From Candidatus Omnitrophota bacterium (GTDB taxonomy: Bacteria; Omnitrophota; Gorgyraeia; Zapsychrales; Fredricksoniimonadaceae): a stretch of DNA of 52,552 nt. Below are positions 1 to 52,552 of this stretch, in pieces. Position 1 is the stretch's first letter. Each line of letters starts with the position of its first letter. The DNA lies in contig CAIOTT010000025.1 of NCBI GenBank assembly GCA_903861305.1, positions 1 through 52,552 on the forward strand, read 5' to 3'. The position numbers were made by a program, and so were the translations under genes. The notes under the pieces were generated by a model. That model was not told the origin of the DNA, searched no databases, and worked only from the letters and a program-made list of their open reading frames with translations.

Positions 1-1
1 C

Positions 2-1006
2 ACCCGATTTTATCCAACGGTTATTTTGTTCTTCGTCATCCTGAACGCTATCAACACCCGCCAGCGCCTGAAGGTGGCCATGTTGCTGATCGTTTTGATG
101 ATGGTTGTACTTGTGTTCCAGGGTATTTACCAAATGCACAATGAGTTGGGCTGGGCGGGGCAGCCCATTACAGCCAGGAGTGATGAGGATGGCGGGGATA
201 TAGGGCGCATCAACTGGGTCGGGATATTCAATGACCCCAATGACCAGGCGCTTGTTTTTGTTGTTGCGATCGGATTCTTGCTGCCATTTGTCTTTTCCAA
301 CATCAATGGCATCTACCGGCTCGTTGATACGGTCATTGTCGGGTTTCTGGGGTATGGCATATTCCTTACAAATTCCCGCGGCGGGATGCTGGCATTGGGG
401 GGGGCCTTGTTTATTTTCTTTGTGCGAAAGACAAAGAACTTTATTTTGGGCGGTGTCCTTGGGGGGATTGGTGGCATCCTGCTGGTAGTATTCGGGCCGT
501 CGCGCATGACGATGTTATCTTCCAGTGAAGATTCCGCGGCCAGCCGGATCGATCTTTGGTACGGAGGGCTTCAGATGTTCAAGGCCAATCCTGTCTTTGG
601 TGTCGGACAGGGAATGTTCATGGATGAAATGCCGCAAACCGCGCATAACTCGTATGTGCTGGCGGTATCCGAGCTTGGCTTCGTCGGCTTGTTTTTTTGG
701 ATCGCCATGATCTATACTTCCATGAAGGGCCTGGCGATGGTGCAGCATAATAACAAAGGTTTGTACAATTATGCCCTCGGGATCCAATCCGCGCTCGCAG
801 GTTATTGTACCGCCGCCTTCTTTTTGTCGAGAACCTACGTGATCATCCCGTTCATGCTGTGCGCCATGTCAGGTTCCATTGTGTGGCTGGCCTGGACAGA
901 AGATAAAAACACCCACATAAAGTTTGATGGCAAGGATGCCAGGAATGTGTGCTTGTTGTGTGTCGGCATAATAATGACAGTTGTTTTAATGATCAGAGGC
1001 CGGTAA
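2..1006 (+). CDS. O-antigen ligase/polymerase-like membrane protein (5' end outside window)
   Basis: The frame is open to the left edge of the window (first full codon at base 2), so the TTG at 26 in the ORF track is probably not the real start. The product is very hydrophobic, with several membrane segments. It carries the loop pattern of the Wzy_C/O-antigen ligase family: [16 protein letters not shown], then NSRGG, then ASRIDLW and a late [13 protein letters not shown]. Members join or polymerise lipid-linked glycans on the periplasmic face of the inner membrane. Related ligases are common next to exosortase loci, which fits the exosortase about 34 kb downstream. It ends 16 bases before rfbA and probably heads or continues the same operon. 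Whether it acts as ligase or polymerase cannot be decided from sequence. Confidence 0.8.
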
Positions 1007-1022
1007 TTTGAAAGGAATAGTT

Positions 1023-1913
1023 ATGAAGCCCTATAAAGGTATTATCCTCGCTGGCGGCACTGCGACGCGGTTGTATCCCATCACACGCGGCGTGTGCAAG
1101 CAACTCCTGCCGGTTTATAACAAACCCATGATCTATTACCCCTTGTCCGTCCTCATGCTCGCGGGCATCCGGGATATTCTGATCATATCAACCTCCGCGG
1201 CCTTGCCGTCATTCAAGAATTTGTTCGGCGACGGCCAGCGTTACGGCGTCAATTTTTCTTATGCCGCGCAGGATGTGCCCCGAGGGTTGGCGGACGCCTT
1301 TATCGTGGGCGAGTCCTTTATCCAGGACAGCCCGGTCTGCCTCGTGCTGGGCGACAACATTTTTTACGGGCATGGCTTGTCTGAACATCTCCAGCAGGCG
1401 TGCCATAACAGCGGTGCGTCGGTGTTCGCCTATTATGTGAACGATCCCCACCGGTATGGCGTTATCGAGTTCGATGGCCAGCGCAAAGCTATTTCCATTG
1501 AGGAAAAACCTAAAGATCCTAAATCAAACTGGGCTGTAACCGGGTTGTACTTCTATAACAACGATGTGGTCAATATCGCCAAGGGCATCAAGCCATCGCC
1601 GCGCGGCGAGATCGAGATCACGGACATCAACAATCATTACCTTAAGCAGAACCAGTTGAATGTTATCCCTTTAGGCCGCGGGTTTGCGTGGCTGGATACC
1701 GGCACGTATGAATCGCTGATCGACGCGTCCATCTATATCAAGACCATTGAAGACCGCCAGGGCCTCAAGATCGGTTGTATCGAGGAGATCGCGTTCAAAA
1801 AGAACTTCATATCCAAGGCCCAGCTTATGGAGCTTGGGAAAGAGATCAAGACCGATTACGGCGCGTACCTTGAAAAACTGGCCGCAGGAGACCCTCATGC
1901 CTTTTCTCTTTGA
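1023..1913 (+). CDS. rfbA: Glucose-1-phosphate thymidylyltransferase
   Basis: RmlA/RfbA makes dTDP-glucose from dTTP and glucose-1-phosphate, the first step to dTDP-L-rhamnose and to dTDP-3-amino sugars, in the cytoplasm. The nucleotidyltransferase signature [15 protein letters not shown] is at the N-terminus, followed by [23 protein letters not shown], the VIEFD region and IEEKPK follow in the usual order. I place the start at ATG 1023 rather than the TTG at 1008, because AAAGGA lies 6 bases before it and family members begin right at this point. The length of 296 residues is normal. The 3' end overlaps rfbC by 17 bases, so the two are translationally coupled. Confidence 0.95.
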
Positions 1914-2451
1914 AAAAACTGAACTTGAAGGCGTTGTCCATATCCAGCCAAGGATCTTCAGTGATTCCCGCGGATTCTTTCTGGAGACATTCAAACAGTC
2001 CGACTTTATCCAGGCAGGAATAAACGAAAACTTCGTCCAGTCCAACTTCTCGCACAGCACCCAGGATACCCTGCGGGGGCTTCATTTTCAGAAGAACCCC
2101 TCGGCGCAGGGCAAGTTGGTTTTGGCTCTTGCAGGTGTTATATTTGATGTGGCTATCGACGTCCGCAAAAGCTCTCCCACGTTTGGCAAATGGGTCAGTC
2201 GCACGTTAAGCGCAGAGAAGCGGAACATGCTTTATATCCCGGCAGGCTTTGCCCACGGGTTTTGCGTGCTTTCGGATACGGCGGATGTGATGTATTGCTG
2301 CACGCGCGAATATGCCCCGCGCGACGAGGCGGGTATTATCTGGAATGATCCCCAGATCGCGGTAACGTGGCCGGTCAGTGCGCCGCTGTTATCCGAAAAA
2401 GACACCCGTTTGCCCCTTCTGGCGCATGCGGATAACAATTTCATTTACTAA
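1897..2451 (+). CDS. rfbC: dTDP-4-dehydrorhamnose 3,5-epimerase
   Basis: RmlC epimerises dTDP-4-keto-6-deoxyglucose at C3 and C5. The ORF track starts upstream at 1747, but the family N-terminus ([14 protein letters not shown], then SRGFFLETF) begins at ATG 1897, preceded by GCAGGAG. The cupin active-site segments are present: NFSHS, LRGLHFQ with the catalytic-base histidine, and [12 protein letters not shown]. At 184 residues it has the normal family length. It overlaps the end of rfbA and stops 4 bases before rfbD. Confidence 0.95.
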
Positions 2452-2455
2452 GCGT

Positions 2456-3310
2456 ATGGACAATAAAAAATTCTTCATCATCGGGTCCAATGGACAGCTT
2501 GCGCGTGAATTTATCCGTGTGTTCACGCAGCGCAAGATCAACTTCGCCGCGCCCGCGGAAAATATCGTGAGCCTTACGGATGCCCCGGGACTGCAGCAGG
2601 CGATCATGGCCGAGCGCCCCGATTACGTGCTCAACTGCGCGGCGTATAACAATGTCGAAGAAGCCGAGCGTAACCCTCAGGTTGCGTTTGCCGTTAACGC
2701 GGAGGCTGTTAAAAGCCTCGCCGAATTTTGCCATAACCAGAAGATCTTTTTGATCCATTTCGGTACGGATTATGTTTTTGATGGCGAGAAAAAGAATTTC
2801 TATACCGAAGAGGACGTTCCAAATCCGCTGAATCAGTACGGCCAGAGCAAATTGCAGGGCGAACTCCATGTTCAAAAGATCATGACAGACTATCTGATCT
2901 TCCGTCTTAGCTGGGTCATCGGCCATGGCACGCAGAATTTTCTCTACAAGCTCAACACCTGGGCGGCGCAGAAGCCCGTGCTCCAGGTCAGCGCGGACGA
3001 GGTCTCGGTCCCGACATTTGTCGAGGATGTTGTTGAAGGTGTTCTGGCGGCCGTCTCAAAGAAATTGTCAGGCCTGTACCATCTGACCAACAGCGGCTAC
3101 GCCTCGCGCTACGAACTGGCCAAGAAGTATATCGAAGTCAGGAAGCTGAACAACCTGGTTATCCCGGTCCCGATGGATACATTCCCCTCGAATGTCCGCC
3201 GGGCCAAATTCACAGCCATGTCCAACGCAAAGCTGTCAAAAGAAGCCGGCATCATCATTCCCACATGGGGAACCGCGCTTATGAGATATATCAATCAATC
3301 TGGATCTTGA
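2456..3310 (+). CDS. rfbD: dTDP-4-dehydrorhamnose reductase
   Basis: RmlD reduces dTDP-4-keto-rhamnose to dTDP-L-rhamnose with NAD(P)H. The start at ATG 2456 gives the expected N-terminus with the Rossmann glycine motif IIGSNGQLARE. YVFDG and the catalytic YxxxK (YGQSK) follow, and a substrate-binding C-terminal part completes 284 residues. It lies 4 bases after rfbC. A GC-rich palindromic element begins 3 bases past its stop codon. Gene order A-C-D-B keeps the whole rhamnose pathway together. Confidence 0.93.
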   Translation: MDNKKFFIIGSNGQLAREFIRVFTQRKINFAAPAENIVSLTDAPGLQQAIMAERPDYVLNCAAYNNVEEAERNPQVAFAVNAEAVKSLAEFCHNQKIFLIHFGTDYVFDGEKKNFYTEEDVPNPLNQYGQSKLQGELHVQKIMTDYLIFRLSWVIGHGTQNFLYKLNTWAAQKPVLQVSADEVSVPTFVEDVVEGVLAAVSKKLSGLYHLTNSGYASRYELAKKYIEVRKLNNLVIPVPMDTFPSNVRRAKFTAMSNAKLSKEAGIIIPTWGTALMRYINQSGS

Positions 3311-3313
3311 AGT

Positions 3314-3346
3314 CCCCTCCCCGCGAAGCGTGGGAGGGGGGAGGGG
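3314..3346. repeat. GC-rich palindromic element, copy B1
   Basis: CCCCTCCCC at 3314-3322 is perfectly complementary to GGGGAGGGG at 3338-3346, around a centre containing GTGGGAGG. It lies in the 67-base gap between rfbD and rfbB. A second copy in the opposite orientation is at 32601-32636; both share the order CCCCTCCC, GTGGGAGG, GGGGAGGGG. It could also act as an RNA hairpin within the operon, but no T-run follows, so it is not a classical terminator. Confidence 0.7.
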
Positions 3347-3377
3347 CAATAAGTCCTTCCAACAAAACAGGAGTAAT

Positions 3378-4340
3378 ATGGTCTACGAAAAGAAAATTCT
3401 GGTCACCGGCGGCTGCGGCTTCATCGGCTCCAACCTTGTGCATTATCTGCTCAAGAAATACCCGACATACAAGATCGTCAACTTCGACGCGCTGACCTAC
3501 GCCGGCAATCCGGAAAACCTCCGCGACATCGAAAACAACCCCGCCTACAGCTTTGTTAAAGGCGACATACGCAATGGCAAAGACGTAGCGGCCGTCATGC
3601 CCACAGTCGACCACGTCATCCACCTCGCGGCCGAATCCCACGTGGATCGCAGCATCCAGGGCCCCGAAGAATTCGTGACCACCAATGTGCTCGGCACCCA
3701 GATCCTTCTCGACTATGCCAAGGCAAGCAATATCAAGAAGTTCGTCCATGTCTCGACCGACGAAGTGTATGGCAGTTTGGGGGCAACCGGGTATTTTACA
3801 GAACAGACCCCGCTGGCACCCAACAGCCCCTATTCCGCCAGCAAAGCCGGCAGCGACCTTATCGCCCGTTCCTATTATGAAACCTACAAGTTCCCGGTGG
3901 TCATCACCCGCTGTTCCAATAACTACGGGCCGTACCAGTACCCGGAGAAATTGATCCCCCTGATGATCCTCAACGCCCTTGAGAACAAGCCGCTGCCTGT
4001 TTATGGCGACGGCATGAACGTGCGCGACTGGTTGTATGTCGAAGACCATTGCGCGGCGATCAGCGAAGTGTTGCACAAGGGCACGGCGGGTGAGGTTTAC
4101 AACATCGGCGGCAATAACGAGTGGCACAACATTCATATTGTTAAGCTCATTCTTAAAGAACTTGGCAAGCCGGAGTCGCTCATTTCCTATGTGACCGACC
4201 GCCTGGGGCATGACCGCCGTTATGCGATCGATGCCACAAAGATCAAGAAGACGCTGGGCTGGGAGCCGTCGGTCCAGTTCGAGCAGGGGATCAAGAGGAC
4301 CATTCAGTGGTATCTGGATAATAGAAAGGCGTCATCCTGA
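3378..4340 (+). CDS. rfbB: dTDP-glucose 4,6-dehydratase
   Basis: RmlB converts dTDP-glucose to dTDP-4-keto-6-deoxyglucose, the branch point feeding both rhamnose and the downstream 3-amino-sugar genes. The start at ATG 3378 is preceded by AGGAG; the longer GTG start in the track (3330) would translate the repeat and is rejected. Visible motifs are VTGGCGFIGSN (NAD binding), HLAAESHVDRS, STDEVYGS and the catalytic YSASK, then NNYGPYQYPEKLIP. The 320-residue length is typical. The final codons (KASS, stop) fall inside a CATCCTGA-type palindromic repeat, so the extreme C-terminus looks repeat-derived. Confidence 0.95.
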   Translation: MVYEKKILVTGGCGFIGSNLVHYLLKKYPTYKIVNFDALTYAGNPENLRDIENNPAYSFVKGDIRNGKDVAAVMPTVDHVIHLAAESHVDRSIQGPEEFVTTNVLGTQILLDYAKASNIKKFVHVSTDEVYGSLGATGYFTEQTPLAPNSPYSASKAGSDLIARSYYETYKFPVVITRCSNNYGPYQYPEKLIPLMILNALENKPLPVYGDGMNVRDWLYVEDHCAAISEVLHKGTAGEVYNIGGNNEWHNIHIVKLILKELGKPESLISYVTDRLGHDRRYAIDATKIKKTLGWEPSVQFEQGIKRTIQWYLDNRKASS

Positions 4341-4356
4341 AGCGACGCCGAAGGAT
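4330..4356. repeat. CATCCTGA...GAAGGAT palindromic repeat overlapping rfbB end and wzx RBS
   Basis: The sequence GTCATCCTGAAGCGACGCCGAAGGATA has complementary ends (ATCCT and AGGAT). It resembles the short TCATCCTGAGCG..AGCGAAGGAT palindromes scattered through many bacterial genomes; that family link is from memory. Its left arm contains the rfbB stop codon. Its right arm provides GAAGGA, 10 bases before the wzx ATG, the only Shine-Dalgarno-like sequence there. Confidence 0.6.
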
Positions 4357-4365
4357 ATTAATCAT

Positions 4366-5835
4366 ATGAGCGAAGGTGAATCACTTACTCGTCAAGCTTC
4401 CCGCGGTGCGGCCTGGTCGCTGGCGAGTAATGTGGCGGTAAGCGCCATTAGTTTTATCGGCACGGCCATCCTGGCACGCATGCTCACGCCCAAGGATTTC
4501 GGGCTCATGGGCATGGCCGCGCTGGTTACGAGCATTGTAAGCTTGTTCGGCAATTTTGGGCTTGGCGCGGCGCTTGTTCAGAAGAAGGATGCGACGGAGG
4601 AGGACTTTTCGACCGCTTTCTGGGCGAATTGCGCGACGGGCGCTGCCTTGATGTTCATTTGCGTTATTGGATCGCCGTTGGCTAGCCTGTTTTTCCATGA
4701 AAAAAACGTACAGTGGATATTAATCCTATTATCTTTTAATTTCATGCTTGCGGCTCTTTGCTCTGTGCATAGCACGCGTATTTTAAAGCGTGTTCATATG
4801 AAGCCCATGGCTTTAATAGAAGTCGGCGGACGGATATTCCGGGTCGGGATCATGCTGGTAGCTGCTTTTTGCGGGATGAGTTTTTGGAGCATTGTTATCG
4901 GCATGATCGTTGAACGACTTTTTAAAACAGTTGCTTTTATAATCCTGGATCCCTGGCGGCCCGGATATATTTTTTCCATGCAAAAATTCAGGGAGATGTT
5001 CAGGTTCGGGCGCAATATCCTTGGCGGCGAGTTCCTGGCGTATCTTAACGTGAATATGGATTTTATCGTTACAGGCCGAGTGCTAGGGGCTGATCTGTTG
5101 GGATTTTACCAGATGGCCTATAATTTGCCGCATCTTCTTAAAGATTATGTGAGCGGCAGTATTGGAACCGTGGCTTTCCCCGTTTTTTGCAAGGTACAGG
5201 ATGATAATGACCGACTGGTGAAGGGGTACTTAAAGATCGTTAAATTCATCGCGCTGGCCACATTCCCTGTGCTTGCCGGTCTAGTATTCACTGCGCATGA
5301 TTTTATATTCGTGGCTTATGGTGAGCGGTGGCTCCCGGCTGTGGTGCCGCTGCAAATACTTTGTTTCTGCGCGGCATTTGCGTCGGTAAATTCTATTGTT
5401 GGTTTTCTTTTGTATGCAAAAGGAAGGCCGGATCTAGGTTTCAAATGGGAGTGTGTGCGGCTGCCGGCAACAATTATTGCGATCCTTATTGGTGTGCATT
5501 TTGGTGGGATTGTCGGTGTCGCCTGGGGGATGCTTGTTATTGAATTTTTCTCCATAGTAATGGTGTGGCTTATCTTCCGGATCCTGAATAACAGTTTCAG
5601 CCGATATTGGAGTGCGATCCTGCCGGCAACTGTTGCGTGTGGGGTTATGACAGGGGCACTTGTAAGCATCAATGGCATTCACCTTATAAATGGGATGACG
5701 CCATGGCTTCGATTGATCACCGAGTTTGTTGTTGGCACGGGAATCTATGTTTTAGTGATTGTTTTTGGGTTTAAGACGGTATTCAAGGAGGCTGTTGATT
5801 TTGTAAAACATTCTTCAGGTCGGACAAGCCAATAG
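4366..5835 (+). CDS. wzx: Wzx-like polysaccharide flippase (MOP superfamily)
   Basis: This 489-residue multi-spanning protein resembles the oligosaccharide flippases that move undecaprenyl-linked repeat units across the inner membrane. The start ATG 4366 gives SLTRQASRGAAWSLASN, followed by ILARMLTPKDFGLMGMAALV, the typical N-terminal signature of the Wzx/lipopolysaccharide exporter group; about 12 to 14 hydrophobic helices follow. The longer ORF-track start at 4210 lies inside rfbB and is rejected. Its ribosome binding site appears to come from the palindromic repeat upstream. It sits after the rhamnose genes, as expected for a Wzx/Wzy-type pathway. The substrate is unknown. Confidence 0.88.
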   Translation: MSEGESLTRQASRGAAWSLASNVAVSAISFIGTAILARMLTPKDFGLMGMAALVTSIVSLFGNFGLGAALVQKKDATEEDFSTAFWANCATGAALMFICVIGSPLASLFFHEKNVQWILILLSFNFMLAALCSVHSTRILKRVHMKPMALIEVGGRIFRVGIMLVAAFCGMSFWSIVIGMIVERLFKTVAFIILDPWRPGYIFSMQKFREMFRFGRNILGGEFLAYLNVNMDFIVTGRVLGADLLGFYQMAYNLPHLLKDYVSGSIGTVAFPVFCKVQDDNDRLVKGYLKIVKFIALATFPVLAGLVFTAHDFIFVAYGERWLPAVVPLQILCFCAAFASVNSIVGFLLYAKGRPDLGFKWECVRLPATIIAILIGVHFGGIVGVAWGMLVIEFFSIVMVWLIFRILNNSFSRYWSAILPATVACGVMTGALVSINGIHLINGMTPWLRLITEFVVGTGIYVLVIVFGFKTVFKEAVDFVKHSSGRTSQ

Positions 5836-5933
5836 AAGTGTAATTGGTATTACGTTACTGCCATTCCTAAGTAGTAATTCGGTTGCGCATAATTGTCATA
5901 ATTGTTGTTTTGGTACTTTTAGAGAGGTAATAA

Positions 5934-6341
5934 ATGGGCGTTGAGCAATGTCATATCATTAATTTACAAAAGATACCGGATCCTCGGGGTAATTTGACGG
6001 TCGTTGAGAACAGCAAGAATATCCCGTTCGATATCAAGCGTGTATTTTACCTCTATGATGTTCCTGGCGGTGAGAGCCGCGGGGAACACGCCAACATTTA
6101 TACGCAGCAGTTTATTATTGCCATGAGCGGCAGTTTTGACGTCGTGGTCGATGATGGTCTTGAAAAAAAGCGGTTTTCTTTGAACAGGGCATATTACGGG
6201 CTGTATATTCCCAATATGATCTGGCGGGGGATCGAGAATTTTTCTTCTGGCGGTGTTTGTCTGGTCCTGGCGTCCACGTTTTATAGCGCCGATGACTATA
6301 TCAGGGATTACGACGATTATAAAATGAAAGTGTTGTCATGA
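5934..6341 (+). CDS. FdtA/QdtA-type sugar 3,4-ketoisomerase, paralogue 1
   Basis: This 135-residue cupin belongs to the dTDP-4-keto-6-deoxyhexose 3,4-ketoisomerase family (FdtA/QdtA/WxcM-like), which shifts the keto group from C4 to C3 before transamination. It is clearly homologous to the paralogue at 7468. PRGNLTVVEN, IKRVFYLYDVPGG, FIIAMSGSFDVVVDDG and FSLNRAYYGLYIP are all present. The family usually has an HAH pair in the active-site loop. Here the loop reads RGEHAN, so the second histidine is Asn54, whereas paralogue 2 keeps HAH. Activity or product specificity may differ. The ATG is preceded by AGAGAGG. A 98-base gap separates it from wzx; I see no convincing promoter there. Confidence 0.85.
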   Translation: MGVEQCHIINLQKIPDPRGNLTVVENSKNIPFDIKRVFYLYDVPGGESRGEHANIYTQQFIIAMSGSFDVVVDDGLEKKRFSLNRAYYGLYIPNMIWRGIENFSSGGVCLVLASTFYSADDYIRDYDDYKMKVLS

Positions 6342-6829
6342 AACATGTATTTCATCCAACAGCTATCGTTGAGTCAAAGAAGATAGGTGCGGGTACGCAA
6401 ATCTGGCAATATTCGGTAATTCTTCCCGGGGCGGCCATTGGAAGCAATTGCAATGTAAATTGCCATTGTTTCATAGAGAACGATGTTGTGATCGGGAACA
6501 ATGTGACCCTCAAGAGCGGTGTTTATCTCTGGGACGGGATGGTTGTGGAGGATGACGTCTTTATTGGTCCGAACGCGACGTTTACCAATGACACGCGCCC
6601 CCGTTCAAAAAAACGCCTTGAAGTCTTTAACAGGACGCTGATCAAAAAGGGGGCTTCGATCGGTGCGGGCGCGGTCATTATCGGCGGGATCACGATCGGT
6701 GAATATGCCTTGATCGGTGCCGGTTCCGTTGTCACCAAGGATGTTCCTGCGCATACGCTTTGGTATGGGAATCCAGCCAGACAAAAAGGACATGTGTGCC
6801 AACATGCGCTCACTATAAAGCCCAGATAG
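6338..6829 (+). CDS. Hexapeptide-repeat N-acyltransferase (FdtC/QdtC-like)
   Basis: This 163-residue left-handed beta-helix protein has repeated [LIV]-G-x-x hexapeptides: IGAGTQIWQYSVI, IGSNCNVNCHCFIENDVVIGNNV, then IGAGAVIIGGITIGEYALIGAGSVVTKDVPAHTLWYGNPA. It is the kind of enzyme that acetylates the 3-amino group of dTDP-3-amino-3,6-dideoxyhexoses (FdtC, QdtC). The start overlaps the preceding stop by 4 bases (ATGA). With the ketoisomerases and the aminotransferase at 10452 it completes a dTDP-Fuc3NAc or Qui3NAc type pathway. The exact hexose cannot be told from sequence. Confidence 0.85.
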   Translation: MKHVFHPTAIVESKKIGAGTQIWQYSVILPGAAIGSNCNVNCHCFIENDVVIGNNVTLKSGVYLWDGMVVEDDVFIGPNATFTNDTRPRSKKRLEVFNRTLIKKGASIGAGAVIIGGITIGEYALIGAGSVVTKDVPAHTLWYGNPARQKGHVCQHALTIKPR

Positions 6830-6922
6830 TTCCGGAAAATACTATGTCAGGCCATAGCTAATAGTATAAGCCAAGAAGGAAACACGCGGTCTTTTGAAAC
6901 TTGGTTTGAAATGGAGATGGGT

Positions 6923-7471
6923 ATGAAGGTTCAATATGTTTATGGAAAGAATATTTGCTTTCGTGATGTTTGCGAAGAAGATGCGGCCTTCATCCTCGAG
7001 TTGCGGGGGGATGATCAGCTGGGGAAGTTTTTGTCCAAGACTGAGATTGACCTGGACAAGCAAAAGTTATGGATCAGGAATTACAAGCAAAGAACGCAAG
7101 AATATTATTTCATTATCGCCGGCAAGAATGGCGAATCTTACGGCACGATCAGGCTTTACGATGTCCAGGGGGATAGTTTTTGCTGGGGAAGCTGGATCAT
7201 TAAAAAGACCGCGCCAGGGTCCATTGCGGTCGAATCAGCTTTCCTGATTTATGAATTTGCTTTTGGGAAGCTAGGTTTTAAACGATCACATTTTGATGTT
7301 CGCAAAGGGAACATTAAGGTGGTCGATTTTCATAAGAGGCTCGGTTCTCGGATCATATCAGAGGATGATCTGAATTATTATTTTAACCTTTCTTTGGCTG
7401 ATTACGCGTTGGCCAAACAGAGGTATACCAAGTATATTCCTGAGCAAGTTGAAGTGAAGGAGGCTGTATGA
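6923..7471 (+). CDS. GNAT-family N-acetyltransferase (RimJ/RimL-like)
   Basis: This protein of about 182 residues has the GNAT pattern: an N-terminal FRDVCEEDAAFILELRGD, a central YGTIRLYD strand and a C-terminal IYEFAFGKLGFKRSHFDVRKGNIKVVDFHKRLG, typical of RimL-like enzymes. Three in-frame ATGs occur at 6911, 6917 and 6923. I choose 6923 because GGAG lies 6 bases upstream of it, while nothing suitable precedes 6911. It lies between the two ketoisomerase paralogues and its stop overlaps the next ATG. It is therefore probably a second amino-sugar N-acyltransferase, giving the cassette two alternative acylation chemistries. The acyl donor is unknown. Confidence 0.78.
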   Translation: MKVQYVYGKNICFRDVCEEDAAFILELRGDDQLGKFLSKTEIDLDKQKLWIRNYKQRTQEYYFIIAGKNGESYGTIRLYDVQGDSFCWGSWIIKKTAPGSIAVESAFLIYEFAFGKLGFKRSHFDVRKGNIKVVDFHKRLGSRIISEDDLNYYFNLSLADYALAKQRYTKYIPEQVEVKEAV

Positions 7472-7875
7472 GTATTGAAAAGTGCAGGATCATTGAGTTG
7501 TCCAAGATACACGATGTGCGCGGGAATTTAACAGTGGTGGAAAATGGCAAGTTGCTGCCGTATGACATAAAGCGCGTCTATTATCTTTACGATGTTCCTG
7601 GCGGGGTTGCGCGCGGCGGGCATGCGCATGTCGCGACAGAACAGTTTCTAGTAGCCATGAGCGGCAGTTTTGATGTGGTCCTGGATGACGGTTTCCGCAA
7701 GAAGACATTCTCTTTGAACAGGGCCTACTACGGCCTCTACGTTTCGACAATGGTCTGGCGCGAACTTAATAATTTTTCGTCGGGAGCTGTTTGTTTGTCC
7801 TTGGTATCCACTTTATATTTAGAGGATGATTATATCCGGGATTATCAGGATTTTATTACAAGAGTACGTGCGTAA
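7468..7875 (+). CDS. fdtA: FdtA/QdtA-type sugar 3,4-ketoisomerase, paralogue 2
   Basis: This is a 135-residue cupin of the same family as the gene at 5934, by eye more than half identical over the full length with no gaps. It keeps the complete active-site loop RGGHAH (His52 and His54), so it is the better candidate for the active dTDP-4-keto-6-deoxyglucose 3,4-ketoisomerase. A strong AAGGAGG precedes the ATG, which overlaps the preceding stop (ATGA). The pair probably arose by tandem duplication around an acyltransferase. Confidence 0.87.
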   Translation: MSIEKCRIIELSKIHDVRGNLTVVENGKLLPYDIKRVYYLYDVPGGVARGGHAHVATEQFLVAMSGSFDVVLDDGFRKKTFSLNRAYYGLYVSTMVWRELNNFSSGAVCLSLVSTLYLEDDYIRDYQDFITRVRA

Positions 7876-7914
7876 TGTTGTGCCCATTGAGCAATGGTGC
7901 AGAAGGGCGTATTA

Positions 7915-9402
7915 ATGCTTTTTAATTCATTTGAATTCCTTATATTTTTTCCATCTGTAACGTTGTTGTATTTCGTCTTGCCGCACCGCCATCGCTGGCT
8001 GATGCTGCTATTAGCAAGCTGCCTTTTTTACATGGCTTTTATTCCTGTGTATATCTTGATCTTGCTGATCACGATCCTTATTGATTATTTTGCCGGGATT
8101 TATATCGAAGAGTCCGAAGGGGCGCGGCGAAAGACCTTCCTTGTTATCAGCATCATTTCAACGTGCGCTGTTCTTTTTGTTTTCAAATATTTCAATTTTT
8201 TTAATGCCAATTTCTCGGCTTTGGCCGGATTCCTGCACTGGAATTATCCGGTTAATACCCTGAGCCTGATCTTGCCTATCGGGTTGTCTTTTCACACATT
8301 CCAGAGTTTGAGCTATGTCATGGAGGTTTACAACCGCCGTCAGAAAGTTGAACGCAATTTTGGCATCTACGCGCTCTATGTTATGTTTTATCCCCAACTT
8401 GTCGCGGGTCCCATCGAACGGCCGCAGAACCTCCTGCATCAGTTTTATGAAGAACATGCGTTCGATTACCGCCGCGTGACCGACGGCCTGAAGTTGATGG
8501 CATGGGGGCTGTTCAAGAAGGTCGTGATCGCGGACCGCCTGGCTGTATTTGTCAATGCTGTTTATGACAAGCCGACGGAATATCAGGGTGTCAGTCTGAT
8601 CGTGGCAACGGTATTCTTTTCTTTCCAGATCTACTGTGACTTTTCAGGATATTCCGACATCGCGATCGGGGCGGCCCAGGTCATGGGGTTCAAATTGATG
8701 GATAACTTTAACCGCCCGTATTTTTCGAAATCTATCGCGGAGTTCTGGAAGCGTTGGCATATCTCGTTGTCGACCTGGTTCAAGGATTACCTTTACATCC
8801 CCATGGGCGGGAATCGGGTGCCGGTCCCGAGGTGGTACTTGAATTTGTTCATAACGTTCCTGGTCAGTGGCCTTTGGCATGGAGCGAACTGGACGTATAT
8901 CGTCTGGGGGGCTTTGCATGGAACGTATTTGGTAGTTGGAATTGTTACGGCCGACGTGCGCCAGCGGGTTGTCTCGGTTATAGGGTTGAACAAGTGGCCA
9001 AAGGTGCATAAATATTCCCGAGTTCTTCTGACGTTTGCCCTGGTTACCTTTGCCTGGATATTCTTTCGTGCGAAGAATATTCAGGATGCCGGTTATATCG
9101 CAACGCACTTGTTTTCCGGCATCAAGGAATTCGTCATGAGCTTTTTTGCAGGCCAGCAGCAGTTTGGTGAAGGGAAATTCGGGCCCATAACACTTCATCA
9201 GCCTAAAGAAGAATTATTCCTGGCTGTAGCATCGATCATATTTATGGAATGGGTGCATTCGATACAAAGGCATGGGAAGATACGTCAAATGTTGTCAGAA
9301 AAACCGGGGTTTGTCCGGTGGAGTGTGTATTTTTCGCTTGTGTACGGGATCTTTTTTCTTGGTGTGTCAGGAAAAACACAATTTATATATTTTCAATTTT
9401 AG
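7915..9402 (+). CDS. MBOAT-family O-acyltransferase (AlgI-like)
   Basis: This 495-residue membrane protein has about ten hydrophobic spans and belongs to the membrane-bound O-acyltransferase family, which moves acyl groups onto extracytoplasmic glycans. The AlgI-type landmarks are present: MLFNSFEFLIFFP at the start, ILPIGLSFHTFQSLSYVMEVY, FYPQLVAGPIERP, ISLSTWFKDYLYIPMGGNR and the active-site SGLWHGANWTYIVWGALHG with its conserved histidine. ATG 7915 is preferred over 7894, because GAAGGG lies 7 to 8 bases before it and the family starts here. It is paired with the SGNH-like gene that follows, as AlgI is with AlgX/AlgJ-like proteins. Confidence 0.9.
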   Translation: MLFNSFEFLIFFPSVTLLYFVLPHRHRWLMLLLASCLFYMAFIPVYILILLITILIDYFAGIYIEESEGARRKTFLVISIISTCAVLFVFKYFNFFNANFSALAGFLHWNYPVNTLSLILPIGLSFHTFQSLSYVMEVYNRRQKVERNFGIYALYVMFYPQLVAGPIERPQNLLHQFYEEHAFDYRRVTDGLKLMAWGLFKKVVIADRLAVFVNAVYDKPTEYQGVSLIVATVFFSFQIYCDFSGYSDIAIGAAQVMGFKLMDNFNRPYFSKSIAEFWKRWHISLSTWFKDYLYIPMGGNRVPVPRWYLNLFITFLVSGLWHGANWTYIVWGALHGTYLVVGIVTADVRQRVVSVIGLNKWPKVHKYSRVLLTFALVTFAWIFFRAKNIQDAGYIATHLFSGIKEFVMSFFAGQQQFGEGKFGPITLHQPKEELFLAVASIIFMEWVHSIQRHGKIRQMLSEKPGFVRWSVYFSLVYGIFFLGVSGKTQFIYFQF

Positions 9403-9408
9403 GGATCA

Positions 9409-10455
9409 ATGAAAGATCAAACGTCCTCATTTATTGTGAAAGTCGTCATTTTGGCGTTTCCTTTGATCGTATTATTGGGTTCGTATATATATTGGGACCC
9501 TTTCAAAGTGATTTATAAGTATGATTCATATTATGAGTCGGGTAAGCCGAGTTATGTCACCTTAAATAAGGGGTTCGTTTCAATCGAAACTTTTTTGCAT
9601 AATTACAGCAAGTACGCATATGACTCTTTTGTATTCGGCTCTTCACGGTCAATTTTTTATCGGGTTGCTGACTGGAAGAAATATATTCATGCGACAGAAT
9701 GTTTTCATTTTGATGCTTCAGGAGAAACGCTGTATGGGATCTATAAGAAACTAGAGTTTTTACAAAAGAATCACGTGCCGATCAAGAATGCCATAATAGT
9801 AGTCGATGCAGAGCTTTTGTCTCAAACAGTTGACCCGGAAAACTATCTTTTGAAACAGCATCCACGTATAACATCAGAACTAACGGTCTTGTTCCAATGG
9901 AGGTTCCTGAAGACCTATTTTGATCGCAAGTTTCTTTTTTCATTCCTTGATTTTAAATTACGGGGGAAGATCCGTCCGTATATGACCAGGGAGCTGGTCC
10001 TGGATGACCGGCCATTTACGTATGACCGCACGACAAATGAAGTCTCGTTTGATTATTTCGAAAAGATGATCGATAGGAATATGAATGATTATTACGGATC
10101 AAGAAAGGACCTTTTTTATTCAAGAGAACCAATTGAAAAGCGTTCAGTGGTTGTAATCGGAAAAGAACAGGAGAAGCAGCTCGTTTATATCAAAGACCAG
10201 CTCAACAAGAACGATACACGATATAAAATAATTATTAGTCCTTTATACGATCAGAAAAGAATTAACTCTAATGACTACGATGTTCTTTGTAAGGTTTTTG
10301 GGTCAAAGAACGTCTTTGATTTCTCAGGGATCAATGATCTGACGGCGTCGATGTATAATTATTATGAGACATCGCATTATCGCCCGCATGTTTGCAAGTT
10401 GATCCTTGATCGTATTTATGCAATGGATGAACAGAAGAATGAGAGGATAAAATGA
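9409..10455 (+). CDS. Membrane-anchored SGNH-like protein, MBOAT partner
   Basis: This 348-residue protein has one N-terminal membrane anchor (about residues 8-27) and an extracytoplasmic domain. GSSRS at 77-81 looks like the block I nucleophile of SGNH hydrolase-like acyltransferase partners (AlgX/AlgJ/DltD type). A late histidine (SHYRP, His323) could complete a triad. I recognise the domain class but no named family. It lies 6 bases after the MBOAT gene, so the two probably form an O-acylation unit: MBOAT passes the acyl group across the membrane and this protein transfers it to the glycan. The gene is visibly AT-richer than its neighbours, which suggests separate transfer. Confidence 0.65.
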
Positions 10456-11552
10456 TTTCATTTCTGGATGTCAAAGGCATTAACGCGCAATACCGTACCG
10501 AGATCCTCGAAGCCATGACACGGGTATTCGATCAGGGCACGTATATCCTGGGGAAAGAGGTCGAGCTGTTTGAGCAGGAGTTCGCGGCGTATTGCGGCAG
10601 CCGCCATGCTATCGGCGTGGCGAATGGGCTGGATGCCCTGATCCTCATTTTGCAGGCGTACAAGGAGCTCGGCGTGATGGCGGATGGCGATGAAGTGATC
10701 GTACCTGCCAATACTTATATCGCTTCCATCCTTGCGATCTCAAAGGCGGGAATGGTCCCGATCCTCGTTGAGCCTGACATCAAAACTTATAACATTGATC
10801 CGTTGTATATTGAGCAGAAGATCACGCAGAGAACAAAGGCGATCCTGCCGGTGCATCTTTATGGCCGTCCGGCGGATATGGACCCGGTCCTTGCCCTGGC
10901 GCGGAAATATAATCTCAAGGTCATTGAGGATGCGGCACAGGCGCATGGCGCTTTTTACAAGGGCAAGCGAGTCGGAAGCCTGGGCGATGCCGCGGGATTC
11001 AGCTTTTATCCCGGCAAGAATTTGGGTGCAGTGGGTGATGGCGGGGCGGTGACAACGAGTGATGACGCTTTGGCTGACGCTATTAAGGCTTTGCGGAATT
11101 ATGGTTCGCATAAGAAGTACTATAACCTTTACAAAGGCTATAACAGCCGGCTGGACGAATTACAGGCCGCGCTTCTCCGGGTCAAGCTGAGGCATCTGGA
11201 TGATGAGAATCAGCGGCGCAACGCTGTTGCCAGTCGTTATTCCCAGGAGATCGTCACGGCGCATATTGTGAAGCCTGAAATGAGGGTGGATGGGTCGCAG
11301 GTGTGGCATTTGTACGTGGTGCGCACGTCAGAGCGGGAGCGGTTCCAGAAATATTTATTGGATAACGGCGTGCAGACAGTGATCCATTATCCGGTCGCGC
11401 CGCATCATCAGCCGGCGTACAAGGAATGGCATGCCATGAAATTCCCGGTCTCCGAGATGATCCATCGTGAGGTCTTAAGCCTTCCGATCAGCCCGGTGAT
11501 GACGGGTGATCAGGTGAGTGAGGTCATTAAGGTTGTGAACGCGTATGCTTGA
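10452..11552 (+). CDS. fdtB: DegT/DnrJ/EryC1 sugar aminotransferase (FdtB/QdtB-like)
   Basis: This 366-residue PLP enzyme transaminates dTDP-3-keto-6-deoxyhexoses to dTDP-3-amino-3,6-dideoxyhexoses. Visible are [49 protein letters not shown] and the PLP-lysine segment [18 protein letters not shown], then [17 protein letters not shown]. It begins in an ATGA overlap with the SGNH gene. It matches the two ketoisomerases 3-5 kb upstream and fills the amination step of that pathway; the MBOAT/SGNH pair separates them. Confidence 0.9.
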
Positions 11553-11576
11553 CGCGAATTAATATAAGGAATAACG

Positions 11577-12626
11577 ATGAAACCATTTATATCTGTATAT
11601 ATTCCCGTGTACAACGGTGAGAAGCATATCAGGGAGTGCCTGGATAGCGTCCTTGGGCAGACTTTTAGGGATTTTGAGGTCGTCATTTGTGACGATCGGT
11701 CAAGCGATGGCACCGTCGATATTATAAAAGAATATGCGCGCAGGGACCCGCGGATCATCTTTTCTCAAAATGAAGTTAATTTCGGCTGTGTGCCCAATCA
11801 CAAGCGTTGCATATCGTACACACGCGGTGAGTGGATCAAACCTATAAATCATGACGATCTTTTGTCGCCCACTTGTTTAGAGAAGATGGCCAGCAAAACG
11901 TCGAGGAATATCCCAATAATGGCATGCCGGCGAGACTTCATATTGGCGGAAGATGTCAGTGCAACGATAAGGGCGGCGCTATTAAAGTTCACCCATGTGG
12001 ATGATTTTTTTCCCAACAAGACGGAAATTTCTGCCCAGGAGATCTCTTGCGCCGCGATCGATCATTTTAGCGAGAATTTTATCGGTGAACCCGTGGTCAT
12101 GATGATCAAACGGGATGCCCTTAACCGGTTTGATAGTTATAATCCGAACATGTCTATCATTGCTGACCTTGAATACTGGCTCCGGATCTCCAGCAACATG
12201 GGCATCGTTTATTTACCGGAAGTTTTAGCGAGCTTCCGTATTCATAATGACTCTATCACCGCGCGGTTGATCAATAATAAACAGCATTTAAGATCACGAT
12301 TTGATCAGCTGATGCTATTGCATGAATTTGCTTTTAGTCCGTATTATGCCCACTTGCGCAAAGTTGTTTTTGCGCGAAATCCTGGGATCGACCTGATAGA
12401 TATGCTGAGCCAGAGATTGCGAAAGGCGCATAAAGAGTTTTTGAGCGGGTCAAAAGTGGGCGTTAAAGATAATCAGCGTGAGTGGGATGCCTTAATGGCC
12501 ACTTATCCCATGCTGGGGGAACTTTTCAGGAACTGCAATATATTCAGGAAGATCGGGTCAATTCATAAAAAGGATCTCAAGCAAGTGATCCTGAATCGGA
12601 TCAGGAACAAGCGCCGAATTAAGTAA
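11577..12626 (+). CDS. Family 2 glycosyltransferase
   Basis: This 349-residue GT-A enzyme begins with the family 2 signature ISVYIPVYNGEKHIRECLDSVLGQTF, then ICDDRSSDGT, and has an acidic metal-binding segment NHDDLL near residue 95. A helical C-terminal extension of about 120 residues follows the catalytic domain. AAGGAA precedes the ATG. It lies just after the aminotransferase, so it may add the 3-amino sugar or rhamnose; donor and acceptor are unknown. A 55-base gap with no clear signal separates it from the next glycosyltransferase. Confidence 0.85.
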   Translation: MKPFISVYIPVYNGEKHIRECLDSVLGQTFRDFEVVICDDRSSDGTVDIIKEYARRDPRIIFSQNEVNFGCVPNHKRCISYTRGEWIKPINHDDLLSPTCLEKMASKTSRNIPIMACRRDFILAEDVSATIRAALLKFTHVDDFFPNKTEISAQEISCAAIDHFSENFIGEPVVMMIKRDALNRFDSYNPNMSIIADLEYWLRISSNMGIVYLPEVLASFRIHNDSITARLINNKQHLRSRFDQLMLLHEFAFSPYYAHLRKVVFARNPGIDLIDMLSQRLRKAHKEFLSGSKVGVKDNQREWDALMATYPMLGELFRNCNIFRKIGSIHKKDLKQVILNRIRNKRRIK

Positions 12627-12681
12627 TGCATAGGCCTCTGAGTACGCACGAAAATTTATTAACTTTATAGAAATTCTAATT

Positions 12682-13728
12682 ATGCCCAAAGTCAGCGTCA
12701 TAATCCCCGCCTACAACTGCGAAAAGTACATCGCCGCGACCATTGACAGTGTGCTGGCGCAGACCTTTGCTGATCTTGAACTTGTCGTTATTGATGACGG
12801 TTCAACGGACGGGACAAAAGATGTCGTCCAGAAATACGACGCCCGGGTCAGGTATTTCTATCAGAAGAACCAGGGCGTATCGGCGGCGCGTAACCGGGGG
12901 ATCGCGGAATCAAAAGGAGACTACATCGCTTTTCTGGATAATGATGATATCTGGTTCCCTGACAAACTGGCGCTCCAGGTGCCCATCATGGAAGCTGATC
13001 CTGACGTGGCCATGGTCTTTACGGACGGCGAGAAGTTCAATGACACGGGTGTGGTGGAACCTACGTTCAAAGTCCCGCTGGAGCAGGCCAGGCTCAAGGG
13101 CGGGGTTTTGTTGAACAGGATCGCACAGATGAAGACCAACGACGGTTCTGTCATCAGGGATAACTTTTATCATGATCTGTTCCTGAAAAGTTTTGTTTTC
13201 AATTCTTCCGTTCTTATCAGAAAAAGCTGCCTTGACCAGGTGGGTATCATTGATGCGTCCCTGCTCATCAATTCAGACTATGACCTGTGGATAAGATTGG
13301 CGCTCAAGTACCCTCTTGTCTATTTGAACAGGGTTACGGCCCGCTGGCGGGTCCGTGCCGATTCACTGTCGGGTGAGATGAACATAAGGAATGCCAACTA
13401 TGACCGTTGGGATGGCCTTTTGTTCGAGAAACATCTCAAGCTTTGTCCTAAAGACCATGTCGGCCTGGCCCGCAAAAGAGCGTTTGAATGTTATCGCGAC
13501 GCAGCCGTTGATTTCTTTCAGTATGGCGACATGCATGAAGCCAGAAGGTTGTGCGTCAGGTCGTTAACGTATAATAAAAACCAGACTATCCTCTACGTCT
13601 ATTTTTTGGCTTCATTTGTTCCCAGGGACAGTATTCGGTTCATGCGCGCGCTGAAAGCCAGGTTGCGTCAAATTTTTACCGGCCGTGGCGTAGACGGCAG
13701 GGCTGGCGAAACGTCAGGAAAGAGTTAG
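12682..13728 (+). CDS. Family 2 glycosyltransferase
   Basis: This is a 348-residue protein with a complete GT2 N-terminus: VSVIIPAYNCEKYIAATIDSVLAQTF, VIDDGSTDGT, QGVSAARNRGIAESKGDYIAFLDNDD. FLDNDD holds the metal-binding acidic residues. The segment INSDYDLWIRLA matches the second conserved acidic region. It closely resembles the GT2 at 15022, so the two may descend from a duplication on either side of the GT4. No strong Shine-Dalgarno is seen. The stop lies 2 bases before the next start. Confidence 0.88.
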   Translation: MPKVSVIIPAYNCEKYIAATIDSVLAQTFADLELVVIDDGSTDGTKDVVQKYDARVRYFYQKNQGVSAARNRGIAESKGDYIAFLDNDDIWFPDKLALQVPIMEADPDVAMVFTDGEKFNDTGVVEPTFKVPLEQARLKGGVLLNRIAQMKTNDGSVIRDNFYHDLFLKSFVFNSSVLIRKSCLDQVGIIDASLLINSDYDLWIRLALKYPLVYLNRVTARWRVRADSLSGEMNIRNANYDRWDGLLFEKHLKLCPKDHVGLARKRAFECYRDAAVDFFQYGDMHEARRLCVRSLTYNKNQTILYVYFLASFVPRDSIRFMRALKARLRQIFTGRGVDGRAGETSGKS

Positions 13729-13730
13729 CA

Positions 13731-14984
13731 ATGCCGGCTGCACGCAGGGAGATCAGTTTTTATTCAATGACCGGTGGGATGGGCGGGTCTGAAGTCTATT
13801 TAAAGAATTTATTGTTGTCCTTTGATTATAAAAATTATAAAGCGGCTCTGATCTGCAGTCCGGACGACCCGTTCTTTTTGCAGGATGACCAGCTGGAGCC
13901 ACTGATCGAACGCGGTGATATTGCGATCAAGTTTTTCGGGACGGCCAAGGCGCGAGGCAGTGAAGCTGCGGCTGCGGCGCACGCCGCTGTGCCGGCGGAG
14001 CGAAAAGAGTCCCTGAAGCAAAAGATATGGAGGCGGATCGTTCCGTCCTCGATCAAGCTGTTGATGGGCACGTTGCGTGATACTCAAAAGCTCGCACGGT
14101 ATTTCAAGGAAAACCCGGTCAACATCCTTCATGTGAACGACGCGGGCGCGGAGCCTGCCAGCATTGCGGCGCGCCTTGCGGGAGTGCCGCACATTGTCGG
14201 AACATTGCATGTTCTGCCGTACAACAAAATGCAGGATTGGGTTTCCTGCCTGATCGAATTCTTCAGCATCCGCAGCATGGATGTGGCTATCGCTGTTTCC
14301 GAGGCCACCAAAAAAGCCTGGATCCAACAAACCGGGATCGCCGCGGATCGTATCAAGGTTGTTCTTAACGGCATGGATCTTTCTGCCTTTACCCGGGAAT
14401 ACGATGTCGCCGCCGTAAGGCAAGAATTGAGTATCCCGGCAGCGGCGTATGTCATCAGCGTGCCGGCACGGTTGCACCCATTAAAGGGGCATCAGTATTT
14501 GTTTGAAGCTGTGAGCCAGATACGATCAGAACTCCCGCAGATCATGGTGCTGATCATAGGGGATGGCGTATTACGGGAAAGCCTGCAAAAGAAGGTTGAA
14601 GGGCTGGGCATCGGGCCTATGGTCAGGTTCCTGGGGCATCGTGCCGACATCGCGCGGATCATGGCAGCGTCCGATCTGATTGTCCTGCCATCGCTTTCCG
14701 AGACACTCGGGCTTGTCCTTGCCGAGGCCCAGGCGGCTGGTAAAGCGGTCATAGCGACCAATATCGGAGGTATCCCTGAAGTTGTCGAGAACGGAGTTAC
14801 GGGCATGTTGATCCCGCCGTCCGATAGCCCTGCGCTGGCACGGGCGATCGTTCAGCTGGTTCAAAACCCCGCGCAGTGTCAGGAGATGGGGAAAAAAGGC
14901 CGGGAGCGTGTCGACAGGGTTTTCCCAACGCAACGCATGGTGGCGCAAACACTTGAGATCTATCAAGGGTTGCTTGATCAGTAA
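13731..14984 (+). CDS. Family 4 glycosyltransferase
   Basis: This 417-residue GT-B retaining glycosyltransferase starts with an N-terminal GGMGGSEVYLKNLL segment. The Glycos_transf_1 half contains the usual PARLHPLKGHQYL, IIGDGVLRESL and GHRADIARIMAASDLIVLPS. The nucleotide-sugar binding E-x7-E region is SETLGLVLAEAQAAGKAVIA. AGGAAAGAG precedes the ATG. It is cytoplasmic or membrane-associated and builds the lipid-linked repeat unit; the specific sugar is not evident. Confidence 0.88.
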   Translation: MPAARREISFYSMTGGMGGSEVYLKNLLLSFDYKNYKAALICSPDDPFFLQDDQLEPLIERGDIAIKFFGTAKARGSEAAAAAHAAVPAERKESLKQKIWRRIVPSSIKLLMGTLRDTQKLARYFKENPVNILHVNDAGAEPASIAARLAGVPHIVGTLHVLPYNKMQDWVSCLIEFFSIRSMDVAIAVSEATKKAWIQQTGIAADRIKVVLNGMDLSAFTREYDVAAVRQELSIPAAAYVISVPARLHPLKGHQYLFEAVSQIRSELPQIMVLIIGDGVLRESLQKKVEGLGIGPMVRFLGHRADIARIMAASDLIVLPSLSETLGLVLAEAQAAGKAVIATNIGGIPEVVENGVTGMLIPPSDSPALARAIVQLVQNPAQCQEMGKKGRERVDRVFPTQRMVAQTLEIYQGLLDQ

Positions 14985-14998
14985 AAATATTTTATACT
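14970..14998 (+). promoter_or_regulatory. Candidate internal sigma-70 promoter
   Basis: TTGCTT (14970-14975) and TATACT (14993-14998) are separated by 17 bases, with an AT-rich spacer. They lie across the stop codon of the preceding gene and about 25 bases before the GT2 at 15022. This would allow separate expression of the second half of the locus. The -35 element is weak. Confidence 0.4.
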
Positions 14999-15021
14999 TG
15001 GAAGATGTATAAGGATATGTC

Positions 15022-15942
15022 ATGAACGAACTCGTTTCTGCTGTTATACCGACATACAATTACGCTCACTTTTTGTGTGCGGCGATCGATTCTGTGCTGG
15101 CACAGACGTACAAGAACATTGAGGTCATCGTTGTTGATGATGGGTCATCGGATAACACGTCTGAGGTTGTAAAGAAATACGAAGGCAAGATCACATATAT
15201 ATATCAAAAGAACCAGGGGTTATCGGCGGCAAGGAACACAGGGATACGGGCGGCGCATGGCACGTATGTTGCTTTCCTGGATGCCGATGATATCTGGCTG
15301 GTGGACAAAATAACAGAGCAGATGCGGCTTTTTGAGAGCGGCAACAATGTGGGGGCAGTGAGCTGCCGCTTTTACGAGGTCGATGAGAGCCTGCGCGTCC
15401 TGGGGGAAAGCCGGCATAAGGATTACCCGCCCGCTGAATTAAAGAAGAGGTTGATGGCAAAGAATGTTGTCAGCGGCGGGTCCAGCGTTGTGGTGAAGAA
15501 AGCATGTTTTGACGCGGTCGGTTTATTTGATGAGAGTTTGCGTTCAGCGGAAGATTGGGACATGTGGTTAAGGATCGAGCGGAAATACATCATCAGGCTT
15601 GTAGAAAAGCCATTGCTGAAGGTGCGTGTCGGCAGTTACAGCATGAGTTCCGCGGGGAACGCCCAAAAGATGCTGGACAATGAAATGGTCGTGCTGGACA
15701 AGTATTTCGGCAGAGGGTATTCCATTTTAAAAGGGCAGTCCTTGAGCCGGCGTTATGCCGCGGCCGCGTGGGCGTTCTCTGTTCAGGGACAACACAAAGA
15801 AGCTTTGCGGTGCCTGTTCGTGACGTTTTGGTTTTACCCGCTGGCGTTATTCCAGAAAGATAAATTAGGTGTTGTGCTGACTGTTATCAGGAACGGGTTG
15901 TTTTTCAAGGATCAAAAGCGTTCGGGCGCTTTAGCACAATGA
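15022..15942 (+). CDS. Family 2 glycosyltransferase
   Basis: This 306-residue GT-A protein has VSAVIPTYNYAHFLCAAIDSVLAQTY, VVDDGSSDNT, NQGLSAARNTGIRAA and FLDADDIW. It is strikingly similar to the GT2 at 12682 in the first 110 residues. RSAEDWDMWLRIERK is the second acidic motif. AAGGA lies 6 bases before the ATG, and a candidate promoter lies just upstream. Donor and acceptor are unknown. It precedes the AsnB-type gene by 25 bases. Confidence 0.88.
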   Translation: MNELVSAVIPTYNYAHFLCAAIDSVLAQTYKNIEVIVVDDGSSDNTSEVVKKYEGKITYIYQKNQGLSAARNTGIRAAHGTYVAFLDADDIWLVDKITEQMRLFESGNNVGAVSCRFYEVDESLRVLGESRHKDYPPAELKKRLMAKNVVSGGSSVVVKKACFDAVGLFDESLRSAEDWDMWLRIERKYIIRLVEKPLLKVRVGSYSMSSAGNAQKMLDNEMVVLDKYFGRGYSILKGQSLSRRYAAAAWAFSVQGQHKEALRCLFVTFWFYPLALFQKDKLGVVLTVIRNGLFFKDQKRSGALAQ

Positions 15943-15967
15943 AGGTATTGGGACCAAAGGATCATTA

Positions 15968-17650
15968 ATGTGCGGTATTAGCGGCTTCAATTGGGAAGAC
16001 AACAGTTTGATAGGTCAGATGAACGCGGCGATCAAGCACCGCGGGCCTGACGATGACGGGATCCGTGTCGGCCACGGCCTGTCGCTCGGCCATGTCCGCC
16101 TGTCGATATTTGACCTCTCCGCGCGCGGGCATCAGCCCATGCCCAACCAGGATGAGACGATCTGGATCGTTTATAACGGCGAGATCTATAACTTCAGGGA
16201 GATCAGGGATGATCTCAAGAACAAGGGCTATCAATTCCGTTCTGAATCAGACACAGAAGTTATCATTTACGCCTACCAGGAATATGGAACGGCCGCGTTC
16301 GAGAAGTTCAACGGCATCTTTGCGTTTGCTTTGCTCGACGTGAAGAAGGATTCCCTGTTTTTGGTGCGCGATCGCCTGGGGGTCAAGCCGCTGTATTATT
16401 ACGCGGATGGGAAAAAGTTGATATTTTCCTCTGAAATGAAAGCTCTGGTGCCGCACCACCTGGAGCTTCACAAAGATGAATTGAGTCTTGAAGAATACTT
16501 GCAAACCAACAATATTTCATCCGAAAGTTTCTGGCGTGAAGTTAAAGCGGTCCAGCCCGGTACATTTTTATGCCTGGACCTCAAGAAGCGGCATATGCTG
16601 GCCACGCACTATTGCCGTATCCAGGACCGGGTGGATGCCGTCAGGTACAAAAGGAACAGTCAAACTTCCGAGCGTCAGCTTGTGGATGAGCTGGACAAAT
16701 TGCTTCATGAAGTGGTCAAAGACCAGCTTTTATCGGATGCACCGCTCGGCACGATCTGCTCCGGCGGCCTGGATTCTTCACTGCTGACGGCTGTTGCGGC
16801 CCGGTATAAAAAAGACCTCAAGATCTTCAATGTCAAGGTAACTGAGTCGCTGTATGATGAATCGCCGTTCGCCCAAAGAGTGGCGGATTTTCTGAAGCTT
16901 GAGCTCACCCAGGCGGTCCTGGACAAGAAAAAGTATCTGGAACTTTACGAGCAATGTGTCGTGCAAGAAGAACTGCCGCTGGTCCATCCGAATTCTGTCG
17001 GAATATTTCTCGTCAGTAAAAAGGCCAGGGAGGCCGGGTTAAGCGTTCTTTTGAGCGGCGAAGGCGCGGATGAATTGCTGGGCGGCTATCATCATCACAT
17101 GGCGTATAAAAAGCGCTTGATCCTGGAGCAGTTCCCGCTCCTCAAGTTCCTCAAGCCCAGGCATGATGCTTATCTCGATGGTAAAGAAACGCCTTTTAGT
17201 GTTTACGAACAAGGGTATGCCGCGGAGCCGCACTTTGATAAATCCTACATGAAGGCCCGCTGGCGTTCTCTCGGCAGGTTTTATCGCGGCTATGACGTTA
17301 CGGCCAACAACAGGCAACGGCGGCTAAAAACTTTCATAGCACATGACTTGAATTATTATTTGACCCAGATCCTCAGGCGCACAGACCGTATGTCCATGGC
17401 GGTCGGACTGGAAATGCGCGTGCCCTACCTGGACAATCGCCTGGTCGATTTTTCATTGAATATACCGGTCAAATATCAGATCAAACTCCTGCAAAGCAAG
17501 TATATCCTGAAGAAAGTCGCGGAACGCTATTTGCCCAAAGATATTGTGTATCGGTCCAAAAAGGGATTTCCTTTGCCAGTAGACCAGTGGCTGGATGGGA
17601 AGAATTTCCAGGATGTTATGCTGCAAGCCTGGGAAAGGAAAAATTCATAA
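15968..17650 (+). CDS. asnB: Glutamine-hydrolysing asparagine synthase-like amidotransferase
   Basis: This 560-residue protein has two domains. The first is an N-terminal Ntn-type glutaminase whose catalytic Cys2 is exposed after Met removal (MCGISGF), followed by HRGPDDDG and YNGEIYNFREIRD. The second is an ATP-pyrophosphatase synthetase domain with SGGLDSS near residue 265 and LLSGEGADELLGGY. In polysaccharide and exosortase loci such AsnB paralogues probably amidate uronic acids or other carboxylates on the glycan instead of making asparagine. That role is inferred from context; the sequence alone would allow true asparagine synthesis. Confidence 0.9.
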   Translation: MCGISGFNWEDNSLIGQMNAAIKHRGPDDDGIRVGHGLSLGHVRLSIFDLSARGHQPMPNQDETIWIVYNGEIYNFREIRDDLKNKGYQFRSESDTEVIIYAYQEYGTAAFEKFNGIFAFALLDVKKDSLFLVRDRLGVKPLYYYADGKKLIFSSEMKALVPHHLELHKDELSLEEYLQTNNISSESFWREVKAVQPGTFLCLDLKKRHMLATHYCRIQDRVDAVRYKRNSQTSERQLVDELDKLLHEVVKDQLLSDAPLGTICSGGLDSSLLTAVAARYKKDLKIFNVKVTESLYDESPFAQRVADFLKLELTQAVLDKKKYLELYEQCVVQEELPLVHPNSVGIFLVSKKAREAGLSVLLSGEGADELLGGYHHHMAYKKRLILEQFPLLKFLKPRHDAYLDGKETPFSVYEQGYAAEPHFDKSYMKARWRSLGRFYRGYDVTANNRQRRLKTFIAHDLNYYLTQILRRTDRMSMAVGLEMRVPYLDNRLVDFSLNIPVKYQIKLLQSKYILKKVAERYLPKDIVYRSKKGFPLPVDQWLDGKNFQDVMLQAWERKNS

Positions 17651-17651
17651 T

Positions 17652-18998
17652 ATGCACATGAAATTATTCATGCTCATCAATTTTGTCTATGAAACCGCGA
17701 TCAAGCGGCGGAAAATGCTTGAATACCGCGCTTTTCTTGACAAAAGCCAGTGGTGGCCGCCTGAAGATCATCGGATGCATCAACTGAAGAACGTTCAGCG
17801 GTTGGTGGCGCATGCGTTCGAGCATGTCCCTTATTGGCGGGAGACGTCCCAACGTCTTGGGTTGACACACCAGGATATAAAATCCCTGGATGATATCCGG
17901 AAATTACCGATCATTGATAAAAAAGATATCCGTGCCAATAAGGACCGGATGATCGCAGATAACTGGCGGGGGAAGACCTGGTCAAAGTCCACCGGCGGTT
18001 CGACGGGAATACCACTGCATCTTGATTACACGCCGGATAGTTATGACTGGCGCATGGCCATATCGCAAAGAGGCTATGGCTGGGCCAAATGTGAGCCGGG
18101 GCGCAAGGTAGGGTATTTGTGGAGTGTTGCTATCGGCGAAGAAACGTTCTTTCATAAGATTAAAGCCACGCTGCACGACATGTTGCTGGGGCGCAAGATG
18201 TTTAATTTGTTCCGGTTGGACAGTAAATTAATGGACAGATGTGTTCAGTACATTAACCGAGCGCGGCCTGAAGGCATGATCGGATATACGACCGCTTTGT
18301 ATGCTTTTGCCAAGTATGTTAAGCAGAATCATATAAAACTGCTTTCCGTACCGGCGGTCGTAACGGGTGCCGAAAGGCTTTATCCCTACCAGCGTGAATT
18401 GATCGAGGAGGTGTTGGGGGCGAAAGTATTTAATTCGTATGGCTGCCGGGAGTTCATGCTCATCGCGAGTGAGTGCGACAGGCACGAGGGGCTCCATGTG
18501 AGCGCCGAGAATCTCCTGGTTGAGTTGCTGAAGGATGGCGAGCCTGTCCGGCCTGGGGAGATCGGCGAAGTTGTTGTCACGGACCTGCATAATTACGGGA
18601 TGCCTTTCATAAGGTACCGGACCGGTGATCTCGCGGTCAAGAGTGAAAGATTGTGTTCCTGCGGGCGGGGCTTGCCCCTGATCGATGATGTCGAAGGCCG
18701 CACGCTCGATACCATCCGGGCCTGTGACGGGCGCATGATCTCCGGGGTTTTCTTCCCGCATCTCATGAAAGAACTCAAGGGGATCGAGAGATTCCAGGTC
18801 ATCCAGGACAAGCCGGATCATTTGGAAATAAAGATCATCAGGAATGATCTGTTCACCGATGCTGAACTTCAATTCATGAAGAATGAGATCTTAAAGACTG
18901 TCGGTGCTGAAATGAGGATCGACCTCACGTATGTGGACGACATCCTGTTAACGGCGACCGGAAAATTCCGTGTAACTATTTCACAGTTGGAACAATGA
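17652..18998 (+). CDS. PaaK/CapK-type adenylate-forming ligase
   Basis: This 448-residue protein of the phenylacetate-CoA ligase-like group has the AMP-binding loop STGGSTGIPL near residue 113, then NSYGCREF, GEIGEVVVTDLHNYGMPFIRYRTGDL and a C-terminal CSCGRGLPLIDDVEGR. CapK-like members are common in capsule loci without a proven substrate. The start ATG 17652 follows AAAGGAA and sits right after the asnB stop; the longer ORF-track start lies inside asnB. With the ACP, ketosynthase and hydrolases downstream it could activate an acyl group for transfer to the glycan or to the carrier protein (inference). Confidence 0.85.
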   Translation: MHMKLFMLINFVYETAIKRRKMLEYRAFLDKSQWWPPEDHRMHQLKNVQRLVAHAFEHVPYWRETSQRLGLTHQDIKSLDDIRKLPIIDKKDIRANKDRMIADNWRGKTWSKSTGGSTGIPLHLDYTPDSYDWRMAISQRGYGWAKCEPGRKVGYLWSVAIGEETFFHKIKATLHDMLLGRKMFNLFRLDSKLMDRCVQYINRARPEGMIGYTTALYAFAKYVKQNHIKLLSVPAVVTGAERLYPYQRELIEEVLGAKVFNSYGCREFMLIASECDRHEGLHVSAENLLVELLKDGEPVRPGEIGEVVVTDLHNYGMPFIRYRTGDLAVKSERLCSCGRGLPLIDDVEGRTLDTIRACDGRMISGVFFPHLMKELKGIERFQVIQDKPDHLEIKIIRNDLFTDAELQFMKNEILKTVGAEMRIDLTYVDDILLTATGKFRVTISQLEQ

Positions 18999-20065
18999 AG
19001 ATCATACAGATCGTCAATAATCTCGACTGCGGCGGGCAGGAAAAAATGATCATCAGCCTCGCTGTGTCATTAAAAGCCAAAGGCCATGAGACCCAGATCG
19101 TGTGCATTGCCAATAAGGGCGAGCTTTCGGTGCAGGCAGAGCGTGCCGGGATAAAGGTCGAGTCTATAGATCAAAAGCAGGGGTTTCTGTTAATAGCGGT
19201 GTGGAAATTATGTAAAGTCCTGTGGTCCAGGAAGCCGGATCTGCTTCATTTGCACAATTCACGTGCTTTGATCTATGGAGCTATTGCGGCAAGGATTCTA
19301 AATATTCCCTGTATCTTTACACGTCACGGCAGTCGGAAGATAGCCGCTCCCAAATGGATATGGGATGGCCTTAAAAGCATTATTGTCATTTCTGTTCAGG
19401 CCAGGCTTGACTTGATAAAACAAAATCCCTGTTTGAAAAGCGACGATATTTCGGTCATTTTGAACGGTGTCAATATCAGGGAGTATGTGGCCGCTCCGGC
19501 ACGCGGCAAAGATGATCCGGGTGTTGTGACGATCGGTCACGTTGCCCGGCTTTCGCCGGAAAAAGATCAAATGACCCTCTTGAAGAGCTTCGCGAGAGTG
19601 GCGGAGGTCTTGGGGCAACAGAAAGTACGGCTGGTGATCGCCGGCGATGGCGCCTCAAGGGCCATGCTCGAAAGAGCGGCGCAGGATCTTGGCATAGCCG
19701 CGCGCGTTGAGTTTTTGGGATTCCGTGAAGATATACCAGCGATCGTGAACACGTTTGATGTATTTGTGCTTTCATCCTTGACCGAAGGGATCTCGTTGAC
19801 ACTTTTGGAAGCGATGGCCGCGTCAAAGCCGATCGTGGCAACCGATGTCGGCGGTAATCCTGAAGTTGTGGTCAGCGGCACGACGGGTTTTCTTGTACCG
19901 GCGAAAGATCCCCAGGCCATGGCTGACAAGATACTGGTTCTTTTAAAAGATCCACGGCTTGCAAAAAACATGGGTGCGGCCGGACGCAAGCATGCGGAAG
20001 AGGTTTTTAGTCTGGACCGCATGACCGATGATTATATCAAAGTTTATCGATCGGTCCTGGGATGA
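18995..20065 (+). CDS. Family 4 glycosyltransferase
   Basis: This 356-residue GT-B enzyme has IVNNLDCGGQEKMIISLA at the N-terminus, HVARLSPEKDQMTLLKSF, VIAGDGASRAML and the donor-binding LTEGISLTLLEAMAASKPIVATD. It starts in an ATGA overlap with the CapK-like ligase gene, so the two are translationally coupled. The sugar specificity is unknown. Confidence 0.88.
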   Translation: MKIIQIVNNLDCGGQEKMIISLAVSLKAKGHETQIVCIANKGELSVQAERAGIKVESIDQKQGFLLIAVWKLCKVLWSRKPDLLHLHNSRALIYGAIAARILNIPCIFTRHGSRKIAAPKWIWDGLKSIIVISVQARLDLIKQNPCLKSDDISVILNGVNIREYVAAPARGKDDPGVVTIGHVARLSPEKDQMTLLKSFARVAEVLGQQKVRLVIAGDGASRAMLERAAQDLGIAARVEFLGFREDIPAIVNTFDVFVLSSLTEGISLTLLEAMAASKPIVATDVGGNPEVVVSGTTGFLVPAKDPQAMADKILVLLKDPRLAKNMGAAGRKHAEEVFSLDRMTDDYIKVYRSVLG

Positions 20066-20082
20066 TCAACGCGTGAGGCCAT

Positions 20083-20379
20083 ATGGAATCATCTGAAAAA
20101 ATGCTGAACACGATCTACGGCGCCATCGACGATTACAACATGGACATGCCGCCTTCCGACCAGCTGGACAAGTCTCCGGACACCATCCTGTTCGCAGACG
20201 GCGGCAAGCTGGATTCCGTGGGGTTCATCACGATGAGCACGGCGATCGAAGCCCGGATGCAGAAAGATCTTGGCGTTGTTCTTCCTGTTTTTACCCAGGA
20301 AGCTTCGTTGCGCCCGGATAAGCCCCTGGCTACGGTACGTTCGCTGGCGCTCTATCTGGCCCAAAAGATCGGGAGCTAA
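20083..20379 (+). CDS. Acyl carrier protein-like protein
   Basis: This small acidic 98-residue protein has an ACP-type phosphopantetheine site, KLDSVGFIT, with Ser45 as the attachment residue, followed by an amphipathic helix and a C-terminal LYLAQKI helix. Length and spacing fit a discrete carrier protein. It lies 6 bases before a ketosynthase III gene and after the CapK-like ligase, which together suggest a dedicated acyl module. The carried acyl group is unknown. Confidence 0.75.
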   Translation: MESSEKMLNTIYGAIDDYNMDMPPSDQLDKSPDTILFADGGKLDSVGFITMSTAIEARMQKDLGVVLPVFTQEASLRPDKPLATVRSLALYLAQKIGS

Positions 20380-20385
20380 AAAGAT

Positions 20386-21405
20386 ATGTATCCGCAACCA
20401 CTTCTTATAGACAGGATCGCGTGCCACTTGCCGCAGAAAGCTGTCACAAATGACGAGCTCGCGCGGGAAAACCCTTCCTGGATCATGGAAAAAGCTTTTA
20501 AAAGCACAGGGGTAAGCCTCCGCTTCGTGGCCGGGGCTGATGAAACCGCACTCGATCTTGCCCTGGCGGCGTGCCGGGAACTTTTTAAAGATCCCCAGCC
20601 GTTGTCCACGATCGATGCACTGATCTTTTGCACACAGTCACCGGATCATATCATGCCCTCCAATGCCTTTCTTCTTCATAAGGCGCTGGGGCTTTCCGAG
20701 GCGTGCCTGGCGTTCGATTACAATCTGTCGTGTTCGGGGTTCGTGTACGGCCTTGCGATCGCCCAGGGGTTTTTGTCCGCGGGCCTTGCCCGGAATATCC
20801 TGCTGGTGACAGCGGATACCTACACCAAATTGATCCACCCCCAGGACCGGTCGGCGCGATTGCTTTTCGGAGATGGCGCCGCGGCCACGCTTTTGACTGC
20901 TGAAAAAGGTTCTTTGCGACTGCTCGACATGGCTTGCGGCACGTCAGGCCAGCATTATGACAAATTCATCATCCCGGCCGGCGGGGCGCGGACACTGCGG
21001 ACGCCTGAAGCGGAACGTCCGATCACCGATACGAGCGGCAATGTGAGGTCCTTGTGCCACATTAATATGGATGGCATGGGCATCCTTTCTTTTGTGAATT
21101 CCAAGGTCCCGGACCATGTCCGTCAGGTCCTTGGCCGCAATGCGTTGACGGTAGATGATGTCTCGCTTTTTGTGTTCCATCAGGCCAGCCGCACCGCGCT
21201 TGATTCATTGACGCGCCTGCTGGGGCTGCCGAAAGAAAAAGTTTTCTCAAATCTTGAGATGGTCGGCAACACCGTGTCGAGTTCTATACCGATAGCGCTC
21301 AAAGAAGCCCTTGATGCGAACCGGGTCAAGAAGGGTGACAAAGTTGTTCTCTGCGGGTTTGGTGTCGGGCTTTCCTGGGGGACGGCCCTTATGGAGGCGG
21401 TATAA
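20386..21405 (+). CDS. 3-oxoacyl-ACP synthase III-like protein (FabH family)
   Basis: This 339-residue thiolase-fold protein has the Cys-His-Asn triad of KAS III: Cys116 in DYNLSCSGFVYGL, His265 in VFHQASRTALDSL and Asn295 in MVGNTVSSSIP. FGDGAAATLL and the C-terminal LCGFGVGLSWGTAL are also typical. It could extend a starter acyl group on the adjacent ACP or catalyse an acyl transfer, as some FabH homologues in antibiotic pathways do. It is unlikely to be the housekeeping FabH, because it lies among glycan genes. Confidence 0.88.
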   Translation: MYPQPLLIDRIACHLPQKAVTNDELARENPSWIMEKAFKSTGVSLRFVAGADETALDLALAACRELFKDPQPLSTIDALIFCTQSPDHIMPSNAFLLHKALGLSEACLAFDYNLSCSGFVYGLAIAQGFLSAGLARNILLVTADTYTKLIHPQDRSARLLFGDGAAATLLTAEKGSLRLLDMACGTSGQHYDKFIIPAGGARTLRTPEAERPITDTSGNVRSLCHINMDGMGILSFVNSKVPDHVRQVLGRNALTVDDVSLFVFHQASRTALDSLTRLLGLPKEKVFSNLEMVGNTVSSSIPIALKEALDANRVKKGDKVVLCGFGVGLSWGTALMEAV

Positions 21406-21419
21406 CAGCAGAGCATAGT

Positions 21420-22190
21420 TTGCCTGTTCGGGAATCAGAATTTTACTGCGGTGACAAAGCCCTTTATGTCACGATGTATGACAGCGGCTCGTCCCGCTGG
21501 CTTGTCATGGCCCCGCCTTTATTCGAGGAGCTCGCGCGGACAAGGAAATTTTGCGTGAACGCGGCGCGCAAGATCGCCCGCGCTGGGTTCAACGTTGTAC
21601 GTTTTGATTACTACGGCACAGGCCTCAGTGAAGGCAAGTTTGAGGACTTTACCCTGTCACAGGCAGCGTGCGACCTTGACACTGTGATCGCAATGTGCCG
21701 GGAACGCGGGGCGGCGCAGGTGTCTTGCCTCGGGTTCAGGTTCGGCGCGTATCTCGCGGCCTTGCGCAACAGCAAAGATGGCGTCGGGCGGGTCATTGTC
21801 TGGGAGCCGGTGTTCGATCTTGCAGCGTATATCACGGAGGTTTTAAAGGCAACGGCTGTGGACCAGATCGTAACGTATGGCGCCATTCGTTTTGACCAGG
21901 CCGCGCTGATGGACAAGCTTGCGCGTGAAGGCCGGATCCTTGTGAATGGCTACGCGCTCAGCCTTGCGGCGGTAGAAGGGTTCCGCAACGCGCGCCCCAT
22001 CGAGCGCGCTGATTGTCAGAATATCGGTGTTGTGCTCTGGCGCCGGAGCAGTTTGAATAAAACGCCGTTCCTCGCGGAGCTTCAGCCCGTGGTGTGCACA
22101 ACGGTGAAGGCGGCGTGGGACCACATTAAATTCCTGGACCATGAGACGGGTGAACTTGTCGAAAGCACGCTCGGGTTATTGAAATGCTAA
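21420..22190 (+). CDS. Alpha/beta hydrolase-fold protein lacking the nucleophile
   Basis: This 256-residue protein has an alpha/beta hydrolase layout: WLVMAPPLFEELART, then VVRFDYYGTGLSEG, then the elbow LGFRFGAYLAAL. The elbow serine is replaced by Arg107, so canonical hydrolysis is unlikely. I recall that one of the two hydrolase-like families linked to exosortase A loci has a similar substitution; this could be checked with TIGR03100 and TIGR03101. The best start is TTG 21420, with no ATG upstream in frame and only a weak ribosome binding site. It may be a structural partner of the hydrolase encoded 7 bases downstream. Confidence 0.72.
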   Translation: MPVRESEFYCGDKALYVTMYDSGSSRWLVMAPPLFEELARTRKFCVNAARKIARAGFNVVRFDYYGTGLSEGKFEDFTLSQAACDLDTVIAMCRERGAAQVSCLGFRFGAYLAALRNSKDGVGRVIVWEPVFDLAAYITEVLKATAVDQIVTYGAIRFDQAALMDKLAREGRILVNGYALSLAAVEGFRNARPIERADCQNIGVVLWRRSSLNKTPFLAELQPVVCTTVKAAWDHIKFLDHETGELVESTLGLLKC

Positions 22191-22197
22191 GGAATAT

Positions 22198-23058
22198 ATG
22201 AAAAGGACAACCGTTACATTTCCCAACAAGGAAGGGCTGAGCATCAAGGGTATTGTTTTTGAACCCGATGATGCCAGGCGCCGCAAGACGGGTGTGGTGT
22301 ATCTGCCGGGAATTGTCCTGGGGCTTACCGCGGTTCATCGCCTGGCTGTTGACGTTGCCTGCGAATTCCAGCGTGAAGGTTACCCCGTCCTTCTTTTTGA
22401 CCACTCACGCATTGGTGAGAGTGAAGGCGACCTTGTTTCAGGCCCCCATGAGGAATTTGTCACATTTATCAAGCAGGGAGGGCTGGTGGACGACACGCTC
22501 GTAGCCATGCAGTTCTTCTTGTCCCGCTGCGGCCTGGACAACATTATTCTTATCGGGCACTGCGGCGGCGCGCTCACCGCGGTTTATGTGGCTCAAAAGA
22601 GCAACAAGCTCGCCCAATTGATCCTCATCGTCCCGCCGTTGACGGGTGAGCCTTCCGAGGGCGCGGGCATGACGCAGGGCGAGGCCAAGGAATATCTGGC
22701 GCTTTATAAGAACAAGATGTTCTCGTTCGGCGCCTGGTCCCGGTTGTTTCTTGGCAAAAGCGACTATCGTCAGATGATCAAGGCCGTCAAGGCAAAGATC
22801 TTCAGGAAGAAGCCAGAGATAAGGTCCGGTGACGCCAATTTGAACAGGTCCTTTATCCAGGGGCTTGAGTCCGTCGGCGGCATGATGGATGTGAAAATTA
22901 TTTACGGCGACAAGGACCCTGAATTTGATGAATTTAAGGGCTGCCGGAATGAATTCAGCCGCTGGAAGATCCGGACAACCGTGTTCCCGGACGCCTCGCA
23001 TGGTTTTGTGACAGATGAGAGCATGCGCCTGTTGATGGAAGAATTGAAGGCGGCCTGA
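22198..23058 (+). CDS. Alpha/beta hydrolase with Cys nucleophile, exosortase-associated type
   Basis: This 286-residue alpha/beta hydrolase has FDHSRIGESEG, the nucleophile elbow LIGHCGGAL, an acidic YGDKDPEFDEF and a C-terminal ASHGF histidine. The nucleophile position is Cys122 in GHCGG, as in dienelactone hydrolase-type enzymes, not the usual serine. It begins 7 bases after the other hydrolase-like gene. Such pairs are a recognised feature of exosortase/EPS loci, and their substrate is unknown. It could remove or transfer the acyl group handled by the ACP module (inference). Confidence 0.8.
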   Translation: MKRTTVTFPNKEGLSIKGIVFEPDDARRRKTGVVYLPGIVLGLTAVHRLAVDVACEFQREGYPVLLFDHSRIGESEGDLVSGPHEEFVTFIKQGGLVDDTLVAMQFFLSRCGLDNIILIGHCGGALTAVYVAQKSNKLAQLILIVPPLTGEPSEGAGMTQGEAKEYLALYKNKMFSFGAWSRLFLGKSDYRQMIKAVKAKIFRKKPEIRSGDANLNRSFIQGLESVGGMMDVKIIYGDKDPEFDEFKGCRNEFSRWKIRTTVFPDASHGFVTDESMRLLMEELKAA

Positions 23059-23121
23059 ACACTGGCCTGGCGATCGTGCCATGGTTTGCCGGCTGGTTTA
23101 GCAGCAACAAGGAGGAACAGC

Positions 23122-24384
23122 ATGAACGATATTAAGGCAGTTCTATATTTGATAAAGATCGACATCCTTTACAGCGCCAGGTTCAGGCTGTTGTTGTCGT
23201 GGATGCTTTATGCTGCGAGTATCCTCATCGGGATCGTTGACCGCAAGCGTGCCGATGTATTGTTGATGAAGGCCCATCATTATTCCGATTCAGCGGCGTT
23301 CCAGTCTTTTCTTGATCCAGCAATAAAGAAGATGCTGGATCACAAGGGGTATATGCCATCCTTGATGCCTGTGGTGAACATTAAAAAGGAATTGTTCCCG
23401 CGCAAATATATGTTCATTGCCAAGCCTCATAAAGGTTCCCGTGAAAAAGGAGTGGCTTTCCTGATGTACAGCGTTTCTTTTAATGGATTTTTCAGGCAAT
23501 ACGACGCCGAGAGGTTCTTGCAGGATTATTATCTGGTCCTTGAGCCGGACTGGGCGGGGTATTGCAAACCGGAGATATTGACCTACGCAAAGATCGCCTC
23601 TCATCCCGTGATCGTGGAAGCGACGGAACAGCTGGATTTTAACTTCATCAAAAAGCTGGATTCAAACCTTGTCCCTGTGGACTTTGGCGCGAGCGACTGG
23701 CTTGATTCAAATATTTTTCATCCGATCCCCGGCGTTACAAAAAAATATGACTGCATCATGGTATGCGACTGGTACAACTATAAAAGGAATTACGTCCTTC
23801 TCAGGGCATTGTCGAAGATAAAAGAGCACAACCTGAAAGCGGTCCTGGTAAGCAATGCCACGGGCCTGCTGGATACTTTGAAAAATGTGGCGAGATATTT
23901 TGGCGTGCTGGATAACATAACTTTTGTGCAAAAGCTCACCCCCGCGCAATTGAATCTTGCCTATAACGAATCCAAGGTCAATTTATTGCTGTCGTATAAA
24001 GAAGGTTCCAACAAGACCTTGTTCGAAGGCATGTTCGCGAATATTCCCGCGATATTGATCAAGGGGAATGTCGGGGTCAATAAAACATATATCAATGAGG
24101 CGACAGGGAAACTGGTGTCCGAGGACGATCTGCCGGGGGCTTTGGTGATGTTTTCGCGTGACCACGCCAGGTTTCACCCCAGGCAATGGGTGACCGAGAA
24201 TATTTCATGCCAAAGGACCACTCAGAAATTGAATGCTATAATCAAAGAGATCGCCTTGCGCAGCGGTGAGGAATGGACCGAGGATATCAGGGTAAAAGTG
24301 AATGAAGACGGCAAGATGCGCGGGTTGCGGCTTGAGGACCCTGTCCTTGACGCCCGCCTTGATAGTTATGAGAGGAAAGCTTGA
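23122..24384 (+). CDS. Glycosyltransferase, GT4-like C-terminal domain
   Basis: This 420-residue protein has a divergent N-terminal half with one hydrophobic stretch near residues 15-40. Its C-terminal half is GT-B-like: VCDWYNYKRNYVLLRAL, VSNATG, then SYKEGSNKTLFEGMFANIPAIL, which carries the E-x7-E donor-binding pattern. AAGGAGGA lies before ATG 23122, so I reject the longer start at 23086. The N-terminal domain is not one I recognise. It is probably a membrane-associated glycosyltransferase for this polysaccharide. Confidence 0.7.
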   Translation: MNDIKAVLYLIKIDILYSARFRLLLSWMLYAASILIGIVDRKRADVLLMKAHHYSDSAAFQSFLDPAIKKMLDHKGYMPSLMPVVNIKKELFPRKYMFIAKPHKGSREKGVAFLMYSVSFNGFFRQYDAERFLQDYYLVLEPDWAGYCKPEILTYAKIASHPVIVEATEQLDFNFIKKLDSNLVPVDFGASDWLDSNIFHPIPGVTKKYDCIMVCDWYNYKRNYVLLRALSKIKEHNLKAVLVSNATGLLDTLKNVARYFGVLDNITFVQKLTPAQLNLAYNESKVNLLLSYKEGSNKTLFEGMFANIPAILIKGNVGVNKTYINEATGKLVSEDDLPGALVMFSRDHARFHPRQWVTENISCQRTTQKLNAIIKEIALRSGEEWTEDIRVKVNEDGKMRGLRLEDPVLDARLDSYERKA

Positions 24385-24400
24385 TCTGCCGTGTCAAGCG

Positions 24401-24422
24401 CTTGGCCGTAGCGAGCGCCAAG
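24401..24422. repeat. CTTGGC...GCCAAG hairpin element
   Basis: CTTGGC (24401-24406) and GCCAAG (24417-24422) enclose CGTAGCGAGC, just after the glycosyltransferase stop codon and before the deacetylase start. There is no T-run. By its style (CGTAGCGAGCG centre) it looks like another small dispersed palindrome, but only one copy is visible here. Confidence 0.4.
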
Positions 24423-24445
24423 ATCTGTCAGGGGATTTTGTTGTA

Positions 24446-25093
24446 ATGTTTATAAACAACATAAAAGAACTTATCAAGCATTCGATCCAGGGCGTGTTCG
24501 GCAACAGACACCTTATTTACAGGCTTCCTGTGAATGACGCGGTCATCGCGCTTACGTTCGATGACGGTCCTGATCCCAGGCATACGCCGCTTGTCCTGGA
24601 TGTTCTCAGGCAGAACAATGTTAAGGCAACTTTCTTTTTAACAGGAAGCAATGTTGAACAGCATCCAGAACCTGCGCAACAAATTTTAAAAGAGGGGCAT
24701 TGTATCGGGAATCATGCCTATGCCCACAAGGATTTTACGCGTTTGAACTTGCGCCAGAAAAAAGAAGATATATTAATGGGGCAAAATATTTTCAATGAGG
24801 TCTTAGGAGTAACCGCAAGACTTTTTCGCCCCCCGCAGGGATGCTGGTCATTGGCGTTGCTGGTTTTTTGCATGGCACGTTCTATAAGAACGATCCTTTG
24901 GAGCGTGGACAGCCGGGATTTTGAATATAAAGGAGAGTCGTTCCTTAAGGAGCGTTTGGATAAGATGCACTTCAAGAACGGGGATATTATTTTGCTCCAT
25001 GATGACAACATGGATACCGTGAATTTTCTGCAATACCTGATCGATAAAGCAAGGCGGGAAGGTTTTTCATTTGCAACGATCGGCGATGTATGA
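24446..25093 (+). CDS. NodB-type polysaccharide deacetylase
   Basis: This 215-residue protein has all NodB catalytic motifs. TFDDGPD is at 37-43 with the base and metal-binding Asp, NHAYAH at 89-94 provides the two metal-binding histidines, FRPPQG is at 127-132 (Gln where many have Tyr), and LLHDD is near 184-187. It removes N-acetyl groups from a polysaccharide. No signal peptide is obvious from ATG 24446, so it may act on lipid-linked intermediates in the cytoplasm or leave by another route. The longer start at 24302 lies inside the previous gene. The stop overlaps the next start (ATGA). Confidence 0.88.
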   Translation: MFINNIKELIKHSIQGVFGNRHLIYRLPVNDAVIALTFDDGPDPRHTPLVLDVLRQNNVKATFFLTGSNVEQHPEPAQQILKEGHCIGNHAYAHKDFTRLNLRQKKEDILMGQNIFNEVLGVTARLFRPPQGCWSLALLVFCMARSIRTILWSVDSRDFEYKGESFLKERLDKMHFKNGDIILLHDDNMDTVNFLQYLIDKARREGFSFATIGDV

Positions 25094-26211
25094 AACTTTT
25101 GATCGTCACCAATCTTTTTCCTAATGCCAAGGAACCGAACCGCTCCACGTTCAATTTCCAGCAGTTCACGGAGCTCTCCCGGCTTTGTGAATTGAAAGTG
25201 GTTGCGCCGATCCCTTTTTTTCAGTATTCCGATGAACAGGTGCCGCTGTTCGAGCGGCTGGGGGGCATTGATGTTTACCATCCGCGTTACCTTGTTATCC
25301 CCAAAACAGGGCGCTGCACGTACGGGTTGGCATTCTTTATAGGGATATGGCATACTTTAAAGATTGTTCAGCGTTCTTTCAGGTATGATGCGATCCTCGC
25401 CGCATGGGCCTATCCTGATGCGGTGGGCGCGGCGCTGGCGGCCAGGCTGCTGAAAAAGAAATTTTTTGTGAAGGTGCATGGCAGTGATATCAATCTTGCC
25501 GGTCATTACTGGAGCCGCGTGCCCATGATCAAATGGGCCTTGTCCCGGGCGGATGGCGTGATCGCGGTGAGCCAGCCGCTCAAAAAAAAGATCGTGGCCA
25601 TGGGGATCCCGCAGGAAAAGGTTGTTGTTATTTCCAACGGAGTGGACACCGGCAAGTTCTTTCCCAGGCCCAAAGATGCTTGCCGTGAGCAGATCGGGTT
25701 AAGCCCGTCAGGCCGCTACATCCTTTATGTTGGTAATTTTTCGGCAGTAAAGGGCGTGCTGTACTTGATCAAGGCGTTCGCTTTGCTGGATACTGCACCG
25801 GATCTCAAGCTTCTCCTCATTGGCGAGGGGGAAGAAAAAGTTGCACTTGTACAGCTGGCCCGTGAATTGGGAGTGGATGAACGGGTGATCTTTGCCGGAC
25901 GCAAACCTCATCAGGATATCCCTGTATGGATGAGCGCGGCGGATGTGTTTTGCCTGCCCAGCCTTAACGAGGGTTGTCCGAATGTTGTGCTGGAGGCCAT
26001 GGCGTGCGGCGCCAAAGTGGTGGCTTCCGATGTGGGCGGGGTTCCGGATATCATTGACACGCCTGAAAAAGGGTGGCGTGCCAGGCCCCAGGACCCTGAA
26101 GACCTGGCCCAATGCCTGAACGCGGCATTGAACGCTCCGGCTCTGGCGCACGCCACGCGGGCGATGAGCTGGGCCGAGAGCGCCGCAAAGGTATACGCAA
26201 TTTTTCAGTGA
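25090..26211 (+). CDS. Family 4 glycosyltransferase
   Basis: This 373-residue GT-B enzyme has IVTNLFPNAKEPNRSTFNFQQ at the N-terminus, then KVHGSDINLAG, VGNFSAVKGVLYLIKAF, LIGEGEEK, and the donor-binding LNEGCPNVVLEAMACGAKVVASD. It is translationally coupled to the deacetylase gene by an ATGA overlap, so the two probably act on the same part of the glycan. Confidence 0.9.
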   Translation: MKLLIVTNLFPNAKEPNRSTFNFQQFTELSRLCELKVVAPIPFFQYSDEQVPLFERLGGIDVYHPRYLVIPKTGRCTYGLAFFIGIWHTLKIVQRSFRYDAILAAWAYPDAVGAALAARLLKKKFFVKVHGSDINLAGHYWSRVPMIKWALSRADGVIAVSQPLKKKIVAMGIPQEKVVVISNGVDTGKFFPRPKDACREQIGLSPSGRYILYVGNFSAVKGVLYLIKAFALLDTAPDLKLLLIGEGEEKVALVQLARELGVDERVIFAGRKPHQDIPVWMSAADVFCLPSLNEGCPNVVLEAMACGAKVVASDVGGVPDIIDTPEKGWRARPQDPEDLAQCLNAALNAPALAHATRAMSWAESAAKVYAIFQ

Positions 26212-26229
26212 CGGGAGCCGTGAGTTTAT

Positions 26230-27390
26230 ATGTTGCAAGGCCATGATATCTTTTATTTTTCCAATGACTGGCGCGCCGACAACAAGACGAGCAGTCATCA
26301 TATCGCCGGCCAGTTGAAGAAGCACAACCGGCTTTTTTACATTGAAGCCAGCGGAATGCGCGCCCCTTCAGCTTCTGCCCATGACCTGCGGCGGATCTGG
26401 AAAAAGGCCAGCGAATTCCTGAAGGGCCCGCAGCAAGTCGAAGACAATGTCTATGTTTTTTCACCGTTGATCCTGCCGTTCCATAAATTTGGTGCTGTCC
26501 GCAAGATCAACGAATGGCTTCTGGCCGCGTCCCTGAGCGGCGTTTGCCGAAAATACAAGGTGAACGCCCCCATCCTCTGGATGGTGAGCCCACACATGTC
26601 GACGGTCATCGGCAAGCTCAAGGAGAAGCTGGTTGTTTATTATTGCGTGGATGATTTCTCGTCCCTGCCGGGCGTTAATGAAGGGTCGATCAGGAGTTTT
26701 GACCGGGATCTGACGCAGAAAGCGGATGTCGTATTCACGCCGTCATTGCCGCTGTACGAGAAGAAACGGGCGCTGAACAGCCATGTCCATCTGGCGCCGC
26801 ACGGGGTTGACCTTGAGCATTTCAGGAAGGTTTTTGATCCCGGGTTGGCGGTGCCTGAAGACATGAAACAGATCCCCAGGCCGATCATTGGTTTCTTCGG
26901 CCTGATCGAAAAATGGGTAGACCTGGAATTGATAAAGTTCATCGCTGAAAAACGCAAAAATTATTCCGTAGTGCTGATCGGGCGCGTGGTCCAGGATATT
27001 ACGATGTTCGCGGGCCTGCCGAATGTTTTTTTCCTGGGGTCCCGCCCGTTCAAGGTCCTGCCTGAATATGCGAAGCTCTTTGATGTGGCCACGATGCCGT
27101 ACGTTCTCAATGACCAGGTGTTCAACGCGAACCCGATCAAATTGCGCGAGTACCTGGCCATGGGCAAGCCAACCGTTTCGGTCACGAACCCGGAGATCCT
27201 CCAGTTTGCCGATGTGGTCAAGATCGCCAACGGTTACGACGATTTCCTGAACAAGATCGACGAGGCGCTTCGGGAAAACACACCCGAGCTTGTCGCGCGC
27301 CGTGTGGCGCGGGTGCAGGATTCATCCTGGGAAGAGCGCTTTAAGAAGATATCTTCCATTGTTGAAGATCAACTCGCGAACAAGCATTAA
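26230..27390 (+). CDS. GT-B glycosyltransferase
   Basis: This 386-residue protein is organised like the group of GT4-like enzymes that begin with DIFYFSNDWRADNKTSSHHIA. VVYYCVDDFSSLPG sits at the domain junction, followed by APHGVDLEHFRKV, IGFFGLIEKWVDLELI and a donor-binding PIKLREYLAMGKPTVSV. It makes part of the repeat unit; the sugar is unknown. GGGAG lies about 14 bases before the ATG. It ends 11 bases before the oxidoreductase fusion gene. Confidence 0.82.
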   Translation: MLQGHDIFYFSNDWRADNKTSSHHIAGQLKKHNRLFYIEASGMRAPSASAHDLRRIWKKASEFLKGPQQVEDNVYVFSPLILPFHKFGAVRKINEWLLAASLSGVCRKYKVNAPILWMVSPHMSTVIGKLKEKLVVYYCVDDFSSLPGVNEGSIRSFDRDLTQKADVVFTPSLPLYEKKRALNSHVHLAPHGVDLEHFRKVFDPGLAVPEDMKQIPRPIIGFFGLIEKWVDLELIKFIAEKRKNYSVVLIGRVVQDITMFAGLPNVFFLGSRPFKVLPEYAKLFDVATMPYVLNDQVFNANPIKLREYLAMGKPTVSVTNPEILQFADVVKIANGYDDFLNKIDEALRENTPELVARRVARVQDSSWEERFKKISSIVEDQLANKH

Positions 27391-27401
27391 AAAGGACTCT
27401 T

Positions 27402-29468
27402 ATGCCAGCTGATTTTCGTCCATTCAAAGTCGCTATTGTCGGGTGCGGGAATATTGCCAAGGTCCACGCGCGGATCCTGAAAAAGTATATCCACATCGAC
27501 AACCTGGCTATCTGTGATCTTGATCTTCTGAGGCTGGAGGAGTTTGCCAAGGCATCAGGTATCAGGAACAAATTCAATTCACTGGACGCGTTGCTGGAGG
27601 GGTTCAAGCCGCAGATCGTCCATATCGTAACGCCGCCGTCCTCGCACACCCCGATCGCGGTCCAGTGTTTGAAAAAGAACGTGAATGTGCTTATCGAAAA
27701 GCCCATGTGCCTGACGCTGGATGAAGCCCGCCAGATCATGGCGGCCGAGGCCGGGAGCAAAGCCAAAGTATGCGTTGATCACATGCGCTCGTTCGACCCG
27801 ATGATCAAGCAGGCCCTAAAGATCCTGGCGGATGAAAATTACGGTCGCATCGTCAACATCAACATGACGTACACCTATGATTACCTGCAACGCATCCATT
27901 TTGACCCGGCGGCACGCTGGATCAAGAACCTTCCCGGCGGGTGCTTCTTTGACCTTTTGCCGCATATGCTCTGCCTCCTCAACGATTTCGCGCCTGGTTC
28001 CGTGTTGAGATCGAAGCTGATCCGGAAGAACGCGGACGGGCTGGTGGAGGATCTGTGGTGCTTGTTCGAATCACCCTCGACGACCGCATCCGTCCACCTG
28101 TCATTGAATATCACGCCGCTGAAGAACCTCATCGAATTTGAGTGTGAAAAGGGTTCCTTGACGGTCGATCTCAGGAATTTCATTTTGCTGGAACGGAAAA
28201 ACAACGGGCTGCCGAACGCGATCGAAAGGATCTCCGGGAACATGGCTGTCGGTTCCCAGTACCTGGGCCGGACAGTCGGCGTTGTCGGGAAGTTCCTGTT
28301 GAACAAACTGGATCCTTACGCGGGCCTGGAGTACTTGACCAGGACGTTCATGGACGCGGTCGCGCAAGATACACCCAACCCCTCAGGGGCTAAAGACGCC
28401 CGGGATGTTTTGAAGTTGACCCTTGATATTTTTGACGGGGATGCTGTCCCCCTCGTGAAAGAGGAGCGCAAGGCACTGGCTCCGGCGGATGTCCTGGTGA
28501 CGGGTGGGACGGGATTTATCGGGAAGCGTCTTGTGAAAGACCTTCTGGAACAGGGGTTGAAGGTCAGGGTCTTTTCCCACCGGCATATTTCGGCGGATGA
28601 GGCCGGTGCCCTTTTCGGAAGGCCGGTGGAGATCGTCAGCGGGAATATTTATTCCCTCGAGGATGTATTATGCGCCGTTCAAGGCGTGAGGACGATCTAT
28701 CATCTCGCCGCGGCCATGAAAGGCGACTGGAATTACCATCTTGATACGACCATTACGGGAACAAAGAACATCCTCGCCGCGGTGAAACAGAACAATATCC
28801 CTCAGCTTGTGTATGTCAGCACCCTGAATGTTTATGATGCCAAACATTATCCTGAGAACAGGATTATCAATGAAGATTTTGCGTATGAACCGGCTCCGGA
28901 AAAACGCGGCGCATATTCTCACGCCAAGCTGATGGCTGAAAAGATGGTCATTGCGTTCCGTGACCAGGAGAAGGTGAACATCGCCATTGTCCGTCCGGGA
29001 CTGGTGTACGGGCCGGGCGGCCCGAAGTTTCCCGGAGATGTGGGAAGATTGATCGGCAACAGGTTCATTATTGTTTTTGGCCTGGGGGGCCGCAAGATCC
29101 CCTTCGTGCACGTGGACAACCTGGTCAGCGCGCTCACGGCGATCGGCCGCGCACCGGAACGGTCCGCGAACGGTATTTTTAATGTTGTGGATGAAGACAG
29201 GGTGTCCCAGAGGAAGTTTATCAGTGACTATAAGAAGATCACACGCCAGGGCTTGATCCCGCTGTATGTGCCACTGTTCTTTATTGCATCTGCTTTTCTT
29301 TTTCTGGAATGGACATTACTCCTGGCTTTTCGGAAAAAGGTTTTCCTTAACTACAAACTGGATGCTATCCGTAAAAGCCCTGTGCACAGCATGGCCCGGC
29401 TTAAAGCGGCGGTCGGTTGGGAGCAGAGGATCCATTTTCAGGAAGGGATCAAGGAGCTTTTACAATGA
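27402..29468 (+). CDS. Gfo/Idh/MocA oxidoreductase fused to SDR epimerase/dehydratase
   Basis: This 688-residue protein is a fusion. Residues 1 to about 345 form a Gfo/Idh/MocA oxidoreductase with VAIVGCGNIAKVHA and the catalytic LIEKPMCLT. From about residue 362 comes an extended SDR domain with VLVTGGTGFIGKRLVKDL, YHLAAAMKG and a catalytic YSHAK near residue 504. Both halves bind NAD(P). One chain could therefore do two consecutive redox or epimerisation steps on a nucleotide sugar. The reading frame is continuous with no repeat at the junction, so this is a real fusion and not an assembly artefact of two genes. The substrate is unknown. Confidence 0.88.
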   Translation: MPADFRPFKVAIVGCGNIAKVHARILKKYIHIDNLAICDLDLLRLEEFAKASGIRNKFNSLDALLEGFKPQIVHIVTPPSSHTPIAVQCLKKNVNVLIEKPMCLTLDEARQIMAAEAGSKAKVCVDHMRSFDPMIKQALKILADENYGRIVNINMTYTYDYLQRIHFDPAARWIKNLPGGCFFDLLPHMLCLLNDFAPGSVLRSKLIRKNADGLVEDLWCLFESPSTTASVHLSLNITPLKNLIEFECEKGSLTVDLRNFILLERKNNGLPNAIERISGNMAVGSQYLGRTVGVVGKFLLNKLDPYAGLEYLTRTFMDAVAQDTPNPSGAKDARDVLKLTLDIFDGDAVPLVKEERKALAPADVLVTGGTGFIGKRLVKDLLEQGLKVRVFSHRHISADEAGALFGRPVEIVSGNIYSLEDVLCAVQGVRTIYHLAAAMKGDWNYHLDTTITGTKNILAAVKQNNIPQLVYVSTLNVYDAKHYPENRIINEDFAYEPAPEKRGAYSHAKLMAEKMVIAFRDQEKVNIAIVRPGLVYGPGGPKFPGDVGRLIGNRFIIVFGLGGRKIPFVHVDNLVSALTAIGRAPERSANGIFNVVDEDRVSQRKFISDYKKITRQGLIPLYVPLFFIASAFLFLEWTLLLAFRKKVFLNYKLDAIRKSPVHSMARLKAAVGWEQRIHFQEGIKELLQ

Positions 29469-29983
29469 TCATTCTGGCCGATATAAGGCGCAAATGTTCT
29501 TTTTACTTTGAGACAGTAACGTTCAAGAATCTTCTGCATACGGCCATGTCCGACGGGATATCGGCCAATGTGCTTTACCGCCTGGCACAGTTCTTCAGAA
29601 AGAACGGACTGGGGCTCATCAGTTGGGTATTGCTTGATCTGAACAAGTTCCTTAATGGCTGCATGATCGGCCGCAACGCCGAGTTCGGCCCCGGGTTTGT
29701 CCTTATGCATCCGAACGGCATTGTTATCAACGGCGGGGTAAAGGGTGGCAGTAATATTGCGATCGAGGGCGGTGTGGTGATCGGTGTCGCGCGCCAGGGC
29801 CTGCCGATCGAGCTTCCCGTCCTGGGCCATGACATTTATATTGGCGCTGGCGCCAAGATCCTTGGCGGGATCAGGATCGGCAATAATGTCAGGATCGGGG
29901 CGAACGCGGTCGTCGTGCACAATGTACCTGACGGGGCCACGGTAGTGGGCATTCCGGCAAAAGTTGTCAAGATCAGTCCTTGA
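29465..29983 (+). CDS. CysE-like hexapeptide acyltransferase
   Basis: This 172-residue left-handed beta-helix protein of the serine acetyltransferase-like group has an N-terminal helical segment (VLYRLAQFFRK), then IGRNAEFGPGFVLMHPNGIVIN, VVIGVARQG and IYIGAGAKILGGIRIGNNVRIGANAVVVHNVPDGATVVGIPAKVV. The start is ATG 29465 in an ATGA overlap with the fusion gene; the longer track start is inside that gene. Such enzymes in EPS loci acetylate sugars rather than serine (inference). Confidence 0.85.
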   Translation: MIILADIRRKCSFYFETVTFKNLLHTAMSDGISANVLYRLAQFFRKNGLGLISWVLLDLNKFLNGCMIGRNAEFGPGFVLMHPNGIVINGGVKGGSNIAIEGGVVIGVARQGLPIELPVLGHDIYIGAGAKILGGIRIGNNVRIGANAVVVHNVPDGATVVGIPAKVVKISP

Positions 29984-29994
29984 AGGGATCACAC

Positions 29995-31143
29995 ATGATT
30001 TTAATACAGGCTATTTTCTGGTTCAGCGTTTTCTTTATCGGGTATTCCTATTTTATTTATCCTTTGATACTCCTTGCCCTGGGAAAATCTCGCCTGAAAG
30101 AGATCTCCGGGTCCCCGGACCCATTGCCGTCCGTTTCCATCATTGTTGCCGCCTACAATGAAGAGTCGGTGATCCGCTTGCGGATCGAGAACCTCCTGAT
30201 GCTGGAATATCCCAAGGACAAGCTGGAGATCATCATCGCGTCCGACGGCTCCAGTGATAAAACAGCCGCGATCGCCAGGGAGTTTGAAGCCAAAGGTGTT
30301 GTTGTCTACGGGTATGAAGCGCGCCGCGGGAAAGTGAATGTTCTTAACGCGACCGTTCCAAAAGCCAAAGGCGATGTCATTGTTTTCAGCGATGCCAATA
30401 CTTTCTTCAAGTACGACACTGTCAGCAAGCTTGTCCGGCGTTTCCAGGATAAGAAGGTCGGCTGCGTGTGCGGGCTGTTGCAGTTCACCACCGCCGCGGG
30501 AAGCACCAGCGCCCACCTGGAAAGCGTTTATTGGCGGTATGAAACATTCCTCAAGATCATGGAAGGCTCTTTTGGGGCTTTGCTGGGCGCCAACGGCGCG
30601 CTTTATGCGATCCGCAAGGAGCTTTTTTTTCAGTGCCCGCCGGATACCATCATTGAGGATTTTGTCATCCCCATGAAGATCCTGGAAAAGGGCTTTAGTG
30701 TTGTTTATGACAAAGACGCTGTTGCGCTTGAAGACGCGGCCAAGCATCTCATCCAGGAAAAGAAGCGCCGCATCAGGATAGGCGCCGGGGATTTTCAATC
30801 TATAGGATTATTGGGCTCGATGCTCAATCCTTTTCGCGGCTTCCCGGCTCTTGCATTTTGGTCGCACAAGATCCTGCGTTGGTTCACGCCGTTCTTCATG
30901 CTGTTCGCCTTCACCGCCAACGTGCTGCTGCTTGAGATGCCTTTCTTTAAAGCTGTTTTTGTTGCCCAGTGCGCCTTTTATGGACTGGCCCTGCTGGGGC
31001 AAGCGCTGAGCTGGGGCGGGATCAAGGTTAAGACATTGAACCTGTTCTATTATTTCGTTTCCATGAACCTCGCGCTTTTTCTTGGTTTCCTGAATTACAT
31101 CAGCAGGACCCATACGGTCAAATGGGACAGGACGGAACGGTAA
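29995..31143 (+). CDS. Membrane family 2 glycosyltransferase (BcsA/IcaA-like)
   Basis: This protein of about 382 residues has an N-terminal membrane helix, a GT-A domain and a hydrophobic C-terminal part with two to three helices. The domain carries VSIIVAAYNEESVI, IIASDGSSDKT, VFSDANTFF, IEDFVIPMKIL and a KKRRIRIGAGDFQ region equivalent to the QxxRW zone. This plan fits processive or membrane-linked GT2 enzymes such as chitin, hyaluronan or PNAG synthases. ATG 29995 is preferred over TTG 29980, because AAGGG lies 7 bases before it. Confidence 0.88.
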   Translation: MILIQAIFWFSVFFIGYSYFIYPLILLALGKSRLKEISGSPDPLPSVSIIVAAYNEESVIRLRIENLLMLEYPKDKLEIIIASDGSSDKTAAIAREFEAKGVVVYGYEARRGKVNVLNATVPKAKGDVIVFSDANTFFKYDTVSKLVRRFQDKKVGCVCGLLQFTTAAGSTSAHLESVYWRYETFLKIMEGSFGALLGANGALYAIRKELFFQCPPDTIIEDFVIPMKILEKGFSVVYDKDAVALEDAAKHLIQEKKRRIRIGAGDFQSIGLLGSMLNPFRGFPALAFWSHKILRWFTPFFMLFAFTANVLLLEMPFFKAVFVAQCAFYGLALLGQALSWGGIKVKTLNLFYYFVSMNLALFLGFLNYISRTHTVKWDRTER

Positions 31144-31149
31144 TTTACC

Positions 31150-31170
31150 GGGCCGACACAAGGTCGGCCC
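31150..31170. repeat. GGGCCGAC...GTCGGCCC palindromic element, copy C1
   Basis: GGGCCGAC (31150-31157) pairs perfectly with GTCGGCCC (31163-31170) around a 5-base loop, followed by CTACGCT. It lies in the 51-base gap before the beta-helix gene. A second copy with a compensated stem base pair is at 35935-35955. Confidence 0.75.
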
Positions 31171-31194
31171 CTACGCTCGACGGAAAAAAATCGT

Positions 31195-32538
31195 ATGGTC
31201 AAAGGTGTCGTGTTACTTTTGATGATTTTTCTTATGTGCCCTGCGTCTGTCTTTGCCTATGGGGAGGAGCGCGGCCCGGTGACACTTTATGTTTCTACAG
31301 ATGGCGGGTCACTGGGGGAGTGCATGCCCGAACACCCTTGCCGTGATATAGCCCAGGCCATGCAATTTGTGTTGCCCGGCGACACGATCGTGATCCGTGA
31401 GGGGGATTACCAGGGCTTCAGGCTGGAAAATGTTCACGCCACGCGTGAAAAGCCTTTGGTGATCAAAGGTGAAGGCAGGGTCAGGATCGCCCCTAACAAT
31501 GAATTGCGCGACGCCCGCGACAATATCGAGATAAGCAACTGCGACTGGATCACGGTCGATAATATCCAGTCATTCGACGCCAACCGGGCCGGGATCCGGA
31601 TCGACCAAAGCCATCATGTGACGGTAAGGAATTCTGTTTTTGGCAACAATACGACATGGGGTATCTTTGCCAATCAATCCAACGATCTTGTCCTGGAAAA
31701 TAACGATTGTTACGGCAGTAAAAAACAGCATGGTATTTATTATTCCAACAGCGGCGATCGCCCGCTGATCCGTGGTAACAGGGTGCACGGGAATGCGGGT
31801 GCCGGGATCCATTTGAACGGGGATCTCAGCTCAGGTGAGGGGCGTGAGGTGCCTGGCGACGGCATTATCAGCGGCGCGGTCGTAGAAAATAATATTATTT
31901 TTGACAACGGCAAAGCCGGCGGCGCGGCGGTCAATTGTGACGGGATCCATGACGCGGTCATTCGGAATAATCTTATGTTCAATAATCATGCCGCCGGGAT
32001 CACCTTGTTTTTGGGTGACGGGGCTTCCGGCGCGGCCAATGTCAAGGTTTACAACAACACCATTGATATGGCTGAGGATAGCCGCTGGGCGGTCGTTGTC
32101 AAGGATTCGGCCGGGCCTGTTTATATTGCGAATAATATTTTGATCAACCGGCGGCAAGGCCGGGGGGCTTTGGCCATCGGCGCGTCGGAATCCATGCCCA
32201 GCGTGATGGAGCGGGTGGGGATCATCGGTACGAACAAGGATCTTGAACATACCTATAGTGATCATAATGTTTTTGGCGGTGAACGCGGTATTGCCACCCT
32301 CAACGAGGGTGAATCACGGCTTTCCCTGGGTGATTGGCAGAAGAAGCAGGATCGGGATTCGATCTTTGTGCCGCTGGACAAATTGTTCATTGATCCCGCG
32401 CACGGGAATTATCATCTTTCGCCGGAGTCGCCGGCAGTTGGGCGGGGGGTGGTGGTGCCCGAGGTTGATCAGGATATTGAAGGTAAAGTCCGTTCCCAGG
32501 GGCATGGGGTTGACGCCGGAGCGTATGAGGGGCATTGA
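31195..32538 (+). CDS. Secreted right-handed parallel beta-helix protein
   Basis: This 447-residue protein has a Sec signal peptide (hydrophobic VVLLLMIFLMCPASVFA, cleavage expected after VFA). Its body consists of pectate-lyase-like beta-helix turns, seen as repeated short N/V/I-rich strands such as HVTVRNSVFGNNT, DLVLENNDCYG, AVVENNIIFDNG and DAVIRNNLMFNN. The end reads GHGVDAGAYEGH, a common end of the parallel beta-helix repeat family with a DxGAYE motif. It probably binds, cuts or epimerises the polysaccharide outside the inner membrane. No PEP-CTERM tail is present. Confidence 0.85.
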   Translation: MVKGVVLLLMIFLMCPASVFAYGEERGPVTLYVSTDGGSLGECMPEHPCRDIAQAMQFVLPGDTIVIREGDYQGFRLENVHATREKPLVIKGEGRVRIAPNNELRDARDNIEISNCDWITVDNIQSFDANRAGIRIDQSHHVTVRNSVFGNNTTWGIFANQSNDLVLENNDCYGSKKQHGIYYSNSGDRPLIRGNRVHGNAGAGIHLNGDLSSGEGREVPGDGIISGAVVENNIIFDNGKAGGAAVNCDGIHDAVIRNNLMFNNHAAGITLFLGDGASGAANVKVYNNTIDMAEDSRWAVVVKDSAGPVYIANNILINRRQGRGALAIGASESMPSVMERVGIIGTNKDLEHTYSDHNVFGGERGIATLNEGESRLSLGDWQKKQDRDSIFVPLDKLFIDPAHGNYHLSPESPAVGRGVVVPEVDQDIEGKVRSQGHGVDAGAYEGH

Positions 32539-32541
32539 CGC

Positions 32542-33639
32542 ATGTTGAATAATATTCATCTTTGGATCGGGGCGTATCTGCGGCAAAGGGTGACGCGATG
32601 CCCCCTCCCCCTACCTCCTCCCACAAAGGGAGGGGGATCGACGACCCACATTATTTTTTCCATCGTGGATCATTTTGAGCCGCGCTGGGGGGGTGTGGCG
32701 CGTGACACGGAGATCGAACGGACAGAACGCTTTCTTTCTTCTTATGGGGCGCTGGTCCAGAAGCACAGGGATCCATCGGGTGTTCCGCCGAAATATTCTT
32801 TTTTTTATCCGATCGACGAGTACACCAAAGAATGCGTTGATCGCGTGGCCGATTTCTGCCGCAAGGGGTTTGGCGAGGTCGAAGTTCATTTGCACCATAA
32901 GGACGACACCGAAGCCACCCTGCGCCAGAAGCTTTTGCACGCCGTTGATGTTTACACAAGCCACGGGCTTTTGAACACACATAAAAAGACCGGGCTGACG
33001 CAATATGGTTTTATTCACGGGAACTGGTCCTTGTGCAATTCCCGTGCCGACGGGAAGTGGTGCGGGGTGAACGAGGAGCTCAGGGTCCTTCGGGAGACCG
33101 GCTGTTACGCGGACTTCACATTGCCATCAGCCCCATCGGATACGCAGACGTCAAAGATCAACAGCATTTATTACGCGAAAAACACAACCGCTCCGCGATC
33201 CCATGACAGGGGCGTGGATGTTGCGGCGGGGAAGGCGCCTTCAGGGGACCTGATGATCATCCAGGGGCCGCTCATGCTCAACTGGCACGACAGGAAGATC
33301 GAGAATGGCGCCCTGATGGGCAATAACCCTGTGACGCCCCGGCGGGTCCGTCTTTGGGTGGACGCGGGCGTCCATGTGGCGGGGCGGCCGCAGTGGCTTT
33401 TTATCAAGATCCATAATCATGGGTGCCAGGGCGATCATTTGACCGACGGGTTCTTTGATGGCCTTGACCGGATGTTCACTCACCTGGAAAAAGGCTACAA
33501 TGACGGCAAGAATTTCCGGCTTCATTATGTGACATCACGGGAAATGTACAACATGATCAGGGCAGCGGAAGAGGGCAAGGACGGCGACCCGTCGCAATAT
33601 CGGGACCACGTGCTCCTGTCCAATGTAAAGAAGACTTAA
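32542..33639 (+). CDS. Uncharacterised EPS-locus protein with VDHFEP motif
   Basis: This 365-residue soluble protein starts at ATG 32542, with AGGGG upstream. Conserved-looking polar segments are IIFSIVDHFEPRWGG, VEVHLHHKDD, FIHGNWSLCNS and IKIHNHGCQGDH. These His/Asp-rich strands suggest a metal-dependent barrel enzyme related to glycoside hydrolase/deacetylase folds, but I cannot name a family. Residues 20-32 (CPLPLPPPTKGGG) are encoded entirely by a GC-rich palindromic repeat lying in frame near the N-terminus. The next gene's ATG overlaps this stop by one base. Confidence 0.7.
   Translation: MLNNIHLWIGAYLRQRVTRCPLPLPPPTKGGGSTTHIIFSIVDHFEPRWGGVARDTEIERTERFLSSYGALVQKHRDPSGVPPKYSFFYPIDEYTKECVDRVADFCRKGFGEVEVHLHHKDDTEATLRQKLLHAVDVYTSHGLLNTHKKTGLTQYGFIHGNWSLCNSRADGKWCGVNEELRVLRETGCYADFTLPSAPSDTQTSKINSIYYAKNTTAPRSHDRGVDVAAGKAPSGDLMIIQGPLMLNWHDRKIENGALMGNNPVTPRRVRLWVDAGVHVAGRPQWLFIKIHNHGCQGDHLTDGFFDGLDRMFTHLEKGYNDGKNFRLHYVTSREMYNMIRAAEEGKDGDPSQYRDHVLLSNVKKT
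32601..32636. repeat. GC-rich palindromic element, copy B2, inside a coding sequence
   Basis: CCCCCTCCC (32601-32609) is perfectly complementary to GGGAGGGGG (32628-32636). Read on the minus strand it shares the order CCCCTCCC, GTGGGAGG, GGGGAGGGG with copy B1 at 3314. It is 36 bases long, a multiple of three, and leaves the reading frame open. The result is a Pro-rich, Gly-rich insert before the first conserved block of the protein. Confidence 0.7.
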
Positions 33640-35108
33640 TGTCAAACAAGCCCAATAAAATATTTGTCCCGTCTGTCCAGGTCCTGTATCTGATCTTCCT
33701 GTGCGCCTTATGGGCCATCCCTGTCTGGCCCCGGGGGCTGTGGTGGCTCTCTGACTTGATCGTGATCTTGCCGGTGTGGGTTTTGTTCATCCCTCCGGCT
33801 CTTTCTTTTTTAATGTCGATCAGGTCGAAAGACATGAAGGGGATCGTTATTAACATCATTTGTTGTGCGGTTATTTTCTTCGGCATTATGGGATATAACA
33901 TTATTTTGCCGGATATGGCGCAACCTTCCGCCACAGCCCCCTTTTCTTTAAAGGTGATCACAGCCAACATGGGTAACGTTACAAACCTGGATGATTTTTT
34001 TCGTATGGTGGCACAGGAAGATCCGGATGTGATCGTATTTCAGGAATTTTCTCCGGAGCTTCAAGAACCCTTGGACTCAGGGTTCATGGGCAGCGGATGG
34101 GATATAAAGATCGAACATGGACTGGCATTGGCAAGTCGTCTGAAGATCCGTTCCATGGATCTCAATGAGCGGCCTCCTTTTGGAGCTGGACGGGGGCGTA
34201 TGGCTACCTATGAACTGGAGACCCCGGTGGGCCTTGTTTACATTTTAGACGTGCATCTGGGGACCCTGCGCGAAGGTGTCGAGGCGGTCATGGAACGCAG
34301 TTTCGATGCCATAAAAGAAATGCAGCGGGTTACCGACCAACAGGAAAATCAATCGCTGATAGCGGCGAGTGTTGCCTGTGACTTGAAGCCTCTGATTGTA
34401 GCGGGCGATTTCAACATGCCGGAGTCAAGCCCGATCTTCAGGGCCTACTGGTCGAAGTATGGCGATGCGTTCGATGAAAAAGGCGCTGGCTTTGGGTTTA
34501 CCAAGCACACACGCTGGTATGGGGTGCGCATTGACCGTATTGTCCACGACAGGAATTGGCGGGCGTTGGAAGCCCGGGTCGGCCCGGATATCGGCAGTGA
34601 CCATTCCCCCGTCATCGCCCGCCTTGTTTTTACCGGGAAAGCAGTTCCTTTGGCTGATCCGCAGAAAACAGCCCCTAATGCGGGTGGCAAGGTTGCCGCG
34701 ATGGTGCCTCTCGCACAGATGGAGACCTCGGGGACGTTCCCTGACTGGGATTTGGAGCGATTCTCCATGATCAGTTTCGGTTATATCATCCCTCAGGGTG
34801 CGACTGTGGCCATGGGTGTCAAGACAGCCTGGGGCGACTGGATATGCCTGGGCGGCACGGGGACGGATCAATGTCCCGCGGCTACGATGGTGCCCGATAA
34901 AACAGTTTTCATTAACGATGGCATGCGGCATGCGGTCAAGATCAATGTCAGGTCAGGCGTGCAGGGCGTCCTGCCCATGGTGAAGTTGTTGACGGGATAC
35001 CAGTTCTTTGGGTCTGGCAAGCTTTCAGCCAGCAACCCGCTTGTGATAGATCATTTGAAGATTTTTGCACGAGATGGTAAGCTTAATAATTCAATGGAGG
35101 CAAAATGA
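33639..35108 (+). CDS. Membrane endonuclease/exonuclease/phosphatase-fold protein with C-terminal beta domain
   Basis: This 489-residue protein has three N-terminal membrane helices (about 14-30, 38-60 and 67-90), then an EEP-fold domain. Its catalytic residues are visible: TANMGN (Asn110), FQEF (Glu136), DVHLG (Asp204, His206), AGDFNM (Asp257, Asn259) and GSDHSPV (Asp321, His322). About 140 further C-terminal residues look beta-rich and are not recognisable. The domain faces the periplasm if the third helix exits, so a phospholipid, undecaprenyl or glycan phosphodiester is a likelier substrate than DNA (inference). It overlaps the exosortase start (ATGA), so the two genes are coupled. Confidence 0.82.
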   Translation: MSNKPNKIFVPSVQVLYLIFLCALWAIPVWPRGLWWLSDLIVILPVWVLFIPPALSFLMSIRSKDMKGIVINIICCAVIFFGIMGYNIILPDMAQPSATAPFSLKVITANMGNVTNLDDFFRMVAQEDPDVIVFQEFSPELQEPLDSGFMGSGWDIKIEHGLALASRLKIRSMDLNERPPFGAGRGRMATYELETPVGLVYILDVHLGTLREGVEAVMERSFDAIKEMQRVTDQQENQSLIAASVACDLKPLIVAGDFNMPESSPIFRAYWSKYGDAFDEKGAGFGFTKHTRWYGVRIDRIVHDRNWRALEARVGPDIGSDHSPVIARLVFTGKAVPLADPQKTAPNAGGKVAAMVPLAQMETSGTFPDWDLERFSMISFGYIIPQGATVAMGVKTAWGDWICLGGTGTDQCPAATMVPDKTVFINDGMRHAVKINVRSGVQGVLPMVKLLTGYQFFGSGKLSASNPLVIDHLKIFARDGKLNNSMEAK

Positions 35109-35917
35109 AAAAACCAGGTGCTTTAGGATTGTGGGTGATCGCCGCGCTTGTGGTACTGGCATACATCCCTGCCTTTGACTGGATGATCAACCGCTGGTCA
35201 GCCCAGGACACCTATTACGGCCACGGGTTCCTGGTGCCGTTCATCAGTGCCTATATCGTATGGCTCAAAAGGAATAAATTAAAAGCGATCCCCCTTAACC
35301 CGACGGGCCTGGGCTGGCCGGTGCTGGTTTCGGGGGTTGTTATCTTTATGCTGAGCGCGGTCTGGCGGGTGTATTTTTCATCGGCTTTTTCACTTTTATT
35401 TGTCCTCATTGGGCTGATCCTCCTGTTCGCAGGGAAAGAGCACCTGAAAACCCTGACGTTCCCGCTGACGTTCTTGCTGTTCATGATCCCTTTGCCGCTG
35501 GTCGCCATTTCCGGGATCAGTTTCAAGCTCAAGATCCTGGCTTCGCAGATTTCAATGGTCCTCATTAATATGCTCGGTGTGCCGGCGATCCGCGAGGGCA
35601 GTGTGATCAAGACCATGCACGCGTATGTTGTTGTTGAAGACCCGTGCTCGGGCATCCGTTCGCTCATCTCCCTTATCGCGGTGGGTGCTTTGATGGCCTA
35701 TTTCAGCCGCCTGTCCAGAGTTCGAAAAACGATCCTTTTCTTGTCGTCGATCCCCATTGCGGTGGCCACGAACGTCATCCGTATCACCGTGGTTTCCCTG
35801 GCCAGTGAAATATACGGCATGGAATTCGCCACGGGCAAGTTCCATGATTTTATGGGAATGATGGTATTTGTCCTGGCGTTTTTGGGGCTGATGCTTGTGG
35901 CCAATATGCTGGAATAG
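35105..35917 (+). CDS. Exosortase (EpsH family)
   Basis: This 270-residue protein with about eight membrane helices has the exosortase catalytic set: Cys181 in EDPCSGIRSL, Arg226 in TNVIRITVVSL and His247 in KFHDFMGMMVF. Exosortases are membrane transpeptidase-like enzymes that recognise the PEP-CTERM tail of exported proteins and cleave near it. The YGHGFLVPFISAYIVW segment near residues 38-53 is also typical. Three PEP-CTERM sequences are encoded within 4 kb downstream, and an EpsI-like gene follows. The single gene has no fused EpsI domain. Confidence 0.95.
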   Translation: MKKPGALGLWVIAALVVLAYIPAFDWMINRWSAQDTYYGHGFLVPFISAYIVWLKRNKLKAIPLNPTGLGWPVLVSGVVIFMLSAVWRVYFSSAFSLLFVLIGLILLFAGKEHLKTLTFPLTFLLFMIPLPLVAISGISFKLKILASQISMVLINMLGVPAIREGSVIKTMHAYVVVEDPCSGIRSLISLIAVGALMAYFSRLSRVRKTILFLSSIPIAVATNVIRITVVSLASEIYGMEFATGKFHDFMGMMVFVLAFLGLMLVANMLE

Positions 35918-35934
35918 TGTAGTACAACAATTCC

Positions 35935-35955
35935 GGGCGGACATAAAGTCCGCCC
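35935..35955. repeat. GGGCGGAC...GTCCGCCC palindromic element, copy C2
   Basis: GGGCGGAC (35935-35942) pairs perfectly with GTCCGCCC (35948-35955) around a 5-base loop, followed by CTGCGCT. Compared with copy C1 at 31150, a stem base pair is swapped on both arms together, and the flanks CCGGGC and CCCCT.CGCT are shared. It lies between the exosortase and EpsI genes. Confidence 0.75.
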
Positions 35956-35988
35956 CTGCGCTAATAGGTAAGTTTTCAGGAGTCTTGC

Positions 35989-36612
35989 ATGAACCGTTTG
36001 ACCTACACCATCGTCGTCGTGATCTTTGTTATCGCTGCTGCCGTCAGCCTTTCGTCCTATCTCCCGACACGTTTTGACACCAAAGACGCGGTGCAGGTGT
36101 CCTTTCTCCCCATGACGATCGGCTCCTGGAAGGGGAAGGATGTGCCGCTGACAAAGCGCGATTATGAGATCCTTGAAACCACGAACCTTATCATGCGCCA
36201 ATACACCAATCCGGGCGGCGGCTCCGTGCTGCTTTATATCGTTTATTCCGGGGATAACCGCAAGGTGTCGCACCCGCCGGAAGTGTGCTACATGGGCAGC
36301 GGCGCGACCATTGCGCAAAAAGCGGTCATCAATGTGACGCCGGAGATCCAGGCCAACAAGCTTGTGACGGAAATGCCGGGCGGCGGCCGTGAATTTGTGG
36401 CGTATTGGTATAAGGCCGGGGCACTGAATACCCCTAAATACTTTACCCAGCAGTTAAAGATAGCTTTTCATCGTACGTTCGGGCAAAAAACCTCGGCGGC
36501 TTTGATCCGGATCTCCACAGAGATCAAGGGTGAAAAGGAAAAAGCTGCTGAAGATCTGATCCAGAGGTTTTGCGCTCAAATGGTGCCTTTGTTGCCAAAG
36601 TACGTCCCTTAA
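35989..36612 (+). CDS. epsI: Exosortase-associated EpsI-like protein
   Basis: This 207-residue protein has one N-terminal membrane anchor (about residues 6-24) and a periplasmic EpsI domain: IGSWKGKDVPLTKRDYEIL, LYIVYSGDNRKVSHPPEVCYMGSG and a C-terminal amphipathic region. HPPEVC (95-100) is the family hallmark. EpsI accompanies exosortases, either as a separate protein or fused to their C-terminus, and is thought to help sorting. It follows the exosortase after a 71-base gap holding palindrome C2. The operon appears to end here, before a 387-base intergenic region. Confidence 0.92.
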   Translation: MNRLTYTIVVVIFVIAAAVSLSSYLPTRFDTKDAVQVSFLPMTIGSWKGKDVPLTKRDYEILETTNLIMRQYTNPGGGSVLLYIVYSGDNRKVSHPPEVCYMGSGATIAQKAVINVTPEIQANKLVTEMPGGGREFVAYWYKAGALNTPKYFTQQLKIAFHRTFGQKTSAALIRISTEIKGEKEKAAEDLIQRFCAQMVPLLPKYVP

Positions 36613-36657
36613 TGAGGTGCGGGGGCATTCGGTCCGGAATGATGCCGATATGCTTAA

Positions 36658-36679
36658 AATGTTGATTTCTGTCAACATT
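36658..36679. promoter_or_regulatory. Perfect dyad, candidate sigma-54 activator binding site
   Basis: AATGTTGA (36658-36665) and TCAACATT (36672-36679) form a perfect 8-base dyad with a 6-base centre, and a further TGTTGA half-site lies at 36684. It is about 160 bases upstream of the start expected from the sigma-54 promoter at 36805, the usual distance for an enhancer bound by a Fis-type activator. No T-run follows, so a terminator for epsI is less likely. Confidence 0.45.
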
Positions 36680-36804
36680 AGGGTGTTGAAGGTTTGGGAG
36701 GTGATCCGGGAATGCGGCCTCCGACAATAGTATTTTCTATCTAAGTTATTTATTTTGAGTATCTTTAGTGCTCTGCATAAAAAAAGTTGGTGCTTTCTGC
36801 ATGT

Positions 36805-36820
36805 TGGCATGATATTCGCT
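36805..36820 (+). promoter_or_regulatory. Sigma-54 (-24/-12) promoter
   Basis: TGGCATGATATTCGCT matches the RpoN consensus TGGCACG-N4-TTGCW at all but two positions. The essential GG and GC doublets are exactly 10 bases apart. Transcription would start near 36831, leaving a leader of about 170 bases before the PEP-CTERM/sugar transferase gene. An RpoN gene and a sigma-54 activator gene lie 4-7 kb downstream, which supports it. Confidence 0.7.
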
Positions 36821-36848
36821 TGCTTTAATAGTACGAGCAAGGTTGTTC

Positions 36849-36927
36849 CGCCTTCGGATAGAATTAGCAAAGGCGAATAACTAAAACGTTAAAATGCTAA
36901 TTGTGGTTGGAAAACTTCTAGGAAGTT
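36849..36927 (+). ncRNA. Structured 5' leader with potential H-type pseudoknot
   Basis: Within the predicted leader, CGCCTT (36849-36854) pairs with AAGGCG (36870-36875). AATTAGCA (36862-36869) pairs with TGCTAATT (36895-36902). The strands interleave with no gap between the second and third strand, and the last loop is A-rich, which is H-type pseudoknot geometry. A separate hairpin, AACTTC-TAG-GAAGTT, is at 36913-36927, closed further by TGGTT/AACCA. It resembles no riboswitch that I recognise. The rest of the 387-base gap holds the dyad and the promoter, and I see no gene in it. Confidence 0.45.
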
Positions 36928-36999
36928 CTCTCAAACCAAACTCCCGTTAAATTATAGAAAGAAGCAAGTTTTATAAAAACCTTAAAATTTACACAGAGA

Positions 37000-37845
37000 A
37001 TGTCATTTTATACCATTCTTATCGGATTCTTATTGTTTTGTTCATTTCCTGTGGCTCAGGCAGGGGTGGTTGTTTCCAACCCTGATCAGGCCGTGGTGTC
37101 AATGAACAAACTGGACGACCTGAAGGTTGCGGCCTCTTCTATAGATGCTGATGCCAAAGGCCCTGTCCAACCGGTAAAATCACATGCCCCGGAGCCTTCA
37201 ACCCTGGCTTTATTGTTCAGCGGTATTTTGGGGGTTATTGTCAGGGTCGCCCGCAAGAGTTTTGCAGTATTCAAGCGCGGGATGGATTATGTGATCGCAT
37301 TATCAGTCCTTGTTTTTGCAGCGCCGTTGATGGCATTTGTTGCGCTGCTGGTCAAGGTTACTTCAGCCGGGCCTGTCATTTATAGCCAGACACGCGTTGG
37401 CAAGGGCGGCAAGACGTTCCGTATTTACAAATTCCGCACCATGCGCGTTGACGCGGAAAAAGGTACCGGCGCTGTGTGGGCCCAGAAGAACGACCCGCGC
37501 CTGACACCGATCGGCGGGTTTTTGCGCAAGTGCCATCTGGATGAACTGCCCCAGGTGTTCAATGTCCTCAAGGGCGATATGAGCATTGTCGGCCCGCGTC
37601 CTGAAAGGCCCGAGATCGTCAAGGACCTGAAACTTGTTATTTCCGATTATGACAAACGCCTGCAGATCAAGCCCGGGATCACGGGCCTGGCGCAGGTCAT
37701 GAACAGATACGACGAAACGATCTCTGATGTCCGCAAGAAGGTCAAGTATGACATTCTCTATATCAAGAAGATGTGCTGGCTGGTCGAGATGCGTGTTTTG
37801 GCGTTGACGTGCGTTGTGATGCTAACAGGTAAAGGTGCCAGATAG
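37000..37845 (+). CDS. PEP-CTERM sorting signal fused to polyprenyl-phosphate sugar transferase
   Basis: This is a 281-residue fusion. Residues 1-21 are a signal peptide (cleavage expected after AQA), and residues 22-63 are a short low-complexity passenger. A PEP-CTERM signal follows: PEPST at 64-68, a hydrophobic helix at 69-81, then basic RVARK at 82-86. From about residue 91 the chain is a bacterial sugar transferase: KRGMDYVIAL with its re-entrant helix, YSQTRVGKGGKTFRIYKFRTM, NDPRLTPIGGFLRK, DELPQ and GDMSIVGPRPERPE. That domain moves a sugar-1-phosphate onto undecaprenyl phosphate and primes glycan synthesis. The topology is consistent, with the passenger outside and catalysis inside. 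The ribosome binding site is weak. It lies behind the sigma-54 promoter and heads the PEP-CTERM gene run. Confidence 0.88.
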   Translation: MSFYTILIGFLLFCSFPVAQAGVVVSNPDQAVVSMNKLDDLKVAASSIDADAKGPVQPVKSHAPEPSTLALLFSGILGVIVRVARKSFAVFKRGMDYVIALSVLVFAAPLMAFVALLVKVTSAGPVIYSQTRVGKGGKTFRIYKFRTMRVDAEKGTGAVWAQKNDPRLTPIGGFLRKCHLDELPQVFNVLKGDMSIVGPRPERPEIVKDLKLVISDYDKRLQIKPGITGLAQVMNRYDETISDVRKKVKYDILYIKKMCWLVEMRVLALTCVVMLTGKGAR

Positions 37846-37853
37846 GAGAAACA

Positions 37854-38645
37854 ATGACTAAGTTGATCTATAAAAACATAATGATGCTGTTTGTTGCCGC
37901 CGGATTGATGCTTGTTCCGGACTTGGCGCACGCCTTCTCGATCAATGTTGACGGGAATTTGAGCGAATGGGGTGTTACCCCGGGAGCCTGGTCGACCGTG
38001 GGCGGGGTCAGGGTTAATAATTCCGACTGGTTGCCTAATGCAGGGATCTTGTCTACTGTAGAAGATTCTGATCCGGCGGGTACGGGGTATTTGAACCCTG
38101 GTTGGGGCGGACAGCCTTTTGATGCCGAGGCCCTGTATGCCACGTACGATAGCACGAATCTGTATTTTGCCATTGCGACCGGCAAGTCACCTGATCTGGT
38201 GAGCGGTTACAGGCCCGGAGACATTGCGTTTGATTTTGGCCAGAATGGTTCGTATGAATATGGTATTAAGACCACGGGTGCTGATCAGGGCGGTGCTTAT
38301 TCGGCCAAGACCTGGGCGCAGGGGTTGTGGAATACGTATGATGTCACGGAAATGACCGCTGTGAACAATTCTCTGGGTCCCAACGTGCCCCTGGTGTATA
38401 ACAACACCTCCTATGGTTCCGATATCAGCGGGAATCATTATGTCATCGAGGGCTATATTCCCATCAGTTATTTTGGTGCTAATTGGGGTACGCCGTTCAC
38501 CATGAGCTGGACACAGACCTGCGGGAATGATGTCATCCAGCTTAATGTTGCGCCGTCTCCGGCACCGGAGCCGTCGACCATGGTTTTGTTCGGGATCGGC
38601 CTTGTCGGGTTGATGATGGTGCGTAGAAAGATAGCATTGGCTTAA
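37854..38645 (+). CDS. PEP-CTERM protein with carbohydrate-binding-like domain
   Basis: This 263-residue exported protein has a signal peptide (IMMLFVAAGLMLVPDLAHA). Its body resembles CBM9/DOMON-type domains: INVDGNLSEWG near the mature N-terminus and LYATYDSTNLYFAIATG in the middle. The C-terminal sorting signal has PEPST at 238-242, a hydrophobic stretch and VRRK near the end. The exosortase would process it for the outer layer or matrix. AGGAG precedes the ATG, and the gene lies 8 bases after the fusion gene, so both share the sigma-54 transcript. Confidence 0.92.
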   Translation: MTKLIYKNIMMLFVAAGLMLVPDLAHAFSINVDGNLSEWGVTPGAWSTVGGVRVNNSDWLPNAGILSTVEDSDPAGTGYLNPGWGGQPFDAEALYATYDSTNLYFAIATGKSPDLVSGYRPGDIAFDFGQNGSYEYGIKTTGADQGGAYSAKTWAQGLWNTYDVTEMTAVNNSLGPNVPLVYNNTSYGSDISGNHYVIEGYIPISYFGANWGTPFTMSWTQTCGNDVIQLNVAPSPAPEPSTMVLFGIGLVGLMMVRRKIALA

Positions 38646-38705
38646 GCCGTACAGTGAGTGCGGATAGAGTGAGAATAAAATAAAAACACGTAAGGGGGTG
38701 AAGAA

Positions 38706-39317
38706 ATGAAGAAGATTGTTATGGTAACATTGGTAGGGTTGTTTCTCGCGGGAACAGCATCAACAGCAGGCGCTGTGACGCTGACTCCTGGTTTAAACGC
38801 TGTCATCAGTGGCGTTGCCAGTTTGCCGGCATATGATACAGTCGTTACTTCCGTATCCAATCCGTATACTTTTTCGTATACCGGAATGACCGGAACTGTA
38901 TCTGAGACTGTTTATCAGAATAGCACTGGGTTGTTGTTTACCTATACTATTAAGAGAGCAGCTGACGCTGTCAATGACGCTGTTGCAAGGTTGTCACTTA
39001 CAGGATTTTCCGCTTTTTCTGTAAACGCTGACTATGTGGCAGGAACTGGCATTGATGCGATCATGGCTACCCGTTCTGGTAATGGGGACACCGTAGGGTT
39101 TACCCTCGCGGGCGTCACAACAGGCACGCAAACAGACCTTCTGTGGATCCAAACGAATGCGCAGTATTACACGCCTACGATTGGACTTTTGCAGGATGGT
39201 GGTCAGGCCGAAGTGGGTCTTGTCGGGCCGACAGCAACACCTGAGCCTGGTACAGTAGCGCTGTTCAGCACAGGTCTATTAGGGTTAATGGGTTTCAGAA
39301 GGAAGAGGACCGTCTAA
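38706..39317 (+). CDS. Small PEP-CTERM protein
   Basis: This 203-residue exported protein has a signal peptide (IVMVTLVGLFLAGTASTAGA), a Ser/Thr-rich beta-type body of unknown family and a C-terminal sorting signal: PEPGT at 179-183, a hydrophobic helix, then FRRKRT. AAGGGGG lies shortly before the ATG. A strong terminator follows about 60 bases after the stop, so it is the last gene of the unit. Its function is unknown; PEP-CTERM proteins of this size are often biofilm or matrix components. Confidence 0.9.
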   Translation: MKKIVMVTLVGLFLAGTASTAGAVTLTPGLNAVISGVASLPAYDTVVTSVSNPYTFSYTGMTGTVSETVYQNSTGLLFTYTIKRAADAVNDAVARLSLTGFSAFSVNADYVAGTGIDAIMATRSGNGDTVGFTLAGVTTGTQTDLLWIQTNAQYYTPTIGLLQDGGQAEVGLVGPTATPEPGTVALFSTGLLGLMGFRRKRTV

Positions 39318-39375
39318 TTCTTTTTGAATACTTGTTCATTTAGTCCTTCTAGAAGGCAGTACCGCATGCAAAAAA

Positions 39376-39410
39376 GGGACAGGTCAGAAATGGCCTGTCT
39401 CTTTTTTTTT
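39376..39410 (+). terminator. Rho-independent terminator after the PEP-CTERM genes
   Basis: GGGACAGGTC (39376-39385) pairs with GGCCTGTCTC (39392-39401) with two G-U pairs and a 6-base loop. Nine T residues follow, and an A-run precedes the stem. It separates the PEP-CTERM unit from the regulator operon. Confidence 0.85.
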
Positions 39411-39437
39411 GTGCTTTCTTTTGGTATATGTTATACT
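39409..39437 (+). promoter_or_regulatory. Sigma-70 promoter of the regulator operon
   Basis: TTGTGC (39409-39414) and TATACT (39432-39437) are 17 bases apart, with an extended -10 (TGTTATACT). It lies directly after the terminator and 60 bases before the membrane-protein gene, with no competing sigma-54 site. This suggests that the activator operon is made constitutively by sigma-70. Confidence 0.6.
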
Positions 39438-39496
39438 TTCTTCACTCAGGACTACACGGAAGAGATGTGTTTGGATGTGTTTAAGTAGGACAGTCC

Positions 39497-40363
39497 ATGA
39501 AAGGGCTAGACATTATGGTTGAAAAAAGATCGGGCTTTGATACCTTCAGAAGGTCATATGCTTATGCAGCGAGAGCTTTGAAGGGGGATCCGGCTGTTTT
39601 TCTGCCATTTTTGATCTTTGCGGGCATTGAGTTTATCAGCCTTATCGGGCTTTATCTGGCGCCGCAAGCCCCGTTCCGTTCTGTGCTGGGGCCGATCATT
39701 ACCACCTTCTGGGGTAAGCAGTACCTCCATTATCCCGGAAATTTCTTTCTCTTGCCTAAATTGGCCAACCTCGCGCGCATGGTGTTGTCTGTGGTTGTGG
39801 GGTCTTTGTTGACCGGGATCGCGGTGGCGCTTCTTTACAAAAAGCCAGTGTTAACAGCGTTGAGGAAGTATGCCCATTTTCTCGTTGTGATCTTTTTGCT
39901 TCTTTTTATTTTTTACATGACCAACAGGCAGATCCACATCTTTTTGGTGAAATATTTTTCAGCGGGACATAAAAATCTTTTGATGGTGGGCGCTAATATG
40001 TGGCTGGGGCCGGTCAGTATCGCGATAAGCCAGCTGTTGGCTCTGATCATGCAGTCATTGCTTGCTTATGCCATCCCGGTCCTGATCCTGACCGATGCCA
40101 AATTTCCCGGAGCCATAGGAAGGTCGGTGGTGTGCTTTTTCCGTAATCCGCTGATCACACTTTGCCTGGTCGGGTTCCCGATGCTGATCGCGTTACCGCT
40201 GATCTTTATTAATTATAACAGCGTGTTCCTGATGGACACATTCATGCCTGAAATTGTGCTGTGGGTCGGGGTGCTCGGGGTCGTGATCAATTCCCTCGTT
40301 ATTGATCCGCTGGTCACCCTTTCAACCGCCGCGTTTTATGTGGAGAAAGAGAGCAACACATGA
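39497..40363 (+). CDS. Polytopic membrane protein of unknown function
   Basis: This 288-residue protein has about six membrane helices: near 33-52, 92-118, 124-142, 168-198, 212-236 and 250-280. A soluble N-terminus holds RSGFDTFRRSYAYAARALKGDPAVFLPF. No enzyme motif is visible. AGGA lies 6 bases before ATG 39497, and a second possible start is ATG 39515 with AAGGG. It is coupled by ATGA overlap to the TPR lipoprotein and then to the sigma-54 activator, so it may belong to an envelope sensing or assembly unit. Confidence 0.75.
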   Translation: MKGLDIMVEKRSGFDTFRRSYAYAARALKGDPAVFLPFLIFAGIEFISLIGLYLAPQAPFRSVLGPIITTFWGKQYLHYPGNFFLLPKLANLARMVLSVVVGSLLTGIAVALLYKKPVLTALRKYAHFLVVIFLLLFIFYMTNRQIHIFLVKYFSAGHKNLLMVGANMWLGPVSIAISQLLALIMQSLLAYAIPVLILTDAKFPGAIGRSVVCFFRNPLITLCLVGFPMLIALPLIFINYNSVFLMDTFMPEIVLWVGVLGVVINSLVIDPLVTLSTAAFYVEKESNT

Positions 40364-41211
40364 GACCCTTATCATTCCCTGTATTCCTTGCGGTTTGTAT
40401 CTTGATGGCGGGTTGCGGCAACGGCCACGACCAGTACTCCCTGGAGCGCGGATTTTTTGCTGTCCAGAAGAAAGCACAGGCCATTATTAACAATCCAGAA
40501 GCAACGCCGCCTGCAGAATTAAAGAACGTGGTCGACGCCCTTACGGGTTTTACGAAAACGGATCCTGGAAAAAAGGTGGCTGTTGACGCAAGGTTCATGA
40601 TCGCAAGGCTTTACCTGGCGAAGAAGGAATACACCAAGGTCCGGGAAACCCTTGCCGGGGTTAGGTCGGCGTATGCGAAAGTCGGGCCGGTCTGCGCTGA
40701 AGCGATGTTCATGGACGGGCTGGCCTGGGAGGATCAGGGCGAATGGGATCGGGCGCTCACGAAGTACCAGGAGATCATGAACAGGTATCCCACGACACCT
40801 CGCGCCATTGAGCTCCCTATTTATATCGCCATGCACTACAAGGAAAAATTAAAGCCCGACAAGATGATCGAGGCGTTCCATGCGGCAGAGGTTTATTACG
40901 CGGTGCTCGCGGAAAAATACCCGCGATCCCAGATGGGTTACAAATGCAGGGTGATGACCGCCCAGGTCCAGGCCGAGCTGAAGGAATGGCCGGATGTGAT
41001 CAAGACACTTGAAACTACGATCGCGGAGTTCAAGGGGAATGTTCCGGTTGTCTCGATCAGGCTTGATATCGCCAACATTTACGGCACCAAGATGAATGAT
41101 AAAGCCACGGCGCGGACCCTCCTTCAGAAGATCATTGACGAGGATCCGAAAGCGCCTTCCGCCAACGTCGCCCGTGCGATGCTGGATAACCTTTCCAAAG
41201 AGAAGCCATGA
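40360..41211 (+). CDS. TPR-containing lipoprotein
   Basis: This 283-residue protein has a lipoprotein signal peptide ending ILMAGC (lipid attachment at Cys19). Helical tetratricopeptide-like repeats follow, with the typical spacing of small residues: AVDARFMIARLYLAKKEYTKV, AMFMDGLAWEDQGEWDRALTKYQEIMNRYP and ANIYGTKMNDKATARTLLQKIIDEDPKAP. The layout recalls BamD/YbgF-like and PrsT-like TPR proteins. It probably sits at the outer membrane. It is coupled to both neighbours by ATGA overlaps, which links it to the sigma-54 regulator. Confidence 0.85.
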   Translation: MRPLSFPVFLAVCILMAGCGNGHDQYSLERGFFAVQKKAQAIINNPEATPPAELKNVVDALTGFTKTDPGKKVAVDARFMIARLYLAKKEYTKVRETLAGVRSAYAKVGPVCAEAMFMDGLAWEDQGEWDRALTKYQEIMNRYPTTPRAIELPIYIAMHYKEKLKPDKMIEAFHAAEVYYAVLAEKYPRSQMGYKCRVMTAQVQAELKEWPDVIKTLETTIAEFKGNVPVVSIRLDIANIYGTKMNDKATARTLLQKIIDEDPKAPSANVARAMLDNLSKEKP

Positions 41212-42728
41212 ACGAAAAAGATATCTTTGATGACGGCAAGACCTTCCTTACCTCGACGCTCCAGCGCATGATCCTCGTGCTGAAGGCGTCATCGGGGTCG
41301 CTGTTCCTTTTCAACCAGCGCGACAATGAACTGGTGCTCAGCGCCTACTACAACGCCAAGGGCTTTGTCCTCACGGATATCAAGAAACAGATCGGCGAAG
41401 GCGTGGCGGGCTCGGTGCTCAAGATCCGCCGCGCGATCCTGGTCCACGACATTGACAAGGACCCGCGTTTCAACAGCAACGGCTTTGAGCATTATCACGG
41501 CAAGTCCTTCATCTCCATCCCGCTTTTTTGCAACGATGAATTGATCGGCCTGATCAATATCACGGACAAGGTGTCCGGCGAGCCGTTCACCGAGGAAGAC
41601 CTCGCGTTCGCCGACAACGAGCTCAAGCACCAATTGCACCGCCTGGCCGACCAGCGCGCCATCATTGAGGAAAACCAGTGCCTGCGCGACAAGATCGCCA
41701 AGGCCTCGCGCGGGAAGTTCCAGAACATTACCGGGAAACACCCCCGGATGCTGAAGATCTATTCGCTCATCGAAGCCGTCGCGTCCACACGGGCCACGGT
41801 GCTCATCAACGGTGAAAGCGGGACGGGGAAAAGGCTGGCCGCCCACGCGATCCATAATTGCAATCCCGAGGAACGCAAGAAGCCTTTTGTTGAGGTCAGC
41901 TGCGGGGCGTTGACCGAAACGCTGCTCGACAGCGAGCTTTTCGGCCATGTGAAGGGGGCTTTTACCGGCGCTTTCCGTGACCGCAGCGGGCGTTTCGAGA
42001 TGGCAGACAAGGGCACGATTTTTCTCGACGAGATCGATTCCTTCACGCTGCCCATGCAGGTGAAACTGCTGCGTGTCCTGCAGGACGGCGAGTTCGAACG
42101 GGTGGGCGACGGCAAGACCATCAAGGTCGACATCCGCATCATTGCCGCGACGAACCAGAACCTGCAGAAACTCATCGAGCAGGGGAAATTCCGCAAGGAC
42201 CTCTATTATCGCCTTAATATCATCAATATCGAATTGCCGCCGTTGCGCGAGCGCGTCTCGGATATACCTCTGCTTGTCCACGACCTTATCATCAAGCACG
42301 CGAAGCAGCTTGGCAAGGATGTCCGTTCCGTGTCGGCGGAGACCCTGGAACGCCTGAAGCGCTACCCCTGGCCGGGCAATATCCGTGAACTGGAGAACGT
42401 GATCGAGCGGGCCGTCATCCTGTCCCAGGGCCCGGTCCTTGAACTGCACGACATGCCGGACCATTTCCATAATGTGGAACCATCGATCCATGTCGACGCG
42501 GAATTGTTCCCCGATGTGCCCGATGACAAGCTGCGTTCCGTCGCCAGGGATTCCGAGTACAGGCATATCCTGGACGCTTTGAACGTCGCTGAAGGCAGCC
42601 GTTCCAAGGCCGCTGAGCGCCTGGGCATCGACCGCACCACGCTCTACAAGAAAATGGTCAATCACGGGATGATCAAGGTCAAGAGGAGCCGCACCGCGAA
42701 GGCGTCAATGTTCCCGGCGGAGGCTTGA
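41208..42728 (+). CDS. Sigma-54-dependent activator with GAF sensor domain
   Basis: This 506-residue bacterial enhancer-binding protein has an N-terminal GAF-type domain at about 15-165 (SLFLFNQRDNELVLSAYYNAKG, IPLFCNDELIGLINITDK). The AAA+ domain has Walker A GESGTGKR (about 202-209), the sigma-54 contact loop GAFTGA (about 250), GTIFLDEID and an arginine region YRLNIINIELPPLRER. A Fis-type HTH is at the end (SRSKAAERLGIDRTTLYKKM). Unlike the PrsR regulators of other PEP-CTERM systems it has no receiver domain, so it probably senses a ligand or redox state through GAF. It is the obvious candidate to act at the promoter at 36805. Confidence 0.95.
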   Translation: MNEKDIFDDGKTFLTSTLQRMILVLKASSGSLFLFNQRDNELVLSAYYNAKGFVLTDIKKQIGEGVAGSVLKIRRAILVHDIDKDPRFNSNGFEHYHGKSFISIPLFCNDELIGLINITDKVSGEPFTEEDLAFADNELKHQLHRLADQRAIIEENQCLRDKIAKASRGKFQNITGKHPRMLKIYSLIEAVASTRATVLINGESGTGKRLAAHAIHNCNPEERKKPFVEVSCGALTETLLDSELFGHVKGAFTGAFRDRSGRFEMADKGTIFLDEIDSFTLPMQVKLLRVLQDGEFERVGDGKTIKVDIRIIAATNQNLQKLIEQGKFRKDLYYRLNIINIELPPLRERVSDIPLLVHDLIIKHAKQLGKDVRSVSAETLERLKRYPWPGNIRELENVIERAVILSQGPVLELHDMPDHFHNVEPSIHVDAELFPDVPDDKLRSVARDSEYRHILDALNVAEGSRSKAAERLGIDRTTLYKKMVNHGMIKVKRSRTAKASMFPAEA

Positions 42729-44018
42729 GGCGGGGAGCTTCAGTTCTTCACGGTATTTGGCCACGGTGCGCCGGGCGATCCTGATCGCGTTCTCCTTCAG
42801 CAGTATTCCCGCCAGGTCTTCATCACTCAGAGGTTGTTTCCTGTCTTCACCCTCGATCAGTTCCTTGATCCTGTCTTTGCACAGGTTGGAGGGGGTGAGG
42901 GTGCCGTCGTCCTGTTTTATCCCGCTGGTAAAGAACTCTTTCAGGGCGATGATCCCCTGCGGGGTTTCGGCGTACTTGTTCATGATGATGCGGTAGACCG
43001 TGGATTCATGCATGCTGATCTTTTCAGCGACTTCCCTGCAGCTCAGGGGTTTCATGTTGGCGAGCCCGTTGAGAAGAGCGTCTTTCTGGATGTCGGTAAG
43101 GACCTCCAGGACTTTGCGCAGCGTGCCGTGGCGGCGTGAGATCGCCCGCAGGAGTTCGAGCGCTTCCTGCAGTTTTTCCTTTAAATATTCCCTGGTCTCG
43201 GGTGGGAGGTTCTCGTTCTTCAGGATCTGGCGGTATTCTTCGTTGATGTAGAGCGACGGCAGGTTCTCCTGGTTGATGAATATCTCCAGCGCGCCGTCTT
43301 TCTCGTCGATGAAGATGTCAGGCATCACGGTCTGGTTGTGCCCCGGAGAATAGTTCTGGCCGGGCCTGGGGTTCATGGCCGTGAGCTTTGCGACGCAGAG
43401 TTCAATGTTGGCAACGGACGTTCCCAGGTCCTTCGCGATCTGCGAGAACTTCCGCTTGGCCACGTCATCCAGGTGGCGTTCGATAACAGGCTGCAGCAGA
43501 GGGTCGTTGTCGTTGCGGGTGTTGCACTGGATCAGGAGGCATTCCCGGATGTCGCGCGCGCCGACTCCCGCCGGCTCGAAGGTCTGGATCAATTTCAGGA
43601 TGGTTTCCACATTGCCGGTGGGCAAAGACAGGGTCTCGCTGATCTCGGCGAGGCTTGCTTTCAGGTAGCCGTCGTCATCGATATTCCCGATGATCTCCTG
43701 GCCGGTCTTCATTTCTTCCGGGGTCAGGGGCGATACCGCCAGCTGGCGCAGGAGCACTTCCTGCAGGGACGGTGCTTTTATCAGCAAAGCAAAGGGATCA
43801 ATGTCGTCTTCGGGCGCAGCCTTGCCGGAATTCCCTGAGTGGCGTGAGGCGTGCCGCACGGAAGGCGCGGCCCCGGAATCTTCCAGGAAGGGGTTGTTCT
43901 CCAGCTCCTCGTTGAGCAAGCCGTTAAGGGCCGCCAGAGGCAGGCTGAGGATCTTCAATGATTGTTTGAGCTCCGGGACCATGAGTTTCCGGAGTTCGGT
44001 CTTTTGGGATAAATTCAT
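42705..44018 (-). CDS. rpoN: RNA polymerase sigma-54 factor
   Basis: This 437-residue RpoN has the activator-responsive region I at the N-terminus (MNLSQKTELRKLMVPELKQ), then LLNEELENNPFLED, a core-binding region, an HTH segment and the RpoN box ARRTVAKYREEL near the end. The start is at 44018, where GAAGGAAA precedes ATG; the track start 30 bases upstream is less likely. It is the only minus-strand gene and it overlaps the activator's 3' end by 24 bases, so the two transcripts converge and are antisense there. It faces away from the cvfB-like gene across 139 bases in which I see no convincing promoter. Confidence 0.95.
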   Translation of the reverse strand: MNLSQKTELRKLMVPELKQSLKILSLPLAALNGLLNEELENNPFLEDSGAAPSVRHASRHSGNSGKAAPEDDIDPFALLIKAPSLQEVLLRQLAVSPLTPEEMKTGQEIIGNIDDDGYLKASLAEISETLSLPTGNVETILKLIQTFEPAGVGARDIRECLLIQCNTRNDNDPLLQPVIERHLDDVAKRKFSQIAKDLGTSVANIELCVAKLTAMNPRPGQNYSPGHNQTVMPDIFIDEKDGALEIFINQENLPSLYINEEYRQILKNENLPPETREYLKEKLQEALELLRAISRRHGTLRKVLEVLTDIQKDALLNGLANMKPLSCREVAEKISMHESTVYRIIMNKYAETPQGIIALKEFFTSGIKQDDGTLTPSNLCKDRIKELIEGEDRKQPLSDEDLAGILLKENAIRIARRTVAKYREELKLPASSLRREH

Positions 44019-44157
44019 AGGGTTTCCTTCTACACAACTATAGCTCATGAGAGGCTAAAAAAACAAGGTGTTACCCGATCTGTTTCAATTTTACAACACC
44101 GCGCAAGTTCCCGGGATATTGTGGTATTATTATAAGAAAAATTGAAGGGAGCATCAC

Positions 44158-44973
44158 GTGACGCAGGTGAATAAACCGCGGGGATCAAAGGTTGTCAAGG
44201 ATCCGGACAGTATCGCTGACCCGGCCGCACTGGTCGGGATGTTCGATCATTTCAAGGTTGTTTCCGTGACCGATTTCGGCGCTTTTCTGGACTGGGGTTT
44301 TTCCAAGGACCTTTTTGTCCCCTGGGTCGAACAGCAGCGCAAGATGCGCGAAGGTGAATCCTATATCGTTTACATTTATTGCGATGACAAGGGCCGCTTC
44401 GCGGGGTCGTCCAAACTGGAGAAGCACCTCGTCGATGTCCCTGTCGATATCAGGATCGGCGACACGGTCGACCTGCTGATCTGCGAGGCGACGCCGCTGG
44501 GGTACAAGGCCATCGTCAACAATGCTTACCGGGGCCTGCTTTACAAGCAGGAAGTGTTCCAGCCCCTGAAATACGGGCAGAGGACCTCGGGCCTGGTCAC
44601 CAAGATCAGGGAAGACGGCAAGATCGACCTGGCCCTGCAGAAAACGGGGTACCAGCCGGTGAGCGATCTTTCGAAAAAGATCCTGGACCATCTGCAGGCG
44701 TCCGGCGGCTCAAGCCCTCTGACGGATAAAACTCCGCCGGAGGAGATCTACCGTTTGTTCGGCATCAGTAAAAAGAAATTCAAGATGGCCATTGGCCTTT
44801 TGTATAAAGAACGCCAGATCACGATCGAACCCTTGGGCATCAAACGCGCGGCACCTGCTGCGCCGACGGTTGCTGCGCTGAAGCCGTCCTTGCCTGAGAA
44901 AAAAATACAGGGACCGGGGGGCACAAAACCGGTCTTCCCTGCGCAGAAGGCGCGCGGGAGGGCTTTAAGGTGA
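44158..44973 (+). CDS. S1-domain RNA-binding protein, CvfB-like
   Basis: This 271-residue protein resembles CvfB/YitL. It has S1-type OB folds (FKVVSVTDFGAFLDWGFSKDLFVPW; DTVDLLICEATPLGYKAIVNNAYRGLLYKQEVF; RTSGLVTKIREDGKIDLALQK) and then a winged helix (PPEEIYRLFGISKKKFKMAIGLLYKERQI). A basic Ala/Pro-rich tail of about 45 residues is added. The start is GTG 44158, chosen because GAAGGGAG lies 6 bases before it and no ATG fits. It is probably an RNA-binding post-transcriptional regulator. Confidence 0.85.
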   Translation: MTQVNKPRGSKVVKDPDSIADPAALVGMFDHFKVVSVTDFGAFLDWGFSKDLFVPWVEQQRKMREGESYIVYIYCDDKGRFAGSSKLEKHLVDVPVDIRIGDTVDLLICEATPLGYKAIVNNAYRGLLYKQEVFQPLKYGQRTSGLVTKIREDGKIDLALQKTGYQPVSDLSKKILDHLQASGGSSPLTDKTPPEEIYRLFGISKKKFKMAIGLLYKERQITIEPLGIKRAAPAAPTVAALKPSLPEKKIQGPGGTKPVFPAQKARGRALR

Positions 44974-44994
44974 TCGTTGTTGACGGCTCACGGA

Positions 44995-45092
44995 GCGGCT
45001 TGCGGATAGGCTTCGCCGCGCAGAGTTCGGGCTTTTTCTAATAGGAAAGGAAAGCCCTTCACAATGCGCGGCTGCGCATATCCTCCAGCCGC
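44995..45092. repeat. Long imperfect inverted repeat with nested hairpin
   Basis: A 28-base left arm (44995-45022) matches the complement of a 28-base right arm (45065-45092) at 22 positions. The outer GCGGCT and inner GCCGCGCA blocks are perfect. Inside lies a second pair, GGGCTTT (45029-45035) and AAAGCCC (45051-45057). It fills most of the 160-base gap between the cvfB-like gene and the antiporter. No T-run follows, so a MITE-like element or large RNA hairpin is likelier than a terminator. No gene is seen here. Confidence 0.6.
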
Positions 45093-45133
45093 TTTCTACG
45101 CAGGGGGATCCTTGCGAAGTTTTTGGAGGTTGT

Positions 45134-46330
45134 ATGGAAACTATGTTCGCTACGGCGGCGCTTTGGTTGGGGCTTGCGGTCCTGGCCGCTGTTATCGCGT
45201 ATCACTTGAAGATGTCCATCGCTTTGGTGGAGATATGCCTTGGCGTCGTTGCGGCGGCGGCCATGGGGCATTTTTTCGGGCCTGACGCGCTGGGCAATAA
45301 TGCCGAGTGGCTGCGTTTTCTGGCGTCGACGGGCGCGGTGCTCTTGACGTTCCTCGCCGGCGCCGAACTTGATCCGCGTGTCATGCGCGCAAAATTGGGC
45401 GAGGTCAGCACTGTCGGTATTGTTGGTTTTTTAGCGCCTTTCCTGGGCTGCGCGGCGGTGGCGTATTTTATCCTTCACTGGGATGCCCGGGCCAGCTGGC
45501 TTGCCGGGCTTGTCCTGTCCACCACATCCATGGCGGTGATCTATTCGGTGATGGTCGAGACCGGCCTCAACAAGACCGAGTTCGGCAAGGGGATCCTGGG
45601 GGCGTCGTGCGTCAATGACCTCGGGTCGGTCCTGGTGCTGGGGATCCTCTTCGCGCCTTTCACGTACAAAACGGCCGTCTTTATCAGTGCGGCCGTGGCC
45701 GGCCTTGCCGCATTCCCGTGGGTCACGGCGCTGCTGACGAGGGTCTATGGCCAAAGGACCGCGGCGGTCAGGGTCAAGTGGCTGATGTTCGTCCTTTTCG
45801 GGCTGGGGGCGCTGGCGTACTGGGCCGGGAGCGAGGCGGTGGTGCCCGCGTATATCGCGGGGATACTCCTGGCTGAATTCGCGGCGCGCGAGGAACACTG
45901 GGTCCGGCGCCTGCGGACGCTGACGGTCGGGTTCCTCACACCGTTCTATTTCCTGCGCGCAGGGACGCTCGTTTCGCTCAAGGCCCTGGCGGCCGCTCCG
46001 GGTGTCCTGGTATGCCTGCTGGCCGGGAAGGTCGTCTCCAAGATATTCGGGATCTATCCTGTCATTGCCGGTTTTCGCCGGGAATGTTCGGAGCGCTGGT
46101 TTTACACGCTCATGATGTCCACGGGGCTCACGTTCGGGACGATCGCGGCGCTATACGGGCTTGCCCACGGCATCGTGACGCGGGAACAGTATTCACTCCT
46201 GGTCGCGGCGGTCATTGCCAGCGCTGTTGTCCCGACTTTGATCGCGACGTCCGTTTATCTGCCCCGGCATCTTCTTGCCGGCGCCCCTTCCAGTCCCGGG
46301 GCATCATCCGGTGCTGTGGATGAGGGATGA
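45134..46330 (+). CDS. CPA2-family cation:proton antiporter (Kef-type, no regulatory domain)
   Basis: This 398-residue membrane protein has about 12 helices and CPA2 landmarks: LLTFLAGAELDPRVM, LAGLVLSTTSMAVIYSVMVETGLNKTEFGKGILGASCVNDLGSVLVLG (the ND is the ion-binding pair) and GFLTPFYFLRAGTLVSL. It ends right after the membrane part, so it lacks the C-terminal RCK/TrkA domain of KefB and KefC. It exchanges Na+ or K+ for protons. GGAGG lies before the ATG. Confidence 0.9.
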   Translation: METMFATAALWLGLAVLAAVIAYHLKMSIALVEICLGVVAAAAMGHFFGPDALGNNAEWLRFLASTGAVLLTFLAGAELDPRVMRAKLGEVSTVGIVGFLAPFLGCAAVAYFILHWDARASWLAGLVLSTTSMAVIYSVMVETGLNKTEFGKGILGASCVNDLGSVLVLGILFAPFTYKTAVFISAAVAGLAAFPWVTALLTRVYGQRTAAVRVKWLMFVLFGLGALAYWAGSEAVVPAYIAGILLAEFAAREEHWVRRLRTLTVGFLTPFYFLRAGTLVSLKALAAAPGVLVCLLAGKVVSKIFGIYPVIAGFRRECSERWFYTLMMSTGLTFGTIAALYGLAHGIVTREQYSLLVAAVIASAVVPTLIATSVYLPRHLLAGAPSSPGASSGAVDEG

Positions 46331-46381
46331 GCCGGGCCTGAAAGACGCTTCGACCGCTCTTTTCTCCCTATATATTTCAAC

Positions 46382-46410
46382 TTGACGAAAAATAGGGTGT
46401 GGGATATACT
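46382..46410 (+). promoter_or_regulatory. Sigma-70 promoter upstream of glmU
   Basis: TTGACG (46382-46387) and TATACT (46405-46410) have 17-base spacing, a near-perfect housekeeping promoter. The start would be near 46417, giving a leader of about 84 bases. It probably drives glmU and the coupled prs-rplY-pth genes downstream. Confidence 0.75.
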
Positions 46411-46500
46411 ATCGGACTCTGTGAGGAAAAGGTGTTTCACAGGGCGGTTTTCTGCCATGTGCTGCGCTGTTTTTACGACGGAGACAAGAGCTGGAGTATT

Positions 46501-47766
46501 ATGCCGGAATTGCGGACGATCATCCTGGCTGCGGGCAAAGGCCAGCGGTTCAGATCGGAAAAGCCGAAAGTTTTGCATCAATTGGCCGGAAAGCCTGTCC
46601 TGCATTATGTGCTGGATGTCGCGCAGGCGCTGGGTTCTTTGAGAACATACGTTGTGGCCGGGCATAAGGCCGAGCTCGTGGCCAAGTCCGTCGGCGATCG
46701 TGCCACGGTCGTCCTGCAGAAAGAACAGCTGGGCACCGCGCACGCGGTCCGCTGCTGCGCGCAGCACTTCAGCCATGTGAAGGGCGAAGTCCTTGTGATG
46801 TGCGGAGATACGCCGCTGCTCGACAAGGCCGTCATCCGCAGGCTTGTCGCGGCGCATCGCAGGAACGGCAATGCCGCTACGGTCCTGACCACGCAGCTTG
46901 AGGACGCCTCGGGATATGGCCGCGTGATCCGTGATGCCGGCGGCAAGTTCGCGGCGATCCGTGAGCACAAGGATTGTACCGCCGATGAGCTCAAGGTCCG
47001 CGAGATCAATACCGGCGTTTATTGTTTTGACGCGTCGAAGCTTTTCGCCTCGATCCACGAGATCAAGCAGAACGCGAAGAAAAAAGAATTTTATCTGACG
47101 GATATCATCGAACTTTTCCTGGCGCAGGGCGGCAAGGTCGGTGCTTTTCTCAGCGATGACTGGACCGCGAACCTCGGGCTTAATACCCGCGCGGAACTGG
47201 CGCAGGCCGAACAGATCCGGCGCGCGAAGGTGATCGGACGTTTGATGGCGGGAGGGGTTACGATCGTTGATCCCGCCACGACATATATTGAGGATGATGT
47301 GGTGATCGGGCAGGACACGGTGATCTACCCCTGCACGTATATCCACACCGGTGTCCGCATCGGGCGTGACTGTTCCGTGGGGCCGTTCGCGCGGCTGAGG
47401 CCCGGCACGAAGCTTGGCCGGGGCGTGTGCATCGGGAATTTTGCCGAAGTCTCGCGTTCCGTGCTTGGTGACGGCGCGATGATGAAACATTTCAGTTTTC
47501 TGGGTGATGCCGAGGTCGGGGCGGGCGCCAATATCGGCGCGGGTGCCGTGACCGCGAATTACGACGGGAAGAACAAGAACAAGACGAAGATCGGCAAGCG
47601 CGCTTTCATCGGGTGCGACGCGGTCCTCGTCGCACCGGTATCGGTGGGTGATGGCGCTGTGGCCGGCGCGGGCAGTGTCGTGACGCCGTCCCGGGGTATC
47701 CCGGCCGGCATGGTCGGTGTCGGTGTCCCGGCAAGGGTGATAAAAAAGGCAACTAAACATGAGTGA
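46501..47766 (+). CDS. glmU: Bifunctional UDP-GlcNAc pyrophosphorylase/GlcN-1-P acetyltransferase
   Basis: GlmU makes UDP-GlcNAc for peptidoglycan and lipid A. The N-terminal uridyltransferase has LAAGKGQRF, KEQLGTAHAV, CGDTPLL and GYGRVIRD. The C-terminal left-handed beta-helix has RLRPGTKLG, GNFAEVSRS, KHFSFLGDAEVGAGANIGAGAVTANYDG and KIGKRAFIG. ATG 46501, with GGAG upstream, fits the family N-terminus; the longer track start would place a leader peptide before it. At 421 residues it is about 30 shorter than most GlmU, missing the usual C-terminal arm. It overlaps prs by 8 bases. Confidence 0.95.
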   Translation: MPELRTIILAAGKGQRFRSEKPKVLHQLAGKPVLHYVLDVAQALGSLRTYVVAGHKAELVAKSVGDRATVVLQKEQLGTAHAVRCCAQHFSHVKGEVLVMCGDTPLLDKAVIRRLVAAHRRNGNAATVLTTQLEDASGYGRVIRDAGGKFAAIREHKDCTADELKVREINTGVYCFDASKLFASIHEIKQNAKKKEFYLTDIIELFLAQGGKVGAFLSDDWTANLGLNTRAELAQAEQIRRAKVIGRLMAGGVTIVDPATTYIEDDVVIGQDTVIYPCTYIHTGVRIGRDCSVGPFARLRPGTKLGRGVCIGNFAEVSRSVLGDGAMMKHFSFLGDAEVGAGANIGAGAVTANYDGKNKNKTKIGKRAFIGCDAVLVAPVSVGDGAVAGAGSVVTPSRGIPAGMVGVGVPARVIKKATKHE

Positions 47767-48706
47767 GATCTGCGTTATATCAGGCAATGCGAACCAGGAA
47801 CTCGCGCAGAAAATATGCGCGTGCCTCGATACGCCGCTGGCAGAGGTCCTGTGCGGCCGTTTCAGCGAGGGCGAGATCCGTATCCAGATCGTCGAAAATG
47901 TGCGCGGCAAGGACCTGTTCATTGTCCAGCCGACGTGCCCGCCGACGAATGATAATCTGATGGAGCTGTTGATCCTGATCGACGCGGCCCGCCGCGCTTC
48001 GGCCAAGCGGATCACCGCGGTCGTCCCGTTCTACGGGTACGCACGCCAGGACCGCAAGGACCAGCCGCGCGTGCCGATCACGGCCAAGCTTGTGGCGAAC
48101 CTCATGACCGCCGCGGGTGTCGACCGTTTGCTGTGCATGGACCTTCACGCCAGCCAGATCCAGGGGTTCTTTGATATCCCGGTCGACCACCTTTACGCGA
48201 TCAATACGCTGAGCGAATATTTCGAGCAGATGAACATCAAGAACCTTGTGGTCGTTTCTCCGGATGTCGGCGGCATCCGCATGGCGCGCGCGTATGCCAA
48301 GCGCCTGGGGGCGGGGCTGGCGATCATCGACAAACGCCGCAATTCCCCCGAAGAGACCGAGGTCATGAACATCCTCGGCAAGGTGAAGGGCAAGAACGCG
48401 GTCCTGGTCGACGACCTGGTCGCCACGGGCGGGTCGCTCGTCGAGGCTGTCCATGCGCTCAAAGAGGTCGGCGTCGACAAGGTTTACGCCGCGGTCAGCC
48501 ACGGCGTCCTCTCGGGGTCGGCCGTCGAAAAACTGAACGCCTGCAAGGACCTCGAGGAGCTCATCATGACCGACAGCATCCCGTTGAGCAAAGCAAAACG
48601 TGTTTCCAAGATCAAGCAGTTGACCGTCGCGCCGCTTTTGGCCGAGGCGATCAAGCGTATCCACAATGAACAGTCGATCAGTTGCCTGTTCGAAGTAAAA
48701 AATTAA
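47759..48706 (+). CDS. prs: Ribose-phosphate pyrophosphokinase
   Basis: Prs makes PRPP from ribose-5-phosphate and ATP for nucleotide, His and Trp synthesis. The 315-residue chain has the flexible-loop and catalytic region FYGYARQDRKDQPRVPITAKLVAN, ASQIQGFFDIPVDHLYA, VVSPDVGG and the PRPP-binding loop VDDLVATGGSL. The start overlaps the glmU end. The glmU-prs-rplY-pth order is widespread in bacteria. Confidence 0.96.
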   Translation: MSEICVISGNANQELAQKICACLDTPLAEVLCGRFSEGEIRIQIVENVRGKDLFIVQPTCPPTNDNLMELLILIDAARRASAKRITAVVPFYGYARQDRKDQPRVPITAKLVANLMTAAGVDRLLCMDLHASQIQGFFDIPVDHLYAINTLSEYFEQMNIKNLVVVSPDVGGIRMARAYAKRLGAGLAIIDKRRNSPEETEVMNILGKVKGKNAVLVDDLVATGGSLVEAVHALKEVGVDKVYAAVSHGVLSGSAVEKLNACKDLEELIMTDSIPLSKAKRVSKIKQLTVAPLLAEAIKRIHNEQSISCLFEVKN

Positions 48707-48724
48707 CAAAGGCGGTTAGGTGTT

Positions 48725-49453
48725 ATGGAACAGATTGAATTGAGTGTTGAAACAAGGAATATCAAAGGCAGCGGGGCAGTCAGCCGCTTGCGCAAAAAGG
48801 GCATCCTCCCGGCTGTCATTTACGGTGAAGGCGACGCGCCCCAGACGGTGCAGCTTGCCGCGAAGGATTTTGACAAGATCATCCGCCATCATGAGGCCGC
48901 CAGCGTCATTTATCACCTGCAGATCCTCGAAGCGGGGAAAAAGCAGAAAGAGCTCATGGCGCTCATCAAGGAGGTCCAGCATGATCCGGTGAGCGATTTC
49001 GTCACGCACCTCGACTTCCTGCACATCTCGATGGACAAGGAAATTGCCATCAAGGTGCCGGTGGTCCTCAAGGGTACGGCGATCGGCCTCAAGAAAGAAG
49101 GTTCCACGCTCGAGCATCTGTTGCGCGAGCTTGAGATCATCTGTCTGCCGAAGAATATCCCGAACCATTTTGAAGTGGACGTTACGAAGGTTGACACGCA
49201 TGTGTCGATCCACGTGCGCGACCTGGCCCTTCCGCAGGGCGTGCGCACGAAGGTCGATCCTGACGCGGTCATTGTTACGCTCACGTTCGCGACCCGCGAG
49301 GTCGAGGCAGCGCCTGCGGATGCTTCCGCGCCGACGCCCGAGCTTGAGGTCATCAAGGAAAAACCGAAGGATGCGGCTGCACCGGGTGCCGCGCCTGCGG
49401 CGGGTGCCAAGGCGGCAGCAGCGCCTGCGGCAAAACCTGACGCGAAGAAGTGA
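48725..49453 (+). CDS. rplY: 50S ribosomal protein L25/general stress protein Ctc
   Basis: This 242-residue L25 of the long (CTC/TL5) type has an N-terminal 5S rRNA-binding domain (GAVSRLRKKGILPAVIYGEG, VQHDPVSDFVTHLDFLHI) and a C-terminal beta domain (LEIICLPKNIPNHFEVDVT, LALPQGVRTKVDPDAVIVTL). The last 45 residues are an Ala/Pro/Lys-rich low-complexity tail. It ends in a GTGA overlap with pth. Confidence 0.95.
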   Translation: MEQIELSVETRNIKGSGAVSRLRKKGILPAVIYGEGDAPQTVQLAAKDFDKIIRHHEAASVIYHLQILEAGKKQKELMALIKEVQHDPVSDFVTHLDFLHISMDKEIAIKVPVVLKGTAIGLKKEGSTLEHLLRELEIICLPKNIPNHFEVDVTKVDTHVSIHVRDLALPQGVRTKVDPDAVIVTLTFATREVEAAPADASAPTPELEVIKEKPKDAAAPGAAPAAGAKAAAAPAAKPDAKK

Positions 49454-50043
49454 GAACGCGTTTGATCGTCGGCCTCGGGAATCCGGGCCGGCAGTACGAA
49501 AGAACTCGGCACAACTGCGGTTTTATGGCCGTCGAGAAATTGGCAGGCCTGGCAGGGGCCGCGTTCAGGAAGTGCCGTTACGCTGCGGCGCTGGTGGCTG
49601 AAACGCGCGAAGGGGACCAGCGGACGCTTTTTGCGCTGCCTCAGACGTTCATGAACGATTCGGGGCTCGCGCTCCGCGATATGGCAGCATTTGACAAGGT
49701 GGCGCTGGACGATGTGCTGGTGGTGTGCGACGAGTTGAGGATCGGCATCGGACAGATGAGGCTCAGGCTCGACGGGTCGGACGCGGGGCATAACGGCCTC
49801 AAGTCCATCGCGGCGCACCTGGGTACAGAACGTTACGCGAGGCTCAGGATCGGCATCGGTCCTTTGAAGGCGATGCCCGCGGCGGATGATCAGAGGGATT
49901 TCGTGCTCGGAGCATTCAGCGCGGCGGAAATGAAGATAATCGGAAATGTTCTGGAAAGCGCGTGTGATTGCTGCCGTTTATGGCTCACGGGCGATACGGC
50001 CAGGGCAATGACACTGTATAACAAAAGGAAGGGCGATGAATAA
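49450..50043 (+). CDS. pth: Peptidyl-tRNA hydrolase
   Basis: Pth releases peptides from drop-off peptidyl-tRNA. Of the 197 residues, LIVGLGNPGRQYERTRHNCGFMAVEKL carries the catalytic histidine (TRHN); QTFMNDSG, VVCDEL and GHNGLKSIAAHLG follow. The start is GTG 49450, overlapping the rplY stop; there is no ATG. The next gene, rpsF, starts inside the pth end. Confidence 0.95.
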   Translation: MRTRLIVGLGNPGRQYERTRHNCGFMAVEKLAGLAGAAFRKCRYAAALVAETREGDQRTLFALPQTFMNDSGLALRDMAAFDKVALDDVLVVCDELRIGIGQMRLRLDGSDAGHNGLKSIAAHLGTERYARLRIGIGPLKAMPAADDQRDFVLGAFSAAEMKIIGNVLESACDCCRLWLTGDTARAMTLYNKRKGDE

Positions 50044-50326
50044 GTACGAAATGATCTACATTGTGGACTCACGCTTGTCCGACGGGGACAAGGGCGAGGT
50101 GGCCAAGCTGGTGGCCGAGATGATCGCGAAAGCGGGCGGCAAGATCCTCAATTCGGCGGTATGGTTCGAGCGCCAGAGGATGTCGTTCCCTATCAGGAAA
50201 GTGTGGGAAGGCACGTATTACCTTCTGAACATCGAAGGCAAGGCAACTGAAATGGCCAAATTGCGCCGCGAACTCCAGATCAGTGAGAAGGTCCTGCGCT
50301 TTTTGATCATCAGGGTCGAGAAATAA
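50036..50326 (+). CDS. rpsF: 30S ribosomal protein S6
   Basis: This is a 96-residue S6 with MNKYEMIYIVDSRLS at the N-terminus and the ferredoxin-like fold pattern ending EKVLRFLIIRVEK. The start overlaps pth by 8 bases, with AAGGAAGG upstream. It heads the conserved rpsF-ssb-rpsR-rplI-dnaB block. Confidence 0.95.
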   Translation: MNKYEMIYIVDSRLSDGDKGEVAKLVAEMIAKAGGKILNSAVWFERQRMSFPIRKVWEGTYYLLNIEGKATEMAKLRRELQISEKVLRFLIIRVEK

Positions 50327-50343
50327 CAGCGGGGGGATGGGCG

Positions 50344-50787
50344 ATGGCGAGCCTGAACAAAGTCCTTTTGATCGGCAACTTGACCAAAGACCCTGAGCTC
50401 CGGTATACCCCTAACGGCACGGCGGTCGCCAATTTGCGCATCGCGGTCAACCGCAAGTTCAAGGACCGTACGGGGGAATTGAAAGAAGACACGTGTTACG
50501 TGACGATCACGGCGTGGGACAAGCTCGCCGAGATCTGCAACGAGCATTTGAAAAAAGGCAGTCCGATCTTTGTGGAAGGGATACTCCAGTCGCGCTCGTG
50601 GGATACTCCCGATGGACAGAAACGCAGCGCCATTGATGTCCGCGCGGAACGTATCCATTTTCTCGGCGGCACGCATGGCGGCCGGGGTCCTGACGCGGGT
50701 GCCAGGGCGGAAGGCCCGGTGACGGGGGAAGTTGATGTGACAGGTAATGACGCCGTGCGTCCGGAAGACATGGCTTGGGAAGAATAA
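50344..50787 (+). CDS. ssb: Single-stranded DNA-binding protein
   Basis: This 147-residue SSB has an OB-fold at residues 1-105: [33 protein letters not shown] and [21 protein letters not shown] short linker follows. The C-terminus ends PEDMAWEE and lacks the acidic DDDIPF-type tip used by most SSBs to recruit partner proteins. The start is ATG 50344, with GGGGG upstream. It lies between rpsF and rpsR as in most bacteria. Confidence 0.95.
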
Positions 50788-50800
50788 TAAGGAGGATACA

Positions 50801-51067
50801 TTGGAAAGGCCACTCAAAAAGAAGTTTGACAAGAAGAACAAGAAGCCGCGCCGGGTCAGCAGGACCCCGAGGTTCCTTGTTGAATTGCCGGAGGTCATCG
50901 ATTATAAGGATATCGCCACCCTCCGCAAGCTCCTGAGCGAGCGCGGGAAGATCCTGTCCCGCCGCTTTACGGGGGTCAACGCGAAGAACCAGCGCTTGCT
51001 GTGCGACGCGATCAAGCGGGCCAGGTACCTCGGATTGCTGCCGGTCGGTTCCGCGAAAAGAAAGTGA
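50801..51067 (+). CDS. rpsR: 30S ribosomal protein S18
   Basis: This is an 88-residue S18 with a basic N-terminus and [50 protein letters not shown]. The start is TTG 50801, placed by a strong AAGGAGG 5 bases upstream; the ORF-track start at 50747 lies inside ssb. It is followed by two hairpins. Confidence 0.95.
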
Positions 51068-51070
51068 AAC

Positions 51071-51132
51071 ACCGTGCCCCCGACGGGCATGGTATTTTTT
51101 AATTTGAAACCCCGGGAAAAATGTCACCGGGG
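51071..51132 (+). terminator. Two hairpins between rpsR and rplI
   Basis: ACCGTGCCC (51071-51079) pairs with GGGCATGGT (51085-51093) and is followed by ATTTTTT, a terminator form. A second hairpin, CCCCGG (51110-51115) with CCGGGG (51127-51132), follows and ends about 20 bases before the rplI start. The set would allow partial termination or RNA processing between S18 and L9/dnaB. Confidence 0.6.
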
Positions 51133-51152
51133 CCATTGAAGTGGAGTTAACG

Positions 51153-51596
51153 ATGGAAGTCATTCTGAGTCATGATGTGGCCAACCTGGGCAAGGCTGGC
51201 GAAGTGGTCAAGGTCAAGGACGGGTTCGCGCGCAATTATCTCATCCCGCGCCAGGTTGCCATGGCTGCGACGAAAGAGAACCTGAAGAACGCCGCGAAGG
51301 TCAAGGCCAAGGCGGTCGAGCTTTATGAGGTCAAGCGCAAGGCGGCGGAAGCCGAGGCCGAGAAGCTCGGGAAAATATCGTGCACGATCACGGTCGAAGT
51401 GAACGATCAGGAAAAGCTTTATGGTGCTGTTTCAGAGACCGACATTTTGAATGCGCTGGAGCAGGAAGGCTTCAAGGCCGGGCGCCATGATCTTGTGCTC
51501 GAAAAGCCTGTCAGCGAGCTCGGCATTTTCGAGATCGGCGTGAAACTTCATCCGGACGTCACAGGGAAGTTCCGGTTATGGGTCACGAAGAAATAA
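51153..51596 (+). CDS. rplI: 50S ribosomal protein L9
   Basis: This is a 147-residue L9 with EVILSHDVANLGKAGEVVKVKDGFARNYLIPRQVA, the long connecting helix rich in Lys/Ala/Glu, and a C-terminal domain ending HPDVTGKFRLWV. ATG 51153 with GGAG 6 bases before it is preferred over GTG 51141. The last 19 bases overlap dnaB. Confidence 0.95.
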   Translation: MEVILSHDVANLGKAGEVVKVKDGFARNYLIPRQVAMAATKENLKNAAKVKAKAVELYEVKRKAAEAEAEKLGKISCTITVEVNDQEKLYGAVSETDILNALEQEGFKAGRHDLVLEKPVSELGIFEIGVKLHPDVTGKFRLWVTKK

Positions 51597-52552
51597 GGGT
51601 CCCACCGCAGAACCAGGCGGCTGAACGCGCTGTCCTGGGGGCCATGCTTCTGGATGAAGACGCTATCGGGGCTGTTATCGAAAGCCTCGATAGCTCTTTT
51701 TTCTATGACGCCTCCCACCAGAAAATTTTCGAGGGTATCGTCAAGCTTTACGGCGACCGCAAGAACGTGGATATCATCACGCTCGCGGACCGCCTCAAGA
51801 GCGACGGTGTCCTGGAGTCCGTCGGCGGGGCCGCTTTCCTTGCGGAACTCGCGGATTCCATCCCAACGTCCGCGAACGTCCTCCATCACGTCGAGATCGT
51901 CAAGGAAAAAGGCGTAAAGCGCAAGCTTATCAGGAGCGCGACCGAGATCGTGTCCCGCTGTTATGAGGAGGGCGCCGAAGCGGGCATCCTTGTCGATGAC
52001 GCCGAGCGCCTTATCTTTGAGGTGGCCCACGCGCGCGAACGCCAGCAGGCTTACGCCGTGAAGGACCTTGTCAAGGGGACGATGAAGCTCATCGACGCGC
52101 TGTACCACCGCAAAGAGACGATCACCGGAGTCCCGACGGGATTTTACGAGTTTGACGAGAAGACATCGGGGTTCCAGCGTTCCGACCTGGTCATTGTCGC
52201 GGCGCGCCCGTCGATGGGCAAGAGCGCTTTTGCGGCCACGGTCGCTGAGTACGCCGCTTTGGAAAAGAATGTCGGCGTCGCGTTCTTCAGCCTTGAAATG
52301 TCGAAGGAACAGGTGGCCATGCGCATGCTCTGTTCCCAGGCGCGGGTGGATGCCTCCAAGGTGCGCACCGGAAGGCTCGCTTCCTCGGACTGGCCGCTCT
52401 TGACAAAAGCCGCGGCGAAGCTTTCCAAGGCGCCTATTTTCGTGGACGATTCCCCGGCCATTTCCCCCCTCGAGCTTCGCGCCAAGGCGCGCCGCCTGAA
52501 GACGGGGCAGAATATCGGCCTTATTGTCGTTGACTACCTCCAGCTGATGCGG
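51578..52552 (+). CDS. dnaB: Replicative DNA helicase (3' end outside window)
   Basis: The frame from ATG 51578 is open to the window edge (325 codons), which is why the ORF track misses it. The N-terminal domain reads RVPPQNQAAERAVLGAMLLDEDAI. The RecA-type motor domain has TGVPTGFYEFDEKTSGFQ, Walker A ARPSMGKSAFA, FFSLEMSKEQ and a Walker B VVDYLQLM at the edge. DnaB unwinds DNA at replication forks. It overlaps the rplI end by 19 bases, with AGGGAAG upstream. The remaining part (about 130 residues in typical members) lies beyond the window. Confidence 0.95.
   Translation, partial: MGHEEIRVPPQNQAAERAVLGAMLLDEDAIGAVIESLDSSFFYDASHQKIFEGIVKLYGDRKNVDIITLADRLKSDGVLESVGGAAFLAELADSIPTSANVLHHVEIVKEKGVKRKLIRSATEIVSRCYEEGAEAGILVDDAERLIFEVAHARERQQAYAVKDLVKGTMKLIDALYHRKETITGVPTGFYEFDEKTSGFQRSDLVIVAARPSMGKSAFAATVAEYAALEKNVGVAFFSLEMSKEQVAMRMLCSQARVDASKVRTGRLASSDWPLLTKAAAKLSKAPIFVDDSPAISPLELRAKARRLKTGQNIGLIVVDYLQLMR

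Follow-up and report, generated by a model that had tools for sequence, protein, structure and literature searches.

The mRNA leader of a fusion gene that encodes a signal peptide, a PEP-CTERM domain, and a bacterial sugar transferase in a Candidatus Omnitrophota genome very probably carries a selected RNA structure, namely, an H-type pseudoknot followed by a hairpin, as judged from comparison of its sequence with that of a sister species. We consider this structure a candidate cis-acting 5' element of one Omnitrophota genus that would affect the lifetime or the translation of the mRNA, a reading to which we assign a probability of roughly 0.4. The computational support comes from the pseudoknot geometry, the covariation of both stems, the promoter in front of the leader, the hairpin behind the pseudoknot, and the restriction of the structure to two species.

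The stretch analyzed here, hereinafter the window, encompasses 52,552 nucleotides and represents contig C25 of a 1.74-Mb genome that is 68% complete. The leader is located between an EpsI-type gene, itself preceded by an exosortase gene, and the fusion gene, which is the first gene on its 3' side and is followed by two PEP-CTERM genes, a gene for a TPR protein, a GAF/sigma-54 activator gene, and rpoN (Table 1). The activator is encoded at the syntenic position in the sister species, with 72% identity. The activator and rpoN (41208-44048) adjoin the exosortase locus, with synteny kept in the sister species, and together they possibly constitute a self-contained sigma-54 regulon. Many Omnitrophota genera share this fusion of signal peptide, PEP-CTERM, and sugar transferase, and in nearly all cases the gene is preceded by a sigma-54 promoter. 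The fusion gene of the sister species (contig C107 of genome G002, 22580-23467) contains, within its transferase portion, a single in-frame TAA, which reflects either an error of the draft assembly or a broken gene.

Table 1. Predicted elements of the leader and the neighboring genes, in window positions
Feature	Position	Strand	Remarks
Exosortase gene	35105-35917		Upstream of the EpsI-type gene
EpsI-type gene	35989-36612		Precedes the leader
Sigma-54 -24/-12 promoter, TTGGCATGATATTCGCT	36804-36820	+	12 of 14 consensus positions; predicted +1 near 36831
Invariant 5' flank of the pseudoknot, GGTTGTTC	36841-36848	+	Identical in the sister species
S1 5' strand, CGCCTT	36849-36854	+	Direct sequence; in the sister species, two pairs altered on both sides
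L1, CGGATAG	36855-36861	+	Same length (7 nt) in both species; 2 of 7 bases shared
S2 5' strand, AATTAGCA	36862-36869	+	In the sister species, two pairs altered on both sides and one terminal pair lost
S1 3' strand, AAGGCG	36870-36875	+	Covariation comparison
L3, A-rich, AATAACTAAAACGTTAAAA	36876-36894	+	19 nt, against 18 nt in the sister species, with strong divergence
S2 3' strand, TGCTAATT	36895-36902	+	Covariation comparison
P3 hairpin, TAG loop	36904-36938	+	Inner stem 36913-36927; no U-tract behind
Candidate SD, AGAAAGAAG, and ATA codon (36973-36975) homologous to the sister ATG	36956-36975	+	In-frame upstream translation, ungapped N-terminal match
Signal peptide/PEP-CTERM/bacterial sugar transferase fusion gene	37000-37845	+	Pfam PF02397, PF07589; NCBIfam TIGR03025
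GAF/sigma-54 interaction/Fis-type HTH activator gene	41208-42728	+	Candidate activator of the leader promoter
rpoN (sigma-54)	42705-44048	-	TIGR02395 above cut-off

Two stems, S1 (6 bp) and S2 (8 bp), interleave as an H-type pseudoknot, with loops L1, L2, and L3 of 7, 0, and 19 nt, respectively. The initial annotation, made from this one sequence, had described interleaved stems with zero bases between the inner strands and an A-rich last loop, followed by a perfect hairpin with a TAG loop, and all these features are indeed present; the hairpin, AACTTC-TAG-GAAGTT, is nested in a longer one, P3, whose folding in the window gives z = -2.24. When the window was scanned on both strands for perfect stems in such an arrangement (S1 of at least 6 bp, S2 of at least 8 bp, L1 of 3-10, L2 of 0-1, and L3 of 4-25 nt), a single occurrence was found in 52.5 kb, with 0.22 expected from dinucleotide shuffles; shuffling the 180-nt leader produced the geometry in 25 of 20,000 cases. 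The minimum free energy of the nested folding of the whole leader is ordinary (z = -0.61), so that the evidence of structure comes from geometry and covariation rather than from stability. The energy of the pseudoknot is estimated, approximately, at -10 to -12 kcal/mol, against -14.1 and -15.5 kcal/mol for the best nested folds. The 5' strand of S1 can alternatively pair with an upstream AAGG in the window, forming a weak 4-bp hairpin, P0 (-3.7 kcal/mol), or with AGGGUGG in the sister species, where a 7-bp 5' hairpin competes with S1. Because the pseudoknot is no better in energy than the nested folds and because of this competing hairpin, S1 and S2 might alternate instead of coexisting; covariation supports each stem singly, and we infer that the two would form together in vivo.

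A protein search with the fusion gene over 55 relatives yielded 20 ortholog loci, the window included, among which only the sister species of the same genus (MBPbin6, genome G002; fusion protein 65% identical) has a similar leader. A long-DNA search of the relatives missed this homologous leader, which was recovered by the protein search and then a covariance model. The two leaders align almost gap-free across the pseudoknot, which lies at the same place in the sister species (S1 of 6-7 bp, S2 of 7 bp, L1 of 7, L2 of 1, and L3 of 18-19 nt), the only such geometry in the 48,168 bp of its contig. From the window to the sister species, S1 changes from CGCCTT/AAGGCG to TACCTT/AAGGTA, and S2 from AATTAGC/GCTAATT to GGTTAGC/GCTAACC. 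Thus, four pairs, two per stem, are altered on both sides, all by paired transitions; one terminal pair of S2 is lost in the sister species, and not a single one-sided change to another standard pair occurs across the two stems. The inner halves of the stems (CCTT/AAGG and TTAGC/GCTAA), the stem ends beside the junction, and GGUUGUUC are invariant, and 59% of the core columns are identical. Between these two species of one genus, the stems changed at 9 of 28 positions (19 kept), with 8 of the changes compensated, compared with 16 of 26 positions (10 kept) in loops L1 and L3. P3 retains its fold despite sequence divergence, and the hairpin homologous to it in the sister species has z = -3.01.

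Among the S1 and S2 cells, 96% are paired, compared with 18-54% for slid controls. Column shuffles matched the observed covariation in 23 of 500 cases because the covariation is drawn from two sequences. A simulation with unlinked substitutions at 32-45%, which accounts only partly for paired transitions, put the probability of four or more compensated pairs with no more than one broken pair at 0.0003-0.0025. The paired substitutions in an orthologous leader that the initial annotation had proposed as a check of both stems are therefore found, in this pair of sequences; given that the sister species kept the shape by altering both partners of four pairs, the RNA shape itself probably has been under selection.

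The leader appears to have a sigma-54 promoter of its own, with the GG-N10-GC arrangement of the -24 and -12 elements that is characteristic of sigma-54-dependent promoters of PEP-CTERM systems. An equivalent motif (at least 11 of 14 positions) is located within 200 nt upstream in 18 of the 20 fusion-gene orthologs, compared with 0.1% in shuffled upstream regions. Starting from the predicted 5' end, GGUUGUUC begins after about 10 nt. The conserved promoter predicts that the leader is transcribed, and because, in addition, both stems covary, control at the RNA level, as suggested from the start, is plausible. In Proteobacteria, sigma-54 sites have been described upstream of PEP-CTERM genes, with a motif-to-start distance of 71 nt on average, and the motif was seen in Proteobacteria only (Haft et al. 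2006, PMC1569441); in Aquincola, RpoN dependence of a PEP-CTERM gene has been demonstrated (PMC9850573). The -24/-12 promoter is common to the proteobacterial region, which consists of motif 1 and the sigma-54 motif 2 (PMC1569441), and the locus described here. Unlike the proteobacterial systems, this locus belongs to Omnitrophota, the gene behind the promoter is a fusion gene and not a plain PEP-CTERM gene, an RNA structure is added in the leader, and the neighboring activator is not of the PrsR type: it has a GAF domain, and its TIGR02915 score is under the cut-off.

Several other sites were noticed around these promoters. LacI-type palindromes (GAAAGCGCTTTC, GAAAACGTTTTC, and similar ones) occur near the fusion-gene sigma-54 promoter at six loci, and one lies upstream of the promoter in the sister species; none is evident near the promoter in the window. 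A second perfect sigma-54-type site of the same genome (contig C65, 39929-39945) precedes a gene that starts with MSKQKMTITDVTDKLGV and resembles a helix-turn-helix regulator.

The pseudoknot is confined to a narrow phylogenetic range. With model R1, convincing matches were limited to the window and the sister species across the order (81 genomes), the family (32), and samples of the class and the phylum (384 each). Four further matches (L056, L081-L083) score far below these two, and the weak matches L036-L044 from the order, class, and phylum, where inspected, lacked S2 or the sigma-54 promoter. The exact pattern was detected at 7 loci in the GTDB contig collection, of which only that in MBPbin6, on the same contig as in G002, is genuine; a viral match to the pattern is unrelated to the leader pseudoknot. 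Altogether, about 85,000 genomes yielded no third copy, and none of the other sigma-54-like sites that were found in the two genomes has such a structure behind it. In other genera, the orthologous leaders measure 5-64 nt and lack the pseudoknot, compared with 142 nt (to the ATA) or 169 nt (to the ATG) in the window and 130 nt in G002, and the pseudoknot and P3 account for the extra length. The pseudoknot therefore looks like an addition at the genus level behind an older sigma-54 promoter.

The initial annotation also relied on a weak ribosome binding site of the fusion gene. This holds for the annotated ATG at 37000, which has hardly any SD, but not for the ATA located nine codons before it, which is homologous to the sister ATG and has a purine-rich SD 8 nt upstream. 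The argument is weakened accordingly, and the weak site may be an artefact of start-site assignment: the gene may be initiated at a rare AUA, its start may have shifted to 37000, or the assembly may contain an error. The SD-like sequence lies outside the fold, 53 nt downstream of the 3' strand of S2 in the window and 46 nt in the sister species.

This distance bears on whether the pseudoknot is a ligand-binding riboswitch controlling the fusion gene, perhaps, with competition between P0 and S1 as the switch, which we regard as distinctly unlikely. preQ1-type aptamers have the same H-type geometry with an A-rich L3 (PMC11625349), GGUUGUUC and the stem ends by the junction are invariant, and the alternative pairing of the S1 5' strand in both species offers a possible second state. 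As in preQ1-I riboswitches, the pseudoknot lies in an mRNA leader; here, in contrast, the stems, of 6 and 7-8 bp, are longer, L3 spans 18-19 nt, and the genes are unrelated to queuosine. A small translational riboswitch, such as preQ1-I, would have conserved loop nucleotides and an SD or anti-SD in the knot or a terminator, whereas in this leader neither an SD nor a terminator is linked to S2, and no expression platform is recognizable. The loops, usually the most conserved parts of aptamers, diverge most even within one genus, the reverse of what is expected of a ligand pocket, and the element is confined to two species with one copy each. A scan against 4227 Rfam families gave nothing above the gathering threshold and no relevant match at E-values up to 5, in agreement with the initial annotation, which had recognized no known riboswitch; its comparison to small riboswitches, in contrast, is not supported, given the loop divergence, the distant SD, and the absence of a terminator. 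A new class of Omnitrophota leader RNA, in which P0 and S1 would compete for one strand and a ligand or a protein would thereby switch a sigma-54-transcribed exopolysaccharide-priming gene, is kept as a remote case, given the weakness of P0 in the window.

EAR and ops are structured RNAs early in polysaccharide-gene transcripts, as are LoaP-dependent leaders and JUMPStart, and the pseudoknot, which is near the 5' end and leaves the SD untouched, shares this early position. A protein-binding or antitermination element of this kind at the head of an exopolysaccharide transcript is, nevertheless, unlikely. Specialized NusG paralogs act on long capsule, polysaccharide, and antibiotic operons (PMC7819879), but only a single NusG-family gene was found, on another contig of this 68% complete genome; the large glycosyltransferase cluster is upstream of the leader and only a short gene set follows it; no terminator is established downstream; and there is no sequence match to those leaders. 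A possible RNA-binding protein with an S1 domain and a CvfB-like winged helix is encoded beside rpoN (44158-44973) and would be compatible with a protein site. Operator palindromes can also change symmetrically, the inner halves of the stems are invariant, and other orthologs have palindromes, for example, GAAAGCGCTTTC, close to the start site, as would be the case if S1 and S2 were two long-spaced pairs of half-sites for a transcription factor bound just downstream of the promoter. Such a DNA-level element is improbable: two different inverted repeats that interleave, have spacers of 15 and 25 nt, and meet at a zero-nucleotide junction show the geometry of a pseudoknot and not of a usual dimer operator, and the conservation of P3 as a fold would be left unexplained. 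Accidental pairing on top of the residual similarity of two related leaders is still less credible. It draws on the comparison of two sequences with 59% identical core columns and on a geometry expected 0.22 times per window, against four compensated pairs in a structure that had been proposed beforehand from one sequence, the simulated probabilities, and the greater divergence of the loops. Other candidates were discarded: a leader peptide or frameshift stimulator, as no upstream frame common to both species runs through the knot; an intrinsic terminator, as the leader contains no terminator-like site and no U-tract follows P3; and CsrA-type sites, as the GGA of L1 is absent from the sister species.

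For the structural 5' element that we favor, the following scenario can be proposed. Transcription by sigma-54 RNA polymerase would start near 36831, with the GAF/AAA+ regulator of the adjacent gene set as the probable activator, and the first ~110 nt of the mRNA would fold into a 5'-proximal pseudoknot, with S1 stacked on S2, a 7-nt L1, an L2 of 0-1 nt, and an A-rich L3, followed by P3 and then by an unstructured stretch of ~20 nt bearing the ribosome binding site. The effect, most likely, would be mechanical: the structure would shield the exopolysaccharide/PEP-CTERM mRNA at its 5' end and leave the ribosome binding site in an open context, perhaps, through the involvement of a bound protein; a ligand aptamer is not favored. 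The ability of 5'-terminal structures to stabilize mRNAs is established in work listed in PMC3997798. The leader stem-loops of ompA, papA, and aprE, likewise, lie within a few nucleotides of the 5' end and precede an accessible ribosome binding site, and the position of the structure described here is compatible with such a role; those are simple hairpins, whereas this is a pseudoknot, and its stabilizing or translational function is putative.

The leader adds a covariation-supported structured RNA, absent from Rfam, to a phylum whose RNA biology has been hardly studied, and places it exactly, behind a sigma-54 promoter conserved across Omnitrophota and before a PEP-CTERM/sugar-transferase fusion gene. 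As a defined RNA of 110 nt, it is amenable to probing in vitro. If functional, it would mean that one genus has added a second layer of control to the kind of promoter that governs PEP-CTERM systems in Proteobacteria.
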